Positions 1 through 64,000 of a stretch of DNA of 64,000 nt are shown one piece after another. The DNA lies in the NCBI RefSeq assembly GCF_031456835.1, contig NZ_JAVDVK010000001.1, positions 1,612,001-1,676,000 of the forward strand, in the 5' to 3' direction. Within the stretch, counting starts at the first letter, position 1. Each line of letters opens with the position of its first letter. The notes under the pieces were generated by a model. The model was not told where the DNA came from and made no database searches. It saw nothing but the letters and a program-made list of their open reading frames with translations. A program made the position numbers and the translations under genes. The stretch comes from Leifsonia shinshuensis (GTDB lineage Bacteria; Actinomycetota; Actinomycetes; Actinomycetales; Microbacteriaceae).

Positions 1-268
1 TCCACCAGTCCGGGTCGTGCGTCCCGGTGAGCCCGGGCAGCGGCTTGCCCGCCCCGGGCAGGTTGTCGAAGTCGCCGCGCCGCATCGCCTGCTGGATCGC
101 CGTCTCGACGATCTGCGCGCGCTGCTCCATCGACGGCTGCCCGGCGTTCGCCTCCTCCACCTGCTCGCCGCGGGCCTCCGCGTCACGTCGCAGCCGGTAG
201 CGCGCGGCCTCCACGAGCGGGTCGGACTCGCGAGCCGGGCGACGGGTTTCGTCACGGTTGCGGGCCAT
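1..268 (-). CDS. DUF1992 (DnaJ-homologue subfamily C member 28-like) protein, partial
   Basis: The first 89 codons are visible; the C-terminus lies beyond the window edge. The start is the ATG at 268. The N-terminus is charged and is followed by MEQRAQIVETAIQQAMRRGD and then DNLPGAGKPLPGL, the short conserved block of the DUF1992/DNAJC28 family (helix followed by F-x-N-L-x-G-x-G-K-P). The biochemical role of the family is not established. It is divergent from the epoxide hydrolase gene, with 68 bases between the two starts. Confidence 0.85.
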   Translation of the reverse strand, partial: MARNRDETRRPARESDPLVEAARYRLRRDAEARGEQVEEANAGQPSMEQRAQIVETAIQQAMRRGDFDNLPGAGKPLPGLTGTHDPDWW

Positions 269-336
269 GTTTTCACTCTACGCCGGGCCTCCGACGCCAC
301 TGCCGACGTGTCGGTGGCCTCCGCTACCGTCGCTTC

Positions 337-1419
337 ATGGAGTTCCGCATCGACGTCCCCCAGCCTGTGCTCGACGACCTCCGACACCGGTTGGAGGTCG
401 CCATCCTGCCGGAGCAGACGCCCGGCCCGGACTGGTCGAACGGCATCCCCCCGCACGTGCTCGCGGGGCTCGTCGACCGCTGGCGCGACGGCTACGACTG
501 GCGCGCCTTCGAGCGCCGCCTCGACCGCTACGACCAGTGGATGCTCGACCTCGACGGGTGCGCCGTGCACGTCGTGCGCGCGCCGGCCCGCGCGCCGAGC
601 GGTGCGCTGCCGATCGTCCTGACGCACGGCTGGCCGTACTCGTTCGCGTCCATGCTCGACCTCGCCGACCTGCTCAGCGAGGAGCGGGACGTCGTCATCC
701 CGTCCCTCCCCGGCTATGGATACTCGGCCCCGCTGCCCGAGCCGTATTCGTCATTCGGCACCGCCCGCCGCTGGCACGCGCTGATGACGCGTGAGCTCGG
801 CTACGACCGCTATCTGACCTACGGCGAGGATGTCGGCGCCGGCGTGAGCGACTGGCTGGCGGCCTCCTCTCCCGAATCCGTCGCGGGCATCGTCGCGAGC
901 CATGCCTCCTTCTCCGGGCGCTCGCGCCCCGGTGTCGAGCTGACCGACGAGGAGCGGACTTTCCTGGCATCCGTCGCCTCCCCCGCCGAGTCGGGCTATG
1001 CGCACGAGCAGGGCACCCGTCCGGACACCCTCGCCGCTGCGCTCATCGACTCCCCCAGCGGCCTGCTGGCCTGGATCGTCGAGAAGGTCGCCGCCTGGAG
1101 CGACGGCGACGCCCTCGAGCGCTTCGACGTCGACGACGTGCTGACCAACGTCACGCTGTACTGGGTGACGCGGTCGATCGGCACGAGCTTCCGCCCCTAC
1201 CGGGAGTCGCCTGACGACGACGAGCTGCATCCCGTCATCACCGTCCCGGCGTCGATCCTGGTGCAGCGGCACGAGGCCGCCTACCCGCGCTCGCTCGCCG
1301 AGAAGAGCTACGCCGACATCCGCTCGTTCAACCGGTTGGAGCGGGGAGGCCACTTCACCGCCTGGGAGGCGCCGGACGCGATCGCAGCGGCCGTCCGCGA
1401 CCTCGAGGCACGCCTCTGA
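337..1419 (+). CDS. Epoxide hydrolase family alpha/beta hydrolase
   Basis: A 360-residue protein with the N-terminal lid domain of microsomal-type epoxide hydrolases (about residues 1-95) followed by an alpha/beta-hydrolase fold. Visible motifs are the oxyanion-hole HGWP (97-100), the nucleophile region GEDVGAG with Asp165, and the C-terminal catalytic His339 in GGHFTAWE. The family hydrolyses epoxides to diols, but many bacterial members have unknown substrates. The ATG lies 6 bases after a TACCGT -10 box (325-330), which suggests a leaderless mRNA and supports this start. Confidence 0.9.
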   Translation: MEFRIDVPQPVLDDLRHRLEVAILPEQTPGPDWSNGIPPHVLAGLVDRWRDGYDWRAFERRLDRYDQWMLDLDGCAVHVVRAPARAPSGALPIVLTHGWPYSFASMLDLADLLSEERDVVIPSLPGYGYSAPLPEPYSSFGTARRWHALMTRELGYDRYLTYGEDVGAGVSDWLAASSPESVAGIVASHASFSGRSRPGVELTDEERTFLASVASPAESGYAHEQGTRPDTLAAALIDSPSGLLAWIVEKVAAWSDGDALERFDVDDVLTNVTLYWVTRSIGTSFRPYRESPDDDELHPVITVPASILVQRHEAAYPRSLAEKSYADIRSFNRLERGGHFTAWEAPDAIAAAVRDLEARL

Positions 1420-1482
1420 TCGTCGCCGGTCCGCCCGATGTGAACGCACGATGAACGGCCGGAATACGTCGCGTGAGACCGG

Positions 1483-1510
1483 TTGACATTCCGCGAAAGC
1501 GCTTTACTGT
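1483..1510 (+). promoter_or_regulatory. Sigma-70 promoter with LacI-type operator-like palindrome
   Basis: TTGACA (1483-1488), a 16-base spacer and TACTGT (1505-1510) form a good vegetative promoter. The spacer holds GAAAGCGCTTTA (1495-1506), which matches the core of LacI/CcpA-family operators and overlaps the -10. The next gene, a methyltransferase, starts about 150 bases downstream and has its own -10 box, so the regulated transcript is unclear. Confidence 0.55.
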
Positions 1511-1658
1511 GTGCACTAAGCAACCGGATGGCAGGCTGGACCGCAGGGGGCGGGCAGCTGTACTGCATTCCCGGTGCGCGACGGTCGGCTCGGGTGGGCC
1601 GACCGTCGCATCGTTCCCGGGCCTCCCGCACCGCACGGCCGCTGGCTACTCTGGCGTG

Positions 1659-2273
1659 GTGACCGACGACGAGCACCTGCGGATGGTGCGCGAGCGCTTC
1701 GACGACCGCGCCCCCACCTACGACGAGAGCCCGATGCACCGCGGACTCGCTGCGGCAGTCGCCGTGTTCGCGGACCTGGACGGGGTGGATGCGGTGCTCG
1801 ACATCGCGACCGGCACCGGCCTGGTGCTCCGCGCCCTCCGCGAGCGCGGCTACACCGGCGCCGCGACCGGCGTGGACCTGTCCCCGCGCATGATCGACGA
1901 GGCCCGCCGCCACCTGCCCGACGCGGACCTGCTGGTGGCGGATGCGACCAGCCTGCCGCTCCCGGACGACACCTTCGACCTCGTGACGTGCGTGACCGGG
2001 CTGCAGCTGTTCCCGCATCCTGACGCCGCCATCCTGGAGTGGTCGCGCGTGCTGCGTCCCGGAGGCCGGGCGCTGACGGCGACGTTCCTGCAGTTCGACC
2101 CGTCGAGGCACCGCGCCGCTCCCCCACCCGGCTACCTCAACCACAGCCCGTTCGATTCGGTCGAGCACCTGGCCGAGACCGTCGCGCCGGCCGGCTTCGC
2201 CGTCGCCCGCACGGACACGTGGACGGATGGCGCAGACGAGCTTCTGATCGCCGAGCTGACGCTCGCGGGCTGA
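1659..2273 (+). CDS. Class I SAM-dependent methyltransferase
   Basis: A protein of 204 residues with a Rossmann-fold methyltransferase core. Motif I is DIATGTG (about 47-53), followed by GVDLSPRMIDEAR, the acidic motif ADATSLPLPDDTFDLV and the LRPGG strand. This resembles the UbiE/Methyltransf_11 group; the substrate cannot be read from sequence. Upstream codons are open, but GTG at 1659 lies 6 bases after TACTCT (1647-1652), as in other leaderless genes here, so it is preferred. GTG at 1656 is the alternative. Confidence 0.85.
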   Translation: MTDDEHLRMVRERFDDRAPTYDESPMHRGLAAAVAVFADLDGVDAVLDIATGTGLVLRALRERGYTGAATGVDLSPRMIDEARRHLPDADLLVADATSLPLPDDTFDLVTCVTGLQLFPHPDAAILEWSRVLRPGGRALTATFLQFDPSRHRAAPPPGYLNHSPFDSVEHLAETVAPAGFAVARTDTWTDGADELLIAELTLAG

Positions 2274-2327
2274 GCGGGCGCGGTTACTGCGTAGCGGGCG
2301 CCGGGACCCGTCGGCTATGAAGGGTGG

Positions 2328-2864
2328 ATGCTGACCGGCACCACCGTGGGTCTGAGGGCGCGCTACGAGGATGACATCCCCATCCTGGTGGCCGAGCTGT
2401 ACAACGACGTGGTGAACGGCTCCCGCGCCGAGGGCTCCCCGTGGCGCCCCATCCGCCCCAGCGCCCGGGACCCGCGCCTCATCACGGACGAGTCGAAGGA
2501 GGACGTGGTCGCGTTCTCGGTCGTCTCCCTCGCCGACGACGCCCTGATCGGCTCCGCGAACCTCTGGGGCATCGACACCCACAACCGCTTCGCCCACCTC
2601 GGCCTCGGCCTCATCCCCTCCGCTCGCGGCAGCGGCTACGGCACCGACGTGGTCGCCGTCCTCTGCCGCTACGGCTTCGTCGTCCGCGGCCTCAACCGCC
2701 TCCAGATCGAGACCCTCGCCGACAACCACGCCATGCTGAGGGCCGCCGAACGCAACGGCTTCGTCCGCGAGGGCGTGCTGCGCCGATCGGCGTGGGTGCT
2801 CGGTGAGTTCATGGACGAGGTGGTGCTGGGCATGCTGCAGGAGGAGTGGATGCGGCGGTCGTAG
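2328..2864 (+). CDS. GNAT family N-acetyltransferase (RimJ/RimL-like)
   Basis: A 178-residue acetyltransferase. It has the N-terminal GTTVGLRARYEDDIP block, the acetyl-CoA binding strand and loop GLGLIPSARGSGYGTDVV, and the C-terminal RNGFVREGVLR typical of RimJ/RimL-type GNATs that acetylate protein N-termini or small amines. The substrate is unknown. The ATG lies 6 bases after TATGAA (2316-2321), consistent with a leaderless transcript. Confidence 0.85.
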   Translation: MLTGTTVGLRARYEDDIPILVAELYNDVVNGSRAEGSPWRPIRPSARDPRLITDESKEDVVAFSVVSLADDALIGSANLWGIDTHNRFAHLGLGLIPSARGSGYGTDVVAVLCRYGFVVRGLNRLQIETLADNHAMLRAAERNGFVREGVLRRSAWVLGEFMDEVVLGMLQEEWMRRS

Positions 2865-2888
2865 GGCGCCGGCTGGCCGTCTCGGCAG

Positions 2889-3254
2889 TCATCGTCGCCG
2901 TCCATTCGCGACCTCGAGCAGAATGTCGGCGTGGCAGGGCTGATCGAGCGGGCACCAGCAGGCCAGGTTCTTGCCGGCGAGCTGCTCCCGGATCTCCTCG
3001 GGCTCCGGATAGCCCAACGCCGCTCGGGTCGCCGGGTCATCGAGCATCGCCCGGAACGCTGCGATGGCCTGCGCGCGGCCCAGGTCAGCGATCGGGAATG
3101 GGTTGCCCCACTTCGACGGCCTCGCGACGACGACTGTGTTCTCGGGCTTCCGCCAGCCTTTCCGTCGGCTCAACTGAATGCGTCGTGGCAGCCCGCCTGG
3201 CGACGCGGGAATGGTCACCGGTGGCTCCCGCGTAGGATTTCGAGGATCACGCAC
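2889..3254 (-). CDS. DUF4326 domain protein
   Basis: The family core is visible as RRIQLSRRKGWRKPENTVVV, then RPSKWGNPF, and near the end the LACWCPLDQPCHADILLE block with its paired Cys/His residues. The family is common in phages and actinobacteria and has no assigned function. The first start is GTG at 3254. A second GTG at 3218, preceded by GGGAG, is an equally good start and would give 109 residues. It lies downstream of the NERD gene on the same strand. Confidence 0.8.
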   Translation of the reverse strand: MRDPRNPTREPPVTIPASPGGLPRRIQLSRRKGWRKPENTVVVARPSKWGNPFPIADLGRAQAIAAFRAMLDDPATRAALGYPEPEEIREQLAGKNLACWCPLDQPCHADILLEVANGRRR

Positions 3255-3312
3255 CCATCAAACACTCGCGTGCTCCGTGGGAAGAGTCCGATGCGTCCGA
3301 GCGGTGAAGCGC

Positions 3313-4416
3313 TCAGCGGCGGCGGCCTTTGCGTGAAGCCGGAGAGCCCCGCCGAAGCAGCCGTGCGACATTCTGGAGCAGCGCTGACGCGACGAGGCCG
3401 ACGATCCCCAGAATGAGGAGCGGCTTGATCGCGAGGTAGAGCGGCGGGAGCAGGCATCCCGTCGGCGAGGTGCACGGTTGACCGGCGAAGGCGCGGAAGA
3501 CGAGGATGCCGACGATCGCCACGACCACCATGCCCCACGGCCGCAGGAGGTCGATCGCGCGCACCGGCGCTTTCGCCCCAGACCCGCGAATGGCCTTGGG
3601 TGCGGCCGCGGCGGGCCGTCGTGTCGGTTGCCGCTTCGGAGATGCGCTCACTTGGAGTGGAGGCGTCTGCGGCCCGACGCGGGCGACCAGTCGCTCGAAC
3701 CGCTGCATCACCCGGTACGTGTCGGCGGCCCGCGGATCGACGTGCCACGTCTGCGGCTCCTCGGCCGCGAGCTTCAGCATGGCGGCCTCTGCCGCGCTCA
3801 GCTGCGGGGGCTGCGACTGCAGCCACGACACGAGCGCCAGCGCATCCACCACAGCGACCGGCCGATTCTGCGGTGCGCGACCGTCCTTGAGCGCCCGAGC
3901 CCCGAGGACCGCGAGCACCGGCCGAACCGGCACGGGAAAGCCGGTCTTGGCCTCCAGCCTGCGGGTCACATCCTGCGCGTCGCCTGCCGCGGACGGGAGG
4001 TGGCGCTTGTTGACGTTGTTCACCTTCAGAATGTGATCACCGACCCACACCGAAGCTCCCGCGTGGTGCTTGGTGTTGATGGCGAAGACGCCGGCCGGCC
4101 CGATCACCAGGTGGTCGACATCCTTGGTGCCTGCACCGATCGGGACGGAGTGCCGGACGAACCACGCGGGCCCCAGCTGAGCGAGCATCTGCCCCACGGC
4201 CATCTCGCCCACCGCGCCCTGATACCAGGACCACGCGTCGGGATGCAGAACCACCCGCTCGTCGGACCTCAGGTTGGGGTCGCGCTCCTGTTCCTCCGCC
4301 TGCACCTGCAGGCACTTGAGCGCGACCGCATACCCGGCCGGCCGTGAGGACAGCGCGTTGATGCCCGCGAAGTCGACGCGTTCCGCCGTCGTCGGCGCTG
4401 AGGGTTCATCGGGCAC
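3313..4416 (-). CDS. NERD domain membrane protein
   Basis: A 367-residue protein. The NERD (nuclease-related) domain spans about residues 65-190: an early G-x-x-GE motif, DVDHLVIGPAGVFAINTK with D99 and K116 in positions resembling a PD-(D/E)xK core, and a following beta-rich part. A Pro/Ala/Lys-rich linker (about 250-290) leads to two membrane helices (295-312 and 325-348) and a basic tail. Known NERD proteins are predicted nucleases or DNA-binding proteins; the role here is unknown. It may be cotranscribed with the DUF4326 gene. Confidence 0.85.
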   Translation of the reverse strand: MPDEPSAPTTAERVDFAGINALSSRPAGYAVALKCLQVQAEEQERDPNLRSDERVVLHPDAWSWYQGAVGEMAVGQMLAQLGPAWFVRHSVPIGAGTKDVDHLVIGPAGVFAINTKHHAGASVWVGDHILKVNNVNKRHLPSAAGDAQDVTRRLEAKTGFPVPVRPVLAVLGARALKDGRAPQNRPVAVVDALALVSWLQSQPPQLSAAEAAMLKLAAEEPQTWHVDPRAADTYRVMQRFERLVARVGPQTPPLQVSASPKRQPTRRPAAAAPKAIRGSGAKAPVRAIDLLRPWGMVVVAIVGILVFRAFAGQPCTSPTGCLLPPLYLAIKPLLILGIVGLVASALLQNVARLLRRGSPASRKGRRR

Positions 4417-4490
4417 AAGGACGACGGTATCCGCCGGGCCGCTGGCGGTCTCGCCCCCGAGCTGGGGACGCTGCTGCGCTACCGTGAACC

Positions 4491-4838
4491 ATGACCACCG
4501 TCCACGACCGCTTCGACGACATCGTGACGGCTTTCGTCGGCCGTCCCGGCGTGACGCCCCCGATCCCCGGCGGCCCGCGGCGCTTCGGGTCGGATGCGCT
4601 AAGCGTCGACGGCTCCGTCTTCTGCATGGTGTCGAGCGGCGAGCGCTTCGTCGTGAAGCTGCCTGCGGCGCGCGTCGACGAGCTCATCGCGGCCTCCACC
4701 GGCGAACCGTTCCGCGCGGGCAAGAAGAGCCCGATGCGGCAGTGGCTGGTGGTGACGGATGCGGCTCCGGGAGTGTGGGAGTCGCTCGCCGAGGAGGCGT
4801 ACGCGTTCACGCGCGAAGGCGGCGCCGCGCCACGCTGA
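4491..4838 (+). CDS. TfoX N-terminal domain-like small protein
   Basis: A 115-residue protein. The segment RFGSDALSVDGSVFCMVSSGERFVVKLPAARVDELIA, followed by GEPFRAGKKSPMRQWLVV, matches the TfoX_N / YjbR-like fold seen in many stand-alone actinobacterial proteins. No DNA-binding motif is visible, and these stand-alone proteins have no proven link to competence. The ATG lies 5 bases after TACCGT (4480-4485). It converges on rtcB across a strong hairpin. Confidence 0.7.
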   Translation: MTTVHDRFDDIVTAFVGRPGVTPPIPGGPRRFGSDALSVDGSVFCMVSSGERFVVKLPAARVDELIAASTGEPFRAGKKSPMRQWLVVTDAAPGVWESLAEEAYAFTREGGAAPR

Positions 4839-4843
4839 GGCAC

Positions 4844-4873
4844 GGATGGGGCGCCATGGCTGACGCCCCATCC
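4844..4873. terminator. Bidirectional hairpin between convergent TfoX-like and rtcB genes
   Basis: The perfect 10-bp stem GGATGGGGCG / CGCCCCATCC has a 10-base loop and sits between the two stop codons. It has no strong U-tract but is placed to end both transcripts. Confidence 0.65.
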
Positions 4874-4875
4874 AT

Positions 4876-6042
4876 TCAGTCGCCCTTCACGTTGACGATC
4901 TGCCGCAGCTCGTGCCGCACCTTCACCAGGTCTGACGCGTCCGCCATCACCTGGTCGATCGGCTTGTAGGCGGCGGGGATCTCGTCCAGGAACGCATCCG
5001 TGTCCCGGTATTCGATGCCCTTCATCGCCTCCCTCAGCTGGTCGTGGGTGAACGTCTTCCGCGCCGCGCTCCGCGAGTAGTTCCTGCCCGCGCCGTGCGG
5101 GCTGGACTGCAGGGCGGCCGCGTTCCCGAGGCCCTCCACCACGTAGGAGGCGGTGCCCATCGACCCGGGGATGAGCCCGGGCTCGCCGGCGCGGGCCGAG
5201 ATCGCGCCCTTCCGGGACAGCCACACGCTCTTCCCCCAGTGCGTCTCCTTCTGGGTGAAGTTGTGGTGGCAGTTGATCCGCTCCGCCTCGGTGACTGCGG
5301 TCCCCATCCACTCGCTGAACTGCCGGACGACCCGGTCCATCATCTCCTCACGGTTGAGCAGCGCGTAGTGCTGCGCCCACCGCAGTTCGGCGATGTACCG
5401 GTCGAATTCGGGCGTGCCCTCGACGAGGTAGGCGAGATCCGGGTCGGGAAGCGTGATCCACCAGTTCTCCATCAGCCGCTGGGCGACCTTGATGTGGCGC
5501 TGGGCGATCTTGTTGCCGACTCCCCGGCTCCCGGAGTGGAGGAACAGCCAGACACCGTCGGTCTCGTCGACGCTCACCTCGATGAAGTGGTTGCCGCTGC
5601 CCAGCGTCCCGAGCTGCTCCCGCCAGGTGCCGAGCGCCTGCGCCGGGTCGAAGCCCGCAGCCTCGGCCATGGCCTCCAGCTCGGCCACTCTCGGTGCCGC
5701 GGTCGCGACGATCTTGTTGTTGTGCGCTCCGGCCGACACGGGGATGGCCCGCTCGATCTGCTCCCGCAGAACCCGCAGGTCGCCGTTCAGTTCGTCGAGC
5801 CGGAACTGCGTCCGGACCGCGATCATGCCGCACCCGATGTCGACGCCGACGGCGGCCGGCATCACCGCGCGCAGCGTCGGGATCACCGACCCGACCGTCG
5901 CTCCGAGCCCGAGGTGGGCGTCCGGCATCAGTGCCATGTGCGGGAACACGAACGGCATCGTGGATGTGGTCCGCGCCTGCTCCTCTGCTTTCGCGTCGAG
6001 GATGCTCGCCCAGCTGAGCAAGCGCTTGTTGATCTCTCTCAT
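4876..6042 (-). CDS. rtcB: RNA-splicing ligase RtcB
   Basis: A 388-residue GTP/Mn-dependent RNA ligase that joins 2',3'-cyclic-phosphate and 5'-OH RNA ends. Conserved pieces are DAHLG (41-45), VGVDIGCGM with metal-ligand Asp68 and Cys71, GSGNHF (148-153), LHSGSRGVG (168-176), CHHN, and the guanylate-accepting region SPHGAGR near the C-terminus. The short length fits the actinobacterial RtcB group rather than the roughly 480-residue archaeal type. The start is the ATG at 6042, where family similarity begins; the open frame upstream has no coding character. No archease, RtcA or sigma54 regulator gene is nearby. Confidence 0.93.
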   Translation of the reverse strand: MREINKRLLSWASILDAKAEEQARTTSTMPFVFPHMALMPDAHLGLGATVGSVIPTLRAVMPAAVGVDIGCGMIAVRTQFRLDELNGDLRVLREQIERAIPVSAGAHNNKIVATAAPRVAELEAMAEAAGFDPAQALGTWREQLGTLGSGNHFIEVSVDETDGVWLFLHSGSRGVGNKIAQRHIKVAQRLMENWWITLPDPDLAYLVEGTPEFDRYIAELRWAQHYALLNREEMMDRVVRQFSEWMGTAVTEAERINCHHNFTQKETHWGKSVWLSRKGAISARAGEPGLIPGSMGTASYVVEGLGNAAALQSSPHGAGRNYSRSAARKTFTHDQLREAMKGIEYRDTDAFLDEIPAAYKPIDQVMADASDLVKVRHELRQIVNVKGD

Positions 6043-6402
6043 CGTCTTTCTTGTCTGTGTGGATTTCGGTGGGTGGATGGATGGCACCCGAGAGATCCGA
6101 CACATCCCGACCTGAAACGGCTGGGAGACGTCGAACGCCCCGGGCCCTCGAGGGCAACGGAGCGTCGAGAAATGACGGTTCGCGCCTACACGAGGTGCTG
6201 GAGATCGCGCTGGCCGCGCTTGGTGGGCAGCGGTCGCTGAGGGCTGAGCGGGCGCAGATAGCTCACGGCTCGGTCCTCTCTCCAGATCAACGGGGCGTAC
6301 GTTCGCTGGCCGATCGGCGCAGCTGTGCGAGCATAGCGGCACGCAGAGCGCGATGTCCAGGAATCAGTCTCCACTTCCTCGCATTGCGGCCAGAATGGCC
6401 CC
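6043..6402. other. Intergenic region upstream of rtcB
   Basis: This is 360 bases between the divergent rtcB and methyltransferase starts. No ORF with family similarity, tRNA-like fold or strong repeat was found. It must hold the rtcB promoter, but no clear -35/-10 pair was identified. Confidence 0.5.
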
Positions 6403-7044
6403 ATGAAGGATGCGGACGAGTCCCGCGAACTGCGCCGCCAGCAGCGCCACTGGGGTCGGCATGCGGAGAGCTACGACTCGAAGGTGGCCAAGGCCGAACG
6501 GTCGATGCTCGCCGGGACGCGCGAATGGGTCGGCGAGCGCGCGGCCGGCCGCGTGCTGGAGGTCGCGATCGGCAGCGGCCGCAGCCTCCCGTTCTACCGG
6601 CGGGATGTGTCGCTTGTCGGTGTCGACCTCAGTCCCGAGATGCTGGCCATCGCGCGGAGACGGGCCGCCGAGCTCGGCCGGCCGGTGGACCTCCGCGAGG
6701 GCAACGCGGAGGCCCTTCCCTTCGACGACGCATCGTTCGACACGGTGGTGTGCGCGCTGGCGCTGTGCTCCATCCCGCGTCCCGCCGTCGCGGTGGCGGA
6801 GATGGCACGAGTGGTGGCGCCGGGCGGGTCGGTGGTCGTCGTGGACCACGTCCGCAGCGACCGCGCCGTCCTCTTCGCCGGCCAGTGGATGCTCGAACGT
6901 TTCACCATCCCGCTCCAGGGCGAGCACCTGACGCGCCGCCACCGCGGCGAGGTCGAGGCCGCCGGCCTGGCGGTCGTCGAGGACGAGCGCCTGCACTCGG
7001 GCTCGGTGGAGCGCATTCGTGCGGTGCGGGAGGCGACAACCTGA
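6403..7044 (+). CDS. Class I SAM-dependent methyltransferase
   Basis: A 213-residue methyltransferase. Motif I is VLEVAIGSGRSLPFY (about 50-64), followed by GVDLSPEMLAIARR, EGNAEALPFDDASFDTVV and VVAPGGSVVVVDHV. The pattern resembles Methyltransf_11/phospholipid-type enzymes; the acceptor is unknown. The ATG lies 6 bases after CAGAAT (6391-6396). It is followed at 35 bases by the LexA box of dinB, so it is probably transcribed separately. Confidence 0.85.
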   Translation: MKDADESRELRRQQRHWGRHAESYDSKVAKAERSMLAGTREWVGERAAGRVLEVAIGSGRSLPFYRRDVSLVGVDLSPEMLAIARRRAAELGRPVDLREGNAEALPFDDASFDTVVCALALCSIPRPAVAVAEMARVVAPGGSVVVVDHVRSDRAVLFAGQWMLERFTIPLQGEHLTRRHRGEVEAAGLAVVEDERLHSGSVERIRAVREATT

Positions 7045-7078
7045 TGGCGTGATGTCCGGGGTCTCTGCGACCATGGAT

Positions 7079-7094
7079 TCGAACATACGTTCGA
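7079..7094 (+). promoter_or_regulatory. LexA (SOS) box of DNA polymerase IV gene
   Basis: TCGAACATACGTTCGA is a perfect 16-bp palindrome that matches the actinobacterial/Gram-positive LexA consensus GAAC-N4-GTTC. It lies 15 bases before the dinB start codon. Confidence 0.9.
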
Positions 7095-7109
7095 GCGATT
7101 GGAGGCGGC

Positions 7110-8306
7110 ATGCGCGGCGAGGCGACGGTGCTGCACGCGGACCTCGACGCCTTCTACGCCTCGGTGGAGCAGCGCGATGCGCCCGGGCTCCGCGGTCGAC
7201 CGGTCATCGTCGGCGGCGGTGTCGTGCTCGCGGCGAGCTACGAGGCGAAGGCGCGCGGTGTGCGCACCGCGATGGGCGGCCGGCAGGCACGCGAGCTGTG
7301 CCCGGAGGCCGTGGTCGTCCCGCCGCGGATGGACGCGTATTCGGCCGCGAGCAAGGACGTCTTCGCAATCTTCCGCGATACGACTCCCCTCGTCGAGGGA
7401 CTGTCGATCGACGAGGCGTTCCTCGAGGTCGGCGGACTCCGGCGCATCGCCGGCACGCCCGAGCAGATCGCGGCACGACTGCGCGAGCGGGTGCGCGCGG
7501 AGGTCGGCCTCGCCATCTCGGTCGGGATCGCCCGCACCAAGTTCCTCGCCAAGGTCGCCAGCGCCGTGAGCAAACCCGACGGCCTGCTGCTGGTCGAACC
7601 CGACCGCGAACAGGAGTTCCTGCTCCCCCTGCCGGTGGAACGCCTGTGGGGAGTCGGCGCCGTCACCGCGGAGAAGCTGCACCGCCTCGGCATCCGCACC
7701 GTCGGCCAGCTCGCCGAGCTCGAAGAGGCGACCGCCGAGCGGCTGCTCGGAAAGGCGACCGGCGCCCACCTTCACGCATTGGCCCGGCTGCGCGACCCGC
7801 GGCCGGTCGACAGCACGAAGCGGCGCGGCTCCATCGGATCCCAGCGGGCGCTCGGAAGCCGCCCGCGCACCGCGGAGGAGCTCGACCTCATCCTCACCCA
7901 GATCGTCGACCGGCTGGCTCGACGGCTGCGGGATGGCGACCGCACGTGCCGCACGGTCGTGCTGCGGCTGCGCTTCGGCGACTTCTCCCGGGCCACGCGA
8001 TCGCGCACGCTCGGCTTCCCGTCGGACCGCACCTCGGTGCTTCTGACGGTGGCCCGCGGCCTGTTGGCGGCGGTTCAGCCGGAGATCACGGAGCGGGGCA
8101 TCACCCTCATCGGCATCTCGCTCTCGCACCTGGGGCGGTCGGACAGCTTCCAACCCGAACTGCCGATCGACTGGGGGGACGGTGCGCGACTCGACACCGC
8201 CCTCGACGCTGTCCGCGACCGCTTCGGCGCGACCTCCGTGGCGCGTGCCGCGCAGCTCGGCCGCGATCAGGGATGGTCGGCGCCGCTGCTGCCCGAGCAC
8301 GAATAG
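7110..8306 (+). CDS. dinB: DNA polymerase IV (Y-family)
   Basis: A 398-residue translesion polymerase. Catalytic-site motifs are HADLDAFYASVEQ (Asp11) and LSIDEAFLEV (Asp101, Glu102). Next come the palm GIARTKFLAKVASAVSKPDGL, the thumb helix-hairpin-helix WGVGAVTAEKLHRLGI, and a little-finger domain (about 235-345). It contains no recognisable C-terminal beta-clamp peptide of the classic QLSLF type; the tail carries FQPELPID. A ribosome site GGAGG (7101-7105) precedes the ATG. The LexA box just upstream indicates DNA-damage induction. Confidence 0.95.
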   Translation: MRGEATVLHADLDAFYASVEQRDAPGLRGRPVIVGGGVVLAASYEAKARGVRTAMGGRQARELCPEAVVVPPRMDAYSAASKDVFAIFRDTTPLVEGLSIDEAFLEVGGLRRIAGTPEQIAARLRERVRAEVGLAISVGIARTKFLAKVASAVSKPDGLLLVEPDREQEFLLPLPVERLWGVGAVTAEKLHRLGIRTVGQLAELEEATAERLLGKATGAHLHALARLRDPRPVDSTKRRGSIGSQRALGSRPRTAEELDLILTQIVDRLARRLRDGDRTCRTVVLRLRFGDFSRATRSRTLGFPSDRTSVLLTVARGLLAAVQPEITERGITLIGISLSHLGRSDSFQPELPIDWGDGARLDTALDAVRDRFGATSVARAAQLGRDQGWSAPLLPEHE

Positions 8307-8359
8307 CGCGATCCGGTCGAGAACCGCGCGGCACAGTCGAGCGCGCCAGGACAGCGAAA

Positions 8360-8386
8360 GGGCGCAGCGGATGCTGCGCCCCTTTT
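8360..8386. terminator. Intrinsic terminator after dinB
   Basis: The stem GGGCGCAGC / GCTGCGCCC has loop GGAT and is followed by CTTTT. It lies between convergent dinB and the 98-residue gene, with an A-tract on the other side, so it can act in both directions. Confidence 0.85.
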
Positions 8387-8426
8387 CGTCAGGCCACTAC
8401 CGTCCGGCCGACGTGTTTCGCTGAGA

Positions 8427-8723
8427 TCAGCGGCTGATGTATTCGCCGTCCGTGCCGTGCTCCAGCGTGTAGTACCGGGTGCTGCGGGTCTCGGCCGAGA
8501 GTGCCCACGAGCGCTCGAAGCGTCCAGCGGCCGAGTCGTACTCGACGACGATGCGGTCTGCGGCGGTCGGGAGCTGGGCGGTCCACTGGCGAGGCGAGCC
8601 GAGTCCCTCGCCCTGGAGGACGATCTGCGGGCCGGCCGCCTGCGGGCGGCTGGTGAGTTCTGCCACCTGCGCGGCGTCGAGCCGAGCCTCGGTGATGGTG
8701 CGTGCGGTGAGTTCGACGTTCAT
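8427..8723 (-). CDS. Hypothetical protein divergent from a TetR regulator
   Basis: A 98-residue soluble protein that I do not recognise. It has no signal peptide, membrane helix or cysteine, and it looks like a mixed helix (LDAAQVAELTSRP) and beta protein with aromatic residues near the C-terminus. Its start lies 15 bases from a perfect 16-bp palindrome shared with the divergent TetR gene, so it is the probable target of that repressor. Confidence 0.7.
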   Translation of the reverse strand: MNVELTARTITEARLDAAQVAELTSRPQAAGPQIVLQGEGLGSPRQWTAQLPTAADRIVVEYDSAAGRFERSWALSAETRSTRYYTLEHGTDGEYISR

Positions 8724-8737
8724 TTCATCTCCAATAT

Positions 8738-8753
8738 AACTAAACGTTTAGTT
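8738..8753. promoter_or_regulatory. TetR operator in divergent promoter region
   Basis: AACTAAACGTTTAGTT is a perfect 16-bp palindrome. TATACT (8755-8760) for the rightward gene and TATATT (complement of 8733-8738) for the leftward gene flank it, so one bound dimer would cover both promoters. Confidence 0.75.
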
Positions 8754-8799
8754 GTATACTAGACCACGTCGGAGCAAAAGGAAAGCGGGAGGCGCGACC

Positions 8800-9378
8800 A
8801 TGGCCAGACGGTACGACCGGGACGAGAGCATCCGCCTGCTCCTGGAGGCGAGCGCTGAGGAGTTCGCGCGCCACGGCGTCGGCGGCGCGCGGGTCGACCG
8901 GATCGCCGATCGGGCCGAGGTCAACAAGGCGTCGATCTACTCGTACATCGGCAACAAGGACGACCTGTTCGAGGCGACCCTGCAATCCAAACTCGGTGAA
9001 CTCGCCAAGACGGTCGCCATCCAGTCCGACGATCTCGCCGCGTACGCCGGCGACCTGTTCGACTTCCTCACCGCGGACCCGTCCGTCGCCTGGCTCTTCG
9101 AGCAGGAGGGGCTGCACTACGGCGCGGACGACGTCCCCGCGCTCAAGGAACGCTCCGACTACTTCCAGTCACGCGTCGCCGCAGTGCGCGCCGCACTCGG
9201 TGACGACACCAACCGCGATGCCGAGGCGATCTTCTTCTCCATCATCTCGATGGCGTACTGGTTCGTGGCGGCGCCGCAGCTGGTCCGGATGGTGTTCGGC
9301 GACGTCTCCGACGAGGAAGCCAAGCGCCGCTACCGCGCCCACGTCGTGGCGACGGCGAAGGCCATGGTCACGCGCTGA
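8800..9378 (+). CDS. TetR/AcrR family transcriptional regulator
   Basis: A 192-residue repressor. The N-terminal helix-turn-helix (about 10-56) reads LLLEASAEEFARHGVGGARVDRIADRAEVNKASIYSYIGNKDDLF, the usual TetR pattern. The C-terminal ligand domain is divergent and gives no ligand clue. The ATG at 8800 follows a GGGAGG ribosome site (8787-8792). The in-frame extension to 8752 would run through the operator and -10 box and is rejected. It probably represses itself and the 98-residue gene. Confidence 0.9.
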   Translation: MARRYDRDESIRLLLEASAEEFARHGVGGARVDRIADRAEVNKASIYSYIGNKDDLFEATLQSKLGELAKTVAIQSDDLAAYAGDLFDFLTADPSVAWLFEQEGLHYGADDVPALKERSDYFQSRVAAVRAALGDDTNRDAEAIFFSIISMAYWFVAAPQLVRMVFGDVSDEEAKRRYRAHVVATAKAMVTR

Positions 9379-9402
9379 CGCTCCCCCGGCCAGACGAGAC
9401 CG

Positions 9403-9636
9403 TCAGGGGCTGACGCGGACGCTGCGCCCCTCGAACGTGACGACATCCCCGATCTGCAGCTGCCGTCCGCGCCGGCGGTCGACCTCGCCGTTGACGGTGA
9501 CGTAGCCGTCGATGATGGCCTCTTTCACGTTCCCCCCGGAGTCGAGGAGCCCCGCGAACTTGACGAACTGGCCGAGGCGGATGCCGTCACTGCCGATGGG
9601 GACGTCTTCGATCGGAGCGGATGCGGCCATATCCAC
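9403..9636 (-). CDS. S4-domain RNA-binding protein (YaaA/RlbA-like)
   Basis: A 77-residue protein consisting of one S4 domain: IRLGQFVKFAGLLDSGGNVKEAIIDGYVTVNGEVDRRRGRQLQIGDVVTF. The family includes small stand-alone S4 proteins associated with ribosome or RNA metabolism. The start at 9636 is 48 bases from the start of the divergent arfB gene, and both proteins probably act on ribosomes. Confidence 0.88.
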   Translation of the reverse strand: MDMAASAPIEDVPIGSDGIRLGQFVKFAGLLDSGGNVKEAIIDGYVTVNGEVDRRRGRQLQIGDVVTFEGRSVRVSP

Positions 9637-9683
9637 AGGCTAACCGACGAGGCGCTGCCGACGCGCAAGAGGATGATGGAGGC

Positions 9684-10121
9684 ATGCCCACCGCCCACCG
9701 TCCCGGCCTCCAGGTCGACGCCGGACTCACCATCCCCGAGTCCGAGCTGTCGTGGCGGTTCTCGCGGTCGTCCGGTCCCGGCGGGCAGGGTGTGAACACC
9801 GCCGACTCACGGGTGGAGCTCGTGTGGGAGGTGGCCGCATCCACTGTTCTCTCGCCCGCGCAGCGCGAGCGCATCCTCGATCGCCTGAGCGGCCGCATCG
9901 TCGACGGGAAGCTGACCATCGCGGCGTCCGAGCACCGCGCGCAACTGCGCAACCGGGATGCCGCGCGCGAGCGACTGGCAGGCCTCGTGGCCGACGCCCT
10001 CCGCCCGCCGGCGCCACCGCGCAGACCGACGAAGCCGAGCCGCGGCGCGAAGGAGCGGCGTCTGGATGCGAAGAAGCGCCGCACCGACATCAAGCGGCTG
10101 CGACGCCCTCCCCACGACTGA
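9684..10121 (+). CDS. arfB: Alternative ribosome-rescue factor ArfB (YaeJ-like peptidyl-tRNA hydrolase)
   Basis: A 145-residue protein with the release-factor catalytic motif SSGPGGQGVN (GGQ at 33-35) and a basic C-terminal tail (KERRLDAKKRRTDIKRLRR) that in ArfB inserts in the empty mRNA channel. It lacks the codon-recognition domains of RF1/RF2. ATG at 9684 has the ribosome site GGAGG close by and gives the family length; the longer frame from 9621 overlaps the S4 gene. Confidence 0.9.
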   Translation: MPTAHRPGLQVDAGLTIPESELSWRFSRSSGPGGQGVNTADSRVELVWEVAASTVLSPAQRERILDRLSGRIVDGKLTIAASEHRAQLRNRDAARERLAGLVADALRPPAPPRRPTKPSRGAKERRLDAKKRRTDIKRLRRPPHD

Positions 10122-10181
10122 GTCGGCAGCGGTCTGAAGCGGAGCACACACGGATCGCGCGTTCGGACGTAGCCTCACTCC

Positions 10182-10388
10182 GTGAGAACCATGTGGTTGC
10201 TGGTCGTCGTCGGGATCGTGCTCGTCCTCATCGGACTGTTGTGGACGCTCCAGGGGCTGAACGTGCTCGGCGGGTCCGTCATGAGCGGTTCCCCGGTGTG
10301 GGGCACGATCGGCCCCATCGTGCTCATCGTGGGCGTGGTGCTGATCATCGTCGCGCTGGTGCGCCGCCGCCGGCGCTCGGGCGCCTGA
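10182..10388 (+). CDS. Small two-helix membrane protein
   Basis: A 68-residue protein with membrane segments at about 5-23 and 44-61, then a run of arginines (RRRRR) that should lie in the cytosol. This is a common actinobacterial small integral membrane protein with no known function. GTG at 10182 is 6 bases after TAGCCT (10170-10175), supporting a leaderless start. Confidence 0.75.
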   Translation: MRTMWLLVVVGIVLVLIGLLWTLQGLNVLGGSVMSGSPVWGTIGPIVLIVGVVLIIVALVRRRRRSGA

Positions 10389-10433
10389 CGACCGCAATGG
10401 TCGACGGCGCGCCGGCGCCCGACGACGGACGTC

Positions 10434-10598
10434 TCAGACGCGCCGGCTGCCGGTGAGCAGTCGCACGAGCCAGACGATCACGGCCAGCACGAGCAGGACG
10501 ATCCCGACCCAGAGCAGGAAGTTCAGGGACGAGACGAAGCCTCCCGTGAGCAGGAGGATGATGGCGATCACGGCAATGACGATCAGGAGGATGTTCAT
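10434..10598 (-). CDS. Small membrane protein
   Basis: A 54-residue protein, almost entirely two hydrophobic helices, ending in the basic tail RLLTGSRRV. ATG at 10598 follows AAAGGG at a normal ribosome-site distance. A longer reading from 10727 would start inside the divergent response-regulator gene and is not supported. The function is unknown. It shares the palindromic divergent promoter region with the regulator. Confidence 0.7.
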   Translation of the reverse strand: MNILLIVIAVIAIILLLTGGFVSSLNFLLWVGIVLLVLAVIVWLVRLLTGSRRV

Positions 10599-10663
10599 CA
10601 GGGGACCCTTTCTGGTAGTTGGGCTGATGGTCCCAGGCAACCACCGGCGCGGGAGGGTCGCCT

Positions 10664-10677
10664 CACCCCTAGGGGTG
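10664..10677. promoter_or_regulatory. Palindromic operator candidate CACCCCTAGGGGTG
   Basis: A perfect 14-bp palindrome immediately before the TAATCT -10 box (10678-10683) of the response regulator, and within the divergent promoter region of the 54-residue membrane protein. The spacing suggests autoregulation. Confidence 0.55.
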
Positions 10678-10689
10678 TAATCTCGCGCC

Positions 10690-11370
10690 ATGTCGGCACC
10701 GGCCACAACAACGAAGAAGCCGTTCACGATCGCGCTCGTGGACGACTACGACGTCGTGCTCTTGGGCCTTGCGCACATGTTCGACGCCTACAGCGACACC
10801 CTGGAGGTCGTCGAGATCGACGCGAACGCCCCGCTGAGCGAGTCGATCGACGTGGTGCTCTACGACGCCTTCGCCCAGCCCGAGTCCGGCCACGCGCAGA
10901 TCGGCGAGCTCGTGAAGAACCCGCGCGCCCGCCACGTCGTCGTGTACACGTGGAACTTCCATCCCGAACTCATCGAGAGCGCTCGCGCGCAGGGCGTCCA
11001 CGGCTACCTGTCGAAGACGCTCTCCGCCCCGGAGCTGGTCGCAGCTCTGGAGGCTGTGAATGCCGGCGAGATCGTGCTGAGCGAACCGCCGCCGCGCGCC
11101 CGCAGCGCCGAGGAGCTCGATTGGCCGGGCAAGCAAGAGGGGATCACGGACCGCGAGTCCGAGATCCTGGCCCTGATCACGCAAGGCAAGAGCAATGCGG
11201 CGGTCGCCGAGCTCACCTACCTCAGCCCCAACACGGTCAAGTCGCACATCCGCAGCGTCTACCGCAAAATCGGCGCCGACAGCCGGACGCAGGCGGTGCT
11301 GTGGGGCGTGGAGCACGGGTTCACGCCGGACCACCGGCGGATCGAGCGGTGGGTGACCGAGGGGCGCTGA
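10690..11370 (+). CDS. LuxR/NarL-type response regulator (orphan)
   Basis: A 226-residue protein with a receiver domain (about 12-130): acidic pair Asp18-Asp19, phosphoacceptor candidate Asp59 in VVLYDAF, and the lysine in GYLSKTL. It also has a C-terminal LuxR helix-turn-helix (ITDRESEILALITQGKSNAAVAELTYLSPNTVKSHIRSVYRKIG). No sensor kinase is adjacent. ATG lies 6 bases after TAATCT, a leaderless arrangement. Confidence 0.88.
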   Translation: MSAPATTTKKPFTIALVDDYDVVLLGLAHMFDAYSDTLEVVEIDANAPLSESIDVVLYDAFAQPESGHAQIGELVKNPRARHVVVYTWNFHPELIESARAQGVHGYLSKTLSAPELVAALEAVNAGEIVLSEPPPRARSAEELDWPGKQEGITDRESEILALITQGKSNAAVAELTYLSPNTVKSHIRSVYRKIGADSRTQAVLWGVEHGFTPDHRRIERWVTEGR

Positions 11371-11389
11371 GCCGGCAGCGATTCGGGCC

Positions 11390-11884
11390 CTAGGACGCCA
11401 CGTACTCCAGCCCGACCGCCGACTCCAGCGTCGCGTTCGCCGCATGCAGCGGCACGCTCCACGTCTGGTCCCCCACCACACCATCCACGGTGATGAGCGC
11501 CCAGCCCTGGAACGCCTCCACCGCTTCCCGCGTGCGCGGCCCGAAGATCCCGTCGATCGGCCCGGGCGTGACCCCGCCCCACTGGTCGGCACCGTTGGTC
11601 AGCACCGTCTGCAGGCTCGACACGACGGGCCCGTGGGTGCCTTCGTGCAGCAACGGCATGGGCCCCCCATCGGGCAGCGCCGCCCAGGTCAGCGGCCCGA
11701 CGATCCCGTCGGGCACCAGGCCGGCCCCCTGCTGGAACTCGACGACCGCCGCGTGCGTCGCCGGCCCGAAGATCCCATCCACGACGACGCTCAGGTTGGG
11801 CGTCCGGCGCAGCGCGCGCTGCACGCGCCTGACGGTGGTGCCGGTGTCCCCCTGCTGCACCGTCGGCTGTCCTGGATTCGACAT
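11390..11884 (-). CDS. Peptidoglycan-binding domain protein (two PG_binding_1 repeats)
   Basis: A 164-residue protein built from two peptidoglycan-binding repeats (about 12-75 and 88-155), each with the pattern V-x-x-x-Q-x-x-L ... VDGIFGPATHAAVVEFQ ... DGIVGPLTW. No signal peptide or catalytic domain is visible, so export or a non-wall role is uncertain. It is the last chromosomal gene before the island. Confidence 0.85.
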   Translation of the reverse strand: MSNPGQPTVQQGDTGTTVRRVQRALRRTPNLSVVVDGIFGPATHAAVVEFQQGAGLVPDGIVGPLTWAALPDGGPMPLLHEGTHGPVVSSLQTVLTNGADQWGGVTPGPIDGIFGPRTREAVEAFQGWALITVDGVVGDQTWSVPLHAANATLESAVGLEYVAS

Positions 11885-12063
11885 GATCGCGTCCCTTCCC
11901 GACCAGCGCAGCCCCGGAAAGTCCGGGCGAAGTGTCGGTGCACCGGCGTTCTAGGGGCAGTGTCGCAGACGGGGTCGGGTGCGGCAATGACTCCAGGCAG
12001 TGCGGGAAGTCGCGCTGCAGCGAGCGGGCGGCGGGATGCTGCAATGCGGGAGCGGAGAGGCCA

Positions 12064-12078
12064 CTGCAGGGACTCGAA
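12064..12078. other. attL-like island end
   Basis: CTGCAGGGACTCGAA differs by one base from CTGGAGGGACTCGAA (28852-28866), the 3' part of tRNA-Arg(CCT). The pair is in direct orientation and brackets the integrase, restriction and defence genes, as expected for attachment-site halves left by site-specific integration into a tRNA gene. Confidence 0.7.
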
Positions 12079-12217
12079 AACTGCGGCCACCCTTTAAGCG
12101 CCGTCGCGTGATGCGTAAATCCGCGAAATTCCGCGCTTTTTGACCTCCCAGCGATGACTGCGATCACCTAGGAACTCACTCGATTGTGGGCAAATTGTGG
12201 GCAAATTTGGCCATAGG
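12079..12217. other. Left island end, non-coding
   Basis: No gene is seen. It holds the 11-bp direct repeat ATTGTGGGCAA in tandem (12183-12204), described separately as a possible integrase arm site. Confidence 0.5.
12183..12206. repeat. Tandem 11-bp repeat, candidate integrase arm site (left)
   Basis: ATTGTGGGCAA is repeated twice in tandem. The same ATTGTGGGCAAAT, preceded by a degenerate copy at the same 11-base spacing, occurs at 28759-28780 inside the other island end, in the same orientation. Paired direct repeats on both sides of the core are typical of arm-type sites of tyrosine integrases. Confidence 0.6.
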
Positions 12218-12237
12218 TCAAATCTGAAATCCTGTGA

Positions 12238-12338
12238 TGTCTCAAGTCATCGGTGACAGTTCTGCCTCAGGACATCGGTGACAGTTCATGTCTCAGGACA
12301 TCGGTAACAGTTCATGTCTCAGGACATCGGTGACAGTT
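12238..12338. repeat. Tandem copies of the IS terminal repeat
   Basis: Four copies of TGTCTCAGGACATCGGTGACAGTT-type sequence start at about 12238, 12263, 12289 and 12315 (25-26-base spacing). Two or three degenerate copies lie at the right end (13959-14028). They are probably multiple transposase-binding sites. Confidence 0.8.
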
Positions 12339-13560
12339 AGCGGATTGTGCGTGGGCCACGGGGTCCGCGGGGGTTGCCGCTGCCGACGTACTTGGTCCCC
12401 GGCTCAGGCCAAACGTATTCGGCCAACAGGGTGCCGTGGGCGTCGAAGATCAGGAGCCGGTGGTCTTCCTCGAGCCGATAGGCGATCTGGCCGGCGAGGG
12501 TGCGGCTGACTTGGAACTTGGTGCCGCGAGCATAGACGGTGCCGTTGGCCTGGATCCGCGTCTCCCACGGGCCCTCCTTCTCCCCGATCGGCGCCGCCGG
12601 TTGAGCAGGCGGACGAGGAGGTTCGACCACCGGTGTCGCCGCCCACGCCAGCGCCGGAGTCACCCGACCAGGCAATCCTTGGTGCGGGCGTTCCCTGTTA
12701 TAGATCAGATCGAATGTGTCGACTTGGGCCTGGAGCTGCTCGAGCGTCTCAGCTAACGGTTGCTTGTCCAGCCATCGGAACAGCGTTTGATGGAAGCGCT
12801 CGTTTTTGCCCTGCGTGGTCGGCTTATAGGGTTTCCCGGTGATCGGCTCGACCCCGAGCGATCGCAGATAGGCGACCAGCTGCCCCAGGATCCCCCGCCG
12901 GGATGGGTTCAACGCCAACCCGTTGTCGGAGAGCAGCCGTCGCGGAACACCGTGAGCTGCGATGCCTTTGCTGACCACGGCGATCGCGCCCTCGGAGGTC
13001 TCGCCCCAGGAGATATGGGAGGCGATGGCGAGCCGGGAGTGGTCGTCGATGAGCTGGAAGATCACGCATTTGCGGCCTCCGGTGAGCACGTATTCGGTTG
13101 CGTCCAGCTGCCAGCACGCGTTTGGCGCCGGATAGACGAACCGTCGGAACGCCGCCCGCGGCTTCTTCCTCGGCTCCAGCCGGGCAACACCCGCATCGCG
13201 GAAGATCCGCGCCAGCGACGAGACCGCCGGCACTGGGTCCATCCCCAGCGCCCGCATCTTCTCGTGAACACTAATCGGACCGTGATCCAGCCCGGAGGCC
13301 TCCAACGCCGCGCGGACGGCGACTGCCCGAGCCTTCACCTCATCTGACAGTCTGTTCGGGCTCGCCGCCGGTCGACGAGTCCGCGGCTCAAGGGCGGCAG
13401 CCTGCCCCTCCAGCAGCGCTCTCTTCCGGATCGCATAGAACGTTTTCCGCGCGATCCCGTGTTCCATACAAAACGTCGTCACCGCTCCCCGCGGCGCATC
13501 ATCAGGCCACTGGACAATCGCGAGACGGACACGAGGATCAACCGGATCAACAGCGCTCAT
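12337..13560 (-). CDS. IS481 family transposase
   Basis: A 407-residue transposase. The N-terminal helix-turn-helix region (about 20-130) is followed by an rve integrase core with the DDE triad Asp153 (WQLDATEY), Asp212 (LLSDNG) and Glu254 (QGKNERFHQTL). A C-terminal Mu-type domain carries GTKFQVSRTLAGQIAYR. The frame is intact, and with good inverted repeats the element may still be mobile. The TAA stop lies inside the innermost terminal repeat copy. Confidence 0.93.
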   Translation of the reverse strand: MSAVDPVDPRVRLAIVQWPDDAPRGAVTTFCMEHGIARKTFYAIRKRALLEGQAAALEPRTRRPAASPNRLSDEVKARAVAVRAALEASGLDHGPISVHEKMRALGMDPVPAVSSLARIFRDAGVARLEPRKKPRAAFRRFVYPAPNACWQLDATEYVLTGGRKCVIFQLIDDHSRLAIASHISWGETSEGAIAVVSKGIAAHGVPRRLLSDNGLALNPSRRGILGQLVAYLRSLGVEPITGKPYKPTTQGKNERFHQTLFRWLDKQPLAETLEQLQAQVDTFDLIYNRERPHQGLPGRVTPALAWAATPVVEPPRPPAQPAAPIGEKEGPWETRIQANGTVYARGTKFQVSRTLAGQIAYRLEEDHRLLIFDAHGTLLAEYVWPEPGTKYVGSGNPRGPRGPRTIR

Positions 13561-13597
13561 CCCTCAAAGATCGAGGGCAACCGCGACTAACGAGAGA

Positions 13598-13905
13598 TCA
13601 TGCCTTGGTCTTCGCCGGCCAGTTAAACTCGACCGTCTCATAGATAAGTTTGCCGGGGAGATTGCGATGGCACCTTCGGCACTCCAGGAATCCGTCATCG
13701 AAAGCGAGAAGCTCGCCATCCGCCGGACAATGCCACTCGCTTCCGCGGCCAAGGCTCGAGGCAGCCGGCTTCTCAGGAGGGCTCGCAACAAACCGCTCGA
13801 GCTCGCCCGAAGATGTGGCGACACCCCCACGCCCTCCCGAGTGCAGGTCAGCCAACCCTCCACCTCGGACATCAGCGACCCACATCGCGGGCAGAACACA
13901 TCCAT
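13598..13905 (-). pseudogene. Zinc-ribbon protein carried by the IS, frameshifted
   Basis: The N-terminal part (from ATG 13905: CPRCGSLMSEVEGWLTC) is in one frame. The rest (SGELERFV, then WHCPADGELLAFDDGFLECRRCHRNLP, ending at 13598) is in another. Together they give the two zinc-ribbon halves of a common small actinobacterial protein. The crossover falls near the C-run around 13825. It is either a true frameshift or a sequence error; the function is unknown. Confidence 0.55.
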
Positions 13906-14143
13906 GCCCCGACCCTAAAGCACACCATCACAGGACCGATGGCGTCGGCGCGCAGAACTGTCACCACCAAGACAGCTCAAACAGTCACCGATCTATTGAG
14001 ACAGAACTGTCACCGATGTCTTGAGACATGACATCAAATCTGAAATCCAACCTTCCGGTCAACGTCGCTAGACGCGGTGAGCACATCGGGACGAAGATAG
14101 CGCGAAACCCCAGTACGAGAGTCTGCAAAGTTTGCACGACCAT

Positions 14144-14620
14144 TTACGGTCTTTGGACGCCCGCTGGCCAAACCACGACCACCCTCTTGCCAGCAGCCCG
14201 GGCGAATGCGACGGCGTCTGCGGTGCCTCCCTTACCTCTCGCTGGTTCTCCATCCCAAACCGCGAACATGATGTCACAGTGGGCGGCGATCCTTTTGCCA
14301 GCTGCCTCATAGGCCGCCTCGCTCGGCTCGTCGAAGTCAAGTCGCTCGATGCCTTCTGCCGCTGCTAGCAATCGGCGATAGTTCTTTAGCCCGGCATCAT
14401 CGAACGTTGTCTCGTAATTTCGGCTCGGGACTACTGCTCGCAATGCCCCGCCCAGTTGGAGAGTCAATTCTGCGAAAATCTGATCGGCGCCCTCAGCAAG
14501 GCTGGAATACCCCACAAGCGGCCTAGTTACGGCGCTCAGTTCCTGCTGAAGGTGCCGTTCAACATACGCGTGTACTGAGGCGCTCAGGCTTTGATGTCCG
14601 GTGAACCCGACCCTAGTCAT
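14144..14620 (-). CDS. SLOG (LSDAT/DprA-like) nucleotide-binding domain protein, third gene of TIR-caspase operon
   Basis: A 158-residue single-domain protein. TRVGFTGHQ opens a Rossmann-like fold, followed by YSSLAEGADQIFAELTLQLGG, VVPSRNYETTF, the acidic segment DFDEPSEAAYEAAGKRI and the signature FAVWDGEPARGKGGTADAVAFAR, ending VVVVWP. These are marks of the SLOG superfamily, whose members bind nucleotide-derived ligands (for example the ThsA SLOG domain). ATG at 14620 overlaps the caspase stop as ATGA, so the two are translationally coupled. Role inferred: sensor of, or carrier for, the TIR product. Confidence 0.75.
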   Translation of the reverse strand: MTRVGFTGHQSLSASVHAYVERHLQQELSAVTRPLVGYSSLAEGADQIFAELTLQLGGALRAVVPSRNYETTFDDAGLKNYRRLLAAAEGIERLDFDEPSEAAYEAAGKRIAAHCDIMFAVWDGEPARGKGGTADAVAFARAAGKRVVVVWPAGVQRP

Positions 14621-15576
14621 ATCCGCCCTGAGACCACGAGTTCGCGATAATGCTTGCCGAGCGCTGTCAGCCGGCACGACTTGCGATTCATGGCCGCATA
14701 GTACATGTGCTCCTCGCCGACCGGTTCTACGAGTCGACATGCCCTCAGCTTCTGCAAGCCCGAGAACACCGCCTCGTGTTCTTTGTCCTCTGGCTGCGCG
14801 TCAGGTTCGTACGAGGGGTCGAGAGGAAACTCATGATCGGCAGTTGGAAACCATGAATCGAGTTGCCTAAGGATGCCCAGGGGCACTCGCGGATCGCAGA
14901 TTCTAATGTCATGGAGCCGATCGATGTTCGCTTTGAAGGTTGGGCGCTGTTCCCACGCGCCAAAGGACTCCGATAAGTATGAGTAAAGTCCTGCGACGTT
15001 GACGTGGCCGAGGGTGTCGCAGGCTCCGGCTTGCAGACCAGCTTCAAGATAGGTGGAGAATTGGCCGCGCCCGTGTTCGGTCTCCATTGAGACCTGGTCG
15101 CTGCGACTGGCGGTCAGGATGGCTAGCCCGCTTCGCAGGTGGGCGAGATCTCTGTCCAGCGCAGCAATCGTCGCCGCGCCGCCGGAGAAACAGCAGTCGA
15201 GAACGACCGCAACCTCCTTCGCGCCGCTCGAGTTTATCCGCGTGAGGAGTTCGCCGAACGCAACCCCAGGTGTTGTCGGAGTTCCGTCGGTGGTCACCAG
15301 GGCAACATCACCGTTCACGGGGGCTCCGTGCCCCGCGAAGTAGAGAAGCGCAAAGTCTGGACTCGCCCTCAGCAACTCGTCAACACTCTCGAGAAGTTGA
15401 TCCCTTGTAATAGGGGCGGTGGCATCGCGAGACACGAGCAGGCGGCACTCCAGGTTGGGGCTGTCGTCCTCGTTCCTGGCAAGCAGTGGGTACAGCGCCT
15501 CGGCATCGTTGGCACACCCGCCGAGGTCGTTGAAATTCGTGTAATGATCGACACCGACGAGGAGCGCGCGCTTCAC
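14617..15576 (-). CDS. Caspase-family peptidase (metacaspase-like, peptidase C14), second gene of TIR-caspase operon
   Basis: A 319-residue protein. The caspase domain is at about 1-235: RALLVGVDHY, the catalytic His83 in LLYFAGHG and the catalytic Cys129 in VVLDCCFSGGA. The C-terminal part holds PLDPSYEP (about residues 255-262) and a compact winged-helix-like segment (EHEAVFSGLQKLRACRLVEP ... MYYAAM ... LTALGKHYRELV). No transmembrane segment is visible. Start chosen: GTG at 15576, exactly where the caspase fold begins and 7 bases after the TIR gene stop; the upstream reading runs antisense to nothing useful and lies within the TIR gene. The family cleaves proteins after basic residues; in bacteria caspases serve as defence effectors. 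Confidence 0.85.
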   Translation of the reverse strand: MKRALLVGVDHYTNFNDLGGCANDAEALYPLLARNEDDSPNLECRLLVSRDATAPITRDQLLESVDELLRASPDFALLYFAGHGAPVNGDVALVTTDGTPTTPGVAFGELLTRINSSGAKEVAVVLDCCFSGGAATIAALDRDLAHLRSGLAILTASRSDQVSMETEHGRGQFSTYLEAGLQAGACDTLGHVNVAGLYSYLSESFGAWEQRPTFKANIDRLHDIRICDPRVPLGILRQLDSWFPTADHEFPLDPSYEPDAQPEDKEHEAVFSGLQKLRACRLVEPVGEEHMYYAAMNRKSCRLTALGKHYRELVVSGRI

Positions 15577-15583
15577 AGCAGGC

Positions 15584-15958
15584 TCACAACCCGTCAATAA
15601 ATGCGGCGACGTTGTCCCAGGTCCAGTCTTTGCATGGAGCTGTGCCCATGGCAGCCGGCTTGACACGGTACCCGGTCTGAATCCAGATGCCGAGCACGGG
15701 CTTACCTTCTTCGACCGCGCATTGGATCTCCCAGAGCTGCCCAGTTGCCCTCGGAGTGTTGCCACTAATCAGAGCGATCACTCCATCCGAGCGACGAATC
15801 CGCGTGCGAACCTTCGACTTCCATTCGGAAGAATAGGGCTCCTTCACGGACATGTCCGTGAATTCGAAGGGGGTGCCCGGATGGACTCGTTGTCCGGTAA
15901 ACAGGTTTCGCGTGCTCTCATCTTCTTTCGCGAAAGCGATGAACACGATCTTCGACAT
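15584..15958 (-). CDS. TIR-like (DUF1863/ThsB-like) protein, first gene of TIR-caspase operon
   Basis: A 124-residue protein made of one TIR-like domain: KIVFIAFAKEDESTRNL, FTDMSVKEPYSSEWKSKVRTRIRRSDGVIALIS, then GQLWEIQCAVEEGKPVLGIWI. Glu77 in the LWEI motif is at the position of the catalytic Glu of NAD-cleaving TIRs. This matches the MTH538/ThsB family, whose members in Thoeris make cyclic-ADP-ribose-type signals. The family assignment is seen; enzyme activity is inferred. It is promoter-proximal, with caspase and SLOG genes following at 7 and -4 bases. Confidence 0.85.
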   Translation of the reverse strand: MSKIVFIAFAKEDESTRNLFTGQRVHPGTPFEFTDMSVKEPYSSEWKSKVRTRIRRSDGVIALISGNTPRATGQLWEIQCAVEEGKPVLGIWIQTGYRVKPAAMGTAPCKDWTWDNVAAFIDGL

Positions 15959-15973
15959 GGTTCCCCCTCTTGC

Positions 15974-16450
15974 CTACGGCGAACACCGCAGCGGCTTCTC
16001 GGTTTGGTTTCGAGTCAATCGGCGCAGCCGATAATTTCTCAAGTCCTCAAACGGGGGGCTTGCAGATTGATCTAGTCGACCGGTTGCTGCGCCGCCACTT
16101 CTCAGTGCTGCGCGAGCATCTGCCGCCTCGATGCCAAGCTGATCCAACACCAAGAAGGCTGAGCCTCGTTCCCGCAGCAAACCCCGGAAAAGTGTTAGGC
16201 GCCTACCTGCGCGCCCCCAAGCTGCTCCGCCTCCCCTTTCCCCAGTGATAGAGCCCTCTTCGCCCCAATCGTGAAGGGAACCGGGTCGGGTGAACCGTCT
16301 CCTTCGTGCAAACACTGCGTCCAGTTTTGCCACCAACGCGGAGGGCGAAACCCCGAACGCGGAAAGCACTGGCACCTCGGAGCCATCCAAGTCGACCATG
16401 AAGTCATAAGGCAGATGCTCACTGCCGAGGTGCGCGTGCGCGATGGCGAT
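15974..16450 (-). pseudogene. Clp N-terminal repeat protein remnant
   Basis: The frame reads IAHAHLGSEHL (first Clp_N repeat) ... VPVLSAFGVSPSALVAKL, and later GLLRERGSAFLVLDQLGIEAADARAAL (second repeat), as in ClpC-type N domains. A TGA at 16451-16453 cuts off the N-terminus, there is no good start before the first conserved block, and the linker between the repeats is garbled. No AAA+ domain follows. It is probably a dead adaptor gene. Confidence 0.5.
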
Positions 16451-16512
16451 TCAGTTGGATTCCAAAACGGGCCCGACCTCATAGAGCCCGCTTCCCGGCT
16501 CTCAAACGTGCA

Positions 16513-17514
16513 TTATTCAACCTTGAACGGGCCGGCGAGTCGATCATTTAGGTTTGTCCCGTGAAGCAATGGCTCAGCCTCCGTGTATTTGAGCCGGTTG
16601 ATTAGGTCCTCACGACTACCCCAACTGCCGTCGAGTGTGACCCAGTTAAATCCCTCGATGTCCGATGGCATACGAAGACTGCTATCGGAGGACACGAAGA
16701 TGGTGTTGTTCGGCGACGTCGCGTAAGCCATTCCGGCCTCGAAGATGACGTTCTGTCGTGCCTGGCCCATGACTTGGGTTGCGGGGTCACCCGGACCTTT
16801 GCCGAGGTCGGCCTTAAGTTGCGCCTCATCATCTGCTGACCAAATGACGATGGTCGCTCCCGCAGAGTCGATCCCGGCCTTGACGATTTCGTAGGTGTGC
16901 GGTTGAGGCTTTCCCGTCAGATGGGCGGCGTCCTGCCAACTGATTACGGTCAATCCGGCGAAGTGGAGGAATTGTTCAAGTGCTACAAACGGTCGCGTGT
17001 CGCGGCCACGGACGAGGAAGACTTTCTTGGGGTCGCGTGTCATCACTTTCTCCGGGGTTGGTGTTTGCCTAGCTGGCTGTGTCCAAATAACCACCGATTC
17101 CGATGATGGATTCGCGGTAGTCGGGGCGGACCATGGTGGCGGAACATCAGAAGTGGATGAAGGTATTGGCTCGGGGGGCCGCTTGTTGTCGACGAAGAAC
17201 CCGGACTCGGAAAAGTGGACCCCCCGCCGATCAAGGGTCCGTTTGAGTTGCCTGAACTCTCTCGACCCGCGGAGCCGATCGGCGTTCTCTGCTTGCACAT
17301 ACGTCGAGTCGAGGAAGCGAAATATCAACTCGTCAGTGTCGCGATGCGCAAACCATGCGTTCACGATGCGCGTGGCTCGTATGGACTTGTTGTCCGCGCT
17401 TGGCCTAAGTTCCATTCCCGCCTCAAGGCGACCGAGGGTACCGCCCGTGTTGCTCGCTTCGAGTGCTTCGATGATCGACGGCTTGTCGAGCGGCTGGAAA
17501 ACGGTTGATGCCAT
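16513..17514 (-). CDS. Two-domain protein with C-terminal TIR-like (CAP12/PCTIR, PF10137-type) domain
   Basis: A 333-residue protein. The C-terminal domain (163-298) carries KKVFLVRGRDTRPFVALEQFL, ATIVIWSADDEAQL, the family hallmark GQARQNVIFEAGMAYA with putative catalytic Glu259, and PSDIEGFNWV. These are features of TIR-like NADase effectors of CBASS/Pycsar. The N-terminal domain (1-110) is unfamiliar: mixed, charged, with ATRIVNAWFAHRDTDELIFRFLDSTY. A Pro/Ser-rich linker (112-160) joins them. No cyclase gene is present, so the N-domain may be the trigger sensor. It is in the same direction as the other defence genes. Confidence 0.8.
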   Translation of the reverse strand: MASTVFQPLDKPSIIEALEASNTGGTLGRLEAGMELRPSADNKSIRATRIVNAWFAHRDTDELIFRFLDSTYVQAENADRLRGSREFRQLKRTLDRRGVHFSESGFFVDNKRPPEPIPSSTSDVPPPWSAPTTANPSSESVVIWTQPARQTPTPEKVMTRDPKKVFLVRGRDTRPFVALEQFLHFAGLTVISWQDAAHLTGKPQPHTYEIVKAGIDSAGATIVIWSADDEAQLKADLGKGPGDPATQVMGQARQNVIFEAGMAYATSPNNTIFVSSDSSLRMPSDIEGFNWVTLDGSWGSREDLINRLKYTEAEPLLHGTNLNDRLAGPFKVE

Positions 17515-17748
17515 GTCAGAACCCTATTGTCTTTCTTGCTTGCATCGTCGCGGCTGCGTCCGCGGGAGGGGCAGCGCGAACGTGAAAGCCATCCAACAAG
17601 TGCTCGGCAAGCCCCCGCTGAGCGATTGCGCGCGTTCCGCGAATTCTTCGATGACCTAGTTCGAGTGCGGGGACGTAGTGTCACGCTCCATGTCGAACTT
17701 CCCTCCTGGCGAATGTCAGGTTCACGGGTTGTCTCGAAGTTCCGTGCC

Positions 17749-18266
17749 TCAGCGAGGAGTGGGGGTTTTCGTCGGAGCAATCGCCACTGGGTACGACCGC
17801 AAAGCGTCACGGAATTCGACAACGTAGGATTCGAGCTGCTGCGCCAGAAAGGCGGCATCGGCCCGGGTGAACTCAAGCAGGGGGCGCCTCAAGATCATCC
17901 CCAGGACGCGCTACGGGAAAGGGCTTCGAGTGAGTGAACAATCGGAGCGACTTCAACGCCAGAGCGGCGAGGCGCGAGCGACTCAATCACTAGGTCGCAC
18001 TCGCTCGTGAAGGTTCGACCCGCCATCTTAAGCGGACTCTGCAGGGGGCGGGCCGAGCTTGTTGCTAGTGCTCTGCCCACGATCATCGTGCGGTCTCCTC
18101 GGGGATTGTGAAACGCGGTACGAGTCGTCAGCAGGAAGAGCTCATCGCCGGCTCTCAGAGCGGACACTTCTCGTCTCTTGCGCGCCGTGAACGCCATCTT
18201 TTGCTGGTGAAGGACCCACGAGATTGCTTCGCGTTCTCCCAGGACAAGCAAATAAGCCGAGCTCAT
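17749..18266 (-). pseudogene. EVE/PUA-like domain protein, frameshifted
   Basis: MSSAYLLVLGEREAISWVL ... RREVSALRAGDELFLLTTRTAFHNPRGDRTMIVGRA is a PUA/EVE-like fold common in actinobacteria. The frame hits TGA at 17895-17897, right after a G4 run (17899-17902). One added G restores ILRRPLLEFTRADAAFLAQQLE and an ORF to 17749, which is the expected C-terminus. It is therefore a single-base frameshift, true or from sequencing. EVE-like proteins are often near modification-dependent restriction genes. Confidence 0.6.
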
Positions 18267-18311
18267 AAGCACCAACGCTCCTCCCCGGGAATGCTCGTTT
18301 CGCGCCCACAC

Positions 18312-18640
18312 TAAGGGTAGCGAGCAACAGAATTTTGACCGTGCAACGAGAAGAGGACCGTCCCGTCAGACTTAATGGTGACGTGCCGAGAGCCGGCAGT
18401 TCGCTGCGCCCAGACTCACGGCCCTACTTTTCGTCGAGTGTGCCCTCGCCTCGAGACCAACTCGGCCTGCCCGCGCTTCTCAATCTCGGTAATCGCGAAC
18501 ACTCAGGACACCATCAGGCCTGGTCTTCGGCGCCCGCGAGGTCGTCATCTTTTTGGCTCCCGCTGGCTGAACGGGATAATCTGCGCCGCGGCAGTTGGAG
18601 TCATCGTCCTGAAGGCCGACCCAATCACCGGGATCCCGGC
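18312..18640. other. Intergenic gap before hsdR end
   Basis: About 330 bases with no convincing gene on either strand. Short open frames show no family similarity. It may be a remnant of lost DNA between the restriction operon and the decayed EVE-like gene. Confidence 0.4.
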
Positions 18641-21600
18641 TTAATGAGGCGTTCGAGCGAGTCCAACGAATCGTTCGAAGAACTTGCCGAGTCTCTCAAT
18701 CACGCGCTGCTTCTTCTCGACGTGGCCGCCATCCGCCGCAAAACGTGACGCAGGCGGAAGCACCTTCGTAATCGCAGTGCCTGTCGTGCGGAGCACTCCA
18801 TCGCGGAAGGCAGTTTCGATGAAGACACGCGTGGCGTCGCTCCGGAGCCCCTCGTCCTCGATGATCGCCTCAAGCTCCGCCTCCCGCTTGGCTGCAACGA
18901 ACGCCTGCCACTCTTGGTCAATGGCACCGTCGACTGAGACGGAGTCGACGAAGGCTTCGATCAGGTCCTTCTTGTTGCGCAAAGTCGGGCTGGCATCAAC
19001 GGCGCGAGAGATTTCCGCGCGGATCTCCTTGTCATCGCCATCGCCATACTGTGAGCGATACTTCTGGACGAGTATCAGGATGTAATCGACATTAATCTCG
19101 ACCTGTTTGATCAGCTCGATCTCGAAGACGATGTCGTCGTTGATGAGTTCCTTGTCGGCGTTCTTGTCCTTGCGGAACTCGGCGTAGAGGTCGAGGTAGA
19201 TGCTGCGGTAATCCTGGCTTTGGCGCTCGGTCAGGATTTCGTGGCCGGCGAAGTCATCGAATGAGGTGAGGATGTTCTGAAGTCGTAGGATCTGGCCGAA
19301 GAGCTGGATGAACGCTTTTTGCGCGGTCTCCCCGATTATCTGCTCCCCCAGCGGGAAGAAGGTCAGGAGCTTGCCGACTTTGCCGGCGTAGTCGGTGTAG
19401 TAATCGGCGTATGGCTTGAGCAGGACGACGCCGCGGGCGTCTTTATTGCCGAAGAGTTCCAGCGCGACGTTAGTCTGCTCTTCGAGGTCGCGGAAAGCGA
19501 CGATGTTGCCGTAGGTCTTAACTGAGTTGAGGATGCGGTTGGTACGCGAGTACGCCTGGATCAGGCCGTGTGCGCGGAGGTTCTTGTCGACGAAGAGCGT
19601 GTTGAGGGTCGTTGCGTCGAAACCCGTAAGGAACATGTTGACCACGATCACAAGGTCCAGTTCACGGTTCTTCAGCCGTTGCGAGAGGTCCTTGTAGTAG
19701 TTCTGGAACTTGTCCGCACTTGTGTCGTAGCTCGTGCCGAAGATGGCGTTGTAGTCCTGGATCGCGTCTTCCAGGAAGCCGCGCGCATCTGCCGAAAGCG
19801 CGTCGGTGTCGAATGCTTCGTCATCCAGGATTCCGTCATCTGTCGCCTCGTTGGCACCGTATGAGTAGATGAGGCCGATCTTGAGGCGGCGTTCTGCAGG
19901 GAGCGGCTCCTGCTGGACTTGGAAGTGGTTGTAGTACCGGCGAGCTGCTTCGATGCTGGCGGTCGCGAAAATTGCGTTGAAGCCGCGGACTCGCTGCCTT
20001 TCCCGTATCGCCTCGACCTGTCGACGTGCCCGAGTCGATTCGACCACGTTAGTGACGACAGAGTGCTCGTAGGCGGAGGAACGCTTGGTCTTCTGATCAA
20101 AGTGCTGCAGCGTGTACTGGACGATCTGGCTGATCCGTTCCGGTGCAAGCAGTGCCTTCTCGGTATCAATTGCCGACACTTGCTTGTCATCGACCGCGCC
20201 CACCTTGACTGTATTGACGTAATCAATGCGGAACGGCAACACGTTCTTGTCAGTGATCGCGTCGACGATCGTGTAAGTGTGCAGCCTGTCACCGAAGGCC
20301 TGCTCGGTCGTCCTCAACAGCGGGTTACCGCTGGTGCCTGAGTTCGCAGCGAAGATCGGCGTACCCGTGAACCCGAAAAGGTTGTAACGCTTAAACGCTT
20401 TCGTGATGTCGCTGTGCATGTCGCCGAACTGCGAGCGGTGGCACTCATCGAAAATCAGGACGACGTGGCCCGAGTAGATCTCGTGGCCCTTGTTACCGGC
20501 TACGAAGTTAGACAGCTTCTGAATTGTCGTGATGATGATCCGCGCGCCCGGATCCTCTAGCTGCTTCTTCAGCACCGCCGTTGACGTGTTCGAGTTCGCG
20601 GCGCCCTTTTGGAAGCGGTCGTATTCGCGCATCGTCTGGTAGTCGAGGTCTTTGCGGTCCACTACGAACAGCACTTTGGCCACGCTCGGAATCTGAGAAG
20701 CTAGCTGCGCTGTCTTGAAGCTCGTGAGCGTCTTCCCGGAGCCAGTTGTGTGCCACACATACCCGCCCGCTTTGACTGTCCCCAGTTGCTTGTAGTTGGT
20801 TGACGTCTGGATGCGTTGAAGGATCCGTTCGGTCGCGACGATCTGATACGGGCGCATCACCAAGAGAAGGCGGTCGACAGTCATCACGCAATACTGGGTG
20901 AGGACGTTGAGGAGGGTGTGCTTCGCGAAGAAAGTCCCGGCAAACGATGCGAGGTCGCGGATAGGCTGATTGTTAGCGTCCGCCCACCATGACGTGAACT
21001 CGAATGAGTTCGACGTCTTCTTGCCCTTACCAGGCTTCTGCGCCTCCTTGATGTGCTGGAATCGGGTGGTGTTGGAGTAGTACTTGGTCAACGTTCCGTT
21101 GCTGATCACGAACAGCTGGACGTATTCGAACAGGCCAGATCCGGCCCAGAAGCTGTCGCGTTGGTACCGGTCGATCTGGTTGAACGCCTCGCGGATGTCG
21201 ACCCCGCGACGCTTCAGTTCGATGTGCACCATCGGCAGGCCATTGACCAGCACCGTTACGTCGTAACGATTCGCGAACTTCCCGCCCCCCTCGCCCTTAC
21301 CCACCTCGTACTGGTTGATGACCTGAAGGCGATTATTGTGGATGTTCCGCTTGTCGATCAGGGTGATGTTCTTCGTCGACCCGTCGTCGCGCTTCAGAAG
21401 CTGAACCGGGTCCTCCTGAATGCGGACCGTCTTCTCAACTATGCCGTCGTTCTTCCCCGCAAGCGCGTTCGTAAAGAACGTCTCCCACTCTGCGTCGGAG
21501 AACGTAAAGTGGTTCAGCGTTTCGAGCTGGGAGCGCAGGTTAGAAACGAGCTGCGCTTCGGAGGTGACGCGCAGATGCTCGTAAGCCTGCGATTCGAGGA

Positions 21601-21739
21601 GCTGGATGAATTCCTGCTCTAGTGAAGCCTCCGACTGATAGGCGGATGCGGGACTGGGCGCGGGCACGTGTTCCGTCACGACTGTCGACTCTGCAGAAAC
21701 CGCAATCGGGTCGTAGTGGGGCTGCAGCCTGTCGCTCAT
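18641..21739 (-). CDS. hsdR: Type I restriction enzyme R subunit
   Basis: A 1032-residue subunit. The N-terminal PD-(D/E)xK nuclease has RYDVTVLVNGLPMVHIELK with Asp160, Glu174 and Lys176. An SF2 motor follows: Walker A in WHTTGSGKTLTS (about 330-340), the DEAD-like box IFDECHRSQFG, motif III GFTGTPIF and the later helicase lobe with VVNMFLTGFDATTLNTLFVDKNL. The C-terminal helical domain contacts the methylase. ATG 21739 overlaps the hsdS stop (ATGA). All motifs are intact, so it should be active. Confidence 0.95.
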   Translation of the reverse strand: MSDRLQPHYDPIAVSAESTVVTEHVPAPSPASAYQSEASLEQEFIQLLESQAYEHLRVTSEAQLVSNLRSQLETLNHFTFSDAEWETFFTNALAGKNDGIVEKTVRIQEDPVQLLKRDDGSTKNITLIDKRNIHNNRLQVINQYEVGKGEGGGKFANRYDVTVLVNGLPMVHIELKRRGVDIREAFNQIDRYQRDSFWAGSGLFEYVQLFVISNGTLTKYYSNTTRFQHIKEAQKPGKGKKTSNSFEFTSWWADANNQPIRDLASFAGTFFAKHTLLNVLTQYCVMTVDRLLLVMRPYQIVATERILQRIQTSTNYKQLGTVKAGGYVWHTTGSGKTLTSFKTAQLASQIPSVAKVLFVVDRKDLDYQTMREYDRFQKGAANSNTSTAVLKKQLEDPGARIIITTIQKLSNFVAGNKGHEIYSGHVVLIFDECHRSQFGDMHSDITKAFKRYNLFGFTGTPIFAANSGTSGNPLLRTTEQAFGDRLHTYTIVDAITDKNVLPFRIDYVNTVKVGAVDDKQVSAIDTEKALLAPERISQIVQYTLQHFDQKTKRSSAYEHSVVTNVVESTRARRQVEAIRERQRVRGFNAIFATASIEAARRYYNHFQVQQEPLPAERRLKIGLIYSYGANEATDDGILDDEAFDTDALSADARGFLEDAIQDYNAIFGTSYDTSADKFQNYYKDLSQRLKNRELDLVIVVNMFLTGFDATTLNTLFVDKNLRAHGLIQAYSRTNRILNSVKTYGNIVAFRDLEEQTNVALELFGNKDARGVVLLKPYADYYTDYAGKVGKLLTFFPLGEQIIGETAQKAFIQLFGQILRLQNILTSFDDFAGHEILTERQSQDYRSIYLDLYAEFRKDKNADKELINDDIVFEIELIKQVEINVDYILILVQKYRSQYGDGDDKEIRAEISRAVDASPTLRNKKDLIEAFVDSVSVDGAIDQEWQAFVAAKREAELEAIIEDEGLRSDATRVFIETAFRDGVLRTTGTAITKVLPPASRFAADGGHVEKKQRVIERLGKFFERFVGLARTPH

Positions 21740-22935
21740 GTCATAGCTTCTTTGAAGGTAAGGAGCTTGTCACGGTAGTACTCATATTGCTTGCGGCGGG
21801 CAATGGCTTCGGCAGGAAGCCTGATGCTTAGGTCGTTGACGAGGGAGTCAAGTCTGTCGAGGATCTTCCCAACACGCACTTGCTCGTTGAGAGGCGGCGC
21901 AGCGGTCTGCAACTGGTTGAGCGTGGCGACAGCCAGCCCAGGCTGGGCTGATCTGGATGCGTACTGATTCAAGTTCATGCTCATGAGCGTGTGAAAAGCC
22001 CAACTGACATCGACACCTGGCTTCGGGGTGACGACCACGGAATGCTCAGTAGCATAGAACTCACCGCTTGTCCTTTTGACGTTTCCGCAAAGGGCGCCTT
22101 GGCGGCCAATCAGCACTCGATCTCCGCTCTGATTCGGAGTCGCAACATATCCTCGTAGTCCGCCTCCTCCGAAACATGGGATCGGGTGCTCGTCGTCCGG
22201 AGATGCGACGATGGCAGACGCTGCAATGAACTTTCCAGCGCGCAAGTCGAAGAGTTCATCAATGCGCGCAATACGTGCGCTAGCGATGTCGGCGGTAAGT
22301 AACTGGTTTCGGTAGTAGTCGTACTGACGGTGGCGCGCATTGAGCTCCGCTGCCAGCTCCGCTTCCAGCTTCACTTCCCGCTGAGTGAATTCGTCCAACA
22401 CCCTTGCAATCTCAAGCTGGACTTCGAGAGGCGGAAGTGGTACACGCACTTTCATGAACCGCGGCTTGGAAACGTTGATGCGCGTTACGCCACTTGCTGT
22501 TCGGCGGATCTGAGTCCTGACGGCGTCAGAACGAAAAAGGTACTTCGAGAATTCGGGCAACAGGAGCGACGGGTCAGCAAAACGGACGGCGAAACAGAAG
22601 CTGTTGAGGTAGAGCGGTCCTACGGGTTCGGTCGCTACAACCGACGACATGCCAACCTCATCGAGAGACTCAGACGACCCAGTGATTATGACGTCGCCCC
22701 GCTGGAGTCGATTCTGCTTCTCGCCGTCCCGAACCTTCACGAAGTCTTCGGCAAATTGATCCACCGAAAGATTTGCGAATGCGTTTTTATACGACACATA
22801 TCGAGCACTGCCTTCAGAGAAGTCAGACTTGCTCTTACCCGACAGTCCCGCCACCGTTATTGCAATGTCGCCAAGGGCCCGAAAGGCTACGCCACTTGGC
22901 ACGAGCTCGTCGATCATTTGGTCAACACGACTCAC
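21736..22935 (-). CDS. hsdS: Type I restriction-modification specificity subunit S
   Basis: A 399-residue protein with the usual two target-recognition domains (about 15-175 and 215-355). Each is followed by a conserved dimerisation helix: ARHRQYDYYRNQLLT (about 205-220) and ARRKQYEYYRDKLLTF near the C-terminus. The near-identity of the two helices marks the tandem repeat. The recognition sequence cannot be read off. The start overlaps the hsdM stop by four bases. Confidence 0.92.
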   Translation of the reverse strand: MSRVDQMIDELVPSGVAFRALGDIAITVAGLSGKSKSDFSEGSARYVSYKNAFANLSVDQFAEDFVKVRDGEKQNRLQRGDVIITGSSESLDEVGMSSVVATEPVGPLYLNSFCFAVRFADPSLLLPEFSKYLFRSDAVRTQIRRTASGVTRINVSKPRFMKVRVPLPPLEVQLEIARVLDEFTQREVKLEAELAAELNARHRQYDYYRNQLLTADIASARIARIDELFDLRAGKFIAASAIVASPDDEHPIPCFGGGGLRGYVATPNQSGDRVLIGRQGALCGNVKRTSGEFYATEHSVVVTPKPGVDVSWAFHTLMSMNLNQYASRSAQPGLAVATLNQLQTAAPPLNEQVRVGKILDRLDSLVNDLSIRLPAEAIARRKQYEYYRDKLLTFKEAMT

Positions 22936-24500
22936 TTCGGACCTTCCAAGTCAGCCACGATCTCGTCGATGGAAATTCTCAGTTCCGACTGCCGCGCGAC
23001 AATGCGCCCGATCTCTGCGTTCAGTGCCGTGATGTCGACAAACTCGCGGGTGTCCTCGTCCTCAACGTAAGAAGAAACGGCAATGTTGTAGTCATTGGCG
23101 GCGACGTCCTCGTTCGGCACGAGCTTCGCGAGATGATCTTTGTCGGCACGCTCAGCGAGCGCCAGAAGAATGTTCTCCTGGTTATCTGGCAAGAGCTTGT
23201 TCTTATTACCGACGCGCTTGAATTCGTCCGCGGCGTTGACGAACAGCACGCAATTGTCTGTCTTGGATTTCTTGAGCACGATGACGCAGGTCGCAATAGT
23301 GGTGCCGAAGAATAGGTCTGGCGGAAGCTGAATGACCGCATCGACGTAGTTGTTGTCGATGAGGTATTTGCGGATCTTCCGCTCGGTGCCCCCTCGGTAG
23401 AGCACGCCGGGGAACTCGACGATCGCGGCGGTGCCGGTGACAGCAAGCCAGCTCAGGATGTGCATCGTGAACGCCAGATCGGCCTTCGACTTAGGTGCGA
23501 GGACGCCGGCGGGCGCGAAGCGTTCGTCGTTGATCAGGAGCGGATTGGCATCGCCCTCCCACTTGATCGAGTAGGGCGGGTTGGACACGATCGCCTCGAA
23601 TGGTTCCTCGTCCCAGTGCTGAGGGTCGAGGAGGGTATCGCCGTGGGCGATGTCGAACTGCTCATAGTTGAGGTCGTGCAGGAACATATTGATCCGCGCC
23701 AGGTTGTACGTGGTCAGGTTGATCTCCTGGCCGTAGAACCCACCGACGTTTTCCCTGCCGAGTACCTTCGCAAACTTTAAGAGCAGGGAGCCTGAACCGC
23801 AGGCGGGGTCGTAGACCTTGTTCACCCGGGTCTTACCCATGACGGTAATTCGCGCGAGGAGTTCTGAGACCTCTTGGGGTGTGTAGTACTCGCCACCAGA
23901 CTTGCCGGCCTGGGATGCGTACATCTGCATCAGGTACTCGTACGCATCACCAAACAGGTCGATGGAGTGATCCTCGAAGTTTCCCAGTGGCAAGTCCCCA
24001 ACCGCATCAAGGAGCTTGACTAGCTTCTCGTTTCGTCGGGCGACGGTGTTGCCCAGCTTGGAGCTGTTCACGTCGAGGTCGTCGAACAGACCTTTCAGAT
24101 CGTTCTCGCTGTCCGTACCGACGGCTGAGCCTTCGACGTCTTTGAACACTCGCTCGAGCGTTTCGTTGAGATTAGTGTCGTGCGGTGCCCGGCTGCGCAC
24201 GTTCTGGAAGAGTTCAGAGGGCAGGATATAGAAGCCCTTCTCCGCCACCGTCACTGCGCGACCAAGCTCCGCCTCCGCATCCGAGAGGTCGGCGTAGTCG
24301 AAGCTGGAATCGCCGGCTTCGTGCTCGCCCTTGTTGATGTAGGCGGTGATGTTCTCGGAAATGAATCGGTAGAAGAGCATCCCGAGCACGTAGCTCTTGA
24401 AGTCCCACCCGTCGACGCTGCCACGCAGGTCGTTGGCGATCCGCCAGATCGTCTTGTGCAGCTCAGCGCGCTGGCCTTCGCGGGTGGTTGGCGTCATCAC
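22932..24500 (-). CDS. hsdM: Type I restriction-modification DNA methyltransferase subunit M
   Basis: A 522-residue N6-adenine methyltransferase. HsdM_N helical domain is at 5-150; the catalytic domain has motif I DPACGSGSLLLKFA and motif IV SNPPYSIKW, both intact. GTG at 24500 is followed directly by ATG at 24497; either could be the start. It is the first gene of the hsdM-hsdS-hsdR operon, whose genes overlap by 4 bp and are therefore coupled, giving methylation before restriction. Confidence 0.95.
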   Translation of the reverse strand: MMTPTTREGQRAELHKTIWRIANDLRGSVDGWDFKSYVLGMLFYRFISENITAYINKGEHEAGDSSFDYADLSDAEAELGRAVTVAEKGFYILPSELFQNVRSRAPHDTNLNETLERVFKDVEGSAVGTDSENDLKGLFDDLDVNSSKLGNTVARRNEKLVKLLDAVGDLPLGNFEDHSIDLFGDAYEYLMQMYASQAGKSGGEYYTPQEVSELLARITVMGKTRVNKVYDPACGSGSLLLKFAKVLGRENVGGFYGQEINLTTYNLARINMFLHDLNYEQFDIAHGDTLLDPQHWDEEPFEAIVSNPPYSIKWEGDANPLLINDERFAPAGVLAPKSKADLAFTMHILSWLAVTGTAAIVEFPGVLYRGGTERKIRKYLIDNNYVDAVIQLPPDLFFGTTIATCVIVLKKSKTDNCVLFVNAADEFKRVGNKNKLLPDNQENILLALAERADKDHLAKLVPNEDVAANDYNIAVSSYVEDEDTREFVDITALNAEIGRIVARQSELRISIDEIVADLEGPK

Positions 24501-24741
24501 CAGGTCACCGCCGTCGATGAATCGGATGCGTCGACTGGTCGGGTGATAACGGTGCTACTCATGCCGGGAATTGTCTCCTCCACCAAACGGTAATCATTGC
24601 TGTACTGAAGTGACGTCTCGCCAGACTACTGGAGGGCACCGATGTATAACGCGACACCTTACGGGGTGGTCCGCACTCCGAGGGGAACCTCGAACAAGGT
24701 CGGAGCCTGACCCGGTTTCCCGGACGGTTGTTGTGTATTGA

Positions 24742-25618
24742 TCATGCCGCGATTTCGGCGGTGGTGTGAAGGGCTTCGTAGTCGGCGGGGCTGAGGTAGT
24801 CGAGGGCGGAGTGCCGGCGGCGCGGGGTGTAGAAGCCCTCGATCCACTCGAACATAGCCGAGGCGAGCTGCGTCTTCGAGTCCCAGCTGGTGCGATCCAG
24901 GAGCTCGCGTTGCATGATCGACCAGAAGCTCTCGATCAGGGCGTTATCGACCGACGATGCGACTCGGCCCATCGAGCCGAGCAGCCCGGCTTGGCGGAGC
25001 CGGTGCCCGAACAGCCAGCTGGTGTATTGCGCTCCTCGGTCGGCGTGGACGATGGTGCCGGGCTCGGGGCGGCGTCGCCAGCGGGCTATCTCAAGCGCGT
25101 CGACGACGATCTCGGCGGTGATCCGATCCGCGATTGATCAGCCCACGACTCGGCGGCTGAACGCGTCGATCACGGCCGCGCAGTAAACCCAGCCGTCGCT
25201 CGCGCGGTGTTGGGTGATGTCGCAGAACCAGAGCCGGTTCGGTGCGTCCGCGTGGAACTGCCGCTTCACGAGATCCTCGTGCGTGGCGGTGTCCGGCTTC
25301 CATCCGCGTCGCTTCCGGCGATGCGAGACCCCGACCAGACCGTCCAGGCGCATCAGCCTAGCCACGCGTTTTCGGCCCACGTGAACGCCGAGCCCGAGCC
25401 GCAGCTCAGCGAGCACCCGCGGGGCGCCATAGGTTTCCCTCGAATCGGCGTGAATGCGGCGGATGGTGGTGGTCAGCTCGGCGTCTGCAACGCTGCGTCG
25501 AGAGGGTGGCCGGCTCGCCCAGTCGTAGTAGCCGGAGGTCGAGACGGTCAGGAACCGGCAGGCCACCGCGACGGGGACACCGTCCGCAGCGAGCTCCTGG
25601 ACCAGCCGGAACCCTATT
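24742..25618 (-). pseudogene. IS3 transposase OrfB with nonsense mutation
   Basis: Two in-frame pieces: an upstream part (HTH_21 and start of rve: GVPVAVACRFLTVSTSGYYDW, RLWFCDITQHRASDGWVYCAAVIDAFSRRVVG) and a downstream part (VDNALIESFWSIMQRELLD ... YTPRRRHSALDYLSP). They are separated by a TGA at 25138-25140, where family members have Trp (GWS). A single G-to-A change would explain it. The OrfB frame begins in the -1 frame at the A-run at the OrfA end, as in IS3 elements. Confidence 0.85.
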
Positions 25619-25899
25619 TTGGGAGCACGTTCTCCCTCGCGAAATACGCGCTCGCGCGCTTGAGGATCTCGTTCTCCATCTCCAGCACCCGGTTCCGTCG
25701 ACGCAACTCGACGAGCTCCTTGTGCTCATCGGACGTCACCCCGGCCTTGCGGCCGGAGTCGATCGCGTCACGGTTCATCCAGGTGCGAAGACAGAACTCG
25801 CTGATCCCGAGATCACGGGCGGTCTGCGCGAGAGGATTGCCCTGGGTGACCAAATCCAGGGCACACCCGCCGAAACTCCGGCGGGTGAGCAGCAGGCAT
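25614..25899 (-). pseudogene. IS3 transposase OrfA, frameshifted
   Basis: ATG 25899 opens PAAHPPEFRR in one frame. The continuation LDLVTQGNPLAQTARDLGISEFCLRTWMNRDAIDSG and the leucine-zipper-like ELRRRNRVLEMENEILKRASAYFA are in another frame ending at 25614. One base separates the two frames near 25870. With the OrfB nonsense codon this copy cannot move by itself. Confidence 0.75.
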
Positions 25900-25964
25900 C
25901 ACGGACTCCTCTCTGAGACGATCATCGCCTCAACTCAGGTGTCCGGAAAAGCGGGTCAGGCTCC

Positions 25965-26520
25965 CAGCGTCCTGGTGCTGACTCTCGCCTACACCGGCAT
26001 TCGGTGGGGCGAAGCTGTCGCGCTCACGGTGAACGACATCGACCTTGAACGCTCCCGTTCGGCCATTCATCAGACCGCCACAGAAGTCGATGGGCTTATC
26101 CACGTCGGACCACCGAAGAGTTGGGAAGCTCGTTCCGTACCCTTCCCAGCCTTCCTCGCACCACGCCTTAAGACGCTCATCACCGGAAAGAAGCGCGACG
26201 AGCTCGTCTTTCCTGCTCGCGCCCGCGGCTCCCTCGGGCGACCAGACACTGCCCGGAATCGGCAATCCTGGTGGCTGACCGCACTACGCGATGCCGAACT
26301 CGAGCACATGACCCCACACGACCTCAAGCACACCGCCGCGAGTCTGGCAGTGAGCGCCGGAGCCAACGTCAAAGCGCTCCAGCGCATGCTCGGGCACAAG
26401 TCGGCTGCGATGACATTGGACACGCATGCCGACTTGTTCGAGGACGATTTCGGGTCAGTCGCTGATCGGCTCAACGAGCGGGTTCTTGCAGAGAGTGGAG
26501 GCGCTTTGTGGGACGCTTAG
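25965..26520 (+). pseudogene. Tyrosine integrase, C-terminal remnant of the island
   Basis: Only the catalytic domain remains: VLVLTLAYTGIRWGEAVAL (catalytic Arg box I), HDLKHTAASLAVSAGANVKALQRMLGHKSAAMTLD, and THADLFEDDFGSVADRL. The N-terminal arm- and core-binding domains are replaced by the IS3 element. Box II reads HDLKH where HxLRH is usual, and the nucleophile position reads His (CAT) in TLDTHADLF where relatives have Tyr. The enzyme is therefore dead in at least two ways, and the island should be fixed. Confidence 0.85.
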
Positions 26521-26625
26521 CCAACTCGCAGTGTTCCTCGGCTCGACTATCCAGCTCGCCTCGTACGTCGCTCGGTCGGTTACAACTGTCGTAGGATCGC
26601 GCCGTGAACAAGAGGCAGCGCCTTT

Positions 26626-27537
26626 ATGCACAGATCTACTGCTCGGTTCGAGCACCGCACGACCGATGGATCCACCATGCCTGAGCGACCGCCCGCCGAA
26701 GTCGAGCGCGCACACGAAACCCGGGCGGTTGAAGAAGCGTTGAAGTCTATGACCAACGCTCGAGTTGGTGCCGTCATAGCCCGCGGTGAAAGCGTTCTGG
26801 CAGCTGGCTACAAAGGCGAGATTGATGGTCTTCATGCCGAAGAGATTGCGCTCCACAAAGCCGCCGAACAGAACTTAGATGTGCGTGGAGCCGCGCTCTA
26901 CGTGACCCTGGAGCCGTGCGCGAACTCTCGCACGAGGCGGGTCCCGTGTGCAGAGCTGATCGCGTCTGCCGGTATCGCGGAGGCCTACATCGGGAACTAT
27001 GACCCCAATCCTCAGGTCTACCGCCTTGGATGGAAGTACCTCCGCGATCACGGGGTGAGACTGCGAGATTTTGCGCCGGACCTACGAGAGCGTGCCCGCG
27101 ACGCTGGAAGAGACTTCACAAAGTTCTTCACCGAGGGCTCCGGGATGAGCGCGGGCGCAAAGTTCGATTTCACCCAGAACGGAGGGCGCTTCACCATCTC
27201 CGTCGACTCGGCACAGGGCTCGCCTTCGTGGGAGACGCGGTGGTCGAACTGCGGAGCAAACGCCATCTATATGTACGGGGGAAGTCCTGGTGTGGTTGCT
27301 AACGCACGTTACGCAAATCGATTTGAAGAGATCGATGACCCGGACGCACTCGACTTCGGAAGCCATTCGCCGAAGATTGAAATTGGCTCTATCGGAGTGA
27401 TGCGTAACGAATATGGACACGTGCTTTGTAGGGTCATCGCGATCGAGCCGACCGCCGACTACGGCGGAACAGGGCACGTATCGGTGACCATCGAATGGGA
27501 AATACGACTGCGAGAGCCAGCACTGCCGATTCTATGA
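26626..27537 (+). CDS. Cytidine/deoxycytidylate deaminase-fold protein with unknown C-terminal domain
   Basis: A 303-residue protein. The zinc deaminase domain (about 30-150) has His70-Ala-Glu72 (HAEEIAL) and Pro97-Cys98 plus Cys108 (LEPCANSRTRRVPCAEL), then AYIGNYDPNPQV as in RibD-like enzymes. The C-terminal domain (about 175-303) is beta-rich, unfamiliar and lacks obvious catalytic residues. No riboflavin genes are near, so a ribD role is unlikely. The island location suggests defence (nucleotide depletion or nucleic-acid editing), which is inference. ATG 26677 is an alternative start. Confidence 0.7.
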   Translation: MHRSTARFEHRTTDGSTMPERPPAEVERAHETRAVEEALKSMTNARVGAVIARGESVLAAGYKGEIDGLHAEEIALHKAAEQNLDVRGAALYVTLEPCANSRTRRVPCAELIASAGIAEAYIGNYDPNPQVYRLGWKYLRDHGVRLRDFAPDLRERARDAGRDFTKFFTEGSGMSAGAKFDFTQNGGRFTISVDSAQGSPSWETRWSNCGANAIYMYGGSPGVVANARYANRFEEIDDPDALDFGSHSPKIEIGSIGVMRNEYGHVLCRVIAIEPTADYGGTGHVSVTIEWEIRLREPALPIL

Positions 27538-28003
27538 GGTTGGGAGCGCGAGCCACTCCACCCGGAGGGCTCCCTACATAAAATCGAGAACTCGCGGCCA
27601 AACTGCGCAAAGCGATCCCCAGCTGACACAGCCAAGCACATGATCGCGGCCTGCCGCGGCGAAGGCGTGACCGGCAGGTTCCGAACGACCGCATGAGGCC
27701 CCGGGATCGATCCGCCGTTTGGAGCGCCCGACACAAAGACACTCGATAGCTGCAAGTTCAGCGCCCCGCCAGCCCGGCCATCACTCAGCTACTGTCCCTG
27801 GGGCATTCGGAGTCCTGGTACGGGCACCGTTACCCTTCGCCGCGGAATTGCCGTCAACGACTCGGAGCAGCGTCAAGGTCAGCGCAAGTGCAAGCTAATG
27901 CCTGCTGACTGCGACCTTAGGGATGTCGGGTGCAAGGTGGCGTTCGCGCGCCGGCCGCTCACAGCACGGGTCAAGTTTTGTTTCACAGTGCTCGACAACT
28001 CGA
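27538..28003. other. Non-coding gap in island
   Basis: About 465 bases between the deaminase stop and the promoter of the 169-residue gene. No convincing gene or repeat is seen; only shadow frames are open. Confidence 0.4.
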
Positions 28004-28015
28004 TAGGTTTACCCC

Positions 28016-28525
28016 GTGCAGATCCCAGTCTTTGTCAGCGCTCCGACCAGCCTAAATCCCGAGCAGGAGGCCTCTCGCCAGCGCATCGTTGACCTGCTCG
28101 ACGAGTTTGGCTTTGAAGCGCGAGCGCTCGGCAGAGGTGACTATCCTCTCGACTACCCGTTGCGGGAGGTTGCAGTCATTGCTCGGTCTTGTTTTGGGGC
28201 CGTGATCCTTGGCTTTGAGCAGTTCAGGAGTTTGCACGGTGTCGTGAAGCCAGGAACAGATGTCGAGGCAACGACCACGGAGGTGAAGTCCTTTCCAACT
28301 CCGTGGAACCATCTCGAGGCTGGCATCCTGTTTGCGCTCCGCCGACCGCTACTTATTTTCCGGGAGGAAGGTTTGACCGGTGGTGTCTTCGACGCTGGTG
28401 TCACCGACGCATTTGTCCACCGCATGCCGTCGGGCGATACTTCGGTCGGGGACCCTCAGGAACTACGCAATCTGTTGCTTCGCTGGCAAGGCCGAGTTCG
28501 TGAGCTTTACTACGCGTTCGACTAA
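28016..28525 (+). CDS. Nucleoside deoxyribosyltransferase/TIR-like single-domain protein
   Basis: A 169-residue protein with a Rossmann-like fold: PVFVSAPTSLNPEQEASRQRIVDLLDEFGFEARALGR, CFGAVILGFEQF, then TPWNHLEAGILFALRRPLLIFREEGL with Glu101 placed like the catalytic Glu of deoxyribosyltransferase/TIR folds, and DAFVHRMP. The closest type is the nucleoside 2-deoxyribosyltransferase/TIR-like group; I cannot assign activity. GTG lies 6 bases after TAGGTT (28004-28009), a leaderless start. It is the last gene before attR. Confidence 0.65.
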   Translation: MQIPVFVSAPTSLNPEQEASRQRIVDLLDEFGFEARALGRGDYPLDYPLREVAVIARSCFGAVILGFEQFRSLHGVVKPGTDVEATTTEVKSFPTPWNHLEAGILFALRRPLLIFREEGLTGGVFDAGVTDAFVHRMPSGDTSVGDPQELRNLLLRWQGRVRELYYAFD

Positions 28526-28758
28526 ATGGGGGCTCTCAGCGATGCTGGCGCAACATGTATGGATCCGCGGCTCATTGTTTATTCATCTGACGTTCAGCCT
28601 CTAGCCTGCCCGGACGAGACACAGCCCGCGCAGGTCCTCGCGCGCCGCTGCTGACGGATCGTCTAACGGGCATCACTCAGACCGCGTCCTTAAGTATTGG
28701 TTTCAGCCCAAACCATGCGCACTGGCTAGGCCGCACGCAAAGAGTTTCTCGGAGTTCC
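28526..28758. other. Right island end, non-coding
   Basis: No gene is seen between the last island gene and the arm-type repeats and tRNA. Confidence 0.4.
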
Positions 28759-28780
28759 TGTGGGCGCATTGTGGGCAAAT
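28759..28780. repeat. 11-bp direct repeats, candidate integrase arm site (right)
   Basis: CTGTGGGCGCA followed by TTGTGGGCAAAT matches the left-end pair at 12183-12206 in sequence, spacing and orientation. It lies about 70 bases inside the tRNA-proximal island end. Confidence 0.6.
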
Positions 28781-28846
28781 CGCGAACAGGCGATTCCATG
28801 CCGTGAGAAACCCCCTCTGACCAGCATATTTGCTACACAACTAAAG

Positions 28847-28918
28847 TGCCCCTGGAGGGACTCGAACCCCCAACCGTTTCCTTAGGACGGAACTGCTCTT
28901 CCATTGAGCTACAGAGGC
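28847..28918 (-). tRNA. tRNA-Arg (CCT anticodon)
   Basis: A 72-base cloverleaf on the minus strand. The acceptor GCCTCTG pairs with CAGGGGC (one G-U), the D-arm is GCTC...GAGC, the anticodon loop GTCCTAA has CCT at its centre, and the T-arm is GGGGTTCGAGTCCCT. No CCA is encoded. Its 3' end points into the island and supplies the attR core. Confidence 0.93.
28852..28866. other. attR-like island end within tRNA-Arg
   Basis: CTGGAGGGACTCGAA covers the T-arm/acceptor part of the tRNA. The copy at 12064-12078 differs at one base. Integration here would restore the tRNA 3' end, the common rule for tyrosine-integrase islands. Confidence 0.7.
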
Positions 28919-28948
28919 TGGCCCGTCAATCCTAGCGAACGCGGCGGG

Positions 28949-29464
28949 TCAGCCGGCGAGCTGCAGTTCGTGCCGGCGCCAGGGTTCCGTGTACTCGTCC
29001 CAGTTGGGGTCGTTCCAGCGCATGCTGATCAGCGACGCCATGTTGAGGTGGGGCTCCTTCAGTTCGAAGGGGAGCTTCCAGCCGAGCTCCGACAGCAGGC
29101 GGTCGCTCTTGACGTTGTTGCAGCGGAAGCAGGCGATCACCACGTTGTCCCAGGTGTGCGTGCCGCCGCGGGCGCGCGGGATGACGTGGTCGAGGGTGTC
29201 GCCGAACTTGCCGCAGTAGGCGCACACGTGGCCGTAGCGTTCCAGCGCCGACTTGCGGGTGAGCGGGATGCGGCGGTGCGGCACGCGGATGTACTGGTTC
29301 AGGAGCACGACGCTCGGCGCATCCAGCACCAGGGAGCGGCTGTGGAGTTGCGCCCCGCTCCCTGCGACGGTGGAGGCTTTGCCTGCGAGCACGAGCATCA
29401 CGGCCCGCCGCGTCGAGATCACGCCGAGCGGTTCGTAGCTGGCGTTCAGAACCAGAGTCTTCAT
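28949..29464 (-). CDS. HNH endonuclease
   Basis: A 171-residue protein. The N-terminal MKTLVLNASYEPLGVISTRRA block is followed by a zinc-bound HNH domain: Cys81-x-x-Cys84, LDHVIPRARGG (His93), Asn107, and Cys112-x-x-Cys115 (ACFRCNN). The actinobacterial family is conserved and chromosomal with unknown target. ATG 29464 overlaps the stop of an upstream His/Cys-rich ORF by four bases (ATGA), so translation is likely coupled. Confidence 0.9.
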   Translation of the reverse strand: MKTLVLNASYEPLGVISTRRAVMLVLAGKASTVAGSGAQLHSRSLVLDAPSVVLLNQYIRVPHRRIPLTRKSALERYGHVCAYCGKFGDTLDHVIPRARGGTHTWDNVVIACFRCNNVKSDRLLSELGWKLPFELKEPHLNMASLISMRWNDPNWDEYTEPWRRHELQLAG

Positions 29465-29685
29465 CTGCGACCTTCCGGGAAAAGGCGACGGCCCGCGGGC
29501 GGGCGAAGGCAAACAAAAAGGGCACTGTCCGTGCGGACAGCGCCCAAGGTTGCGGCGGCATGGTGGTGGCAGGCCACATGGTGGCGCTGGCAGGCCTCCA
29601 CGTGGTGGCGGCAGGCGAGGAAGTCGAGGCCGCACTCGTCCCACCCGGTCGCCCTCAGCGACCCGGCGGAACATGTTCCGGCCAT
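29461..29685 (-). CDS. His/Cys-rich leader ORF coupled to HNH endonuclease
   Basis: A 74-codon ORF from ATG 29685, with a strong GGAGG site 6 bases upstream. Residues 25-42 read CRHHVEACQRHHVACHHH (29613-29560), followed 14 bases later by an intrinsic-terminator hairpin (29520-29545) inside the same ORF. The ORF stop overlaps the HNH start. This is the layout of a transcription attenuator whose readout is translation of His/Cys codons, but a zinc-binding peptide is also possible. Confidence 0.55.
   Translation of the reverse strand: MAGTCSAGSLRATGWDECGLDFLACRHHVEACQRHHVACHHHAAATLGAVRTDSALFVCLRPPAGRRLFPEGRR
29515..29545 (-). terminator. Intrinsic terminator inside leader ORF upstream of HNH gene
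   Basis: On the minus strand, stem GGGCGCTGTCC / GGACAGTGCCC with loop GCAC is followed by TTTTT. It is strong and near-perfect, 51 bases before the HNH start codon, so read-through is needed for HNH expression unless a promoter lies in between. Confidence 0.85.
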
Positions 29686-29746
29686 CGGATCCTCCGAATC
29701 TGCGGCTGCGGCGAGGCAGCTCAGAACGACAGGGTAACCCAGAAAC

Positions 29747-29772
29747 GGCGCGCCACCTATTCGTGGCGCGCC
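29747..29772 (-). terminator. Hairpin downstream of NlpC/P60 gene
   Basis: A perfect 10-bp stem GGCGCGCCAC / GTGGCGCGCC with a 6-base loop, 65 bases past the nlpC stop. It has only a weak T-rich tail (GTTTC) on the minus strand. Confidence 0.6.
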
Positions 29773-29836
29773 GCTCGGGTGCTGTGGTGCGGAGTGTTCA
29801 CCGGCCGGAAACCGGTCGGTCAGGCTCGGTGGTGAG

Positions 29837-30733
29837 TCAGATACCCAGCCGGACGATGTAGTAGTCGCTCGTCCAGATCGGGCGGATGGAGATGGAGCGG
29901 CCGGCGTCGGGCGCATCCATGATGTTGCCGTTGCCGGCGTAGAAGCCGTCGTGGCCGGGCATGATGACGATGTCGCCGGGCTGGGCGTCCGCGATCGAGA
30001 TGCGCTTGCCCATGGCGGCCTGGCCGGACACCGAGTGCGGCAGGTTGATGCCGAACTGGGCGTACACGTACATCACGTAGCCGGAGCAGTCGAAGCCCGC
30101 GGGGCTGGCGCCGCCGTACACGTACGGGGTGCCGATGTACTGCTGCGCCACCGAGAACACCTGCGAGAGGCTGAAGTTCGGGTACGGCGGGTTGGCCAGG
30201 AAGTCGGAGATCGACGGTCCGCTCGACGACCTGGTCGCGTAGGTCGCGAGCTGCACGGCGGCCTGACGACGGGCGGCCTCGGCGGCTGCAGCAGCGGCGG
30301 CCGCGGCCTTCTGCGCGTTCAGCTGCTCCTCGGTGGTGGCCGACGCGGCGTCACGGGTGACGGACGCGGAGGCGACGCCGCCGACCTCGACGGTCTGCGA
30401 CTGCGCCTTCTTCATGGAGTCCGCGGCGCTCGGGCCGAACGCGGCGCTGTCGGCGCCGTTCGGGTTGAACGCGAAAGCCGGGAGCGACATGGTGGCGATG
30501 AGACCGGTGGCGACGGTGATGACACCGGCGTTGACGATCCAGCCGCCCTTGCGCTTCTTCTTCGGCTTCTCGGACGCGGCAGCACCAGCGCGCGCCGGCG
30601 ACCCTGCCGGGCGAGTGGATGCGGTGGCCGCGGTCGTCGTGCGCACGGCGCGACGGGAGACGGCGGAAGAAGAAAGGCTCTGGTTCGGGTTCGTGCGGTC
30701 CTCGTCGGGACCGGGCGTGCTCGACTGTGCCAA
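29837..30733 (-). CDS. NlpC/P60 family peptidoglycan endopeptidase
   Basis: A 298-residue protein. A basic cytosolic stretch (KPKKKRK) precedes a signal-anchor helix (about 66-88). Next is an Ala-rich coil (143-160), then the NlpC/P60 domain (about 185-298) with catalytic Cys216 (GFDCSGYV) and His261 (MPGHDGFY). It should cleave gamma-D-Glu to diaminoacid bonds of wall peptides. The 5' leader of more than 150 bases is unusual for this genome and suggests control of expression. Confidence 0.9.
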   Translation of the reverse strand: MAQSSTPGPDEDRTNPNQSLSSSAVSRRAVRTTTAATASTRPAGSPARAGAAASEKPKKKRKGGWIVNAGVITVATGLIATMSLPAFAFNPNGADSAAFGPSAADSMKKAQSQTVEVGGVASASVTRDAASATTEEQLNAQKAAAAAAAAAEAARRQAAVQLATYATRSSSGPSISDFLANPPYPNFSLSQVFSVAQQYIGTPYVYGGASPAGFDCSGYVMYVYAQFGINLPHSVSGQAAMGKRISIADAQPGDIVIMPGHDGFYAGNGNIMDAPDAGRSISIRPIWTSDYYIVRLGI

Positions 30734-30900
30734 AGTGTGACCTCCAGCGCTCCGGCAGCACTAGGGAGCTGCCCCCGTCCCAAGCTGGGTGGCTTCGGCT
30801 TCACGGATCGCGAGACGGGTAATAGGGGGGTGGAGCGTCACGATCCGGGGTCCTGATGGGCCGTTTGTGGCCCGTTCGGACTCGTAAGAGACTACGGGAC

Positions 30901-30950
30901 GTTATCCCGTTTGTCACATCTTTCGGACGACTTTTTAACGAATCGGTAAC
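30901..30950 (-). promoter_or_regulatory. MtrA-box-like direct repeats upstream of NlpC/P60 gene
   Basis: Minus strand GTGAC-N6-GATAAC (30901-30917) and GTTAC-N5-CGTTA (30936-30950) resemble the 11-base-spaced repeats bound by the response regulator MtrA, which controls wall hydrolase genes in actinobacteria. The resemblance is partial. Confidence 0.3.
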
Positions 30951-30955
30951 GAGAT

Positions 30956-31651
30956 TCAGGCGTCGACGAAGATGTGCGCGGCCAGCTCGTTGGGCAGCTC
31001 GAGGCCCGGTTCGAAGCCGTCGATCTGCACGGCGACGTACGACCCGGCCGGAGAGAAAGTGCCGGTGGAGCCCGGAAAAACGCCCGCCTGCTTCAGCTGG
31101 AGCAGCAGCTCGGGGTCGACCTGCGCGGGCTCGCCCAGCCGGCGGATCTTCGCGGTGACTCCGGAATTGTTGCCGCGCACCACATCCACCAGGTTGATCA
31201 GGCTCTCGGTGGATACGGAGGTGTCGGCGACGACGCCGAGCTCTCCCAGACCGGGGATGGGGTTGCCGTACGGCGACTCGGTGGGGTGACCGAGCATGGT
31301 GAGCAGCTTGCGCTCGACCTGCTCGCTCATCACGTGCTCCCAGCGGCACGCCTCCTCGTGCACGTACTCCCACTCCAGCTCGATCACGTCGCTGAGCAGG
31401 CGCTCGGCCAGGCGGTGCTTGCGCATCACGTGCACGGCCTTGCGGCGGCCGTCGTCGGTGAGTTCGAGGTGGCGGTCGCCGGAGACGACGACCAGGCCGT
31501 CGCGCTCCATGCGGCCGACGGTCTGCGAGACGGTCGGACCGGAGTGCCCGAGACGCTCCGAGATGCGCGCACGCAGGGGGACGATGTTGTCCTCCTCCAG
31601 CTCCAGGATGGTGCGGAGATACATCTCGGTCGTATCGATCAGATCGGTCAT
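30956..31651 (-). CDS. ideR: DtxR/IdeR-family metal-dependent repressor
   Basis: A 231-residue protein: winged helix-turn-helix (LIDTTEMYLRTILELEED ... HSGPTVSQTVGRMERDGLV), metal-binding/dimerisation domain (RLLSDVIELEWEYVHEEACRWEHVMSEQVERKL with Cys and His ligands) and a C-terminal SH3-like domain (about 150-231). In actinobacteria it represses iron uptake genes with Fe(II). The start at 31651 (MTDLIDTTEMYLR) is preferred over 31663. It is divergent from serC. Confidence 0.88.
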   Translation of the reverse strand: MTDLIDTTEMYLRTILELEEDNIVPLRARISERLGHSGPTVSQTVGRMERDGLVVVSGDRHLELTDDGRRKAVHVMRKHRLAERLLSDVIELEWEYVHEEACRWEHVMSEQVERKLLTMLGHPTESPYGNPIPGLGELGVVADTSVSTESLINLVDVVRGNNSGVTAKIRRLGEPAQVDPELLLQLKQAGVFPGSTGTFSPAGSYVAVQIDGFEPGLELPNELAAHIFVDA

Positions 31652-31653
31652 GA

Positions 31654-32898
<1,245 letters not shown>

Positions 32899-32906
32899 CC
32901 AGCGCC

Positions 32907-33128
32907 ATGCGCCTCTGGCTCCGCGACGACGAGCGTCGGCCCGACCCGGTCCCCGTGAAGACGGACGACCGGCGGGCCGTGCTCGTCGGGCTAGGCCTGT
33001 GGGTGGTCGCCCTCGTCGTCGTCCTCATCGTCGGAGCCCCCGAGGGCACCTGGCTCTGGACCATCGTCGTCGGGCTCGGCCTCGGCGTCCTCGGGCTCGG
33101 CTACCTGACGGTCACTCGCCGGCGCTGA
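32907..33128 (+). CDS. DUF2530 small membrane protein
   Basis: A 73-residue protein with the DUF2530 signature LRDDERRPDPVPVKTDDRRAVLVGL and two membrane helices (about 27-44 and 49-67). ATG at 32907 is 8 bases after the serC stop, so it is probably in the same transcript. Its last 138 bases are antisense to the end of the DUF3027 gene. Confidence 0.82.
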   Translation: MRLWLRDDERRPDPVPVKTDDRRAVLVGLGLWVVALVVVLIVGAPEGTWLWTIVVGLGLGVLGLGYLTVTRRR

Positions 33129-33866
33129 CGGGGCGTCGTCGTCGTCCGAGTCGTCGTCGTCGTCCGACTCGTCATCGTCCGACTCGTCATCGTCGTCGCC
33201 CGACTCGTCATCATCGTCGTCCGACTCGTCCTCGTCATCATCCGACTCGTCCTCGTCGTCGTCGTCGTCCTCATCCGCGAGCGCCGCCGCTTCCTCCGCC
33301 TCCAGGTCGAGGTCGGGGTCGACATCCGTCTCCTCGTCGAAGCCGACGTCGACGCTGTCGATGTCCACCCCGTCCAGGTCGTCGTCCTCGTGGAGGTCGT
33401 GGACGTCGCGGTCGTCCTCGTCCGCGTCCTCGAAGTCCTCGTCGTCGGACTCGTCCGCATCCTCGTCGTCGGCGTCCTCGTCGTCGGACTCGTCCGCATC
33501 CTCGTCGCCGGCCTCCGCCTGCTGCGCGGCCAGCGCCTCCTGGGTCGCCTGGTACTCGGCGAGGCGCTCGGACCACGGCACCCAGTCGGGCGCGAGGAGC
33601 GCGCCCTCGCCGGGCATCAGCTCGGCCTCGAGCACGGTCGGCTCGCTGTCGTCGTCGGCGCGGCCGACGGTGACCGTCCAGTGCCAGCCCGGGTAGCCGG
33701 GGAGGCGCGTCTCGAACAGCAGGGACAGCACGCCGGCGCTCTCGACGACGTGGCCGAGCGGCTCGCCGATCGTCGCCTCGGGCGTGATCTCGGCCAGCGC
33801 GGCGCGGGCCAGCGGGAGGGCTGCGAGCAGCTCCTCGTCGGCGGCAGGCTCGCCCTGCTCAGGCAT
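32991..33866 (-). CDS. DUF3027 protein with long acidic tail
   Basis: A 291-residue protein. Residues 1-105 are the DUF3027 domain (LPGYPGWHWTVTVGRADD ... LEAELMPGEGALLAPDWVPWSERL). Residues 115-291 are a low-complexity Asp/Ser/Glu tail with runs such as DESDDEDADDE, encoded by GTC/ATC-rich repetitive DNA. The tail is much longer than usual and runs into the convergent DUF2530 gene. It overlaps the csp-like gene upstream by 8 bases. The function is unknown. Confidence 0.8.
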   Translation of the reverse strand: MPEQGEPAADEELLAALPLARAALAEITPEATIGEPLGHVVESAGVLSLLFETRLPGYPGWHWTVTVGRADDDSEPTVLEAELMPGEGALLAPDWVPWSERLAEYQATQEALAAQQAEAGDEDADESDDEDADDEDADESDDEDFEDADEDDRDVHDLHEDDDLDGVDIDSVDVGFDEETDVDPDLDLEAEEAAALADEDDDDDEDESDDDEDESDDDDDESGDDDDESDDDESDDDDDSDDDDAPSAPASDRQVAEPEDAEAEPDDDGPEPGALGGSDDEDDDEGDHPQA

Positions 33867-34239
33867 CCAGGTCGTCCGCGACCTTGCGCAGCACGGCCGC
33901 GATCTTCGCGCCGTGCGCCTTGTCCGGGTACTTGCCGCGGCGCAGGTTCGCGCCGATGCCGTCGAGCAGCTTCACGAGGTCTTCGACGATGATCGCCATG
34001 TCGTCGGCCGACTTGCGCTTCATCTTGACGAGGCTCGGCGGAGCCTCCAGCACGCGCACCGAGAGGGCCTGCGCGCCGCGCTTGCCGTCGGCGATGCCGA
34101 ACTCCAGACGGGTTCCCGATTTGACGACGGCACCGGCGGGGAGCGCCGAGGCGTGCAGGAAGACTTCCTGGCCGTCATCGGAGCTGATGAAGCCGAAGCC
34201 TTTCTCCTCGTCGTAGAACTTGACCTTGCCGGTTGGCAT
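33859..34239 (-). CDS. Cold-shock domain protein with C-terminal extension
   Basis: A 126-residue protein. An N-terminal cold-shock domain (GKVKFYDEEKGFGFISSDDGQEVFLHASAL, with RNP1 KGFGFI and RNP2 VFLHASA) is followed by a helical extension (about 70-126) with many Lys/Arg. The start at 34239 is chosen where family similarity begins. It is the first gene of a two-gene unit with DUF3027. Confidence 0.85.
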   Translation of the reverse strand: MPTGKVKFYDEEKGFGFISSDDGQEVFLHASALPAGAVVKSGTRLEFGIADGKRGAQALSVRVLEAPPSLVKMKRKSADDMAIIVEDLVKLLDGIGANLRRGKYPDKAHGAKIAAVLRKVADDLDA

Positions 34240-34295
34240 GGGAACCTCACTTCGCATGGGGGATCGTATGACCAACCTCAATTATCCTTGATTTC

Positions 34296-34607
34296 GTGAC
34301 CCAGCAGACCCCGCCGCCGGCTTCGCGGCTCCAGCGCATCCTCGCCTACATCATCGCCGCGCTCGTCATCGTGTCCCTGGTCTGCATCGCGGCCATCCTC
34401 ATCGGCACCGCAGCGGGCCAGTTCGCCGCCCAGGGATCGGGTCAGGGCCTCTGGCCGACCGTGTTCCTCTTCCCCTACGCCGCCCTCCCGATCGCGTTCA
34501 TCCTCATCATCGTGCTGCTGATCGTCAGCGCGCGCCGCAACCGTGCGCTCAACCGCGCGAACGCCGCACCCGGCGCTGCGCCCAGCGGACCCAAAAGCCG
34601 GCGCTAG
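34296..34607 (+). CDS. Two-helix membrane protein
   Basis: A 103-residue protein with membrane helices at about 13-38 and 55-77 and a basic cytosolic tail. Not recognised further. GTG is 7 bases after TATCCT (34283-34288), a leaderless start. It is divergent from the cold-shock gene. Confidence 0.75.
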   Translation: MTQQTPPPASRLQRILAYIIAALVIVSLVCIAAILIGTAAGQFAAQGSGQGLWPTVFLFPYAALPIAFILIIVLLIVSARRNRALNRANAAPGAAPSGPKSRR

Positions 34608-34631
34608 GCCGGACGGCCGGCGGTTCGGCGG

Positions 34632-36515
34632 ATGACGACCACGCTCGCGCTCGCAGCCCGGCTGCGGGAGCTGGACGACGCCGCGCTGCTCGCGGCCCTG
34701 CAGCGCCGCACCTACCGGCGGACCGGCGTCGCCGACTTCTTCGACCTCGCCGACGCCCTGCTCGACGCGGACTCGGTGCAGCGGGCGCTCGCTCCGCTCG
34801 ACCGTCCGCGACTGGCGGCCCTGGTGGTGCTCGCACGCGCGGCGCGACCATTGACGGTGGATGCGGTGGCCGCGGCACTCGCGGACGCACCCGCCACCGC
34901 GGGCATCGATCGCGACGCCGTCGTCGCGGCCCTCGACGACCTCGCGGGGCTGCTGCTCGTGCATCCCGCCGACTCGTCCGGCGCTCGCGCGTTCGACCTG
35001 TACGACGGCGTCGCGGCGCAGCTCGCCGCGTGGCCCGCGCAGGGCTTGCCGTCGGGCGACGACCTGCTCGGAACTCCCCCGCCTCCCGCGCTCGCTCCGG
35101 TGCCGGACACCGAGCGCCGCTTCACCGACCGGCTGGCCGCCGAGCGGGCGTTCGAGGCCGTCGCGGCGGTCTCGGAGCTGCTCGCCGAGCTCGGCCGCGA
35201 AGGCGCACGGCGCCTGCAGAAGGGCGGCCTGGCGCTCCCGGCCGTCAAGCGGCTCGCCGAGGCGCTGTCGCTCGACGCAGACCTGGTGCCGGTGGCTCTG
35301 TCGGCCGCCGAGCGCGCCGGGCTCGTCGCGGTGGACGAAGGGATGTGGCTCCCGACCGACGAGGCGGCCGCTTGGTCGCACTCCCCCACGGCCGACCGCT
35401 GGCGCGCCCTCGCGGCCGCCTGGCTGGCCGCGCTTCCCGAGGACCTGCGCACGCTGCTCGCGCTGCGCAGCCGGGCGGCCTGGGGCGACAGCCTGCGCGA
35501 GCATGTCGCGTGGCTGTATCCCGCCTCCATCGAGGAGGCGCAGCGGCGAGTGGATGCGCACACGCGGCTCGCCGAGTGGCTCGGCGTGACCGCGCACCAG
35601 GCCCCGAGCTCGGCGGGCGCGGCGCTCGTCGAGGAGGGCCCGGACGCGGCGACGGCGGTGATGACGACGCAGTTCCCGGCGGAGGTCGACCGCGTCTACC
35701 TGCAGCACGACCTGACCATCGTGTCTCCGGGACCCCTCGCGCCGGAGATCGAGTCGCGGCTGCGCGGCATCGCCGAGCTGGAGTCGCGGGCGCTCGCATC
35801 CACCTTCCGGATCTCGGCCGCGTCGGTGGACCGCGCGCTCACGGCCGGGGAGACGGCGGACGGCATCCGCGAGTTCCTCAGCGCGATCTCGCTGACGGGA
35901 CTGCCGCAACCGGTCGACTACCTGATCGCGGACGCGGCGGAGCGGCACGGCCGCGTCCGGGTGCGCGAGGCGGTCGGCGAGGGCGTGCGGTCGGCGGTGC
36001 GGTCGGAGGACGCGACGCTGCTGCGCACGATCCACGTCGACCAGGCGCTCGCCTCGCTGCGGCTGGCGCCCGGACGTACCGGGGAGCTGATCAGCCGCTT
36101 CCCGCGGGACGTGGTGTTCTGGGCGCTGAGCGACGCCCGCTATCCGGTGGTGGCCGAGGACGCGAACGGGGCCGAGGTGACGCTGCGGCGGCAGCGGGTC
36201 GCGCATCCCGCGGCCGCCCCCGAGCACGACCGCGACCTCGAACTGGTCGAGCGGCTCCGGCTCGCCGACGCGGATGCGGGCGACGACACCGGCGAGCGCT
36301 GGCTGGCGCGCCAGCTCGACCTGGCGGTGCGGGCGCGGCAGCCGATCGTGATCGAGGTGGCGATGCCCGACGGTCAGATCGTCGACTACCTGCTCGAACC
36401 GACCGGCGTCGGCGGAGGCCGGTTGCGCGGACGTGACCGAGCTGCGGACATCGAGCGGACACTGCCGCTGTCGAGCGTGCGAGGCATGCGGCCGGCGCCC
36501 GAGCAGGAGGAGTGA
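34632..36515 (+). CDS. Helicase-associated domain protein (Helicase_C_3)
   Basis: A 627-residue protein. The N-terminal part is helical and Ala/Leu rich. The middle holds the XPB-linked domain (AEVDRVYLQHDLTIVSPGPLAPEIESRLRGIAELES) and the C-terminus continues VDYLLEPTGVGGGRLRG. It has no Walker A, so it is not a motor. It is regularly found beside xpb in actinobacteria and is probably a partner of the helicase encoded next. Confidence 0.85.
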   Translation: MTTTLALAARLRELDDAALLAALQRRTYRRTGVADFFDLADALLDADSVQRALAPLDRPRLAALVVLARAARPLTVDAVAAALADAPATAGIDRDAVVAALDDLAGLLLVHPADSSGARAFDLYDGVAAQLAAWPAQGLPSGDDLLGTPPPPALAPVPDTERRFTDRLAAERAFEAVAAVSELLAELGREGARRLQKGGLALPAVKRLAEALSLDADLVPVALSAAERAGLVAVDEGMWLPTDEAAAWSHSPTADRWRALAAAWLAALPEDLRTLLALRSRAAWGDSLREHVAWLYPASIEEAQRRVDAHTRLAEWLGVTAHQAPSSAGAALVEEGPDAATAVMTTQFPAEVDRVYLQHDLTIVSPGPLAPEIESRLRGIAELESRALASTFRISAASVDRALTAGETADGIREFLSAISLTGLPQPVDYLIADAAERHGRVRVREAVGEGVRSAVRSEDATLLRTIHVDQALASLRLAPGRTGELISRFPRDVVFWALSDARYPVVAEDANGAEVTLRRQRVAHPAAAPEHDRDLELVERLRLADADAGDDTGERWLARQLDLAVRARQPIVIEVAMPDGQIVDYLLEPTGVGGGRLRGRDRAADIERTLPLSSVRGMRPAPEQEE

Positions 36516-36606
36516 GGGGGCCGGGTCCGCGGGTCCGCGGGTCCCGGTTTCGCCGGGAGCGCATCCTGAAGCCTGCTCACACCGGCAGGGCGTAGGCTGG
36601 GCAGCT

Positions 36607-38250
36607 ATGTCGGATGGCCCCCTGATCGTCCAGAGCGACCGCACCGTGCTGCTCGAAGTCGCACACCCGGACGCGGAGGACGCGCGTCACGACCTCGCCG
36701 TCTTCGCCGAGCTGGAGCGCGCGCCCGAGCACATCCACACCTACCGCATCACGCGGCTGGGACTGTGGAACGCGCGGGCCGCGGGCCACACCGCCGAGGA
36801 CATGCTGGGGACGCTGGAGCGGTACTCCAAGTTCCCGATCCCGCAGACGGTGTCGGTCGACATGACCGAGACGGTCGCCCGCTACGGGCGGCTGGTCATC
36901 GAGCGCGACGACGAGGGGACGCTGCTGCTGCGGTCCGCGGACCTGCCGGTGCTGACCGAGGTCGCGAGCGCCAAGCGCATCGCTCCGCTGCTGCTGGAGC
37001 GCCGCGACGACGAGACGTTCGTCGTGGAGGCGTGGGCGCGCGGGCAGCTCAAGCAGGAGCTCGTGAAGCTCGGCTGGCCCGCGGAGGACCTCGCCGGCTA
37101 CACGCCGGGCACCCCGCACGAGATCGGACTCAAGGAGGACAGCTGGGCGTTGCGCGACTACCAGCGCAAGGCCGTCACCAACTTCTTCGACGGCGGCTCG
37201 GGCGTCGTCGTGCTCCCCTGCGGCGCCGGCAAGACGCTGGTCGGCGCCGGGGCGATGGCGACGGCGAAGACGACCACGCTCATCCTGGTCACCAACACCG
37301 TCTCGGCGCGGCAGTGGCGCGACGAGCTGCTGCGCCGCACCACGCTGACGGCGGAGGAGATCGGCGAGTACTCGGGGCAGGTGAAGGAGGTCAAGCCGGT
37401 CACGATCGCGACGTACCAGATCCTCACCGCCAAGCGGAAGGGCGAGTACGCGCACCTGGCGCTGCTCGACGCGCTGGACTGGGGCCTCGTGGTCTACGAC
37501 GAGGTGCACCTGCTTCCCGCGCCGGTGTTCAAGCTGACCGCCGAGCTGCAGGCGCGCCGCCGGCTGGGACTCACCGCGACGCTCGTGCGCGAGGACGGCC
37601 GGGAGGGCGACGTCTTCAGCCTGATCGGCCCGAAGCGCTTCGACGCCCCGTGGAAGGAGATCGAAGCGCAGGGCTTCATCTCCCCCGCCGCCTGCTACGA
37701 GGTGCGCGTCGACCTGCCGCCGTCCGACCGGCTCAGCTACGCCGCCGCCCCCGACGACGAGCGCTACCGCCTCGCCGCCACGGCCCCGGCGAAGCTCGAC
37801 ATCGTGCGGCAGCTGGTTGCGCGACACGAGGGTGAGCGCATCCTCGTCATCGGGCAGTACCTCGACCAGATCGACGAGCTGGCATCCGCGCTGGACGCTC
37901 CGCAGCTGACGGGCGCCACGCCGGTGGATGAGCGCGAGCGGCTGTTCCAGGAGTTCCGCGACGGCCGCACCAAGGTGCTCGTGGTCAGCAAGGTCGCGAA
38001 CTTCTCGGTCGACCTGCCCGAGGCGACGGTCGCCATCCAGGTGTCCGGCTCGTACGGCAGCCGCCAGGAGGAGGCCCAGCGCCTCGGACGCCTCCTGCGC
38101 CCCAAGGAGTCGGGCCTGTCGGCGAACTTCTACACGCTGGTCGCGCGCGACACGGTCGACCAGGACTTCGCCCAGAACCGCCAGCGCTTCCTCGCCGAGC
38201 AGGGGTACTCGTACACGATCCTGGACGCGCACGCGCTGCAGGCGGCGTAG
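36607..38250 (+). CDS. XPB-type DNA repair helicase
   Basis: A 547-residue SF2 helicase. The N-terminal XPB domain has YRITRLGLWNARAAGHTAEDM. The motor has Walker A PCGAGKT (204-210), DEVH (298-301), motif III LTATLVR and motif VI QRLGRLLRPK. The tail AEQGYSYTILDAHAL is typical. Bacterial XPB unwinds DNA 3'-5' and its cell role is unsettled. ATG at 36607 is preferred over an upstream open frame that overlaps the previous gene. Confidence 0.93.
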   Translation: MSDGPLIVQSDRTVLLEVAHPDAEDARHDLAVFAELERAPEHIHTYRITRLGLWNARAAGHTAEDMLGTLERYSKFPIPQTVSVDMTETVARYGRLVIERDDEGTLLLRSADLPVLTEVASAKRIAPLLLERRDDETFVVEAWARGQLKQELVKLGWPAEDLAGYTPGTPHEIGLKEDSWALRDYQRKAVTNFFDGGSGVVVLPCGAGKTLVGAGAMATAKTTTLILVTNTVSARQWRDELLRRTTLTAEEIGEYSGQVKEVKPVTIATYQILTAKRKGEYAHLALLDALDWGLVVYDEVHLLPAPVFKLTAELQARRRLGLTATLVREDGREGDVFSLIGPKRFDAPWKEIEAQGFISPAACYEVRVDLPPSDRLSYAAAPDDERYRLAATAPAKLDIVRQLVARHEGERILVIGQYLDQIDELASALDAPQLTGATPVDERERLFQEFRDGRTKVLVVSKVANFSVDLPEATVAIQVSGSYGSRQEEAQRLGRLLRPKESGLSANFYTLVARDTVDQDFAQNRQRFLAEQGYSYTILDAHALQAA

Positions 38251-38261
38251 GGGGCGGCGGC

Positions 38262-38643
38262 ATTCGGCACGAATCACGGGTTTTCGTCGGGCCCTGGCCC
38301 TGACATTCGGCACGAATCGCGGTTCCCGGCGGGCCGCAGCCGACATTCGGCACGAATGTCGACCCGGAGCGCGGTAGCCGATATTCGGCACGAATCGCGG
38401 TTCCCGGCGCGTCGCAGCCGACATTCGGCACGAATGTCGGCCCGCCTCCACGTGCGACCCTCGACGATCGTCGGCGTCGGCGTCGCGAGAGATTTGGCAC
38501 AAATCGTCGTTATCGGGGCGCCATTACCGAGATTTGGCACAAATCTCGGGCCGCTCGGGCGAGTCGCGGGGCGCCAGGCTGGGGCGCGATTTGTGCCAAA
38601 TCGTGGTTATGGGGGGTCGCATAACCACGATTTGGCACAAATC
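38262..38643. repeat. Array of nine small palindromes with GCA loop
   Basis: Five units of ATTCGGCACGAAT (38262, 38305, 38345, 38383, 38423) and four of GATTTGGCACAAATC (38491, 38531, 38588 inverted, 38629). Each is a short stem around GCA; stems of the 3rd, 5th, 7th and 9th extend to 9-10 bp. The last two units lie in a 23-bp inverted repeat. No coding frame is plausible here. The stem change C-G to T-A is compensated on both sides. Confidence 0.85.
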
Positions 38644-38694
38644 GTGCGTCGCGGCAGGCACGAGAGCGGCGAACGTGCGGGCGGCGCGGCGGCG

Positions 38695-39567
38695 TCAGCG
38701 CAGGATGCGCGCGAGCGTCGCGCGCGCCTCGGCGTCGGCCGGGCGGTCGCGCACGGTGATCGCGGCCTTCCACAGCGCCCAGCCGCGCGCCCGCGCCCAC
38801 GTCGCGTCGTCGAGGCCCACCGTCGCCACGAAGGCGTCGCGGGCGGCGCCCTCGAACACCGTCCAGGCGGGGACGAGGTCGCAGGCCGGATCACCGACCC
38901 CGGATGTGCCGAAGTCGATCACCGCGGAAAGCGCGCCCGACGCATCCACGAGCAGGTTGCCGGGGGCGACGTCGCCGTGGAACCACACCGGCGGTCCCTG
39001 CCACCGCGACGCGGTCGCCTCCGCCCAGAGCGCCCGCGCGCGCGCCGCGGCGTCGGCGCCCAGCACCGGGAAGGCCGCCAGCGCCTCCTCGCCGTACACC
39101 TCGGGCGGTGCGCCGCGGAAGAAGTTGTGCGTTCCCGGGCCCGGCGCGCCGTCGGCCGGCGCCGAACGCAGGGCGACGAGGAAGCCCCCGATCGCCTCGG
39201 CGAGCGCCACATCCTGCGACACGTCGCCGCGCAGCACGACGGGCGTGCCCGGAAGCCAGCGGTAGACCGACCACGGCAGCGGGTACTCCTCCGTCGGCTC
39301 GCCCTGCGCGAGGGGCTGCGGGATGGGCAGCGGCAGCAGCGGGGCGAGCCGGGGCAGCCACTCCTGCTCCTTCGCGACCTGCTCCCGGTATCCGGCGGCG
39401 CTCGGCAGGCGGACGCTCAGCTCTTCGCCGAGGCGGAAGGTGCGGTTGTCCCAGCCGTCGTGCTCGACAGGCCGGATGACGAGAGCGCGCCACTGCGGGA
39501 ACTGCGCGTCGACCAGCCGGCGGACCAGCGCGGCGTCGATGTGCGGACGGAGCTCAGCCGCGGACAT
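38695..39567 (-). CDS. Aminoglycoside/homoserine phosphotransferase-family kinase
   Basis: A 290-residue APH-fold protein. The catalytic loop is FHGDVAPGNLLVD (HGD...N) and the metal site is AVIDFGTSGVGDP. The N-lobe has ELSVRLPSAAGYREQV. This is a chromosomal family with a wide range of substrates; antibiotic resistance is not implied. The start overlaps the end of the reductase gene by 14 bases, indicating cotranscription. Confidence 0.85.
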   Translation of the reverse strand: MSAAELRPHIDAALVRRLVDAQFPQWRALVIRPVEHDGWDNRTFRLGEELSVRLPSAAGYREQVAKEQEWLPRLAPLLPLPIPQPLAQGEPTEEYPLPWSVYRWLPGTPVVLRGDVSQDVALAEAIGGFLVALRSAPADGAPGPGTHNFFRGAPPEVYGEEALAAFPVLGADAAARARALWAEATASRWQGPPVWFHGDVAPGNLLVDASGALSAVIDFGTSGVGDPACDLVPAWTVFEGAARDAFVATVGLDDATWARARGWALWKAAITVRDRPADAEARATLARILR

Positions 39568-40306
39568 ACCGCAGCAGCAGCGTGTCGTCTCCCGCCAGCG
39601 TGTGCGCGAGCCGCAGCCCGAGCGGCGCGATGGGGGCGGCGCCGGTGGCGATGCGCGACGATGTTCCCGCCTCGAGCCGCGGGCTGATCGTCAGGCACAG
39701 CTCGTCGACGGCGCGTGCGGCGATCAGGTCGGCGAACAGGTGCGGACCTCCCTCGCAGTGGATGCGCGTCAGCCCCCGCTCGTGCAGCACGGCGAGCCCG
39801 CGCTCGGCCTGCACGCGTTCCCGCCCGCAGACGACGACGTCGGCCACCTCGGAGAGCGCCTCGCGCGACTCGGGCCGCGACAGCTCCGTCGTCAGCACGA
39901 TGGGACGCTCGGGCGCGTCCGCGAAGATCGAGCTGCGCGGGTCGAGGTCGAGGCCCGCCGAGACGATGGCGAACACCGGGTGCGGCGTCATCCCGGCCCC
40001 GCTGCGAGCGCGAGCGGACTCCGCGCCCACCCGCATCGCGCCGTAGCCTTCGGCGCGCACGGTGCCGGCTCCGACGAGCACCACGTCGCAGAGGCGGCGG
40101 AGCAGCTCGAACACCCGGCCGTCGACGTCGTTCGAGAGGCCGCCGGACAGGCCCTGGTGGGTCGCCGCGCCGTCCACGCTGCTGACGAAGTTGACGCGCA
40201 GCCACGGGTCCCCCGCATCCTGCAGGTACAGCTCGGTGATGTCGTCGTCGCTCAGCTCGGTCTGCGACGGCAGCGGTGACAGGCGATGGATGGCCGGCTC
40301 AGTCAT
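39554..40306 (-). CDS. RibD C-terminal-type pyrimidine reductase family protein
   Basis: A 250-residue protein with the dihydrofolate-reductase-like fold of RibD_C: RVNFVSSVDGAATHQGLSGGLSN, VLVGAGTVRAEGYG, and HCEGGPHLFADLIAARAVDELCLTISP. Relatives act as 5-amino-6-uracil reductases or unknown NADPH reductases. There is no deaminase domain and no rib gene nearby. It overlaps the DHPS homologue by 8 bases. Confidence 0.82.
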   Translation of the reverse strand: MTEPAIHRLSPLPSQTELSDDDITELYLQDAGDPWLRVNFVSSVDGAATHQGLSGGLSNDVDGRVFELLRRLCDVVLVGAGTVRAEGYGAMRVGAESARARSGAGMTPHPVFAIVSAGLDLDPRSSIFADAPERPIVLTTELSRPESREALSEVADVVVCGRERVQAERGLAVLHERGLTRIHCEGGPHLFADLIAARAVDELCLTISPRLEAGTSSRIATGAAPIAPLGLRLAHTLAGDDTLLLRYVRG

Positions 40307-41243
40307 TCACGTCTCCCATGTTGTGCTTGAGGTAGGCGGGCGCGCGCAGGCCGAGCACGGCCTCCGTCATCCGCATGGCGGCGACGGACGCGCGCACGTC
40401 GTGCATCCGGACGATGCGGGCGCCGTTCATCACGCTGATGACGGCGGCGGCGAGCGAGCCTTCGAGCCGCTCGGCGCGCGGGGCGTCGAGGGTCTCGCCG
40501 ATGAAGTCCTTGTTCGAGACGGCCGCGAGCACGGGGTATCCGAGGTCGGCCAGCTCGCTCAGGCGGCGGGTGAGCTCCAGCGAGTGCAGCGTGTTCTTGT
40601 TCAGGTCGTGGCCCGGGTCGATGATGAGGCGCTCCTCCGGGATGCCGGCGGCCTTCGCGCGCGAGACGCGGTCGAGGAGGAACGCCGACACGTCCGCGAC
40701 GACGTCGTCGTACTGCGGCCGCGGGAACGGCTTCCGCGGCTCCGCCAGGCTGTGCGTGATGACGAGGGTGGCCTCGCTGGCGGCGACGACCGGCGCGAGG
40801 TCCGGGTCGCGCAGCCCGGTCGTGTCGTTGATGACCGTCGCGCCCGCCGCGATCGCTTCGCGGGCCACCGCGGCGTGGAAGGTGTCCACCGAGATGACGA
40901 CGTCGGATCCGGCGCGCAGCGCGGCGACGACCGGGACGACCCGCTCGATCTCCTCCTCGACGGGCACGGGCTCGCCGGGCGCGAACGGCGCACCGCCGAT
41001 GTCCACCCAGTCGGCGCCGAGCGCGACCGCCTCGAAGCACGCGTCGACCGCCCGGTCGAAGGCGTAGGTGCGGCCCTGGTCGAAGAACGAGTCAGGCGTG
41101 CGGTTCACCACGGCCATCACGGCGACCTGCCGCGAGAAGTCGAACGTGCGCGCACCGATCCGCCGGACCGGCACGCGCAGCGGCGGCAGGTACGGCTCAG
41201 AGCGCGGCAAGGTCGAGGTCCTGGTCGGCGAGCTGGTCCGCAT
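40299..41243 (-). CDS. folP: Dihydropteroate synthase homologue (FolP2-like)
   Basis: A 314-residue TIM-barrel protein. Conserved: MAVVNRTPDSFFDQG, SVDTFHAAVA, INDTTGLRD, LIIDPGHDLNKN, VSNKDFIGE, VRMHDV. The pterin/pABA loop reads DIGGAPFAPG where catalytic FolP1 has GGESTRPG, which suggests a paralogue that may not make dihydropteroate. The start is uncertain: ATG 41243 overlaps the upstream gene; GTG 41174 sits near the conserved N-terminus. Confidence 0.8.
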   Translation of the reverse strand: MRTSSPTRTSTLPRSEPYLPPLRVPVRRIGARTFDFSRQVAVMAVVNRTPDSFFDQGRTYAFDRAVDACFEAVALGADWVDIGGAPFAPGEPVPVEEEIERVVPVVAALRAGSDVVISVDTFHAAVAREAIAAGATVINDTTGLRDPDLAPVVAASEATLVITHSLAEPRKPFPRPQYDDVVADVSAFLLDRVSRAKAAGIPEERLIIDPGHDLNKNTLHSLELTRRLSELADLGYPVLAAVSNKDFIGETLDAPRAERLEGSLAAAVISVMNGARIVRMHDVRASVAAMRMTEAVLGLRAPAYLKHNMGDVND

Positions 41244-42420
41244 CCACCCGCTCGGCCGAGCGGATGAGGCGCTGGATGTCGTCCTGCACGTCCCACACGT
41301 TGACGTTCATCCCCGCGACGACCCGGTCGTTGCGCAGCCAGAAGGCGATGAACTCGCGCGCCTCGACGTCGCCGCGGAACACCACGCGGGCTCCGACGGT
41401 CAGGGGCACGTAGCCCGAATACTCCATGCCCAGATCGTATTGGTCGGAGTAGAAGTACGGGATGTCGTCGTACGACGCCCGCTCGCCCAGGATCGCGTGC
41501 GCGGCGACCTTCCCGCTCGCGATCGCGTTCGCCCAGTGCTCGCTGCGCAGGTGCCGTCCGATCGCCGGGAGGAACGGGTTCGCCACGTCGCCGACGGCGT
41601 AGACGTCCTCGATGCTGGTGCGCATCCCCTTGTCCGTGAGCACGCCATCCGCGACCGCCACGCCGGAGCGCTCGGCGACCAGGCTGTTCGGCGACGCGCC
41701 GACCCCGGCCACCACCACATCCGCCGGGATGCGCTCGCCCGTCGCGAGTACGACGTACTGCTGCGTGCCGCCGTCGACGCCCACCACCACGGCGTCGTTG
41801 CGGAACTCGACCCCGTTGTCCCGGTGCAGCCGCTCGAAGACGCCGCCCAACTCCCGTCCGATCGCACCGGAAAGCGGAACGGCCGAGTGGCCGACCACCG
41901 TCACCTCGTTGCCGTAGCCGCGGGCCGCCGCAGCGACCTCCATGCCGATCCAGCCGGAGCCGATCACGACCACGCGCCTCCCGCCCACCTTCAGGGCATC
42001 CCGCAGCCGGACGGAGTCCTCCTGCGTCCGCAGCGGGAACACGGCCCCGTGCCCGCTGCCCGGCACGCCGAGCGGACGGGCCCGCGCGCCGGTCGCGATC
42101 ACGAGGCTGTCGTAGGTGATGCGGCCGCCGTCCTCGGTGATGAACAGCTCGTGCGCATCCGCCTCGAACGAACCGGCCTCGACGCCGGGCACGAACTCGA
42201 CCGCGTTCTCGGCGTACCAGTCGTCGGGATGGACGGCGGCCCCCTCGAGCGGCGCATCGCCCTTCAAGAACTCCTTCGACAGCGGCGGGCGGATGTAGGG
42301 GCGGTGCTCCTCCATCCCGAGCAGCAGGATGCGACCGCCGAAGCCGTGCTCACGCAGCTCGGTCGCGACGCTCGCCCCGGCGAGGCCGGCGCCCGCGATG
42401 ACGACGGTGGGTTCGGTCAT
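41197..42420 (-). CDS. FAD/NAD(P)-dependent oxidoreductase (ferredoxin reductase type)
   Basis: A 407-residue flavoprotein: FAD motif VVIAGAGLAGASVATELREHG, RPPLSKEFLKG, NAD motif VVVIGSGWIGMEVAAAARGYG, and the second FAD motif VYAVGDVANPF. Its C-terminal domain is of the ferredoxin/rubredoxin reductase type. The start at 42420 (MTEPTVV) is chosen where the fold begins. No ferredoxin gene is adjacent. Confidence 0.9.
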   Translation of the reverse strand: MTEPTVVIAGAGLAGASVATELREHGFGGRILLLGMEEHRPYIRPPLSKEFLKGDAPLEGAAVHPDDWYAENAVEFVPGVEAGSFEADAHELFITEDGGRITYDSLVIATGARARPLGVPGSGHGAVFPLRTQEDSVRLRDALKVGGRRVVVIGSGWIGMEVAAAARGYGNEVTVVGHSAVPLSGAIGRELGGVFERLHRDNGVEFRNDAVVVGVDGGTQQYVVLATGERIPADVVVAGVGASPNSLVAERSGVAVADGVLTDKGMRTSIEDVYAVGDVANPFLPAIGRHLRSEHWANAIASGKVAAHAILGERASYDDIPYFYSDQYDLGMEYSGYVPLTVGARVVFRGDVEAREFIAFWLRNDRVVAGMNVNVWDVQDDIQRLIRSAERVDADQLADQDLDLAAL

Positions 42421-42524
42421 GATTCCAGCATCCACTCTTCCCACTGCGGGCGCCAGACCTCCGCACCCGGCGCGCACCGATGGCTCACAGGTAAGAGTCA
42501 GCTGACGCGCAGATAATGTTGGCC

Positions 42525-43217
42525 ATGAACGCAGGACCCCGCATTCTCATCGTCGACGACGAGCCCAACATCCGCGACCTCCTCACCACCAGCCTCCGTT
42601 TCGCCGGGTTCGCCGTACGGGCGGTCGGCAACGGGGCCCAGGCGATCTCCGCGGTCCTCGAAGAGGAGCCCGACCTGATCATCCTCGACGTCATGCTGCC
42701 GGACATGAACGGCTTCGGCGTCACCAAGCGCCTCCGTGGCGCGGGCTACACCGCGCCCATCCTGTTCCTCACCGCCAAGGACGACACCGAGGACAAGATC
42801 ACCGGCCTCACCGTCGGCGGCGACGACTACGTCACCAAGCCGTTCAGCCTCGACGAGATCGTCGCCCGCATCAAGGCCATCCTGCGCCGCACGATGCAGG
42901 CCGACGAGGATGCGGTCATCCGCGCCGGCGAGCTGACGATGGACCAGGACACGCACGAGGTCTTCGTCGGCGACACCCCGATCGAGCTCAGCCCGACCGA
43001 ATTCAAGCTGCTGCGCTACCTGATGCTCAACCCCAACCGCGTGCTGTCGAAGGCGCAGATCCTCGACCACGTCTGGGAGTACGACTTCAACGGCGACGCC
43101 GGGATCGTCGAGTCCTACATCTCCTACCTCCGCCGCAAGGTGGATGCGCACTCCAGCGAGCCGCTCATCCAGACCAAGCGCGGTTTCGGGTACATGCTGA
43201 AGGCCGCCAAGGCCTGA
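42525..43217 (+). CDS. OmpR-family response regulator
   Basis: A 230-residue protein. The receiver domain has IVDDEPN, the phosphoacceptor in LIILDVMLP, and the Lys of DDYVTKPF. The C-terminal winged helix reads TEFKLLRYLMLNPNRVLSKAQILDHVW ... YISYLRRKVD. ATG 42525 is 7 bases after GATAAT (42512-42517); ATG 42516 overlaps that box and is rejected. It is paired with the kinase 81 bases downstream. Confidence 0.93.
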   Translation: MNAGPRILIVDDEPNIRDLLTTSLRFAGFAVRAVGNGAQAISAVLEEEPDLIILDVMLPDMNGFGVTKRLRGAGYTAPILFLTAKDDTEDKITGLTVGGDDYVTKPFSLDEIVARIKAILRRTMQADEDAVIRAGELTMDQDTHEVFVGDTPIELSPTEFKLLRYLMLNPNRVLSKAQILDHVWEYDFNGDAGIVESYISYLRRKVDAHSSEPLIQTKRGFGYMLKAAKA

Positions 43218-43298
43218 GATGCTTCCGCCGGTGTGCGGGCGGGAGCACCGCCCGCACACATGCCCGGCACAGCATCCCCTGCATAGACTGACGGCCTG

Positions 43299-45005
43299 AT
43301 GCACTCACGCCTGCTCGACCGCTGGAACGCGATCTCACTCCGCACGAAGATCACGGGCGTGACCGTGCTCATGCTGACGCTGGGGCTGCTCGTGACCGGC
43401 ATCGGCACGATGTCGATGCTCAAGCCGGTGCTGCTGGACCAGCTGGATGCGCAGCTCTCCGCGGCGTCGGGTGCGTCGTACCTGAACACCTACTTGTTCA
43501 AGACATCGTCGGGCGCCGACCAGATCGCGACGGACGCGAGCCCGTCGGACTACTTCGCCGCGCTCTACGACTCGGACGGCCACCTCGTCGCGCACAACTG
43601 GGACAACATCCCCTACGCGCACCGGCCGGCCATCCCCAGCAGCCTGACCGTCGCGGAGGCCAAGAACATGGCTCCCGGAGGGTTCAACCTCCCGAGCAAC
43701 GACGGCCGGACCACGTACCGGGCGCTGGCCACCACGCAGACCTTCGAGGGAAGCGGCGAGCTGGCGACCGCGATCGTGGCGACGACGACCTCCCAGATCG
43801 ATACCGTGATGGCGAGCTTCCTCGCGATCTTCCTCGGCTTCGGCGTGATCGTCATCGTCGTCGGCGCGGGACTGACCCGGATGCTCGTGACCACGACGTT
43901 CTCGCCCCTGCGCGAAGTGGAGCAGACGGCGGCGGCGATCGCGGACGGCGACTTCAGTCAGCGCCTCGGCGGCGCGACGCCCAACACCGAGGTCGGCCGG
44001 CTGAACCGCTCCCTCAACACCATGCTGAACCGGATCGACCGAGCCTTCACCGACCGCGCCCGCACGATCGAGCAGATGCGACGGTTCGTCGGCGACGCGT
44101 CCCACGAGCTGCGCACACCCCTCGTGTCGGTGCGCGGCTACGCCGAGCTGTACCGGATGGGCGCGCTGCAGACGCCCGAGGACGTCGCCCAGGCGATGGA
44201 CCGCATCGAGAAGGAGGCGATCCGCATGGGCATCCTCGTGGAGGACCTCCTGGAACTCGCCCGCCTCGACGAGACGAAGCCGCTCGACCTGCACCGCGTC
44301 GACCTGGTGAAGATCGCGCAGGACGCGGCGATGGATGCGATGGCCGGCTCCCCCGGCCGCGTCGTGACCGTGCTCGTCCCCGAGCCCGCCGCGCCTGAGG
44401 AAGAGGAGCTGGACGAGCCCGGTGTCGACACGGTGCCGATGACGTTCGCGGACGCGAGCGGCCGTCCGTCGAACGCCACCGGTCCGATCTCCTTTGCCGG
44501 ATCGGCGCTCGCGCGGCTGCGCCGCGGGCGCGGCCGCCGCGGCACCGCGACGGAGCCGCTGCCGATCACGACCAGCGAGCGCGTCGTGCTGACGCGCCCC
44601 GCGCCGTCGGAGCCCGCGATCGTCATGGCGGAGGAGAACAAGCTCCGCCAGGTCGTCACCAACCTCATGGGCAACGCCCTCCGCTACACGCCGGAGGGAA
44701 GCCCGATCGAGATCGCCGTGCGCGTCGACCACCGCACCGAGCGCGCGACGCTCGAGGTGCGGGACCACGGCGAGGGCATCCCGCCGCAGATCCGCGAGAA
44801 GATCTTCCAGCGCTTCTGGCGCGCCGACACCTCCCGCGCCCGCGAGACGGGCGGCAGCGGCCTCGGGCTGGCGATCGTCTCGTCGATCGTGGCCGCCCAC
44901 AACGGCACGGTCGACGTGGTCGACACGGAGGGCGGCGGCGCGACCTTCCGCGTCTCGCTGCCGCTGGCGGCGTCTGCCGCGGCGCCGGGCGCGATCGCGC
45001 CGTAA
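43299..45005 (+). CDS. HAMP-containing sensor histidine kinase
   Basis: A 568-residue kinase. Membrane helices at about 18-40 and 170-195 bracket an extracellular sensor of about 130 residues. A HAMP domain (195-250) is followed by the HisKA H-box with His269 (GDASHELRTPLV) and an HATPase domain (about 441-555, N box NLMGNALRYTPEG, G box GGSGLGLAI). Residues 361-440 are an unusual acidic then arginine-rich insertion between HisKA and HATPase. Confidence 0.93.
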   Translation: MHSRLLDRWNAISLRTKITGVTVLMLTLGLLVTGIGTMSMLKPVLLDQLDAQLSAASGASYLNTYLFKTSSGADQIATDASPSDYFAALYDSDGHLVAHNWDNIPYAHRPAIPSSLTVAEAKNMAPGGFNLPSNDGRTTYRALATTQTFEGSGELATAIVATTTSQIDTVMASFLAIFLGFGVIVIVVGAGLTRMLVTTTFSPLREVEQTAAAIADGDFSQRLGGATPNTEVGRLNRSLNTMLNRIDRAFTDRARTIEQMRRFVGDASHELRTPLVSVRGYAELYRMGALQTPEDVAQAMDRIEKEAIRMGILVEDLLELARLDETKPLDLHRVDLVKIAQDAAMDAMAGSPGRVVTVLVPEPAAPEEEELDEPGVDTVPMTFADASGRPSNATGPISFAGSALARLRRGRGRRGTATEPLPITTSERVVLTRPAPSEPAIVMAEENKLRQVVTNLMGNALRYTPEGSPIEIAVRVDHRTERATLEVRDHGEGIPPQIREKIFQRFWRADTSRARETGGSGLGLAIVSSIVAAHNGTVDVVDTEGGGATFRVSLPLAASAAAPGAIAP

Positions 45006-45060
45006 CCTGCGGCCCCCGGACGCTCGTGCCTCGCGGGCCGCCGCCGCGTCCGCTCGTGCC

Positions 45061-45295
45061 GCGAGTTGCGACATCGAGTCACCACTCGCGCGCGATTACG
45101 ACGACAACTCACGACTCGTCGCCAGGGGTCAGCTCCGCCTCCCCGCGAGTTGCGACATGTAGTCACGACTCGCGCGCGATTACGACAACAACTCACGAGT
45201 CGCGGCCCGGCGCTGTGCGCTCGCTCGACGGACCATCGCGAGTTGCGACATCAAGTCGCCACTCGCGCGCGATTACGACCGCAACTCACGGCTCG
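45061..45295. repeat. Three 58-bp repeats with internal dyad symmetry
   Basis: Copies at 45061-45118, 45145-45202 and 45238-45295, each exactly 58 bases. They begin GCGAGTTGCGACAT, share ACTCGCGCGCGATTACGAC, and end near CAACTCACG. The outer GAGTTG and CAACTC pair. They occupy the space between the kinase and the groEL terminator. Confidence 0.85.
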
Positions 45296-45325
45296 GCGCC
45301 GCGGGGCGGGCGCCCGAGACACGGA

Positions 45326-45358
45326 AGAGGGCGCCTCCCCGAAGGGGAGACGCCCTCT
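45326..45358 (-). terminator. Hairpin after groEL
   Basis: A 15-bp stem with one mismatch, AGAGGGCGCCTCCCC / GGGGAGACGCCCTCT, 3-base loop, 21 bases past the groEL stop. It has no clear U-tract. Confidence 0.65.
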
Positions 45359-45378
45359 GTCAGTCGGTCGGACTGGAC

Positions 45379-47068
<1,690 letters not shown>

Positions 47069-47075
47069 ACAGATT

Positions 47076-47102
47076 CTGGCACTCGTGGCGGTGGAGTGCA
47101 AG
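47076..47102 (-). promoter_or_regulatory. Second, degenerate CIRCE element
   Basis: CTGGCACTC - 9 bases - GAGTGCAAG, 34 bases upstream of the first and with the same half-site spacing. The inner GCACTC/GAGTGC is perfect; the outer bases are not paired. Confidence 0.75.
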
Positions 47103-47117
47103 CGAGGGGAACAGCGA

Positions 47118-47143
47118 AGCGCCGCCCCTCGCGGGACGGCGCT
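47118..47143 (-). terminator. Hairpin after cspA-type gene
   Basis: AGCGCCGCCC / GGGACGGCGCT forms a GC-rich stem 22 bases past the csp stop, read on the minus strand, with a weakly T-rich tail. Confidence 0.55.
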
Positions 47144-47164
47144 CCTGTTGCTGCTGGATCGGTG

Positions 47165-47368
47165 TCAGGCCAGTCGGACCGATTCGGCCTGCGGGCCCTT
47201 TTGCCCGGAGCCGACCTCGAATACGACCTGCTGGCCCTCTTCGAGAACCTTGTATCCCGCCATGTCAATTGCGGAGTAATGAACGAAAACGTCCTGTCCC
47301 CCACCTTCGACGGTGATGAAGCCGTAGCCCTTCTCAGCGTTGAACCACTTCACGGTCCCGTTCGCCAT
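47165..47368 (-). CDS. Cold-shock protein CspA-type
   Basis: A 67-residue single cold-shock domain: [15 protein letters not shown] (RNP1 KGYGFI) and DVFVHYSAI (RNP2). It binds single-stranded RNA/DNA. It has a GGGAG ribosome site, and a 5' leader of up to about 80 bases is possible (TAGGAT box near 47430). Confidence 0.95.
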
Positions 47369-47536
47369 GCATTACTCCCATTGCTGTGTCGCTCGCACGG
47401 TCCATCGCCGCACGTTGAGTGCGATCCTAATGCGTGCAATACGGGGCGGCGCCAGCGATTTCGTGAATCCGTATCGAAATGCCGCCAAAGTTAAACACGT
47501 GCGTAACAAAGAGGAGCGGACGGCCCCTGAGGCCGC

Positions 47537-48097
47537 TCAGCCGGCGTAATTCGCGCCCACCACGACGGTGATGTCGGCGCCGGTGTCGGAGAACGCGGTG
47601 CTCTGCTGGATGGTCGCGCCCGGCAGCGACTGCGCGACGCCGAGGGCGGCGGCCTGGTTCGCTGGGTCGCCGTAGTACACGATGGTCTCCGCGAGGTCGG
47701 TCTTGTCGGCGTTCGCGAGCGCGCCGACCTTCCAGCCCGCCTTGGTGAGCACGTCGCCGACCGTGCCGGCCAGTCCTTCGCGGCTGGTGCCGTTGAGCAC
47801 GTTGACGGTCAGCGCGGGGTTCACCGTCGGGACGATGGTCGGCGTCGGCGTCGCGGTCGGCGTCGGCGTCGTGGATGCGGTGCGCGAGGCGGACGCCCCG
47901 GCGCCGTGGAACGAGATGCTGCCGTTGACGAGCGACAGGCCGAAGATGCCGGCGCCGACCAGCAGGACGGTGGCCAGCGCGGCCCACCCGACGGCGATCC
48001 ACGCGCGGCCTCGGGGACGGGGCGCCCGGTGCGCACCGACGCGCGTCAGGTCGTCCGGGATCTCGTCGAACCGGTCGCGGGGGAACTTCTCTGCCAT
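47537..48097 (-). CDS. LytR C-terminal domain membrane protein
   Basis: A 186-residue protein with a cytosolic N-terminus, one membrane helix (about 32-57), a Thr/Pro linker (70-90) and an extracytoplasmic LytR_C domain (VNVLNGTSREGLAGTVGDVLTKAGW ... ADITVVVG). The domain is common in actinobacterial wall proteins; the role is unknown. Confidence 0.85.
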   Translation of the reverse strand: MAEKFPRDRFDEIPDDLTRVGAHRAPRPRGRAWIAVGWAALATVLLVGAGIFGLSLVNGSISFHGAGASASRTASTTPTPTATPTPTIVPTVNPALTVNVLNGTSREGLAGTVGDVLTKAGWKVGALANADKTDLAETIVYYGDPANQAAALGVAQSLPGATIQQSTAFSDTGADITVVVGANYAG

Positions 48098-48119
48098 CGG
48101 GGAGTGTGGTCCTTGGGGG

Positions 48120-48431
48120 TCAGTCGCCGGACGGGAGGGTCCGTGCGTGTCGTGCGGCCAGCCTCGCCTCGCGGAGCCGCAGCAGCCTCTTGACGAGCAT
48201 GGGGTCGTGGCGCAGCGCCGCCGGACGGTCGATCAGCGCACCGAGCAACTGATAGTACCGAGCCGCCGAGAGACCGAACTCCTCGCGGATGGCCTGCTCC
48301 TTGGCTCCGGCGTGCCGCCACCATTGGCGTTCGAACGCGAGGATCGCGGCATCCCGATCGCTCAGCTGTTCCGTGTCCGAGGGCTCGCGGTCGTCGGCGG
48401 GCCGTCCGTCGGCTGACCGGGCCACGCGCAC
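48120..48431 (-). CDS. DUF3263 protein
   Basis: A 103-residue protein. The core LSDRDAAILAFERQWWRHAGAKEQAIREEFGLSAARYYQLLGALID is the DUF3263 helix-turn-helix-like signature. A regulatory role is plausible but unproven. It lies 22 bases upstream of the LytR_C gene, in the same operon. Confidence 0.88.
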   Translation of the reverse strand: MRVARSADGRPADDREPSDTEQLSDRDAAILAFERQWWRHAGAKEQAIREEFGLSAARYYQLLGALIDRPAALRHDPMLVKRLLRLREARLAARHARTLPSGD

Positions 48432-48626
48432 CGCCTTCCCTCGTCACGGATGCCGGGCCCCACCGGCGTGCCGGTCGCGCCCCGCGCTCGCACGTCATCC
48501 TAGGGCGCTGGTCCTGTGGTTTTCCCGTTCCCGCTCGGCACGTCGCGGTTCGCGCGCGCGGTCGCCGGATCGGGAACAGCCGGTTCAGGAAGGCCGTTTA
48601 CCCTGGTGACGACGAAAGGGAGTGGC

Positions 48627-49052
48627 ATGGCACACGACGGCACGAGGCAGGACGGCTACCAGATCGCGAAGAGCGAGGACGAGTGGCGGCGCGAGCTGAC
48701 CCCGGAGCAGTACGCGGTGCTGCGCGAGGCCGGGACCGAGCGTCCGTGGACGGGCGAGCTGCTCGACGAGAGCCGCGCCGGCCTCTACACCTGTGCGGCG
48801 TGCGGCGCGGAGCTCTTCGCCGCGGGAACCAAGTTCGACTCCGGCTGCGGCTGGCCGAGCTTCTACGAGTCGGTGCGACCGGAGGCGGTCGAGCTGATCG
48901 AGGACACCAGCCTCGGGATGGTGCGCACCGAGGTGCGCTGCGCCAACTGCGGATCGCACCTGGGACACGTCTTCCCGGACGGTTTCGGGACGCCGACCGG
49001 CGACCGGTACTGCATGAACTCGATCTCGCTGAACTTCACCCCGGAGGCCTGA
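48627..49052 (+). CDS. msrB: Methionine-R-sulfoxide reductase
   Basis: A 141-residue MsrB. Two zinc CxxC pairs (CAACG, CANCG), GCGWPSF, and GDRYCMNSISLNF with the catalytic Cys. ATG 48627 follows GGGAG (48619-48623). The stop overlaps the next gene's ATG. Confidence 0.95.
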   Translation: MAHDGTRQDGYQIAKSEDEWRRELTPEQYAVLREAGTERPWTGELLDESRAGLYTCAACGAELFAAGTKFDSGCGWPSFYESVRPEAVELIEDTSLGMVRTEVRCANCGSHLGHVFPDGFGTPTGDRYCMNSISLNFTPEA

Positions 49053-49651
49053 TGAGCGGAAGCGCGACGGCCGCTGCCGGGGGCGCCCCCGAGACCGGCG
49101 GCGCGGATCTGCCCCGCCGGGTGGCCGCCCGGCGCTCCTACTCGCGGGTGACCCCCGACGCGCCGACGCACGAGGAGCTGCTGCCGCTGGTCGCGGCCGC
49201 GGGACGGGTCGCGGATCACAGCGCGCTGCATCCGTGGCGCGTCATCGAGCTGCGCGGCGAGGCCCGGCAGCGCCTGGGCGACGCGTTCGTGCGGGATGCG
49301 AAGGCCACCGGTCACGAGGCGGAGAAGCTGGCCGCGAAGCCGTTGCGCTCCTCTCTTCTGCTCGCCATCGTGGCGGTGCGGACGAAGAGCGAGAAGGTGC
49401 CCGGCTGGGAGCAGGACGCGGTCGCCTCGGGCGTCGCGCACATCCTGAGCCTGCTGCTGCACGACGCCGGCTGGGGCGTGATGTGGCGCACCGGCCACCA
49501 CACCCGGTCGAAGGCGGTGCACCGGATGCACGGGCTCGCCAAGAACGAGCGGCTGCTGGGCTGGCTGTACGTGGGCGGCATCCCCGCGGACAGCAAGGAG
49601 GGGCACCGCACGTCGCTCGACCCGTCGCGGTTCCTGTCCGTGCTCGACTGA
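49052..49651 (+). CDS. Nitroreductase family protein
   Basis: A 199-residue FMN-fold protein: VAARRSYSRVTPDAPTHEELLPLV, ALHPWRVI, and a central helix AVASGVAHILSLLLHDAGWGVMWRTG. The substrate is unknown. Coupled to msrB through ATGA, it may take part in oxidative-stress repair. Confidence 0.88.
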   Translation: MSGSATAAAGGAPETGGADLPRRVAARRSYSRVTPDAPTHEELLPLVAAAGRVADHSALHPWRVIELRGEARQRLGDAFVRDAKATGHEAEKLAAKPLRSSLLLAIVAVRTKSEKVPGWEQDAVASGVAHILSLLLHDAGWGVMWRTGHHTRSKAVHRMHGLAKNERLLGWLYVGGIPADSKEGHRTSLDPSRFLSVLD

Positions 49652-49672
49652 GCGCGCGGGCGTCCCGAGAGC

Positions 49673-50623
49673 TCAGGCGGGAGTGCGCCGCCAGCCCCAG
49701 CGGATGCTGGCGATGGCGACCGCGACGATGGCGAGCAGGGTGCCGCCCACGGTCGAGAACGCGAGCACGTGTCCGGCGGTCGGGAGCAGCAGGTCGAGCA
49801 GGAGCGCGGCCACCAGCTGGCCGGCGACGGTCGCGAGCCCTAGCAGGAGCACACCGGTCTGGCGCACGAGCAGCGCCGTCACGCCGATGAAGACGCAGCC
49901 GATCGCGCCGCCGACGTAGAGCCACGGCTCGGTCGGCACCTGCTTCGGCAGGCCGACCATCGCCCAGTGGCCGAGCATCAGGACGAGCAGCACGGTCGTC
50001 CCGACGGCGAAGTTGATGAAGGTGGCGCTGAGGGCGCTCTCCGCGACCTGACGCACCTGGCCGTTGACGGCCTGCTGCCAGCCGGTGCCGAGACCGGCGA
50101 TGAACGGCAGGATCATCAGCCAGACCGGCGCACTGCCGCCGAACTGCGCGGAGACCGCCCAGGTCACCGCTCCCAGCGCGAGGACGGCGCCGACCAGGCG
50201 CGCGGCGGTGAGCGGGCGCCGACCGCCGGGGCCGATCCCGACGCGGTCGAGCACCAGGCCGCTGATGGTCTGACCGGCGACCACCGCGACGGTGAACAGC
50301 GCGACGCCGAGCGCCGCGGCGGCGAGCCCCTGCGAGAGCACCAGGAACGATCCCGCCGCACCGCCGCACACGTACCACCAGCGGATGCGGTGGGTGCGCA
50401 GCGCATCCCGCACCCGGGCGAGGCCGCGACGGCCCGCAGGGGCGATCGCCAGTCCGACGGTGAGGATGACGAGGCCGGAGCCGAACGAGATGGCGGCGGC
50501 CGTGAACCCGTCGCCGAGGCGGCTGCCGAGCTCGCCGTTGATCCGCGACTGCACGGCCACGAGACCGCCGCACAGCACCGCGAAGACGAGCGCGAGCCAC
50601 AGCGGGAGGGAGCGAGGGGTCAC
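49673..50623 (-). CDS. DMT-family transporter (YdcZ/DUF606 duplicated)
   Basis: A 316-residue protein with about ten membrane helices made of two DUF606 halves (about 8-150 and 165-310), each with a V-Q-x-x-x-N-G pattern (VAVQSRINGELG, GWQQAVNGQV). Substrate unknown. It converges on the nitroreductase gene. Confidence 0.85.
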   Translation of the reverse strand: MTPRSLPLWLALVFAVLCGGLVAVQSRINGELGSRLGDGFTAAAISFGSGLVILTVGLAIAPAGRRGLARVRDALRTHRIRWWYVCGGAAGSFLVLSQGLAAAALGVALFTVAVVAGQTISGLVLDRVGIGPGGRRPLTAARLVGAVLALGAVTWAVSAQFGGSAPVWLMILPFIAGLGTGWQQAVNGQVRQVAESALSATFINFAVGTTVLLVLMLGHWAMVGLPKQVPTEPWLYVGGAIGCVFIGVTALLVRQTGVLLLGLATVAGQLVAALLLDLLLPTAGHVLAFSTVGGTLLAIVAVAIASIRWGWRRTPA

Positions 50624-50682
50624 TCCCCCTACCCTAAGCCCGGGCTGGATGCGGCTCCGGGGCCGCCAGTCCTCGGGTGCGC

Positions 50683-50802
50683 TCAGGGAGCGGGCGCGCC
50701 GCCGTCGGTCGGCTCGGGGTCGGGCAGCCAGTCGATGTTCTCCTCGGGCGCGACTTCCTTCTCCTCGCTGAGGTCGCGGTCGTCGTTCTTCTTGTCGCTC
50801 AT
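50683..50802 (-). CDS. Small acidic hypothetical protein
   Basis: A 39-residue ORF, MSDKKNDDRDLSEEKEVAPE followed by NIDWLPDPEPTDGGAPAP, very acidic and likely disordered. It starts 10 bases after the E2 stop, with a ribosome-site-like AAGGTG, so it may be the last gene of the bkd operon. Confidence 0.5.
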   Translation of the reverse strand: MSDKKNDDRDLSEEKEVAPEENIDWLPDPEPTDGGAPAP

Positions 50803-50811
50803 GCCGTCACC

Positions 50812-52242
50812 TTACGCCGGGCCGCTCGCCGGTCCAGGCGTGTCCGCGAGCGCGCCGAGGGGCGACTCGATCGCATCCGCCACCTCCCGCAGGAAGCCCG
50901 CCGCGACGCCGCCGTCGGTCACGCGGTGGTCGAAGACGAGCGACAGCTGCAGGATGCGGCGCGGCACGATCGCGCCGTCGACCACCCACGGCCGTTCGAT
51001 CGCCCGGCCGAGGCCGAGGATCGCGACCTCTGGGTGGTTGATGATGGCGGCGCTACCGTCGACGCCGAGGCTGCCGTAGTTGTTGATCGTGAACGTCGAC
51101 CCGGTGAGGTCGGCGGGCGGCAGCGAGCCGTCGCGCGCGGCGCGGGCGAGACCGTCGAGTTCGGCGTCGAGTTCGCGCACCGAGAGGCGGTCGGCGCGGC
51201 GGACGACCGGGACCAGGAGACCGCGGTCCGTGTTCGCGGCGAAGCCGAGGTTGACGCCGTCGAAGGTGACGAGGCCCTGGCCGTCCGGCGTGACCCGTCC
51301 GCCGAGTTCGGGATGCCGCGCGAGCGCGGACAGGGCGAAGCGGGCCACGAAGGAGAGGAACGAGGGCGCACGGCCGTCGCGCACGAGCCGGCGGCGTCCC
51401 TCCCACAGCTCGGTGGCATCCACGTCGACCCAGACGGTCGCCTCGGGGATCTCGGAGCGGCTGCGCGACATAGTCTCGGCGACGGTGCGGCGGAGGCGGG
51501 AGAACGGGGTCGTGGCGCGGAGGGTGAGGCCGGTGCGGGGGTCGGTGGGGGCGGTGGTGTCGGTCCTCTGCTCGTCCGGTGCGGCGACGGTCGGGCGGGT
51601 CCCCAGCGTCTCGGGCGCCGTCGCGAAGGCGGCCTCCACATCCCGGCGCGTGACCACCCCGTCGGAACGGCTCGAACGAAGCGTGGCCAGGTCGATCCCG
51701 TGGCTGCGGGCCAGCGCCCGCACGACAGGCGAGACGACGGGCACGATGCCCGCCGGACGGGACGCGAAGCCGGTCGATGCGGCCGGACGGGACGCGGCAC
51801 CGGTCGCTGCGGCCGGACGGGACGCGACGCTTGCGCCGGTCGCCGCGGCCGGACGCTCGGCGGTGACGGTCCCGGCGCGCGTGACGCGGTTGCGGCGGCC
51901 GCTGTGCGCGGTCGTACCGTAGCCGACGAGCACCTGGCCGGATCCGCCCGTTGCGTGCTCCTGCGCCGCGGGTTCCTGAGGCGCGGGTTCCTGCGGCGCG
52001 GCCGCCTCCTCGACCTCGATCAGCGGAGCGCCGACCAGGATCGTCTCCCCCTCATCCCCGTGCAGCGCTGCGACCGTCCCGGCGTAGGGCGACGGCACCT
52101 CCACGACGGACTTGGCGGTCTCCACCTCCGCGATCGGCTGGTCGGTCGTGACGGTGTCGCCGACCGCGACGAGCCAGCGCACGAGTTCGGCGTCGGTCAG
52201 GCCCTCCCCCAGGTCCGGGAGGGTGAACACCCGGGCGGTCAC
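50812..52242 (-). CDS. bkdB: Branched-chain/2-oxoacid dehydrogenase E2 (dihydrolipoyl acyltransferase)
   Basis: A 476-residue protein. The lipoyl domain has Lys44 in VETAKSVVEVP. A repetitive RPAAATGA linker (about 128-160) leads to the peripheral subunit-binding domain (SPVVRALARSHGIDLATL). The acyltransferase domain carries DHRVTDGG near residue 440. GTG 52242 overlaps the E1beta stop (GTGA). No E3 gene follows, so a lipoamide dehydrogenase from elsewhere must serve. Confidence 0.92.
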   Translation of the reverse strand: MTARVFTLPDLGEGLTDAELVRWLVAVGDTVTTDQPIAEVETAKSVVEVPSPYAGTVAALHGDEGETILVGAPLIEVEEAAAPQEPAPQEPAAQEHATGGSGQVLVGYGTTAHSGRRNRVTRAGTVTAERPAAATGASVASRPAAATGAASRPAASTGFASRPAGIVPVVSPVVRALARSHGIDLATLRSSRSDGVVTRRDVEAAFATAPETLGTRPTVAAPDEQRTDTTAPTDPRTGLTLRATTPFSRLRRTVAETMSRSRSEIPEATVWVDVDATELWEGRRRLVRDGRAPSFLSFVARFALSALARHPELGGRVTPDGQGLVTFDGVNLGFAANTDRGLLVPVVRRADRLSVRELDAELDGLARAARDGSLPPADLTGSTFTINNYGSLGVDGSAAIINHPEVAILGLGRAIERPWVVDGAIVPRRILQLSLVFDHRVTDGGVAAGFLREVADAIESPLGALADTPGPASGPA

Positions 52243-53318
52243 GCGTCCTCCCACTGCAGCGCATCCACCGCATCCAGCACGCGGTCGACGTCGGGCAGGT
52301 AGAACTTCTCGAGCTTCGGGGGCGCGAACGGGGTGTCGAAGCCGGTCACCCGCCGGACCGGCGCGAGCAGGTGGTGGAAGCAGCGCTCCGAGACGCGGGC
52401 GGCGACCTCGGCGGCGACGCCCGCGAAGCCGGGGGCTTCCGCGATGACGACGGCGCGGCCGGTCGCGCGGACCGCGGCGCACACGGTCTCGTCGTCGAAC
52501 GGCGACAGGGAACGCAGGTCGATCACGCCGAGCTCGCGTCCCTCCTCGGCCGCCGCCTCCGCCGCGGCGAGCGCCACGGGGACCGACGGGCCGTACGCGA
52601 TCAGGGTGGCGTCGCCGCCCTCCCGGGCGACGCGGGCGCGGCCCAGCTCGGGGAGCGGCGCGGCCGCATCCACCTCGCCGGTGGTCCAGTACAGCTTCTT
52701 CGGCTCCAGGAACACGACCGGGTCGGGATGCGCGATCGCGGCCCGCAGCATCCCGTACGCGTCCTGCGGGGTCGCGGGCGACACCACGGTGAGGCCCGGG
52801 GTGTGCACGTAGTAGGCCTCGGAGGAGTCGGAGTGGTGCTCGACGCCGCCGATCCCTCCGGCGTACGGGATGCGGATGACCATCGGCAGCCGGACGGCGC
52901 CACGGGTGCGGTTGCCCATCTTGGCGACGTGGTCGACGATCTGCTCGAACGCGGGATAGGCGAACGCGTCGAACTGCATCTCGACGACCGGGCGCATCCC
53001 GTTCATGGCCATGCCGACCGCCGTGCCGACGATGCCGGACTCGGCGAGCGGGGTGTCGAAGCAGCGGCTCTCGCCGAAGCGGGCGGTGAGGCCGTCGGTG
53101 ATGCGGAAGACGCCGCCGAGGGTGCCGACGTCCTCGCCGAAGACGAGCACGGACGGGTCTGCGGCCAGGGCGTCGGCCAGGGCGCGGTTGAGGGCCTGGG
53201 CCATCGTCATGGTGACGGGGGCGGCGGCGGGGGCTGCCGGCTGGGCGTCGGCCGGGGTGGCGTCGGCCGGGGTGGTGGATGCGGCGCGCTCGGCGGGGGC
53301 GTCGTGCATGAGCGTCAT
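52239..53318 (-). CDS. bkdA2: 2-oxoacid dehydrogenase E1 component, beta subunit
   Basis: A 359-residue beta subunit with the transketolase pyrimidine domain (VLVFGEDVGTLGGVFRIT, GTAVGMAMNGMRPVVEMQF, GIGGVEHHSDSSEAYY) and the C-terminal transketolase domain ending PKLEKFYLPDVDRVLD. The Ala/Pro-rich first 35 residues are unusual. ATGA overlap with the E1alpha gene. Confidence 0.92.
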   Translation of the reverse strand: MTLMHDAPAERAASTTPADATPADAQPAAPAAAPVTMTMAQALNRALADALAADPSVLVFGEDVGTLGGVFRITDGLTARFGESRCFDTPLAESGIVGTAVGMAMNGMRPVVEMQFDAFAYPAFEQIVDHVAKMGNRTRGAVRLPMVIRIPYAGGIGGVEHHSDSSEAYYVHTPGLTVVSPATPQDAYGMLRAAIAHPDPVVFLEPKKLYWTTGEVDAAAPLPELGRARVAREGGDATLIAYGPSVPVALAAAEAAAEEGRELGVIDLRSLSPFDDETVCAAVRATGRAVVIAEAPGFAGVAAEVAARVSERCFHHLLAPVRRVTGFDTPFAPPKLEKFYLPDVDRVLDAVDALQWEDA

Positions 53319-54442
53319 CGGGCGACCTCCGCGGTGTCGGGGGTGGGTGCGGTGGATTCGGTGGATGCGCCGGCCGCGAGCTCGGCGGCCAGCTGCTCCG
53401 CCTGCTCCCGCAGGTGCGGGGTGGGGGTGGCGTAGACGTGGGCGAAGAGGTCCTCGGGGTGCGGCTCCGCATCCGTCATGATCGCCGCGCGCAGGTCGGC
53501 GGCGACCCGTTCGGCGTGCGCGTGCGCTTCCGCGTCGTCGCCCTCGCCGAGCGCGCCCTCCGCGGTCAGCCAGGTGCGCAGCCGCAGCAGCGGGTCGCGG
53601 GCGAGCCACGGCTCCACCTCGTCGGCGGTGCGGTACCGCGTGGCGTCGTCCGCGTTGGTGTGCGACTTGATGCGGTACGTGAGCGCCTCGACGAGGGTCG
53701 GGCCGCCGCCGTCGCGCGCCTCCCCGACCGCCTCGCCGAGCACCGCGAGCAGGGCGGCGAGGTCGTTCCCGTCGACCAGGCGGCCGCGCATCCCGTAGCC
53801 GACGCCCTTGTGGGCGATGCTCGGGGCGGCGGTCTGCCGGCTGAGCGGCACCGAGATCGCGTAGCCGTTGTTCTGCACGAGGAAGACGACCGGCAGGTGG
53901 AACACCGCGGCGAAGTTGAGCGCCTCGTGGAAGTCGCCCTCGCTGGTGGCGCCGTCGCCGCACATCGCCAGCACGACCGTGTCCTCGCCGCGCAGCCGGG
54001 CAGCGTGCGCGAAGCCGACCGCGTGCAGCAGCTGGGTGGCGAGCGGCGTGGACTGCGGCGCGACGTGGTGCACGGTCGGGTCGTACCCGGAGTGCCAGTC
54101 GCCGCGCAGCAGCACGAACGCCTCGAACGGATCGACGCCGCGGGCGATCACGGCGACGGTGTCGCGGTAGGTCGGGAACAGCCAGTCCTGCTCGTCCAGC
54201 ACCATGGCGGCGGCGACCTCGCAGGCCTCCTGCCCGTGCGACGACGGGTACACCGCGAGGCGGCCCTGGCGCACCAGCGCGTCGGCCTGGTCGTTGAGGC
54301 GGCGGGCGAGCACGAGCCGGCGGTAGCCGTCCAGCATCGTGTCGGTGGACGGGATCCGGTGGAGGTCGTCCGGGTGGGACGCGCCATCCTGGTCGATGAG
54401 CCGCAGCGGGGTGTCGCCGGGCAGCAGATCGTCCGCGTGCAT
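53315..54442 (-). CDS. bkdA1: 2-oxoacid dehydrogenase E1 component, alpha subunit
   Basis: A 375-residue thiamine-diphosphate enzyme. YPSSHGQEACEVAAA, MCGDGATSEGDFHEALNFAAV (ThDP-binding GDG...NN with QNNGYAIS), and YRIKSHTNADDATRYR. The sequence favours branched-chain over pyruvate dehydrogenase. First gene of the E1alpha-E1beta-E2 operon, divergent from an Lrp regulator. Confidence 0.92.
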   Translation of the reverse strand: MHADDLLPGDTPLRLIDQDGASHPDDLHRIPSTDTMLDGYRRLVLARRLNDQADALVRQGRLAVYPSSHGQEACEVAAAMVLDEQDWLFPTYRDTVAVIARGVDPFEAFVLLRGDWHSGYDPTVHHVAPQSTPLATQLLHAVGFAHAARLRGEDTVVLAMCGDGATSEGDFHEALNFAAVFHLPVVFLVQNNGYAISVPLSRQTAAPSIAHKGVGYGMRGRLVDGNDLAALLAVLGEAVGEARDGGGPTLVEALTYRIKSHTNADDATRYRTADEVEPWLARDPLLRLRTWLTAEGALGEGDDAEAHAHAERVAADLRAAIMTDAEPHPEDLFAHVYATPTPHLREQAEQLAAELAAGASTESTAPTPDTAEVAR

Positions 54443-54569
54443 CTGTTCTCCTTCGAAAGACGTCGCTCACTCTCATGGTGACTTCGCCGGACGTCGAACG
54501 CTATGGGTCGCCCGGAGTCGAGACGAACGGATGCGCGCGGGCGCCACGAGTGACAGACTGTCCAGCACC

Positions 54570-54998
54570 ATGGACGACATCGACGTACGCATCCTGGACG
54601 CCCTGCGCGCCGACGGCCGCGCATCCATCACGGCCGTCGCCGAGACGGCCCACGTCTCGCGCGCCAACGCCTACGCGCGGGTGTCGCGGCTGGTCGCCGA
54701 CGGGGTGATCACGGGGTTCACCGCGAAGGTCGACCCCCGCCGGTCGGGGCGTGCGTCCTCGGCGTACGTGACGCTGCGGGTGGAGCAGGCCGACTGGCAC
54801 GACCTGCGCGAACGGCTGCAGCGCATCCCCGAGGTGGAGCACTTCGCGCTCGTGGGCGGGGACTTCGACGTGATCCTGCTGGTGCGGGCGCGCGACAACG
54901 AAGACCTGCGGCGGGTGGTGCTGGAGGAGCTGACGAGCATCCCGTCCGTGCGCGACACGAAGACGTCGCTGGTGTTCGAGGACCACGACCTGCGGTGA
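54570..54998 (+). CDS. Lrp/AsnC family regulator
   Basis: A 142-residue protein. Helix-turn-helix LDALRADGRASITAVAETAHVSRANAYARVSRLVADGVI, then the RAM ligand domain (YVTLRVEQADWHDLRERLQRIPEVEHFALVGGDFDVILLVRA). ATG 54570 is the family start; upstream open codons are not conserved. Its divergent position suggests control of the bkd operon by branched-chain amino acids. Confidence 0.9.
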   Translation: MDDIDVRILDALRADGRASITAVAETAHVSRANAYARVSRLVADGVITGFTAKVDPRRSGRASSAYVTLRVEQADWHDLRERLQRIPEVEHFALVGGDFDVILLVRARDNEDLRRVVLEELTSIPSVRDTKTSLVFEDHDLR

Positions 54999-55090
54999 CG
55001 GCGCGTGGCCGGCGGCCGGCGGCCGGCGGCCGGCGGCCGCACGATCGTAGGTGTGAAACGTTCAAATCTCCGACGCAAGGCGTTGTGGCT

Positions 55091-55121
55091 GGAGATTCGG
55101 GCCGAATCCGCCCGAATCTCC
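55091..55121. repeat. Hairpin GGAGATTCGGGC / GCCCGAATCTCC
   Basis: Perfect 12-bp arms with a 7-base loop, in a stretch where CAAATCTCC, AATCTCCGACG and GGATCTCCGACA recur (55063-55145). It sits between the Lrp stop and paaJ. Confidence 0.7.
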
Positions 55122-55216
55122 GACGATCGGACGCGGATCTCCGACATGCGACCACCCGACGCCGCGCGCCACCCGCCGGGTTGCCCGGGGGCGGCGATTC
55201 TGCGACGATGCAATTG

Positions 55217-55233
55217 CTGAACGCTCGTTCGGT
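55217..55233 (+). promoter_or_regulatory. Putative PaaR operator upstream of paaJ
   Basis: CTGAACGCTCGTTCGGT holds the palindrome GAACG-CT-CGTTC. Its complement ACCGAACGA equals the core of the palindrome before paaA (61287-61304), which suggests one regulator for both units. Confidence 0.55.
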
Positions 55234-55257
55234 AATTCGGGTTCGAGGGAGAGCGCG

Positions 55258-56438
<1,181 letters not shown>

Positions 56439-56442
<4 letters not shown>

Positions 56443-57179
56443 CCGACAGCCTGCACGTCGAGGAGCAGGACGACCGGATGGTCGTCACCCTCGACCGTCC
56501 CGAGCGCCGCAACGCGATCGACCAGGCGATGGTGGATGCGCTGCACGCGGTGTGCGAGCGGCTGGAGCGCGAGCCGCGCATCCTGATCCTCACCGGGTCG
56601 GACGGCGTCTTCGCGTCCGGCGCCGACATCGCCGAGCTGCGCGAGCGGACCGCCGCCGACGCCGCGAACGGCATCAACGACACGATCTTCTCGCGCATCG
56701 CGGCCCTCCCGATGCCCGTGATCGCCGCCCTCGACGGGTACGCTCTGGGCGGCGGCGCCGAGCTCGCCTACGCGGCCGACCTTCGGGTCGGCACCCCGCG
56801 GCTGCGGATCGGCAACCCGGAGACCGGGCTCGGGATCATCGCCGCGGCCGGCGCGCTGTGGCGGCTGCCGCAGCTGGTGGGCCTGCCGCTCGCCACCGAG
56901 CTGGTGCTGACCGGGCGCGTCCTCACCGGAGAGGAAGCGCTGGCCGCCGGGCTCGTCAGCGACCTGTTCGCGCCGGGCGAGCTGCTCACCGGCGCGCACG
57001 CCCTCGCCGACCGAATCGCCGCGAACGACCCGCTGGCGACGCGGCTCACCAAGCAGGTGCTGCGCGAGCCCGCGGAGCGCCATCCCGCCGCCGAGCGCGA
57101 GGCGCAGGCCGTGCTGTTCGAGTCGCCGGAGAAGCGGCGGCGGATGACCCAGTTCCTGGAACGGAGGAGCAGGCGATGA
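56439..57179 (+). CDS. paaF: Enoyl-CoA hydratase (2,3-dehydroadipyl-CoA hydratase)
   Basis: A 246-residue crotonase. FASGADIAELRE, DGYALGGGAELAYAADLRVGT, and a Glu in NPETGLGIIAAAGALWRLP for catalysis. The start overlaps the paaJ stop and the stop overlaps paaH, so the three form one translationally coupled unit. PaaG (isomerase) is a less likely alternative. Confidence 0.85.
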
Positions 57180-58063
57180 GCGCGACGGGGCTGCCGGAGC
57201 GGGTCGCCGTGATCGGCGGCGGACGGATGGGATCGGGGATCGCGCACGCGTTCCTCATGGCGGGCGCCGACGTGGCCGTGGTCGAGCAGAACGCGACGGC
57301 GGCGTCCGAGGCGCGGGACCGCATCCTCGCCGCCGTCGAGGGCAGCGTCCGCCGGGGAGCCGCGGCTCCCGACCCGGACCGGCTGGTCGTGACGGTCACG
57401 TGGGAGGCGCTCGGCGGCGCCGGGCTCGCGATCGAGGTCGTGCCCGAGCTGGTGGGCCTGAAGCGCGAGGCGCTGCGCCGCGCCGAGGACCTGCTGCCGG
57501 TGGACGCGGTGCTCGCCACGAACACGTCGTCGCTGTCGATCGACGTGCTCGCCGAGGGGCTGGCCCGTCCCGGCGCCTTCCTCGGACTGCACTTCTTCAA
57601 CCCGGTGCCCGCGTCCGCACTGGTCGAGGTCGTGCTCGGCACGGCGACCGCCCCGTCCGCCGCCGACGCGGCCACCGGATGGGTGCGCGTGCTGGGCAAG
57701 ACCGCGATCACCGTCCGCGACTCCCCCGGCTTCGCCTCCTCGCGTCTCGGCGTGCTGCTCGGGCTGGAGGCGATCCGCATGGTGGAGGAGGGCGTCGCCA
57801 CCCCCGACGACATCGACACCGCGATGGAGCTCGGGTACAAGCATCCCGTCGGCCCCCTGCGCCTCACCGATCTGGTGGGGCTGGATGTGCGGCTCGACAT
57901 CGCCGAGTACCTCGCGCGCGAGCTCGGGCCGCGCTACGAGCCTCCCGAGCTGCTGCGGAAGATGGTCGCCGAGGGGATGCTCGGCCGCAAGAGCGGTCAG
58001 GGGTTCTTCTTCTGGGACGAGGACGGGACCGCGGTCCCTACCGCCCGGGAGCGTCGACGATGA
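57176..58063 (+). CDS. paaH: 3-hydroxyacyl-CoA dehydrogenase
   Basis: A 295-residue NAD-dependent dehydrogenase. Rossmann motif VAVIGGGRMGSGIAHAFLMAG, active-site region NTSSLSIDVLAEGLARPGAFLGLHFFNPVP, and HPVGPLRLTDLVGLD. It oxidises 3-hydroxyadipyl-CoA. Its 3' end overlaps the convergent thioesterase gene by 26 bases. Confidence 0.92.
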   Translation: MSATGLPERVAVIGGGRMGSGIAHAFLMAGADVAVVEQNATAASEARDRILAAVEGSVRRGAAAPDPDRLVVTVTWEALGGAGLAIEVVPELVGLKREALRRAEDLLPVDAVLATNTSSLSIDVLAEGLARPGAFLGLHFFNPVPASALVEVVLGTATAPSAADAATGWVRVLGKTAITVRDSPGFASSRLGVLLGLEAIRMVEEGVATPDDIDTAMELGYKHPVGPLRLTDLVGLDVRLDIAEYLARELGPRYEPPELLRKMVAEGMLGRKSGQGFFFWDEDGTAVPTARERRR

Positions 58064-58439
58064 GGTTGGTGATCCGCGCCGTGCAGAGCCGGTTGCCCTC
58101 CTCGTCGGTGATCACGATCTCGTGCGACGCGATGGTGCGGCCCAGCCGGATGGCGGTCGCGACCCCGGTCACCACGCCCGAGCGCGCGGCCCGGTGGTGC
58201 GTCGCGTTGATGTCGACGCCGACCGCACTTCGGCCAGGACCGGCGTGGATGACCGCGGCCCACGAGCCCAGCGCCTCCGCGAAGGCGACCGATGCGCCCC
58301 CGTGCAGCAGCCCGAACGACTGGCGGTTGCCCTCGACCGGCATGGTCGCGACGACCCGCTCGGCGGACTGCTCCAGGATGCGCACCCCCATCTTCACGTC
58401 GAGCTCACCCAGTTCGATCGTCCAGTCGCCGTCGGCCAT
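58038..58439 (-). CDS. paaI: Hotdog-fold acyl-CoA thioesterase (PaaI)
   Basis: A 133-residue thioesterase: RQSFGLLHGGASVAFAEALGSWAA is the 4HBT HGG motif, then VGVDINATHHRAARSG. PaaI removes dead-end CoA esters in phenylacetate breakdown. It is transcribed against the paa genes. The start at 58439 is 37 bases from the paaZ start. Confidence 0.87.
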   Translation of the reverse strand: MADGDWTIELGELDVKMGVRILEQSAERVVATMPVEGNRQSFGLLHGGASVAFAEALGSWAAVIHAGPGRSAVGVDINATHHRAARSGVVTGVATAIRLGRTIASHEIVITDEEGNRLCTARITNLIVDAPGR

Positions 58440-58475
58440 GCCGTCAGCATACGCATCCACTCGAGGAGGCCTCTC

Positions 58476-60563
58476 ATGATCGTGCCCAGCTACATCCGTG
58501 ACGGATGGTGGACGCCCGACGACGCCCCGGCCGGCGTCCTCGGTACGGGATCGGGCGACGAGGCGCCCCGGCCCGCGGAGGTGCTGGACGCCTCCACCGG
58601 TGAGCCGATCGCGCAGATCAGCACGGCCGGGCTCGACCTCGCGGGCGCTCTGGAGCATGCCCGCACGGTCGGGCAGCGGTCGCTCGGCGAGCTGACGTTC
58701 CATCAGCGCGCCCTCATCCTGAAGCAGCTGGCGCAGGCGCTGACCGAGCGCAAGGACGAGCTGTACGCGCTGTCGGCGCAGTCCGGCGCGACGCGCGCGG
58801 ACGCGTGGATCGACGTGGATGGCGGGATCGGCGCGCTGTTCACCTACGGCTCCAAGGGGCGCCGCGAGCTCCCGAACGCGCAGGTCGTGCTCGACGGACC
58901 GGCGGAGCAGCTGTCGAAGGACGGCAGCTTCCTCGGCCGCCACGTGTACACCCGGCTGCCGGGCGTCGCGGTTCAGATCAACGCGTTCAACTTCCCGGTG
59001 TGGGGGATGCTCGAGAAGCTCGGGCCGTCCTTCCTCGCCGGGATGCCGACCCTGGTGAAGCCGGCGACGCCGACCGCGTTCGTCGCCGAGGCCGCGGTGC
59101 GGATCATGGTGGAGTCGGGACTGCTTCCGGCGGGATCGCTGCAGCTGGTGAGCGGCGGCGTGCCCGACCTGTTCGAGCACCTGAGGCTCGGCGATCTGGT
59201 GGCCTTCACCGGATCCGCGTCGACCGCGGAGCGGCTGCGCGCCCACGACTCGGTACAGACCGGCGGGGTACGGTTCACCAGCGAGACCGACTCGATCAAC
59301 GCGTCGGTGCTGGGCCCGGATGCGGTGACCGGCACGCCGGAGTTCGACGCCTACATCAAGGGGCTCGTCGTCGAGCTGACCGCCAAGTCGGGGCAGAAGT
59401 GCACGGCCATCCGCCGCGCGATCGTGCCCGCGCCGCTGCAGGACGACGTGATCGCCGCGGTGCGCGAGCGCATCGCGTCCCGCGTCGTCCTCGGCGATCC
59501 GCGGGCGGAGGGCGTGACGATGGGGCCGCTCGCCTCCCGCACTCAGCGCGAGGAGGTGCTGCGCCAGGTGGCGCGGCTGGTGGCCGCGGGCGGCGAGCTC
59601 GTGGTCGGCGGGCTCGACCAGCCGACCGTCCGCCACGCGGACGGCACGACCGGCGTGGCGCCCGAGGGCGCGTTCGTCGCGCCCGTGCTGCTCCGTTTCG
59701 CCGACGCCTGGACGCCCGAGGCGCACACGGTGGAGGCGTTCGGGCCGGTGGCGAGCATCCTCCCCTACTCGACCGCGGAGGAGGCGGTGGCCCTTGTCGC
59801 GCGCGGCGGCGGGTCGCTCGTGACCAGCGTCGCGACGCACGACCCGGAGTTCGCGCGGACCTTCGTGCTCGGCTCCGGCGCCTACAACGGCCGCATCCTG
59901 GTGCTCGACCGGGACGACGCCCGCACCTCCACCGGGCACGGCTCGCCGATGCCGCACCTGGTGCACGGCGGACCGGGCCGGGCGGGCGGCGGCGAGGAGC
60001 TGGGCGGCATCCGCGCGGTGCTGCACCACATGCAGCGGACCGCGCTGCAGGGGTCGCCCGACCTGCTGACCGCGATCACCGGCGTCTGGCATCCGGGCGC
60101 GGCGGTGTCGTCGGATGCGCAGCATCCCTTCCGCAAGTCGCTCGCGACCCTGCGGATCGGCGACCAGGTTCAGGCGGGGCCCCGGCAGGTGACGCTCGAC
60201 GACATCGAGGACTTCGCGACGTCGACCGGCGACACGTTCTACGCGCACATGGACGAGGAGGCCGCGGCGGCGAACCCGTTCTTCCCGGGACGGGTCGCGC
60301 ACGGCTACCTGCTGGTGTCGTGGGCGGCCGGGATGTTCGTCGACCCGGCGCCAGGGCCCGTGCTCGCCAACTACGGCCTCGAGGATCTGCGGTTCCTGAC
60401 CCCCGTCGTCCCCGGCGACAGCATCCGCGTCGCCCTGACGGCGAAGCAGATCACCCCGCGCGAGACCGACGACTACGGCGAGGTGCGCTGGGATGCGCGC
60501 ATCCTGAACCAGCGCGACGAGCTCGTCGCCACCTACGACGTCCTCACCCTCGTCGCGAAGTAG
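58476..60563 (+). CDS. paaZ: Bifunctional oxepin-CoA hydrolase / aldehyde dehydrogenase
   Basis: A 695-residue fusion. The aldehyde dehydrogenase domain (about 1-520) carries INAFNFPVWGMLEKLGPSFLAG, FTGSAST and the catalytic Cys in SGQKCTAIRR. The MaoC-type hydratase (about 545-695) has FATSTGDTFYAHMDEEAA and GRVAHGYLLVSWAAGMF. It opens the oxepin ring and oxidises the aldehyde. A GGAGG site at 58464-58468 precedes ATG 58476. Confidence 0.95.
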   Translation: MIVPSYIRDGWWTPDDAPAGVLGTGSGDEAPRPAEVLDASTGEPIAQISTAGLDLAGALEHARTVGQRSLGELTFHQRALILKQLAQALTERKDELYALSAQSGATRADAWIDVDGGIGALFTYGSKGRRELPNAQVVLDGPAEQLSKDGSFLGRHVYTRLPGVAVQINAFNFPVWGMLEKLGPSFLAGMPTLVKPATPTAFVAEAAVRIMVESGLLPAGSLQLVSGGVPDLFEHLRLGDLVAFTGSASTAERLRAHDSVQTGGVRFTSETDSINASVLGPDAVTGTPEFDAYIKGLVVELTAKSGQKCTAIRRAIVPAPLQDDVIAAVRERIASRVVLGDPRAEGVTMGPLASRTQREEVLRQVARLVAAGGELVVGGLDQPTVRHADGTTGVAPEGAFVAPVLLRFADAWTPEAHTVEAFGPVASILPYSTAEEAVALVARGGGSLVTSVATHDPEFARTFVLGSGAYNGRILVLDRDDARTSTGHGSPMPHLVHGGPGRAGGGEELGGIRAVLHHMQRTALQGSPDLLTAITGVWHPGAAVSSDAQHPFRKSLATLRIGDQVQAGPRQVTLDDIEDFATSTGDTFYAHMDEEAAAANPFFPGRVAHGYLLVSWAAGMFVDPAPGPVLANYGLEDLRFLTPVVPGDSIRVALTAKQITPRETDDYGEVRWDARILNQRDELVATYDVLTLVAK

Positions 60564-60574
60564 CCCGCCCCCCT

Positions 60575-60640
60575 CCGTCGAGTACACGAAAAGTGCACGC
60601 TCGCCCGGCGTGTCGCGTGCACTTTTCGTGTACTCGACGG
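60575..60640. terminator. Perfect 26-bp inverted repeat between paaZ and paaR
   Basis: Arms 60575-60600 and 60615-60640 are fully complementary with a 14-base loop. The arms hold GTACACGAAAAGTGCAC. It lies between convergent genes. It is longer than a normal terminator and lacks a run of Ts, so another role is possible. Confidence 0.7.
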
Positions 60641-60655
60641 GGGGCGGACCGGGAT

Positions 60656-61249
60656 TCAGCGCAGGGCGAGGGCGAGGATGGTGGCGGCGAGGTCGTCGGG
60701 GGTGAGGGGGCCCGTGGGGGTGTACCACTCGGTGAGGGAGTTGATCATGCCGAAGAGGAGGCGCGCGACGACGGCCGGGTCGGCGTCGGTGCGCAGCGAG
60801 CCCTCGGCCCGCGCCTCGGCGACGAGGTCGGCCACGGCGTGGTCGAAAGCGCGCCGGCGGGCGAGCGCGGCGCGCTCCACCTCGGTGTTGCCGCGCACCC
60901 GCAGCAGCAGCGTGACGTAGGGCAGCCGGTCGGCCAGCACCCGGACGGCCCCGCGCAGCACGAAAGCCAGACGGTCGGCGGCCGCGCCCGACGCGGCCTC
61001 GGGCGCGCGCAGCACGCCCTCGAGCCCGTCGAGCGCCTCGTCCAGCGCCAGTCGCAGCAGCTCGTCCTTGGAGGCGACGTGGTGGTAGATCGCGGACTTC
61101 GACAGCCCGAGCCGGTCGGCGAGCATCCCGATCGAGGTGGCGTCGTAGCCGTGCTCGTTGAACGCGGCGACGGCGACCTCGAGGATGCCGCGCTGGTCGT
61201 ACCCGGGGCGCCCGCGCCGCAGGGTCTCGGAGTCCGCCGTCTCGGTCAC
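60656..61249 (-). CDS. paaR: TetR family regulator of phenylacetate genes
   Basis: A 197-residue repressor with HTH (ILEVAVAAFNEHGYDATSIGMLADRLGLSKSAIYHHVASKDELL) and a TetR_C ligand domain. GTG 61249 is the start. It is divergent from paaA with a palindrome in between; phenylacetyl-CoA is the likely inducer, by analogy to PaaR. Confidence 0.85.
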   Translation of the reverse strand: MTETADSETLRRGRPGYDQRGILEVAVAAFNEHGYDATSIGMLADRLGLSKSAIYHHVASKDELLRLALDEALDGLEGVLRAPEAASGAAADRLAFVLRGAVRVLADRLPYVTLLLRVRGNTEVERAALARRRAFDHAVADLVAEARAEGSLRTDADPAVVARLLFGMINSLTEWYTPTGPLTPDDLAATILALALR

Positions 61250-61286
61250 CCGATCAGTCTGGCATGTCGCCCGGCCGCGGGGATAT

Positions 61287-61304
61287 ACTGACCGAACGAT
61301 CAGT
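61287..61304 (+). promoter_or_regulatory. Putative PaaR operator over the paaA promoter
   Basis: ACTGACCGAACGATCAGT has inverted ACTGA/TCAGT ends and overlaps a TATACT -10 box (61284-61289). The ACCGAACGA core recurs before paaJ. A GATCAGT half-site is also at 61252-61258. Confidence 0.65.
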
Positions 61305-61318
61305 AAGTAAACCGATCC

Positions 61319-62335
61319 ATGCGCAAAGGGGCGTTGATGGAGACCACCACCACAGAACGAGCCGACGCCGAGCGGGGCGCCGCGCAGGCCGCCTTCGACC
61401 AGCTCATCGCCTCCGACTCCCGCGTGGAGCCGCGTGACTGGATGCCCGACGACTACCGCCGCACGCTCATCCGCCAGATGTCGCAGCACGCCCACTCCGA
61501 GATCATCGGGATGCAGCCGGAGGCGAACTGGATCACGCGCGCTCCGAGCCTGAAGCGCAAAGCCATCCTCATGGCCAAGGTGCAGGACGAGGCGGGCCAC
61601 GGCCTCTACCTCTACTCCGCGACCGAGACGCTCGGCGTCACACGCGACGAGCTCACCGAGCAGCTGATCTCGGGTCGCGCCAAGTACTCGTCGATCTTCA
61701 ACTACCCCACGCTCAGCTGGGCCGACATCGGGGCGATCGGCTGGCTGGTCGACGGCGCCGCCATCTGCAACCAGGTGCCGCTGTGCCGCTGCTCGTACGC
61801 GCCGTACGGCCGCGCGATGGTGCGCATCTGCAAGGAGGAGTCGTTCCACCAGCGGCAGGGCTTCGAGATCCTGCTGTCGCTCATGCGCGGCACCCCGGAG
61901 CAGCAGCGCATGGCTCAGGATGCGGTGGACCGCTGGTACTGGCCGTCGCTGATGATGTTCGGGCCGCCGGACGGCGACTCCCCCAACTCGGCCCGCTCGA
62001 TGGCCTGGAAGATCAAGCGCTTCTCGAACGACGAGCTGCGGCAGCGGTTCGTGGCGATGCTCGTTCCGCAGGCGGAGGCGCTGGGCGTCACCCTCCCCGA
62101 CCCCGACCTCCGCTGGAACGAGGAGCGCCAGGCCTACGACCTCGGACCGATCGACTGGACCGAGCTGCAAGAGGTCATCGCCGGCCGCGGCGTCTGCAAC
62201 GCGCAGCGGCTGCAGCGCCGCCGCGAGGCGCACGAGGACGGCCGCTGGGTGCGGGAGGCCGCCGCGGCGTACGCCCAAAAGCAGCAAGCACAGCAGCAGC
62301 GCGCGACGCACGAGAGCGCGGAGGCCGTCGCGTGA
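61319..62335 (+). CDS. paaA: 1,2-phenylacetyl-CoA epoxidase subunit PaaA
   Basis: A 338-residue catalytic diiron subunit. Ligand motifs [11 protein letters not shown] and [29 protein letters not shown] is conserved. It epoxidises the ring of phenylacetyl-CoA with PaaBCE. ATG 61337 is an alternative start. The stop overlaps the paaB GTG. Confidence 0.95.
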
Positions 62336-62619
62336 CCGCCGAGCCGTGGCCCCTCTGGGAGGTCTTCGTCCGCGCCTCGCGCGGTCTCAGCCACGTGCAC
62401 GTCGGGTCGCTGCACGCGCCGGATGAGGAGCTCGCCGTCCGGAACGCCCGCGACCTGTACACGCGCCGCGGCGAGGGCGTCTCGATCTGGGTGGTCCGCT
62501 CCGACGCGATCACCGCGAGCGACCCGGACGCCAAGGATGCCTTCTTCTCCTCCCCCGAGGGCAAGAACTTCCGCCACGCCACCTACTACACCGCCGCCGA
62601 AGGGGTGAAGCACCTGTGA
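62332..62619 (+). CDS. paaB: 1,2-phenylacetyl-CoA epoxidase subunit PaaB
   Basis: A 95-residue subunit: [49 protein letters not shown]. It bridges PaaAC heterodimers. GTG 62332 overlaps paaA and its stop overlaps paaC. Confidence 0.95.
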
Positions 62620-63485
62620 CGGATGCACGTATCGAGCCCGGCCACGCAGACACCGACCACACCGAGCCCGGCCACATCGAGCTCAGCGCCGTGACCCTCT
62701 CCGAGGAGTTCGTCAGCTCTGACGTCCCGCCCTCCCCCGAGGTCGCCGAGTACGCCCTCTGGCTGGGCGACGACGCGCTCGTCCTGGCGCAGCGCCTCGG
62801 CGGCTGGATCACCCGCGCTCCGGAGCTGGAGGAGGATGTCGCGCTCGCGAACATCGCGCTCGACCTGCTCGGCCACGCCCGCTCGCTGCTCCGCTACGCG
62901 GGCGCCGCGTCCGGTCGCACCGAGGACGACCTGGCGTACTGGCGCGAGGAGGGCGAGTTCCGCTCCGCCCACCTGTTCGAGCAGCCGAACGGCGACTTCG
63001 CTCACACGATCGTGCGCCAGTTCGCCGCCGCGCACTACCTGTACGCCCTGTACGACCGGCTCCGCGCATCCACCGACCCGGTTCTGGCGGGTGTCGCCGC
63101 GAAGGCGGTCAAGGAGGTCGACTACCACCGCGACCACGCCGACCAGTGGATGCTGCGCCTGGCTCTCGGCACGGACGAGTCGCGCCGCCGCACGCTGCGC
63201 GCGATGGAGGACGTCTGGCCGTACGTCGACGAGCTGTTCTCCGACGCGTCGGCTCTGGATGCGGACCTGTTCGACGCGCTGGAGGGCGTCGCGGTGCGCC
63301 CGTCGTCGCTGCGCGCGGCCTTCGACGCGGACGTCGCTCCCATCCTCGCCGAGGCCGAGCTCACCCCGCCGGACGCGTTCCACGCCGCCGGCGGCGGACG
63401 GCGCGGCCGGCATTCGGAGCACCTGGCCCCACTTCTGGCCGAGCTCCAGGTGCTCGCCCGTCAGCACCCGGGGGCATCGTGGTGA
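62616..63485 (+). CDS. paaC: 1,2-phenylacetyl-CoA epoxidase subunit PaaC
   Basis: A 289-residue structural subunit of the epoxidase. ANIALDLLGHARSLLRYAG, AHYLYALYDRL and KEVDYHRDHADQWMLRLALGTDES are family blocks. GTG start overlaps paaB. The N-terminal 30 residues are variable. Confidence 0.94.
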   Translation: MTDARIEPGHADTDHTEPGHIELSAVTLSEEFVSSDVPPSPEVAEYALWLGDDALVLAQRLGGWITRAPELEEDVALANIALDLLGHARSLLRYAGAASGRTEDDLAYWREEGEFRSAHLFEQPNGDFAHTIVRQFAAAHYLYALYDRLRASTDPVLAGVAAKAVKEVDYHRDHADQWMLRLALGTDESRRRTLRAMEDVWPYVDELFSDASALDADLFDALEGVAVRPSSLRAAFDADVAPILAEAELTPPDAFHAAGGGRRGRHSEHLAPLLAELQVLARQHPGASW

Positions 63486-63961
63486 CGCATCACGCGGACG
63501 CCGCGCGGGCGTGGTCGGCGGCGGCCTCCGTGGTCGACCCGGAGGTCCCCGTGCTGAGCATCGACGACCTGGGGGTGCTGCGCGAGGTGACCGTCACCGA
63601 CGACGGGGTCGAGGTGGTCATCACGCCCACCTACTCCGGCTGCCCGGCGATGGATGCGATCCGCGAGGATGTGGTGCGCGCCCTGTCGTCCGCCGGCTTC
63701 GGCGACGTCCGGGTGCGGCTCGAGCTCTCGCCGGCGTGGACCACCGACTGGATCAGCGCGGCCGGCCGCGCCGCGTTGAAGGACTACGGCATCGCCCCGC
63801 CCTCGGCGACGGGCCCGGTCCGCGTCCGCATGTCGGTCAAGTGCCCGCACTGCGGTTCGCTCGACACCCGCGAGGTGGCGCACTTCGGCTCGACCTCCTG
63901 CAAGGCGCTCTACGTCTGCAACGCCTGCAGCGAGCCGTTCGACCACTTCAAGGCGCTGTGA
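63482..63961 (+). CDS. paaD: Phenylacetate degradation protein PaaD (iron-sulfur assembly)
   Basis: A 159-residue protein. An N-terminal MIP18/DUF59 domain (VVDPEVPVLSIDDLGVLREV ... TPTYSGCPAMDAI) and a C-terminal zinc ribbon (CPHCGS ... CNACSEPFDHFK). It is thought to help mature the PaaE iron-sulfur cluster. GTG overlaps the paaC stop. Confidence 0.93.
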   Translation: MTHHADAARAWSAAASVVDPEVPVLSIDDLGVLREVTVTDDGVEVVITPTYSGCPAMDAIREDVVRALSSAGFGDVRVRLELSPAWTTDWISAAGRAALKDYGIAPPSATGPVRVRMSVKCPHCGSLDTREVAHFGSTSCKALYVCNACSEPFDHFKAL

Positions 63962-63971
63962 GGGCCGGCTG

Positions 63972-64000
63972 ATGGCGCGGGCCCGTTTCCACTCGCTCGC
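63972..64000 (+). CDS. paaE: Start of PaaE-like epoxidase reductase, partial
   Basis: The first nine codons (ARARFHSL) lie in this window. The operon position after paaD and the FHSL start match the reductase subunit, but identity rests mainly on context. Confidence 0.6.

Follow-up and report, generated by a model that had tools for sequence, protein, structure and literature searches.

We found that three adjacent genes of Leifsonia shinshuensis, encoding a TIR protein, a caspase-like protease and a protein with a predicted SLOG fold, form a conserved TIR-caspase-SLOG operon. A TIR and a caspase-like protease are reportedly the components of the type IV Thoeris system of Rousset et al. 2025. 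In the passages that describe this system, the TIR-caspase pairing is already published, and the addition here is the SLOG gene. From comparisons of sequences and predicted structures, we tentatively propose, giving it slightly less than an even chance, that the operon is a SLOG-bearing branch of type IV Thoeris, in which the SLOG would bind the signal and regulate the effector as its partner.

The operon lies in the analyzed window, a stretch of 64,000 nucleotides (Table 1). The TIR and caspase genes are 7 bases apart and the caspase and SLOG genes -4 bases apart; these gaps, and the lengths of the three reading frames, reproduce the values in an earlier note on this DNA. The gene identities given there were also backed, by Pfam for the TIR and the caspase and by AlphaFold2 modeling and Foldseek for the SLOG, and the catalytic Glu77, His83 and Cys129 that it had named are invariant among the aligned relatives. 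With start codons picked by a script, the caspase and SLOG genes shared 4 bases or 1 base in 19 of 21 operons in which the SLOG gene lies 3' of the caspase gene on the same strand. Given that the same order also recurs in many genera, the three-gene arrangement is not a matter of chance.

Table 1. Features of the operon and its surroundings in the window
Feature	Position	Strand	Remarks
Integrase-core (rve) transposase	12337-13560	minus	~0.6 kb downstream of SLOG gene
SLOG-fold protein gene	14144-14620	minus	158 aa; start overlaps caspase stop by 4 bases
Caspase-like protease gene	14617-15576	minus	319 aa; GTG start; His83 and Cys129
TIR gene	15584-15958	minus	124 aa; ThsB-type; predicted catalytic Glu77, codon 15728-15730
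P0004, CAP12/Pycsar-effector-kind TIR protein	16513-17514	minus	PF10137 E 1.2e-22; PADLOC PDC-S35; between operon and RM genes
Type I RM genes	18641-24500		~2.7 kb upstream of operon
Deaminase-domain protein	26626-27537	plus	PF00383; weak PADLOC dCTPase match
169-aa ORF	28016-28525	plus	no Pfam, PADLOC or NCBIfam match
tRNA-Arg	28846-28918		after 169-aa ORF

The surroundings fit an acquired defense island, since a stretch of lower G+C from ~12 to 29 kb (about 56-67% per kb, against a window mean of 68% and 67-71% in the flanks) encloses the integrase-core transposase and the type I RM genes, together with a phage-integrase domain, and has the tRNA-Arg at its far end. The earlier note had set the operon next to the RM system; the RM genes do lie on the same island, at some distance from the operon. 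We considered P0004 as a fourth part of the operon and rejected it, because no relative was found at E <= 1e-4 in 38 compared loci. A duplicate of the tRNA-Arg end was likewise rejected as the other edge of the island, as no stretch of at least 14 bases was shared on the same strand within the window. The deaminase-domain gene is possibly a nucleotide-depletion defense gene. By eye, the 169-aa ORF showed a likeness to a nucleotide hydrolase or a TIR relative, and ARAGORN called a doubtful tRNA inside the transposase gene.

The window TIR matched the Pfam family PF08937 (ThsB_TIR) with 34.8 bits against a cut-off of 21.2, and gave weak ThsB matches in PADLOC and no match in NCBIfam. Glu77 was invariant in all 43 aligned TIRs, the alignment holding one best TIR for each caspase locus. 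These rows came from 43 of 53 caspase loci; the other 10 gave none that passed, yet in one of them (L205) a TIR gene is annotated. Pfam searches found no SIR2 match in any of the three window proteins, and PDB sequence searches with the single window proteins gave weak matches or none.

The window caspase scored 51 bits against PF00656 (Peptidase_C14; cut-off 21.4) in Pfam and was also matched by a PADLOC caspase model. His83 and Cys129 were invariant in a 17-row alignment, and the dyad was kept at 90% or more both in 21 SLOG-linked caspases and in 31 others. The AlphaFold2 model, built with 16 relatives, had a pLDDT of 90.7, and its best fold matches were MALT1 and other caspases. Its C-terminal region, about residues 216-319, is conserved among relatives. 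The earlier note had seen a winged-helix-like tail there, for which we obtained no support: the last 94 residues of the window row had no Pfam match, sequence searches of the PDB gave nothing below E 0.16, and one of 11 rows matched ANAPC10 in Pfam (E 0.038).

We also compared the 21 SLOG-linked caspases with the 31 others, the former group excluding the Methylorubrum caspase (L036) and the latter including three rows in which the contig ends near the gene. The C-terminal invariants were equally kept in both groups. This argues against the idea that the SLOG merely stands in for a receptor that the caspase no longer has, and we rejected it. The SLOG-linked caspases differ from the others near the catalytic Cys and past strand 151-155 (Cys128, Phe130, Arg158). 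The Methylorubrum system has a SLOG, yet its caspase carries the SLOG-less-type residue at most of the group-specific positions; on this ground, these residues were rejected as a required SLOG interface.

The window SLOG protein had no match in Pfam, PADLOC or NCBIfam, and a PDB sequence search with the SLOG profile gave nothing informative. Its AlphaFold2 model, built with 13 relatives, had a mean pLDDT of 93.1. In Foldseek, the model matched YpsA (2nx2, E 1.1e-8) as well as ShosA, DprA and LOG, and weakly the SLOG domain of BcThsA with 3'cADPR (E 1.5e-4, TM 0.49, rmsd 8.5); the profile additionally finds a YpsA-family protein in locus L084. By its predicted structure, the 158-aa protein is thus a member of the SLOG superfamily with a Rossmann-type fold.

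If the earlier proposal is to hold, the three genes should stay together in other genomes, and such a conserved neighborhood was found, both in genome contigs and on plasmids. A TIR scan of genome contigs gave 17 loci, in 13 of which the TIR-caspase-SLOG order was kept. These 13 include Cryobacterium, Arthrobacter, Lentzea, Amycolatopsis (two), Ornithinimicrobium, Streptosporangium, Phycicoccus and Nocardia, and metagenome assemblies of Actinomycetota, Chloroflexota and Acidobacteriaceae. The other loci had a TIR and a caspase without a SLOG (L026, L028, L030), with the order caspase-TIR in L028, or a TIR alone (L029); the contig of L026 ends 355 bases past the caspase, so that the presence of a SLOG there cannot be judged.

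Among 396 genomes of the phylum Actinomycetota, the caspase was found in seven (E <= 1e-20), and the TIR and the SLOG in 11 and 12, respectively (both E <= 1e-5). The SLOG adjoined the caspase in four of the seven (G000, G135, G237, G353). In G353, no TIR was recognized and one TGA lies inside the SLOG match, though an open frame spans most of the profile. Two genomes (G249, G316) had a caspase and a TIR without a SLOG, and in G388 the caspase was split into two ORFs and no SLOG was found. In the other eight of the 12 SLOG genomes, the SLOG lay away from the caspase. We also sampled the phyla of three further assemblies. Only one SLOG, in the three-gene order (L233), was present in 188 genomes of the phylum of a Sandaracinaceae assembly. 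The SLOG occurred in 13 of 297 genomes of the phylum of the Acidobacteriaceae assembly and in 12 of 201 of that of the Chloroflexota assembly, and within flanks of ~1.5 kb a caspase stood beside it in the starting genome only in each sample. Judging from these profile matches, the SLOG is common outside the TIR-caspase kind of operon.

Plasmid records contained the caspase in 43 cases and the SLOG in 40, with both (within 0.5 kb) in eight. The remaining 35 of the 43 caspase-bearing records had no SLOG match anywhere in the record; therefore, caspases of this family do not generally require a SLOG. TIR-caspase-SLOG was present in four Agrobacterium, two Rhizobium and one Bacillus subtilis record, that of pBS72, the order being read from the regions for one Agrobacterium, both Rhizobium and the B. 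subtilis record, and from coordinates for the other three. Methylorubrum keeps all three genes in the order SLOG-TIR-caspase. A strong caspase match was present on 20 viral contigs. One of them (L139) had an adjacent SLOG 28 bases away on the other strand, and another (L149) had a SLOG ~3.6 kb away; no strong caspase match was found among 43 viral loci detected with the SLOG. We also noticed five loci in which another TIR gene of a different kind occupies or shares the third position, behind the caspase (TIR_2 in L036 and L038; an annotated TIR in L085, L199 and L200).

Next, we examined how the presence of the SLOG is distributed on a caspase tree of 53 rows, many of which came from searches seeded with the window TIR, so that near relatives are favored; the plasmid and viral caspase searches made no use of the SLOG. 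Loci repeating others were omitted from the trees and tables (L001-L013, L039-L058, L087, L088; from the caspase list also L061, L089, L090), and L137 was dropped because its caspase is identical to that of L136. A SLOG was present in 22 rows and absent in 28, and in three the contig ended near the gene. Only two changes of SLOG presence were needed among the 50 labeled rows, against a mean of 16.5 with shuffled labels, which places the SLOG on one side of a deep division of the caspase tree. All 21 rows sampled on that side have a SLOG close to the caspase. The exception to the division is Methylorubrum, whose caspase sits among the SLOG-less ones while its SLOG leads the operon; this suggests that it gained the SLOG separately. 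Elsewhere, gain and loss are indistinguishable because the tree is unrooted. The end branches of four rows are long (L068, L067, L134, L027).

We then compared the SLOG residues, using all 101 distinct SLOG matches at E <= 1e-10, and defined as linked those beside this caspase or beside a TIR recognized by the ThsB-type profile. Gln10, in the presumed nucleotide-binding loop, was found in 25 of 25 linked SLOGs and in three of 76 others, seven of which have a gap at this position; the neighbors of the others were scanned with the ThsB-type profile only, other kinds of TIR being outside the definition. The linked SLOGs include that of a TIR-8xMP-SLOG operon (L037) and that of L067, classed through its caspase, no TIR being recognized beside it. 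Glu101 occurred in 24 of the 25 against six of the 76, and Asp135 in all 25 against 23 of the 76. All three non-linked Gln10 SLOGs, from two genomes of the Chloroflexota sample (L221 and L231 in one, L224), are fused to a NUDIX domain, which by eye resembles ADP-ribose pyrophosphatases. Gln10 does not mark every TIR neighbor, since the L083 SLOG has Arg at this position, though another kind of TIR-domain protein is annotated downstream. The catalytic motif of LOG-type phosphoribohydrolases is PGGxGTxxE; the linked SLOGs instead have GGT-x-D-x-V, and the residue three past Thr133 is Ala, Val, Ile or Thr.

In a SLOG tree of 69 rows (E < 1e-12 and good coverage), the caspase-linked rows needed five changes, few of them on firm branches. 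In a tree of 47 rows, taken from an earlier signature set of 52 rows grouped by hand minus L228, L213, L217, L065 and L082, the linked rows needed three changes, and a single clade was not rejected (p-AU 0.391). The signature should therefore not be read as repeated independent evolution, and it may represent one inherited SLOG subfamily.

The TIR and SLOG families also have other partners. Membrane proteins of the 8xMP family lie beside SLOG relatives in L037, L079, L220 and L232, where PF24838 scored above its cut-off, and our own 8xMP profile adds L222 and L228. In 10 loci, SLOG relatives carry C-terminal regions in which a hydropathy script predicts membrane segments; SLATT or DUF4231 scored above cut-off in L083 only, and below it in L063 and L211. 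The TIR-8xMP-SLOG operon is found on a Novosphingobium plasmid, and TIR-8xMP pairs without their own SLOG occur in L024 (4529-5428), L073, L074 and L203 (6708-7585). Given that TIR-caspase and TIR-8xMP each occur with and without the SLOG, two kinds of effector would pair with this TIR family, TIR-8xMP apparently being another TIR-effector pairing.

Type IV Thoeris reportedly has a two-gene make-up and is not known to include a SLOG. Going by what is known of the family, the TIR would convert NAD+ into an ADP-ribose-type cyclic messenger upon infection (N7-cADPR in the published type IV), and this messenger would activate the caspase-like protease, so that cell proteins would be degraded and phage growth aborted. 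The new part would be that the separate SLOG binds the same messenger in its Rossmann-type pocket, with the strand-1 loop Gly8-His9-Gln10 tuned to it, and regulates the effector, most likely as a co-receptor that helps to switch the protease on, or alternatively by limiting the signal. We counted towards this reading the conserved gene order and overlap, the few changes of SLOG presence on the caspase tree, Gln10 in all linked SLOGs, the nucleotide binders among the fold matches, weakly including the ThsA SLOG with 3'cADPR, and the SLOG relatives fused to membrane-segment regions or lying beside 8xMP. Because the C-terminal invariants of the caspase are the same with and without the SLOG, the messenger probably activates the caspase directly in the SLOG-bearing branch too, and the SLOG would be an addition, most simply at the signal step. 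These unchanged invariants also speak against the proposed reading, as do the caspase plasmids without a SLOG, the TIR-8xMP pairs without one of their own and the frequency of the SLOG outside this kind of operon. The Arg of the L083 SLOG, and a signature that may go back to one subfamily, count against it too.

Another role at the signal step, which we consider somewhat unlikely, is that of a brake: the SLOG would hydrolyze or soak up the TIR-made messenger, providing a threshold against a leaky TIR and later clearance of the signal, much as ring nucleases clear CRISPR signals. The same kind of SLOG accompanies two unrelated effectors, the caspase and, in L037, 8xMP, and since both pairs also occur without it, the shared element would be the signal. 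The NUDIX fusions of the sole other Gln10 SLOGs fit signal breakdown at least as well as sensing, and Asp135, invariant in the linked SLOGs, could be catalytic. In the passages of PMC9503650 considered here, SLOGs are described as cADPR sensors or as cleavers of the 1'-ribosyl bond, such cutting being proposed for cADPR-type signals. However, the LOG-type motif is absent, including a Glu three past Thr133, and the SLOG-effector fusions and 8xMP-SLOG pairs without a nearby ThsB-type TIR resemble sensors rather than clearance enzymes. A wider and more speculative version, which we regard as unlikely, is that Gln10 SLOGs form an exchangeable module dedicated to the control of TIR-made immune signals: as host-encoded proteins, they would bind and probably break down cADPR-type messengers. 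They would then do for TIR signals what ring nucleases do for CRISPR signals, being built into TIR-caspase and TIR-membrane-protein systems and joined to NUDIX elsewhere, and bacteria would encode their own off-switch for Thoeris-like signaling.

It seems improbable that the SLOG is a second signal enzyme which remodels the TIR product, so that the messenger of this branch would differ from N7-cADPR. The deep split marked by the SLOG and the caspase differences at Cys128, Phe130 and Arg158 would agree with this, and other SLOGs act on adenine nucleotides, according to the same passages of PMC9503650. However, the C-terminal invariants shared with SLOG-less systems suggest one ligand, and Methylorubrum combines a SLOG with SLOG-less-type residues at most of the differing positions. 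Even less probable, and in our view very much so, is an ordinary type IV Thoeris with a passenger SLOG that has no role in the caspase response. SLOGs of this family do occur with no TIR or caspase match nearby, as in Streptomyces plasmid regions and at every one of the 43 viral loci that the SLOG scan detected. Such a passenger would hardly be expected near the caspase in every row of the SLOG side, with the genes mostly overlapping, and retained where order or strand has changed.

The reading that we prefer, in which the SLOG is a signal-binding regulatory partner, can be set against several known systems. The EACC1-associated caspases, known here from passages of Kaur et al. 2020 (PMC7159879), have a related caspase domain (NF047832, E 9.2e-28). 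We rejected an EACC1 system because the window caspase scored 97.2 bits against an NCBIfam cut-off of 140 bits and its upstream neighbor is the TIR without an NCBIfam match. Another Pfam family, PF18178, is named as 'TIR- and PNP-associating SLOG' in PMC10952713; the window SLOG did not match it in the Pfam search. The SLOG-SLATT-type fusions and SLOG-8xMP pairs are similar in that a related SLOG lies beside, or is fused to, a likely effector, but they mostly have Arg at position 10, and no ThsB-type TIR was found nearby by profile except in L037. Like type I Thoeris (ThsB with the SIR2-SLOG protein ThsA), the operon combines TIR signaling with a SLOG module for which an ADPR-type ligand is predicted; unlike it, the SLOG is a separate protein only weakly similar to that of ThsA, and the effector is a protease, not a SIR2. 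We found no description of a TIR-caspase-SLOG operon in the titles and abstract openings searched or in passages of PMC12847820, PMC13373217, PMC7159879, PMC9503650, PMC11204291 and PMC10952713; Rousset et al. 2025 and Burroughs et al. 2015, known by citation, may mention it.

The closest relative is type IV Thoeris. According to the passages considered of PMC12847820, its caspase-like protease responds to N7-cADPR made by the TIR, which activates it; the system is also named in a passage of PMC13373217. As in that system, a ThsB-type TIR and a caspase-like protease with intact catalytic residues in both share one operon; in contrast to it, as it is known here through descriptions in other papers, a third gene with a SLOG fold is present. 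The earlier note had proposed a new type of system, but the TIR-caspase core has the make-up of type IV Thoeris as published in those passages, and with its third gene overlapping the caspase gene the operon is filed as a variant of this type. The TIR-8xMP operons point towards a further TIR-effector pairing, and the Gln10 signature offers a sequence handle for finding such systems. Type IV Thoeris ties TIR signaling to caspase-like proteolysis, both of which are hallmarks of cell death in animals and plants; a third subunit that is stably present on one side of the caspase tree, and also with a membrane protein, would be a new kind of TIR-signal receptor or a host-encoded regulator.
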